Positions 1 to 12,925 of a DNA stretch of 12,925 nucleotides are shown in pieces (positions within the stretch are counted from its first letter, which is position 1; each line of letters starts with the position of its first letter). Origin of the DNA: an uncultured Alphaproteobacteria bacterium (GTDB lineage Bacteria > Pseudomonadota > Alphaproteobacteria > Reyranellales > Reyranellaceae). Under the pieces are notes generated by a model. That model saw only the letters and a program-made list of their open reading frames with translations. It had not been told where the DNA came from and did not search any database. Position numbers and translations under genes: made by a program. The stretch spans positions 1 through 12,925 of the forward strand of contig CAIYWM010000983.1 of NCBI GenBank assembly GCA_903929895.1, in the 5' to 3' direction.

Positions 1-24
1 ACTCAATCTAGTGTCTAAGCAATT

Positions 25-1187
<1,163 letters not shown>

Positions 1188-1202
1188 CAGGTCTTTGGAA
1201 AT

Positions 1203-1238
1203 AAACGAAACAAACGAAATAAACGAATCAGACGAAGC
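1203..1238. repeat. Four-unit 9-bp imperfect tandem repeat
   Basis: The units are AAACGAAAC (1203-1211), AAACGAAAT (1212-1220), AAACGAATC (1221-1229) and AGACGAAGC (1230-1238). The array lies in the 99-bp spacer between the converging ends of ccrM and mutY and is much more AT-rich than its surroundings. The unit length equals three codons, so on the minus strand one frame reads a Arg-Leu-Phe-like repeat, but I see no supported gene there. The third unit contains a GANTC site (1225-1229) and another follows at 1241-1245. No stable hairpin with a T tract is visible in the spacer, so this is not an obvious intrinsic terminator. Its role is unknown; replication slippage is the simplest origin. 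Confidence 0.8.
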
Positions 1239-1286
1239 GAGAGTCGCACCCCTGAACTAGGTATCCTGGTACCGTTGACCGGGCTC

Positions 1287-2336
1287 CTACGCCTTCACGG
1301 CGTGCTCGATGACCTTGCGCATGACCGTGGGCAGCGCGCGTTCGTCCAGCCGGTCGAGCGCGGACCAGCTCGTGCCGGGCGCCAGCGCCGCCAGCCGGCC
1401 TGTCGTCGCCATGGCGCGGGCAATCGTGAGTTCCAGGTGGAAGTGCGTGAAGGTGTGACGCACCAGGCCGTCCATCACCACCCAGCGCGCCGGCACCGGG
1501 GCTTCGGTGAGTGCCATGGCTTCCACGAACGGGCCCTCCCGCCAGGCGCTCGACGGCACTTCGTCCATGCCGCCCAGCAGTCCCTTCGCCGGGCGCTTGC
1601 GCAACAGGACGGCGCCGTCCTTGCGCAGCAGCACGAAGGCAAGGCCGCGGCGCGTCGGCTTCCCGGCCTTGGGCGCGCGGCGCGGCAGCTCTTCGGCGAT
1701 GCCCTGCCGGCGGCCCTTGCAGCCCTGCATCAGCGGGCAGATGACGCAGCGCGGGGTGCGCGGGATGCAGACGGTGGCGCCCAGATCCATCATCGCCTGG
1801 GCATAGTCGCCGGCGCGCTGCTGCGGCACCAGCCGGGCGGCGCGGACCTGGATGTCGGGCTTGGCGTCGGGCAGCGGCGTGTCGATGGCGTAGAGGCGGG
1901 CGATCACCCGCTCGACATTGCCGTCGACCGCCGAGGCGGGACGGTCGAAGCCGATGGCCTGGATCGCCGCCGCCGTGTAGGGGCCGACGCCGGGTAGCGC
2001 GAGGAGGCCGGCTTCGTCCTCGGGAAACCGGCCGCCATGGTCGTTGGCGACGGCCTGGGCGCAGGCATGCAGGTTGCGCGCGCGGGCATAGTAGCCCAGG
2101 CCCGCCCAGGCCGAGAGCACCTCGTCGAGCGGCGCTTCGGCCAGCGCCTCGACGGTGGGCCAGCGCTCGACGAAGCGGCGGAAATACTCGCCCACCGTGG
2201 CGACGGTGGTCTGCTGCAGCATGATCTCCGACAGCCAGACACGGTAAGGCGCCGTGCGTTCCCCCGGGGCTGCGCGCCAGGGGAGGGTGCGACGATGTCG
2301 ATCATACCAGGCGAGCAGTCGGTCGGCGTGTGTCAT
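1287..2336 (-). CDS. mutY: A/G-specific adenine DNA glycosylase MutY
   Basis: MutY removes adenine mispaired with 8-oxoguanine, part of the GO base-excision repair system. The 349-residue protein shows catalytic Glu37 in SEIMLQQTT, the helix-hairpin-helix LPGVGPYT (114-121), and catalytic Asp138 in VDGNVERV; both catalytic residues fall at the same numbers as in E. coli MutY. The iron-sulfur cluster ligands C190, C197, C200 and C206 have the expected C-x6-C-x2-C-x5-C spacing. The C-terminal Nudix-like domain that senses 8-oxoG includes GLLGGMDEVP (about 252-261) and HTFTHFH (294-300), the counterpart of the FSH loop. The start is the ATG at 2336-2334; no convincing ribosome binding site lies upstream. 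It is transcribed divergently from the DUF721-DsbA gene, 52 bp away, and converges on ccrM. Confidence 0.97.
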   Translation of the reverse strand: MTHADRLLAWYDRHRRTLPWRAAPGERTAPYRVWLSEIMLQQTTVATVGEYFRRFVERWPTVEALAEAPLDEVLSAWAGLGYYARARNLHACAQAVANDHGGRFPEDEAGLLALPGVGPYTAAAIQAIGFDRPASAVDGNVERVIARLYAIDTPLPDAKPDIQVRAARLVPQQRAGDYAQAMMDLGATVCIPRTPRCVICPLMQGCKGRRQGIAEELPRRAPKAGKPTRRGLAFVLLRKDGAVLLRKRPAKGLLGGMDEVPSSAWREGPFVEAMALTEAPVPARWVVMDGLVRHTFTHFHLELTIARAMATTGRLAALAPGTSWSALDRLDERALPTVMRKVIEHAVKA

Positions 2337-2388
2337 GGTCAGTCGTTGGGGCGTGGCCTACCATACGGAGCGGAGTTTGAAAGGGTCC
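2337..2388. promoter_or_regulatory. Divergent promoter region, mutY / DUF721-DsbA gene
   Basis: These 52 bp separate two divergent start codons and must carry initiation signals for both genes unless transcripts begin inside the coding regions. On the + strand, TACCAT (2359-2364) is a fair -10 element, with a poor -35 match TGGTCA (2336-2341) at 17 bp. On the minus strand the overlapping TATGGT (2365-2360) could serve as the -10 for mutY. The two candidate -10 boxes share bases, which would make the promoters mutually exclusive. For translation of the + gene, GGAG (2372-2375) and GAAAGGG (2379-2385) are possible ribosome sites, though neither has ideal spacing to ATG 2389. Confidence 0.3.
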
Positions 2389-3465
2389 ATGCGCGAAAAC
2401 GGCTTCCGTGCGATCGGCGGTCTGGCCCAGAAGCTCACATCGGGCATGGCCCGTGATGGAGCCAAGGGCGGCCGCGGCGCTTCCCTCATTCGACTGAAGG
2501 CCGATTGGCCGGCCGTCGTGGGGCCTGAACTGGCGCGCACCACGCGCCCCGACGCGCTGCTGGCGGGGCGCGGCGCACGGGCCGGCAAGGCCCTTCGTTT
2601 GAAGGTGTCCGGGGCCGCCGCCCTCGAGGTCCAGCACAGGAGCAGCCAGATCGTGGAACGGGTGAATGCCTATTTCGGGCACAGGGTCATCGACGACGTG
2701 CGGATCGTGCAGGGCGTCATCCCGGGGCCGCCCCCGGCCCGCCCGGCATCGCGCCCCGATCCCGTGGCCGTGCAGGCGGCGGCCAGCCGCACGGCGGCCG
2801 TCCAGGATCCCGATCTGCGCGCCGCGCTGACCCGGCTGGGGGCGCGCATCGCCTCCGGGCGTCGCAGCTTCCTGCTCGGTGGCCTTGGCGCGCTCTGTCT
2901 CGGCGACGAGCTCCGTGCGCAACCGCAAGGACCGGCCCGGTTTCTCGATCCGCTGCCCGGCGATCACGTTCTGGGCCGTCCCGACGCGCCCAACGTGCTG
3001 ATCGACTATGCCTCGTTCACCTGCCCGCATTGCGCCACCTTCAACAACGCGGTCATGCCGGCCCTGAAGCGGGACTGGATCGACACCGGCAAGCTGAGGC
3101 TGGTGCATCGCCATTTCCCGTCGGATGCGCTGGCCACGCGCGCCAGCCTGCTGGCCGAGTGCGCCGGGCCGAACGGGTTCTTCGCCGCCGTCGACACGCT
3201 GTTCCGGACCCAGGTCCAGTGGCTGACCGCCGCCGACCCGGCGGCGGAACTGATGACCGTCCTGGCGGGGCAGGGGGTGAGCGAGGCCGCGGCGCAGGCC
3301 TGCGTCGCCAACGACCGGCTTTTGGACAAAGTCATCGCCGACGTGCAGTCCGGCCAGGCGCTGGGCGTCAATTCCACCCCGACCGTGTTCATCAACGAGC
3401 AGGGGTACGGCAATCCGGGTGGAATCGACGCCATCGCAGCGATTTTACGTCAGGTGGGCCGTTAA
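2389..3465 (+). CDS. DUF721 (DciA-like) - DsbA-family fusion protein
   Basis: One open frame of 358 codons carries two families usually encoded separately. Residues about 5-110 are a DUF721 domain, with GFRAIGGLAQKLT, LKADWPAVVGPELA around W40 and RVNAYFGHRV. DUF721 proteins include DciA, which loads the replicative helicase in the cytoplasm. A Pro/Ala-rich linker (about 110-138) and a helix DPDLRAALTRLGARIA (140-155), typical of the end of alphaproteobacterial DUF721 proteins, follow. Directly after comes a Tat-like signal: R158-R159, SFLLGGLGALCLG, then a possible cut near LRAQ (175-178). The DsbA-like domain has CPHC (C212, C215), a second cysteine pair (C258, C305) and cis-Pro331 in NSTPTVF. 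I chose ATG 2389 because it gives the family-typical start; upstream ATGs at 2254 and 2335 overlap the mutY start. No stop separates the domains, so this is either a true fusion or two products with an internal start (GTG 2764 or 2770). Confidence 0.85.
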   Translation: MRENGFRAIGGLAQKLTSGMARDGAKGGRGASLIRLKADWPAVVGPELARTTRPDALLAGRGARAGKALRLKVSGAAALEVQHRSSQIVERVNAYFGHRVIDDVRIVQGVIPGPPPARPASRPDPVAVQAAASRTAAVQDPDLRAALTRLGARIASGRRSFLLGGLGALCLGDELRAQPQGPARFLDPLPGDHVLGRPDAPNVLIDYASFTCPHCATFNNAVMPALKRDWIDTGKLRLVHRHFPSDALATRASLLAECAGPNGFFAAVDTLFRTQVQWLTAADPAAELMTVLAGQGVSEAAAQACVANDRLLDKVIADVQSGQALGVNSTPTVFINEQGYGNPGGIDAIAAILRQVGR

Positions 3466-3468
3466 CAT

Positions 3469-3498
3469 TTGACTCCCCACAGGCGGAATTCCCAAGAT
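3469..3498 (+). promoter_or_regulatory. Possible promoter for second DsbA gene, with GANTC
   Basis: TTGACT (3469-3474) matches the -35 consensus at five of six positions, and a poor -10 candidate CAAGAT (3493-3498) lies 18 bp downstream. The -35 overlaps a GANTC site (GACTC, 3471-3475), so methylation by CcrM could affect it. The 55-bp gap allows either a separate promoter or read-through from the upstream gene. Support is weak because the -10 is poor. Confidence 0.25.
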
Positions 3499-3520
3499 GT
3501 AGTGGAGAGGGCAGAGTAAA

Positions 3521-4177
3521 ATGCGGAATATCTTGATCGTCGCCGGCGGAGTCGTGGCGGTGGCAGCGATTGCGGCCGGCGTCTACTTCGGTACCGGCGC
3601 GCCCTCGTCCCCGCCGCCGGTTGCGGCCGTTTCCGCCCCCAACAAGGCGGCTCTGGAGAGCGTCCAGCCCGGTGACCACGTGCTGGGCGACCCCAAGGCG
3701 CCGATCACGGTGATCGAGTATGCGTCGCTTACCTGCTCGCACTGTGCGCATTTCCACACGCAGGTCCTGCCCGAGATCAAGAAGAAGTGGATCGATACCG
3801 GCAAGGTGAAGCTGGTCTATCGCGACTTCCCGCTCGACCAGGTCGCCGCCAAGGCAGCGCAGATCGCCGAGTGCGCCGGCAACGACAAGTATTTCGGCGT
3901 GGTCGACATCATTTTCCGCGGCCAGGCGCAATGGGCGACGTCAGCCGATCCGCTGACTGAGCTCGCCAAGCCGCTGCGCATCGCCGGCATGGGCGAGAAC
4001 GAGATCAAGGCCTGCCTCGCCAACGACGCGATGAGCAATGCGGTGATCAACGACTACAAGGGCGGCGAGGCAATGGGCGTCAATTCGACGCCGACGCTGT
4101 TCATCAATGGCCAGCTCTATCGCGGGTCGCGCTCGGTCGAGGAACTCGACGGCGTGTTCTCCAAGCTCGCCAAGTAG
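3521..4177 (+). CDS. DsbA-family thiol:disulfide oxidoreductase
   Basis: The 218-residue protein should act in the periplasm, forming or exchanging disulfides in exported proteins. Residues 1-24 are a hydrophobic signal peptide or membrane anchor (RNILIVAGGVVAVAAIAAG), followed by a Pro/Ala-rich stretch. The thioredoxin-fold domain carries the active site CSHC (C72, C75) and cis-Pro191 in NSTPTLF. C118 and C165 form a second pair, as in the alpha-type DsbA proteins described from Wolbachia, where an extra disulfide exists. Aligned without gaps to the DsbA half of the preceding gene, roughly half the residues are identical over about 148 positions, so the two are tandem paralogs. A good ribosome site, GGAG followed by AGGG (3504-3511), precedes ATG 3521. 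The protein could instead act as a reductase or isomerase; sequence alone does not decide. smc follows after 34 bp. Confidence 0.93.
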   Translation: MRNILIVAGGVVAVAAIAAGVYFGTGAPSSPPPVAAVSAPNKAALESVQPGDHVLGDPKAPITVIEYASLTCSHCAHFHTQVLPEIKKKWIDTGKVKLVYRDFPLDQVAAKAAQIAECAGNDKYFGVVDIIFRGQAQWATSADPLTELAKPLRIAGMGENEIKACLANDAMSNAVINDYKGGEAMGVNSTPTLFINGQLYRGSRSVEELDGVFSKLAK

Positions 4178-4211
4178 GCATTCGGGCAAGTAACCAGACA
4201 GGCGTGGTGTA

Positions 4212-7200
4212 ATGGTCCAGTTCGACAAGCTCCGGCTCGCCGGTTTCAAGTCCTTCGTCGACCCGACGGAGCTCGTCATCGAGCCCGGCATGACCGGGAT
4301 CGTGGGGCCCAATGGCTGTGGCAAGTCGAACCTCGTCGAAGCGCTGAAGTGGGTGATGGGCGAGACGTCCGCCAAGCAGATGCGCGGCTCCGAGATGGAG
4401 GACGTCATCTTTGCCGGCTCCGGCCAGCGGCCGGCGCGCAACATCGCCGAGGTCATGCTGTCGCTGGACAACAGGACGCGCACCGCGCCCGCCGCGGTGA
4501 ACGATACGGACCAGCTCGACGTCGTGCGTCGCATCGAGCGCGGCCACGGCTCGGCCTATTCGGTGAACGGTCGCGAGATCCGGGCCCGTGACGTGCAGAC
4601 GCTGTTCGCCGACGCCGCCACGGGGTCGCGTTCCACGGCACTCGTCAGCCAGGGCCGCATCGGCACGCTCATCAACGCCAAGCCGGCCGATCGTCGTTCG
4701 GTGATCGACGAGGCGGCCGGAATCACCGGCCTCTATGCCCGTCGCCACGAGGCCGAACTGCGCCTGCGCGCCGCCGAGCAGAACCTCGCCCGCGTCCAGG
4801 ACGTGCTGCTGGCCCTTGAGGAACAGCACAAGGGTCTGAAGCGCCAGGCCCGCCAGGCCAGCCGCTATCGCAACCTCTCCGACCATATCCGTCGTGCCGA
4901 AGCCGCCGTGCTGGCGCTGAAGCTGGCCAATGCCGAGCGCGATCTGGCCGTCTCGGCCGAGCGGCTGAAGGAAGCCGAGGCTCAGGTCGCCGACCTGACG
5001 CGACTGGTCGGCCTCGCCACCACCGCGCAGGCCGAAGCCGCGACGGCGCTGCCGCCGCTGCGCAACGACGAAGCGGCCGCCGCCGCCGCCCTGCAGCGCC
5101 TGCGCGTGGCGCACGATGCGCTGACCGCCGAGGCCGAACGCGTGGCCGCCGCCCAGCTCGAAGCCGAGACCCGCCTGCACCAGACCGAGCAGGATCTGGC
5201 GCGCGAGCAGGGCCGCAAGAACGACGCCGCCACCGCCATTTCCGACCTCGGCGCCCAGCGCGAGCGCCTCGAAGAAGAGCGTTTCGGCGAAGAGGATCGT
5301 GCCGCCGCCGCCGAGGAGGCGCGCGACACCGCGCGTAGCGAGACCAGCGTGGCCGAGGTCGAGCTCGATCGCCTGACCCGCCAGATCGCCGACGACGAGG
5401 CGTTGCGCCAGAGCGTTTCGCGCGAGATCGCTGAGCTTCAGGATCGTCTGCGCCGCCTGTCGTCGCGCCGCGATGAAGTCAGCGCGCAGCAGCAGCAGCT
5501 CCAGGTCGAACTCTCCAACCTGCCGGCGTTGCCTGAGGTCGAGGCTGAACTCGAAGCCGCCCGCGCTGCGCTGGAAGAGGCGCGTTTCAGCGGCCAGGAG
5601 GCGATCGAAGCCGCCCGCGAGGCCGAACGCTACGAATCCGATGCCGCGCGGCAGGCGGTCGCCCGGGCCGAAGCGGAACGCCTCGACATGGAAAAGGCCC
5701 GTACGGCCGAACGCGAGGCCGCGGAGGCGAGCCACGCCATCGCCGTCGAGGTTCTGCAGAAGACCAATGCGCGCCTGACCAAACTACGCGCCGAGGAAGC
5801 GGGCGTCGCCGCCGCGCTGAAGTCGGCGGCCGATTCGCTGTGGCCGCCGCTGCTCGACGCGCTCAGCGTCGAGCCGGGCTTCGAAAAGGCCCTGGGCGCG
5901 GCGTTCGGCGACGAGCTCGAGGCTTCGTCGGATCGCGGCGCGCCGGTGCATTGGCTGCCGCTCGAGGCGCTGGCCGAGACGCCGGCCTTGCCCGAAGGCG
6001 CAACGCCGCTCGGTGCGCATGTCGGCGCGCTGCCCGAGTTGGCCCGTCGCCTGTCCTTCATCGGCATCGTGGCCAACGACGAGACGGGTGCGGCGCTGCA
6101 GGGCGCCCTCAAGCCCGGCCAGCAGCTGGTCACCCGCGAGGGCGCCGTCTGGCGCTGGGACGGCTACACGATGCGGGCCGGTGCGCCGTCGACCGCTGCG
6201 GTGCGGCTGAGCCAGCGCAACCGGCTGGCCGAGATTCGCTTTCAGATCGACGGTATCGTCGCCGAGCAGACGGTCGAGCAGGCGCGCGTCGATGCCGAGA
6301 AGACCTGGCTGGCCGCGGCCCGTGACGCCGAGAAGACCTGCGTCGACCAGGCTCGCGCCTATGAGCGTAGCGTGGCTGACGCCGCGCGTCGCAAGACCCA
6401 GGAGGCCGGCGAGGCGACCCGCGCCGCCGAGCGCGCCGCCCAGTCGGCCATCGGCACCGCCGAGCGCCTGGCCACGCAGGCCCGCGACCGTCACGTCGAG
6501 ATTGCCCGCCGTACCGACCAGCTGCGCACCCGCCTCGCCGGCATTGAGACGGTCGTGGCCGAAGTGCTGGGCGACATCGCCGAAGTCGAGATGCGCCGGA
6601 CCTTCCGCGAGGCGCGCCTGTCGTCGATCGCCGACACCCAGGCCGACCGCGCCGAGGCCGGTGCTCTGCGTGTCCGGATCGCCGAACTGCGGGCGGCGCT
6701 GGTAGAGGCCGAGGGCCAGTGCGACCGTCTCGCGCGCGAGTCGAAGATGCGGGTCGAGCGCCTGGCGCAGATCGCCCAGGATCACGAAGGCTGGAGCAAG
6801 CGGCTGCGCGAGGCGGACGGCCAGATCGTCGAACTCGACGCACGGCGCGAGCAGACGGCGGCCGCGATCGCCGAACTGGCAGCCAAGCCGGCGGAGATCG
6901 AGGAGAAGCGGTTCGTCCTCGGCGAGGAGATCGACAAGGCCGAAGGTAACCGTCAGGAGGCGGCCGACCGGCTGGCGATCGGCGAGACCCGTCTGGCCGA
7001 GGCCGACAAGGCGCTTCGCCAGGCAGAGACCGAGATGGGCCAGGCGCGCGAGACCCGTGTCCGCCGCGAAGGCCAGGTCGAGCAGGCCACGAAGGATCGA
7101 GAGGCGGTCGTCGAGCGCATCGCCGAGCGCCTGCGGTGCGAGCCCGACGGCGTGATGGCGCTGGCCGAGGTCCAGTCGCTCGACGAGCTGCCGGATCTCG

Positions 7201-7868
7201 AGAAGGCCGAGCACAAGCTCGAGCGGCTGGTGCACGAACGCGAGACGATGGGCGCCGTGAACCTGCGGGCCGAGGAAGAGGCCAACGAACTCGAGCAGCA
7301 GATCACCGCCATGACGGCCGAGCGCGACGACCTGGTCGCCGCCATCGGTCGTCTCCGCCAGGGCATCCAGAGCCTCAACCGCGAGGGCCGCGAGCGCTTC
7401 CTCGCCGCCTTCGAGCAGGTCAGCGGCCACTTTCAGCAGCTCTTCACCAAGCTGTTCGGCGGCGGCAAGGCCGAGCTGCGGCTCACCGAGTCGGAGGATC
7501 CGCTCGAGGCCGGGCTCGAGATCCATGCCAGCCCGCCGGGCAAGAAGCTGCAGGTCATGTCGCTGCTGTCGGGCGGCGAGCAGGCGCTGACGGCCCTGTC
7601 GCTGTTGTTCGCGGTGTTCATGACGAACCCGGCGCCGATCTGCGTGCTGGACGAGGTGGATGCGCCGCTGGACGATCTGAACGTGGAACGCTTCTGCGGC
7701 CTGGTGAACGACATCGCCGGCCGCACCGACACGCGCTTCCTGATCATCACCCACCATCGCGTCACGATGGCGCGCATGGATCGCCTCTACGGCGTGACCA
7801 TGGCCGAGCGGGGCGTTTCCCAGCTCGTCTCGGTCAACCTTCAGGAGGCCGATCGCATGGTGGCCTAG
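4212..7868 (+). CDS. smc: Chromosome segregation/condensation ATPase Smc
   Basis: Smc dimers entrap and organise DNA on the nucleoid with ScpA and ScpB, neither of which is encoded in this window. The 1218-residue protein has the full architecture. The N-terminal ATPase half has Walker A GPNGCGKSN (32-40). A long coiled coil rich in Ala, Glu and Arg covers about 165-540. The globular hinge lies at about 543-672, beginning LWPPLLDALSVEPG. The returning coil runs about 675-1010, with the conserved GAVNLRAEEEANELEQQI near 1013. The C-terminal half has the ABC signature LLSGGEQALTAL (from 1118) and Walker B VLDEVDAP with D1147-E1148. Length is slightly above the usual 1150-1190. The start ATG 4212 gives the family-typical N-terminus; the ribosome site is weak. 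The 34-bp gap to the DsbA gene suggests co-transcription. The gene ends at a strong terminator. Confidence 0.98.
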   Translation: MVQFDKLRLAGFKSFVDPTELVIEPGMTGIVGPNGCGKSNLVEALKWVMGETSAKQMRGSEMEDVIFAGSGQRPARNIAEVMLSLDNRTRTAPAAVNDTDQLDVVRRIERGHGSAYSVNGREIRARDVQTLFADAATGSRSTALVSQGRIGTLINAKPADRRSVIDEAAGITGLYARRHEAELRLRAAEQNLARVQDVLLALEEQHKGLKRQARQASRYRNLSDHIRRAEAAVLALKLANAERDLAVSAERLKEAEAQVADLTRLVGLATTAQAEAATALPPLRNDEAAAAAALQRLRVAHDALTAEAERVAAAQLEAETRLHQTEQDLAREQGRKNDAATAISDLGAQRERLEEERFGEEDRAAAAEEARDTARSETSVAEVELDRLTRQIADDEALRQSVSREIAELQDRLRRLSSRRDEVSAQQQQLQVELSNLPALPEVEAELEAARAALEEARFSGQEAIEAAREAERYESDAARQAVARAEAERLDMEKARTAEREAAEASHAIAVEVLQKTNARLTKLRAEEAGVAAALKSAADSLWPPLLDALSVEPGFEKALGAAFGDELEASSDRGAPVHWLPLEALAETPALPEGATPLGAHVGALPELARRLSFIGIVANDETGAALQGALKPGQQLVTREGAVWRWDGYTMRAGAPSTAAVRLSQRNRLAEIRFQIDGIVAEQTVEQARVDAEKTWLAAARDAEKTCVDQARAYERSVADAARRKTQEAGEATRAAERAAQSAIGTAERLATQARDRHVEIARRTDQLRTRLAGIETVVAEVLGDIAEVEMRRTFREARLSSIADTQADRAEAGALRVRIAELRAALVEAEGQCDRLARESKMRVERLAQIAQDHEGWSKRLREADGQIVELDARREQTAAAIAELAAKPAEIEEKRFVLGEEIDKAEGNRQEAADRLAIGETRLAEADKALRQAETEMGQARETRVRREGQVEQATKDREAVVERIAERLRCEPDGVMALAEVQSLDELPDLEKAEHKLERLVHERETMGAVNLRAEEEANELEQQITAMTAERDDLVAAIGRLRQGIQSLNREGRERFLAAFEQVSGHFQQLFTKLFGGGKAELRLTESEDPLEAGLEIHASPPGKKLQVMSLLSGGEQALTALSLLFAVFMTNPAPICVLDEVDAPLDDLNVERFCGLVNDIAGRTDTRFLIITHHRVTMARMDRLYGVTMAERGVSQLVSVNLQEADRMVA

Positions 7869-7925
7869 GACGGCCCGACAGAATTCAGCCTAAACAAGCA
7901 AGACTATCTTCCTCTCAAATAAACT

Positions 7926-7959
7926 GGGCGCCGGCTGGCCTGACGGCGCCCTTTTCTTT
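7926..7959 (+). terminator. Intrinsic terminator of smc
   Basis: A perfect 8-bp stem GGGCGCCG (7926-7933) / CGGCGCCC (7944-7951) with a 10-base loop is followed at once by TTTTCTTT (7952-7959). This is a textbook Rho-independent terminator on the + strand, 57 bases after the smc stop codon, and it separates smc from dapE. Confidence 0.92.
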
Positions 7960-7976
7960 GCCCCGCTTCCCGGGGC
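7960..7976 (+). other. Second hairpin directly after the smc terminator
   Basis: GCCCCG (7960-7965) and CGGGGC (7971-7976) form a 6-bp stem with a 5-base loop, starting on the base after the terminator T tract. Only a short pyrimidine-rich run (CGCCCTTCTC) follows, so it is a weaker structure. It may back up the first terminator or insulate the dapE promoter region. Confidence 0.5.
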
Positions 7977-7981
7977 CGCCC

Positions 7982-8010
7982 TTCTCAGCGCAGGAGCGGG
8001 CCTGTAGTGT
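7982..8010 (+). promoter_or_regulatory. Candidate leaderless promoter of dapE
   Basis: A -35-like TTCTCA (7982-7987, four of six matches) and a -10-like TAGTGT (8005-8010, three of six) are separated by 17 bp. The -10 ends seven bases before ATG 8018, so transcription would start at or next to the start codon. Since a terminator lies just upstream, dapE needs its own promoter here. The only purine-rich site (AGGAG, 7992-7996) lies 21 bases from the ATG, too far to act as a ribosome site. Confidence 0.3.
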
Positions 8011-8017
8011 CCGGCCC

Positions 8018-9205
8018 ATGCCCGACACGCTCAGCTCCAACGTTACCGATGTCATCGAACTGACGCGCACGCTCGTCCGCTGCGAGAGCGTGACGCCGCG
8101 CGAAGCAGGTGCCTTGCAGCTGCTGGAACAGACGCTGGCGCCCCTCGGCTTCACCTGCGAGCGGATGGACTTCACCGAGGCCGGCACCGACGACGTGGCC
8201 AACCTCTATGCCCGCATCGGCAATGGCGGGAAGCATTTCTGCTTTGCCGGCCATTCCGACGTGGTGCCGGTCGGCGATCTCTCGTCGTGGACGATCGGGC
8301 CGTTCGCGGCCGAACTCTCCGGCGGCTATCTGTTCGGTCGTGGCGCGGCCGACATGAAGGGCGCGATTGCGGCCTTCACCGATGCCGCCGCCCGCTTCCT
8401 CAGCAAGCGCGGCCGCGATTTCGGCGGCTCGATCAGCCTGCTGATCACCGGCGACGAGGAAGGCCCGGCGATCAACGGCACCGTCAAGATGCTGCAGCGG
8501 CTGGCCGGGCGCGGCGAGACGATCGATGCCTGTATCGTGGGCGAGCCCACCAGCTCGAAGCGCTTCGGCGACATGATGAAGATCGGCCGCCGGGGCAGCA
8601 TGACCGTCGACCTGGTCGTGCGCGGCGTGCAGGGCCACGTGGCTTACCCTGAGCGGCTCGACAACGCCGTCCATCGCCTGTCGGCGATCATCGAGGCGCT
8701 GGTGCGCGAGCCGATCGACAAGGGCAGCACGCATTTCGGGCCGACGTCGTTGCAGTTCACGACCGTCGATGTCGGCAACCCGGCGACCAACATCGCGCCG
8801 GGCACCGCCAAGGCGCGCTTCAACACGCGATTCAACGACCTCTGGACCTCGAAGACGCTGCTCGCGCACCTCAAGGAGCGCATCGAGCGCGCCAGCGAGG
8901 CGCTGGGCGGCAATGGCACCGTCGAATACAGCGTCCAGGTCTCCGGCGAGTCCTTCTATACGCCGCCGGGTCCGCTGAGCGACCTCGTCGCCGGCGCGGT
9001 CCGCGACGTCGCCGGGGTTGAGACGGAACTGTCGACGACGGGAGGCACGTCGGACGCGCGGTTCATCCGCAGCTACTGCCCAGTCCTCGAATTCGGGCTC
9101 GTGGGCGAGAGCATGCACAAGGTTGACGAGAAGAGCGCTATCGCCGACCTCAAGATGCTGGCCCGCGTCTACGAAGCGGTGCTCGACCGTTACTTCGCGG
9201 TCTGA
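8018..9205 (+). CDS. dapE: Succinyl-diaminopimelate desuccinylase
   Basis: DapE hydrolyses N-succinyl-L,L-diaminopimelate to diaminopimelate and succinate in the succinylase branch of lysine and peptidoglycan precursor synthesis, in the cytoplasm. The 395-residue M20 metallopeptidase-family protein has all expected metal ligands and catalytic residues: H79 and D81 in AGHSDVVP, D112 in GRGAADMKG, E147-E148 in ITGDEEGPA, E176 in GEPTSS, and H367 in GESMHKVDE. H207 in QGHVAYP and the motif TTGGTSDARFI (341-350) are typical of DapE within this broad family. The frame stays open far upstream through smc, but the family N-terminus begins at ATG 8018. A small membrane protein gene starts four bases after its stop, which suggests an operon. 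dapD is not in the window. Confidence 0.96.
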   Translation: MPDTLSSNVTDVIELTRTLVRCESVTPREAGALQLLEQTLAPLGFTCERMDFTEAGTDDVANLYARIGNGGKHFCFAGHSDVVPVGDLSSWTIGPFAAELSGGYLFGRGAADMKGAIAAFTDAAARFLSKRGRDFGGSISLLITGDEEGPAINGTVKMLQRLAGRGETIDACIVGEPTSSKRFGDMMKIGRRGSMTVDLVVRGVQGHVAYPERLDNAVHRLSAIIEALVREPIDKGSTHFGPTSLQFTTVDVGNPATNIAPGTAKARFNTRFNDLWTSKTLLAHLKERIERASEALGGNGTVEYSVQVSGESFYTPPGPLSDLVAGAVRDVAGVETELSTTGGTSDARFIRSYCPVLEFGLVGESMHKVDEKSAIADLKMLARVYEAVLDRYFAV

Positions 9206-9209
9206 GGGC

Positions 9210-9794
9210 GTGCTTGGCGCTGGCGAAATCGCCCGGGGGATTCAGGGCGCGATCGGGCTCCTGAAGCGCGACCCGGTCGCGCCGTCCTACTTCGACAATA
9301 CGCGGGAAGCCTGCCTGCGGTCGTTCCAGGTGATGATCCTGGTCGCACCGCTGCACGCCGCGCTGATGCTGTTGCGGTATGCCTTCGTCACGTCGACGGC
9401 CGACGAACTCGAGATCGTGCTGGTGGAGACACTGCGCTACGTCGTCGAATGGACCCTGTTTCCCGTCCTGTTCTACGAGATCGCGGCGCGGCGAAACTGG
9501 CTCAACCGGTTTCCGCGCTACATATCGGCGCTGAACTGGGTCAACCTGCCGGCGATGATCGTGGCGGTAATCGGCGTGGTGCTGGCCTCGCTGCTGCCGC
9601 CGCTGCCGGGCGAGCTCATCCGCATCGGGCTGCAGGCGCTCTTCTTCTACTGGTTCCTGGTGACGACCCGGATGGTGCTCGGCGCCACCTGGCCGGTCGC
9701 GGCTCTCCTGCTGATCGTCAACTGGGTGCCGTCGCTCTTCCTCTCACTGATCGTCGATCGCTTCCTCGGAGTCGCCGTCGCGGTCGGGACCTAG
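9210..9794 (+). CDS. Uncharacterised polytopic inner-membrane protein
   Basis: I do not recognise a function. From GTG 9210 the product is 194 residues, with a soluble N-terminus (LGAGEIARGIQGAIGLLKRDP, then SYFDNT) and about five predicted membrane helices: 39-58, 74-92, 111-131, 137-156 and 160-184. The N-terminal pattern, a short helix, an Asp-Pro, then Phe-Asp and Arg-Ser-Phe before the first helix, resembles a conserved alphaproteobacterial protein that I recall near dapE; this is memory, not a search result. The GTG lies four bases after the dapE stop, and the next in-frame ATG (9333) would remove part of helix one, so GTG is preferred. The ribosome site is poor, which suits translational coupling to dapE. 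Its last 51 bases overlap the 3' end of truA on the other strand. Confidence 0.8.
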   Translation: MLGAGEIARGIQGAIGLLKRDPVAPSYFDNTREACLRSFQVMILVAPLHAALMLLRYAFVTSTADELEIVLVETLRYVVEWTLFPVLFYEIAARRNWLNRFPRYISALNWVNLPAMIVAVIGVVLASLLPPLPGELIRIGLQALFFYWFLVTTRMVLGATWPVAALLLIVNWVPSLFLSLIVDRFLGVAVAVGT

Positions 9795-10532
9795 CTCGTA
9801 GCGCACTTCCATCAGGCAGAGCCCGTGCGGCGGCGCCGTCGGCCCGGCCCGCGTACGATCGCGAGCGGCGAGTGCCGCCTCGACGTCGCCGCGGCTCCAC
9901 TGGCCGCGTCCGACGAGGTGCAGCGTGCCCACGATGATGCGCACCTGGTTGTGCAGGAAGGAGCGCGAGCCGACATCGACGTGGATCTCTTCACCGACGC
10001 GGGTGACCTTAAGCAGGTCGAGTGTCTTCAGCGCCGACGGCGACTGGCAGGCGGTCGAACGGAAGCTGTTGAAGTCGTGCCGGCCGACCAGCACCGACGC
10101 AGCGTCCGCCATCAGCGCGACGTCGAGAGAGCCCGGCACGTGCCAGAGCTGGCCGCGGTCGAGCGCGGGCGGCGCGCGGCGATTGATGATGCGATAACGG
10201 TAGCGCCGCCACGTCGCGGAGAAACGCGCATGGAAACCGGGAGGGGCCTGTTCGGCGACGAGCACGGAGACCGGTTGGGGCTTCAGGTGGAAGTTGATCG
10301 CCGAGCGGATGGTCTCGACCGGCCAAGCGCGCGAAAGGTCGAGATGTACGATCTGGCCGCGCGCATGCACCCCGGTGTCGGTGCGGCCGGCGGCCTGCAC
10401 GGGCGGGCGCTCGCCGGAGAAGGCGAACACGGCCTCTTCCAGGGCAGTCTGGACGGAGGGCCCATTCGGCTGGCGCTGCCATCCGACGAACGGCTCGCCG
10501 TCATACTCGATCGTAAGCTTGTAGCGCGGCAC
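9744..10532 (-). CDS. truA: tRNA pseudouridine(38-40) synthase TruA
   Basis: TruA converts uridines 38-40 of the tRNA anticodon arm to pseudouridine. The 262-residue protein starts with the family N-terminus PRYKLTIEYDG, followed by FVGWQRQ. The catalytic Asp52 lies in AAGRTDTGVHA (47-57). FNSFRST and SRSFLHNQVRIIVGTL, both characteristic of TruA, follow in the C-terminal half, ending near LCLMEVRYEL. The length is normal for the family. The start codon is GTG (10532-10530), only four bases after the fmt stop, so the two are an operon. The tail after YEL (GPDRDGDSEEAIDDQ) looks nonconserved and is exactly the part that overlaps the membrane-protein gene; the stop TAG of that gene lies within a Leu codon (CTA) of truA. 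Confidence 0.96.
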   Translation of the reverse strand: MPRYKLTIEYDGEPFVGWQRQPNGPSVQTALEEAVFAFSGERPPVQAAGRTDTGVHARGQIVHLDLSRAWPVETIRSAINFHLKPQPVSVLVAEQAPPGFHARFSATWRRYRYRIINRRAPPALDRGQLWHVPGSLDVALMADAASVLVGRHDFNSFRSTACQSPSALKTLDLLKVTRVGEEIHVDVGSRSFLHNQVRIIVGTLHLVGRGQWSRGDVEAALAARDRTRAGPTAPPHGLCLMEVRYELGPDRDGDSEEAIDDQ

Positions 10533-10536
10533 GATG

Positions 10537-11499
10537 TCAGGTCGGCAGGGTCGCGACGGCGGGCGGCGCCAGCACGGTGCCGGCTTCGAGCGAGAAGCCG
10601 CGCAAAAAGGCGTCCGCCGGTTGCGCCGACTTGCCGGGGCGCTGGAGCTTGAGCAGTTTCAGCCCGCCGACGCCGCAGGTCACGACCGGAAAGCCGTCGC
10701 GCGCAATGGTCACGCTGCCGGGTGGTCCACCCGCCAGGGTGAGTGCCGCTGCCAGCACTTTGATGCGCTCGACGACGCCCTCCCGGGGGGCCTCGAACGA
10801 CGTGCCGGGCCACGGATGGAAGGCGCGCACCTTGCGCTCCAGTTCGGCGGCCGGCCGGCGCCAGTCGAGCACGCCTTCCTCCTTGCCGAGCTTGTGGGCG
10901 TAGGTGACGCCCTCGACCGGCTGGTGCACCGGCTCGATGCTCCGCCGAAGCAGGCCGTCGAGGGTCGACACGATCATCCGCGCGCCGAGATCCGCCAAGC
11001 GGTCGTGCACGCTCTCGGCGGTATCGGCGGCCGAGATCGGCGTGCTTTCCGCCAGCAGCATCGGGCCGGTGTCGAGGCCCTCGTCCATGCGCATGGTGGT
11101 GACGCCGGTCTCGGCATCGCCCGCGAGGATGGCGCGATGGATGGGAGCGGCGCCGCGCCAGCGCGGCAGCAGCGAGCCATGGATGTTGATGCAGCCGAGG
11201 ACCGGCGCGTCGAGGAAGCTTCTAGGCAGGATATGGCCGTAGGAGACGACGACGGCGGCATCGAGGTCGAGCGCCTTGAAGGCTTCGGCCTCCTGTTCGG
11301 TCTTCAAGGTGCGCGGCGTGCAGACCGGCAGACCGAGTTCGTCGGCGAGCTGATGGACGGGTGTCTTGCGCTCCTGCTGGCCGCGGCCCGCGGGCTTGGG
11401 GGCCCTCGTATAGACGCACGCGATGTCGTGGCCGGCCTCGGCCAGCGCACGGAGGGCTGGCACGGCGAAGGCGGAGGTGCCGAGGAACGCAATCTTCAT
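10537..11499 (-). CDS. fmt: Methionyl-tRNA formyltransferase
   Basis: Fmt formylates Met on initiator tRNA using 10-formyl-tetrahydrofolate, allowing bacterial translation initiation. The 320-residue protein has the N-terminal KIAFLGTSAFAVPAL, and catalytic N105 and H107 in INIHGSLLPRWRGAAPI (104-120), the segment that binds the formyl donor. D143 lies in MDEGLDTGPML; these positions are one below their E. coli counterparts. The C-terminal tRNA-binding domain contains VTYAHKLGKEEGVLDW and RAFHPWPGTSF. Length is normal. Translation starts at ATG 11499-11497; AAGG seven bases upstream is a fair ribosome site. truA follows after four bases. def, often just upstream of fmt, is absent here and replaced by divergent zapE. 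Confidence 0.97.
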   Translation of the reverse strand: MKIAFLGTSAFAVPALRALAEAGHDIACVYTRAPKPAGRGQQERKTPVHQLADELGLPVCTPRTLKTEQEAEAFKALDLDAAVVVSYGHILPRSFLDAPVLGCINIHGSLLPRWRGAAPIHRAILAGDAETGVTTMRMDEGLDTGPMLLAESTPISAADTAESVHDRLADLGARMIVSTLDGLLRRSIEPVHQPVEGVTYAHKLGKEEGVLDWRRPAAELERKVRAFHPWPGTSFEAPREGVVERIKVLAAALTLAGGPPGSVTIARDGFPVVTCGVGGLKLLKLQRPGKSAQPADAFLRGFSLEAGTVLAPPAVATLPT

Positions 11500-11507
11500 C
11501 GCCGCAC

Positions 11508-11513
11508 CTTATA
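11508..11513 (-). promoter_or_regulatory. Candidate -10 box of fmt-truA
   Basis: On the minus strand TATAAG (11513-11508) matches the -10 consensus at five of six positions and ends eight bases before the fmt ATG. No good -35 is seen 16-18 bp further upstream. The box overlaps the AAGG that could serve as a ribosome site, so only one reading is likely to be right: a leaderless transcript, or a longer transcript whose promoter lies elsewhere. The 51-bp gap to zapE also has to serve that divergent gene. Confidence 0.35.
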
Positions 11514-11550
11514 GGCAGCCGCGCGGCGGTGAGCTAGGTATGCCGCCGCA

Positions 11551-12711
11551 ATGGAAGCCAGTACCCCCTCGACCGGCAAGGGCCCGCTCGCCAACCTCGC
11601 CGCGCGCCGCGCTGCCGGCGAGATCCACGCCGATCCCGTGCAGGAAAAAGTCGTTCTGCGATTGCAGGCGATCCATGACCAGCTTGCGGCGATGGCCAAC
11701 GCCCAGCCGGTCAAGACGGGATTCCTGGCGCGTCTTGGCCTCGGTCACGCCCCCAAGCCCCCGGAGGGGCCGCACGGACTCTACATCTGGGGCTCGGTCG
11801 GCCGCGGCAAGTCCATGCTGATGGACCTCTTCTTTGCCGACGCGCCGGTGGCGAAGAAGCGCCGCGTCCACTTCCACGAATTCATGCTCGAGGTGCAGGC
11901 ACGCCTGCATCGCCGTCGCGAGGAACTCGCGGCCAAGGGCGCGCCGCCGGAATCCGACACGATCGTGCCGATCGGCAAGGAGATCGCCGCCGAGACGCGG
12001 CTGCTCTGCTTCGACGAATTCCAGGTGACCAACATCGCCGATGCGATGATCCTCGGCCGCCTGTTCGAGACGCTGTTCGAGGAGGGGATCACGGTGATCG
12101 CCACCTCCAACCGTGCGCCCGACGATCTCTACAAGAACGGCCTGCAGCGCGACCGTTTCCTGCCATTCATCGAGCTGGTGAAGCAGCGGCTCGAAGTGCT
12201 GGAGCTGGGCGGTTCGCAGGACTACCGCATGGGCCGGCTGCGCGAGTTCGATCTCTACCTGACGCCGCTCGGTGCCTGGGCGACGAACAAGCTCGATGAA
12301 GCGTTCCGGGCGCTCAGCAATGGTGCCGACGGCGAGCGGCGCGTGCTGCGCACGCAGGGCCGCAACGTCGAGGTGCCGCGCGCCGCCCCCGGTGTCGCCA
12401 TGGCGCATTTCATGGACTGGTGCGCGAAGCCCATGGGCGCGGCAGACTTCCTCTGCATCGCCGACAATTTCCACACCGTCATCGTGGCCGAGATTCCCAA
12501 AATGGGGCCGGACAGTCAGGACAAGGCGGTTCGCTTCGTGACGATGATCGATACCTTCTATGAGAGAAAGGTGAAGTTCGTCTGTTCGGCGGCGGCCAAT
12601 CCGGGCGGTCTCTACCCCGAAGGCGACGGCTCCTTCGAATTTCAACGCACCGTCTCGCGGCTCATGGAAATGCAGAGTCCCGAATATCTGAACTTGGAGC
12701 ACATCGCCTAA
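11551..12711 (+). CDS. zapE: Cell division protein ZapE / AFG1-family ATPase
   Basis: This 386-residue AFG1-type P-loop ATPase resembles ZapE, which associates with the division ring and binds FtsZ in E. coli; mitochondrial AFG1/LACE1 relatives act in protein quality control. An N-terminal segment ends at about 75. Walker A GSVGRGKS is at 81-88, preceded by GLYIW. RRVHFHEFM (104-112) and the Walker B LLCFDEFQVTNIADAM (D155, E156) follow. VIATSNRAPDDLYKNGLQ (182-199) is the sensor-like segment characteristic of the family. The C-terminal part includes ADFLCIADNFHTV and RRFV-like segments leading to YERKVKFVCSA. Length is typical. ATG 11551 lacks a ribosome site, and no good promoter is visible in the 51 bp to fmt. 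The role in division is inferred from family membership. Confidence 0.95.
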   Translation: MEASTPSTGKGPLANLAARRAAGEIHADPVQEKVVLRLQAIHDQLAAMANAQPVKTGFLARLGLGHAPKPPEGPHGLYIWGSVGRGKSMLMDLFFADAPVAKKRRVHFHEFMLEVQARLHRRREELAAKGAPPESDTIVPIGKEIAAETRLLCFDEFQVTNIADAMILGRLFETLFEEGITVIATSNRAPDDLYKNGLQRDRFLPFIELVKQRLEVLELGGSQDYRMGRLREFDLYLTPLGAWATNKLDEAFRALSNGADGERRVLRTQGRNVEVPRAAPGVAMAHFMDWCAKPMGAADFLCIADNFHTVIVAEIPKMGPDSQDKAVRFVTMIDTFYERKVKFVCSAAANPGGLYPEGDGSFEFQRTVSRLMEMQSPEYLNLEHIA

Positions 12712-12719
12712 TTGTGATT

Positions 12720-12769
12720 GTGGGCCCGTTCGCCCGCAGCATAGGCTCTGCCGCGTTTTTCAGATTTTT
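12720..12769 (+). terminator. Weak candidate terminator after zapE
   Basis: Just after the zapE stop, GTGGGC (12720-12725) pairs with GCCCGC (12732-12737) with one G-T wobble and a 6-base loop. A second, overlapping and weaker stem GCAG (12736-12739) / CTGC (12748-12751) lies four bases before a T5 run (12756-12760); another T5 run is at 12765-12769. Neither hairpin has the ideal stem plus immediate T tract, so read-through into the next gene is possible. Confidence 0.3.
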
Positions 12770-12782
12770 CGGGAGGCAGGAC

Positions 12783-12925
12783 ATGGACGGTGATCGCATG
12801 ATTACCCTGAACGAAGGCGGCCTGTCGCGGCGCAACGCCTTGAAGGCGACCGCGACCGGCGCGGCGCTGGGCGGCACGTTCGCGTTGTCGGTGCAGCCGG
12901 TCCAGGCGCAGACCATGATCACCAC
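12783..12925 (+). CDS. Tat-exported protein, 3' truncated; possible dienelactone hydrolase
   Basis: Only the first 47 codons lie in the window. They encode a twin-arginine signal peptide: SRRNALKATATGAALGG (15-31), a hydrophobic stretch, then PVQAQ with likely cleavage near residues 42-43, and the start of the mature part, TMITT. The protein should be folded in the cytoplasm and exported by Tat. I recall dienelactone hydrolase-family proteins from Reyranella- and Bradyrhizobium-like bacteria with a similar Tat signal followed by a short Thr-rich start, which makes that family a reasonable guess, but nothing catalytic is visible. A strong ribosome site GGGAGG (12771-12776) with six-base spacing supports ATG 12783; ATG 12798 is a less well placed alternative. 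Confidence 0.8.
   Translation, partial: MDGDRMITLNEGGLSRRNALKATATGAALGGTFALSVQPVQAQTMIT

Follow-up and report, generated by a model that had tools for sequence, protein, structure and literature searches.

Does the open frame that lies between mutY and smc in the window (the whole 12,925-nucleotide stretch of DNA analysed here) truly fuse a DciA-like protein to a DsbA-like protein, and, if it does, how could its product work? The pairing is odd, as a cytoplasmic replication protein is joined to a periplasmic enzyme through what looks like a kept signal, and neither half is evidently useful to the other. The genes of the locus are:

1287 to 2336, minus strand: mutY, divergent and upstream of the fused gene (Pfam HhH-GPD and NUDIX_4).
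2389 to 3465, plus strand: fused dciA-dsbA1, one open frame of 358 amino acids plus stop.
3521 to 4177, plus strand: dsbA2, a DsbA-like paralogue standing alone (49% identity with the fused DsbA domain).
4212 to 7868, plus strand: smc, downstream, an open frame of 1218 amino acids.

We take the first of these to be mutY from its Pfam domains and the last to be smc from the gene order. The 358 codons of the fused gene are counted from the ATG at position 2389, which has a Shine-Dalgarno match (-6.1 kcal/mol); from stop to stop the open frame is 405 codons long. According to the main text of Brezellec 2016 (PMC5109545), PF05258 genes of Alphaproteobacteria sit between mutY and trx-smc, which, together with the unfused loci described below, bears out what a sequence-only reading of this DNA had stated, namely that in relatives the two genes are separate neighbours ahead of smc. 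The two domains of the fused gene, with no stop between them in the window's translation, are:

2467 to 2706, plus strand: DciA/DUF721 domain, residues 27-106 (Pfam PF05258, E 3e-11).
2956 to 3447, plus strand: DsbA-like thioredoxin-fold domain, residues 190-353 (Pfam PF13462, Thioredoxin_4, E 2.2e-35, above the curated cut-off).

These limits agree roughly with residues 5-155 and 185-358, as read earlier from the letters.

We analysed how widely the fused gene is distributed. An order-wide search with a match threshold of E <= 1e-15 returned 76 genomes, 65 of them from the window's genus, which is taken as Reyranella. The fused gene was matched in 59 of these 65, that is, in every genome of the genus with a readable locus, at protein identities to the window of 59-94%. 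In all 58 genus loci that were translated (34 + 24, window included) the junction is open and without stop, and it is still spanned in the two (L019 and L031) where contig ends cut the gene; in the remaining genome, G007, residues 66-358 were matched without stop in the search table alone, untranslated. Translation also revealed the fusion in a genome of another genus of the same family (G458, locus L142), at 53% identity to the window. For motif counts, '59 fused sequences' hereafter means the 58 translated genus sequences plus that of G458. No match was found in six of the 65 genus genomes (G006, G009, G013, G032, G440 and G450); in the first three the contig ends inside smc, and in G032 smc was looked for and not found. 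The single stop-free frame joining both domains, and the presence of the same architecture in sister genomes, both raised by the sequence-only reading, are thus seen across the genus and in G458, which rules out a frame shared by chance. The same reading had considered that close relatives might carry a stop and a new start near residues 150-160; no stop is present there in any of the 58 genus loci, and the starts are taken up below.

Separate dciA and dsbA genes were found in seven genomes, which represent three more genera of this family (G196, G461, G459, G431, G427, G428 and G430), and two further genomes of the family, G429 and G460, gave no match in the order-wide search. A stop codon was found between dciA and dsbA in each of the 86 unfused loci read, which comprise 7 family loci and 79 further ones (by source, 16 loci that include a single family member, 64 from the GTDB set and 6 family loci). 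Among the best 80 of 505 GTDB relatives, 15 were fused, 64 separate and one partial; the fused loci were the 15 best matches, and, being genus genomes already read, they add no new cases. In a class-wide search of 387 genomes, the matches listed were full-length and unbroken in the genus alone. Six genomes (G059, G044, G051, G461, G459 and G431) had first looked fused, or nearly so, as the open-frame column read through stops; their translation revealed a stop between the genes. The DciA-DsbA fusion is real, and it belongs to Reyranella and one genome of a sister genus. An assembly or sequencing error that deleted a stop, which had been put forward as the simpler alternative and would suit the fragmented genome of the window (1031 contigs, 84.46% complete, 6.85% contaminated), is rejected with near certainty because the frame is kept in 59 of the 59 matched genus genomes, including the single-contig G016, G022 and G447.

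The DciA half scores 43.8 bits against PF05258 (curated cut-off 24) and is the sole DciA match in the whole genome, which would fit a role in loading DnaB in cells. By sequence, its match to solved structures is weak (7ykm, 'DciA DUF721 domain', E 0.0011), and, by fold, none of the 50 matches listed has DciA in its title. In the AlphaFold model of the whole chain that we used (107 rows, mean pLDDT 88.5, pTM 0.59; a first, poor model from 31 rows, with pLDDT 64.7 and pTM 0.51, was replaced by it), block mean pLDDT is 88-97 for residues 31-110 of DciA. Helices follow at residues 125-134 and 141-156 and, after a weak stretch, the DsbA fold; the weak parts of the model are the first 30 residues and residues 161-180 (block means 55 and 53). 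The second of these helices ends the DciA half:

2809 to 2856, plus strand: DciA C-terminal helix, residues 141-156, with leucines 143, 147 and 150 (helix in the AlphaFold model).

Its leucine motif is kept in 59 of the 59 fused sequences. As described in PMC12547741, Caulobacter DciA needs Leu163, Leu167 and Leu170 of its C-terminal helix to bind DnaB, the helix itself being essential in vivo; matched by spacing, Leu143, Leu147 and Leu150 would be their counterparts. The fused protein shares with Caulobacter-type DciA the DUF721 domain, the C-terminal leucine helix and the position of the gene between mutY and trx-smc, but continues past that helix with a signal-like segment and then a DsbA domain.

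The nearest solved structure to the DsbA half is Wolbachia alpha-DsbA1 (3f4r/3f4t), both by sequence (E 1.8e-24) and by fold (Foldseek TMt 0.80, E 1.7e-14). The cysteines are found at:

3022 to 3033, plus strand: catalytic CPHC, residues 212-215 (motif in the window).
3160 to 3162, plus strand: Cys258, first of a non-catalytic pair, aligned with Cys97 of alpha-DsbA1 (chain numbering hand-counted).
3301 to 3303, plus strand: Cys305, second of the pair, aligned with Cys146 of alpha-DsbA1 (chain numbering hand-counted).

All four are invariant in 31 aligned sequences, drawn from 34 with L019, L020 and L031 left out and with G455 and G458 absent; a loose text pattern found Cys258 in 49 of the 59 fused sequences, and the alignment is preferred as the basis. 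The non-catalytic disulfide between Cys97 and Cys146 of alpha-DsbA1 is, according to PMC3839904, highly conserved in alphaproteobacterial DsbAs, and the alpha-DsbA1 structure set names a C97A/C146A mutant. Cys258 and Cys305 are predicted to form a second disulfide of this kind, and the alignment of the four invariant cysteines with both disulfides of alpha-DsbA1 fits an oxidising compartment. The fused DsbA resembles alpha-DsbA1 (3f4r, Thioredoxin_4) in fold, in its CxxC and in the non-catalytic cysteine pair, whereas it makes up the C-terminal half of a longer chain, with its signal in the interior of that chain. The catalytic motif is CPHC in 48 of the 59 fused sequences, CPFC in 6 and CPYC in 3. 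In G458 (L142) CPxC is replaced by CAGC and in G455 (L172) by CWSC, each seen once, and redox behaviour may therefore differ in these two branches.

Between the two halves, directly after the DnaB-binding-type helix, residues 156-178 form a signal-peptide-like segment, which, like the helix, the sequence-only reading had overlooked:

2860 to 2865, plus strand: twin arginine R158-R159, start of the internal signal-like segment (RR in 59 of the 59 fused sequences, invariant in the 31-sequence alignment).
2866 to 2904, plus strand: hydrophobic core, residues 160-172, SFLLGGLGALCLG (from charge pattern and hydropathy).
2917 to 2922, plus strand: Ala-Gln, A177-Q178, candidate cleavage site for signal peptidase (no variation among the 31 aligned sequences; AQ at the corresponding point of all 59 fused sequences).

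The ten residues after the twin arginine are uncharged in 58 of the 59 fused sequences. The best 12-residue hydropathy was 1.83-2.82 in these (median 2.39, n=59) and 1.50-3.38 in the heads of unfused DsbAs (median 2.24, n=81), the heads being the 60 residues before the domain, untrimmed to the start codon; the linker just before the core reached 0.92, compared with the core median of 2.39. The succession of twin arginine, hydrophobic core and Ala-Gln suggests a signal peptide that is now internal. Signal peptidase sites follow an AxA rule, under which Leu, Pro and Asp are poor residues at -3; at that position, counted from the proposed cut, the window has Leu and other sequences have Pro or Asp. 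As to the route, the fused sequences satisfy the Tat feature of a twin arginine ahead of an uncharged hydrophobic core. The stretch from the twin arginine through Ala-Gln is 21-24 residues long in the 31 sequences, which is short for a Tat signal. Moreover, a twin arginine precedes the core in only 43 of the 81 unfused DsbA heads and is thus no proof of Tat. Matches to TatC and DsbB are present in the genome; the DsbA half is predicted to be a periplasmic oxidase, which the signal-like segment and the DsbB match would fit. The separate dciA and dsbA genes of other Alphaproteobacteria are alike in order, in families and, in those 43 heads, in the arginines before the core; they are unlike in the stop that separates them at every locus read.

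We compared selection along the gene by dN/dS from 64 pairs, each at least 84% identical. The ratio was 0.084 for DciA, 0.105 for its C-terminal helix and 0.126 for the Trx domain; it was 0.300 for the linker ahead of the helix, 0.262 for the signal segment and 0.384 just past the signal. Both the DciA and the Trx domains are under constraint, and in the signal segment the character is conserved more than the letters.

The export signal kept in mid-chain suggests that the product either extends through both compartments or is split into two. We put at roughly 0.5 the probability that the product is one precursor, with DciA inside and DsbA outside, probably cut at Ala-Gln. In detail, the gene would yield one two-domain precursor, of which the DciA half would stay cytoplasmic with its DnaB-binding helix kept. 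The twin arginine, core and Ala-Gln, probably a signal peptide that once stood at the N-terminus of a duplicated DsbA (see below), would serve inside the chain as a Tat- or Sec-type signal and insert with the N-terminal side in and the C-terminal side out, taking the DsbA domain to the periplasm. Signal peptidase would most likely cut after Ala177, which would leave DsbA1 soluble in the periplasm and DciA, at least temporarily, with a short C-terminal membrane stub. The point of tension is that the DnaB-binding helix directly adjoins the membrane segment: in the window the twin arginine starts eight residues past Leu150, and such closeness of the helix to the signal may hinder helicase loading, which speaks against the cut precursor. 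An internal signal peptide is described in PMC13186574 for a Streptomyces Rieske protein, whose C-terminal domain is transported by Tat. The likeness is that an internal signal moves a C-terminal domain across the membrane; the Rieske protein is, however, polytopic, with a membrane domain ahead of the signal and no replication domain, whereas the fused gene has a soluble DNA-binding domain.

It is possible, and we propose it tentatively, that this lineage's only helicase loader is the front half of a membrane-spanning protein. Loading would then take place at the inner membrane or by a loader released from it, loader and periplasmic disulfide enzyme would be made 1:1, and export or cleavage of DsbA would gate the release of DciA. 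The locus offers a case in which two things can be tested: whether an internal signal can follow a folded soluble domain, and whether a replication factor is held at the membrane. Both halves belong to known families. Among the literature matches listed, we found no paper on a DciA/DUF721-DsbA fusion or on a Reyranella DsbA; an earlier report is possible. The main text of PMC5109545 uses neither 'fused' nor 'thioredoxin' and has 'fusion' once, for a two-hybrid construct, and the searched passages of PMC9825169 mention neither thioredoxin nor DsbA. Annotation may easily name such genes after one half only.

It is also conceivable, but rather unlikely, that the signal stays uncut, and that the intact chain holds the helicase loader permanently at the inner membrane, tethered to a periplasmic oxidase. 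The conserved hydrophobic run with arginines ahead of it would serve as such an anchor, the often poor residue at -3 may slow cutting, and low dN/dS in both domains is consistent with an intact chain. However, the presence of Ala-Gln in every fused sequence is what would be expected of a cut site in use, and a core of only about 12 residues is short for a lasting membrane span. Tethering of the loader to the membrane, an idea of the sequence-only reading, is a possibility; nothing observed here supports the other idea of that reading, a link between envelope redox chemistry and replication.

Another way to two products from one frame would be a start in the linker, giving DsbA1 with its own N-terminal signal beside a full-length or unstable fusion. 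We scored in-frame ATG, GTG and TTG codons. At least one of these lies 20-30 codons ahead of the twin arginine in 55 of the 59 fused sequences, and in 14 a start codon lies no more than five codons from it, including an ATG two codons before it in four (L023, L026, L162 and L172); separate translation would thus be possible in many species. Some relatives also have a fair Shine-Dalgarno sequence, as in L021 (offset -27, -7.8 kcal/mol). On the other hand, no start position is common to all 59, the commonest offset occurring in 30, and L028 (single-contig G016) and L142 have no start codon within 45 codons of the twin arginine. The only two candidates within that distance in the window (offsets -32 and -30) are both without a Shine-Dalgarno match. 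GTG, furthermore, is a frequent valine codon in GC-rich genes of this kind. Same-residue codon likeness was 0.52-0.66 for residues 148-177, compared with 0.76 for the whole gene; since the linker codons are less alike than the gene average, no conserved initiation site is apparent. Internal initiation does not appear to be a general route, though single species may use it, and we consider translation into two products an unlikely explanation of this gene.

We regard it as highly improbable that the whole chain is cytoplasmic, with the DsbA domain now a redox or binding module for DciA. The long branch of the fused DsbA clade (see below) would allow that its role has shifted, as would the two members with CAGC or CWSC rather than CPxC, yet the signal-like segment and the non-catalytic cysteines would in that case drift freely, and both are kept.

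The origin of the fusion can be approached through dsbA2. In our trees the fused DsbA domain and dsbA2 are paralogues, and all fused DsbA copies form one clade (support 100/100). The branch that carries it is long, at 1.1 changes per column in one tree and 0.69 in the other; judged by these trees, the fused DsbA is a paralogue of its downstream neighbour and has evolved quickly. In the first tree the fused and second DsbAs group together, apart from G196, but alternative groupings survive the AU tests (p 0.48 and 0.32). A larger tree conflicts with the first, as in it G455 and G458 have their fused copies within the fused clade but their second copies outside. The duplication would thus be placed no more closely than within the family. 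Ahead of dsbA2 lies a further element:

3469 to 3502, plus strand: dsbA2 promoter-like stretch, TTGACT-N18-CAAGATGTAG (nearly invariant in 32 genus loci).

Much of its spacer is also nearly invariant in these 32 loci, and the promoter core is found before the single dsbA of the unfused G196 as well. The stretch has one match in the genome, and the fused copy is therefore without one. Since the fused DsbA is paralogous to dsbA2, the origin was probably a duplication followed by fusion; the likely path is that dsbA was duplicated and that the upstream copy then lost its promoter and start as dciA lost its stop. The sequence-only reading had proposed that loss of the intervening stop and start fused the two genes: a true in-frame fusion it is, and the scheme is changed in that a duplication comes first. 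L020, L022 and L025 carry an extra inverted repeat, possibly a terminator, after the fused gene's stop and ahead of the promoter of dsbA2. In G037 (L037), from the same order, dciA and dsbA are separated by a further open frame, roughly 200 codons long; its THGHLDH run points to a possible metallo-beta-lactamase fold.
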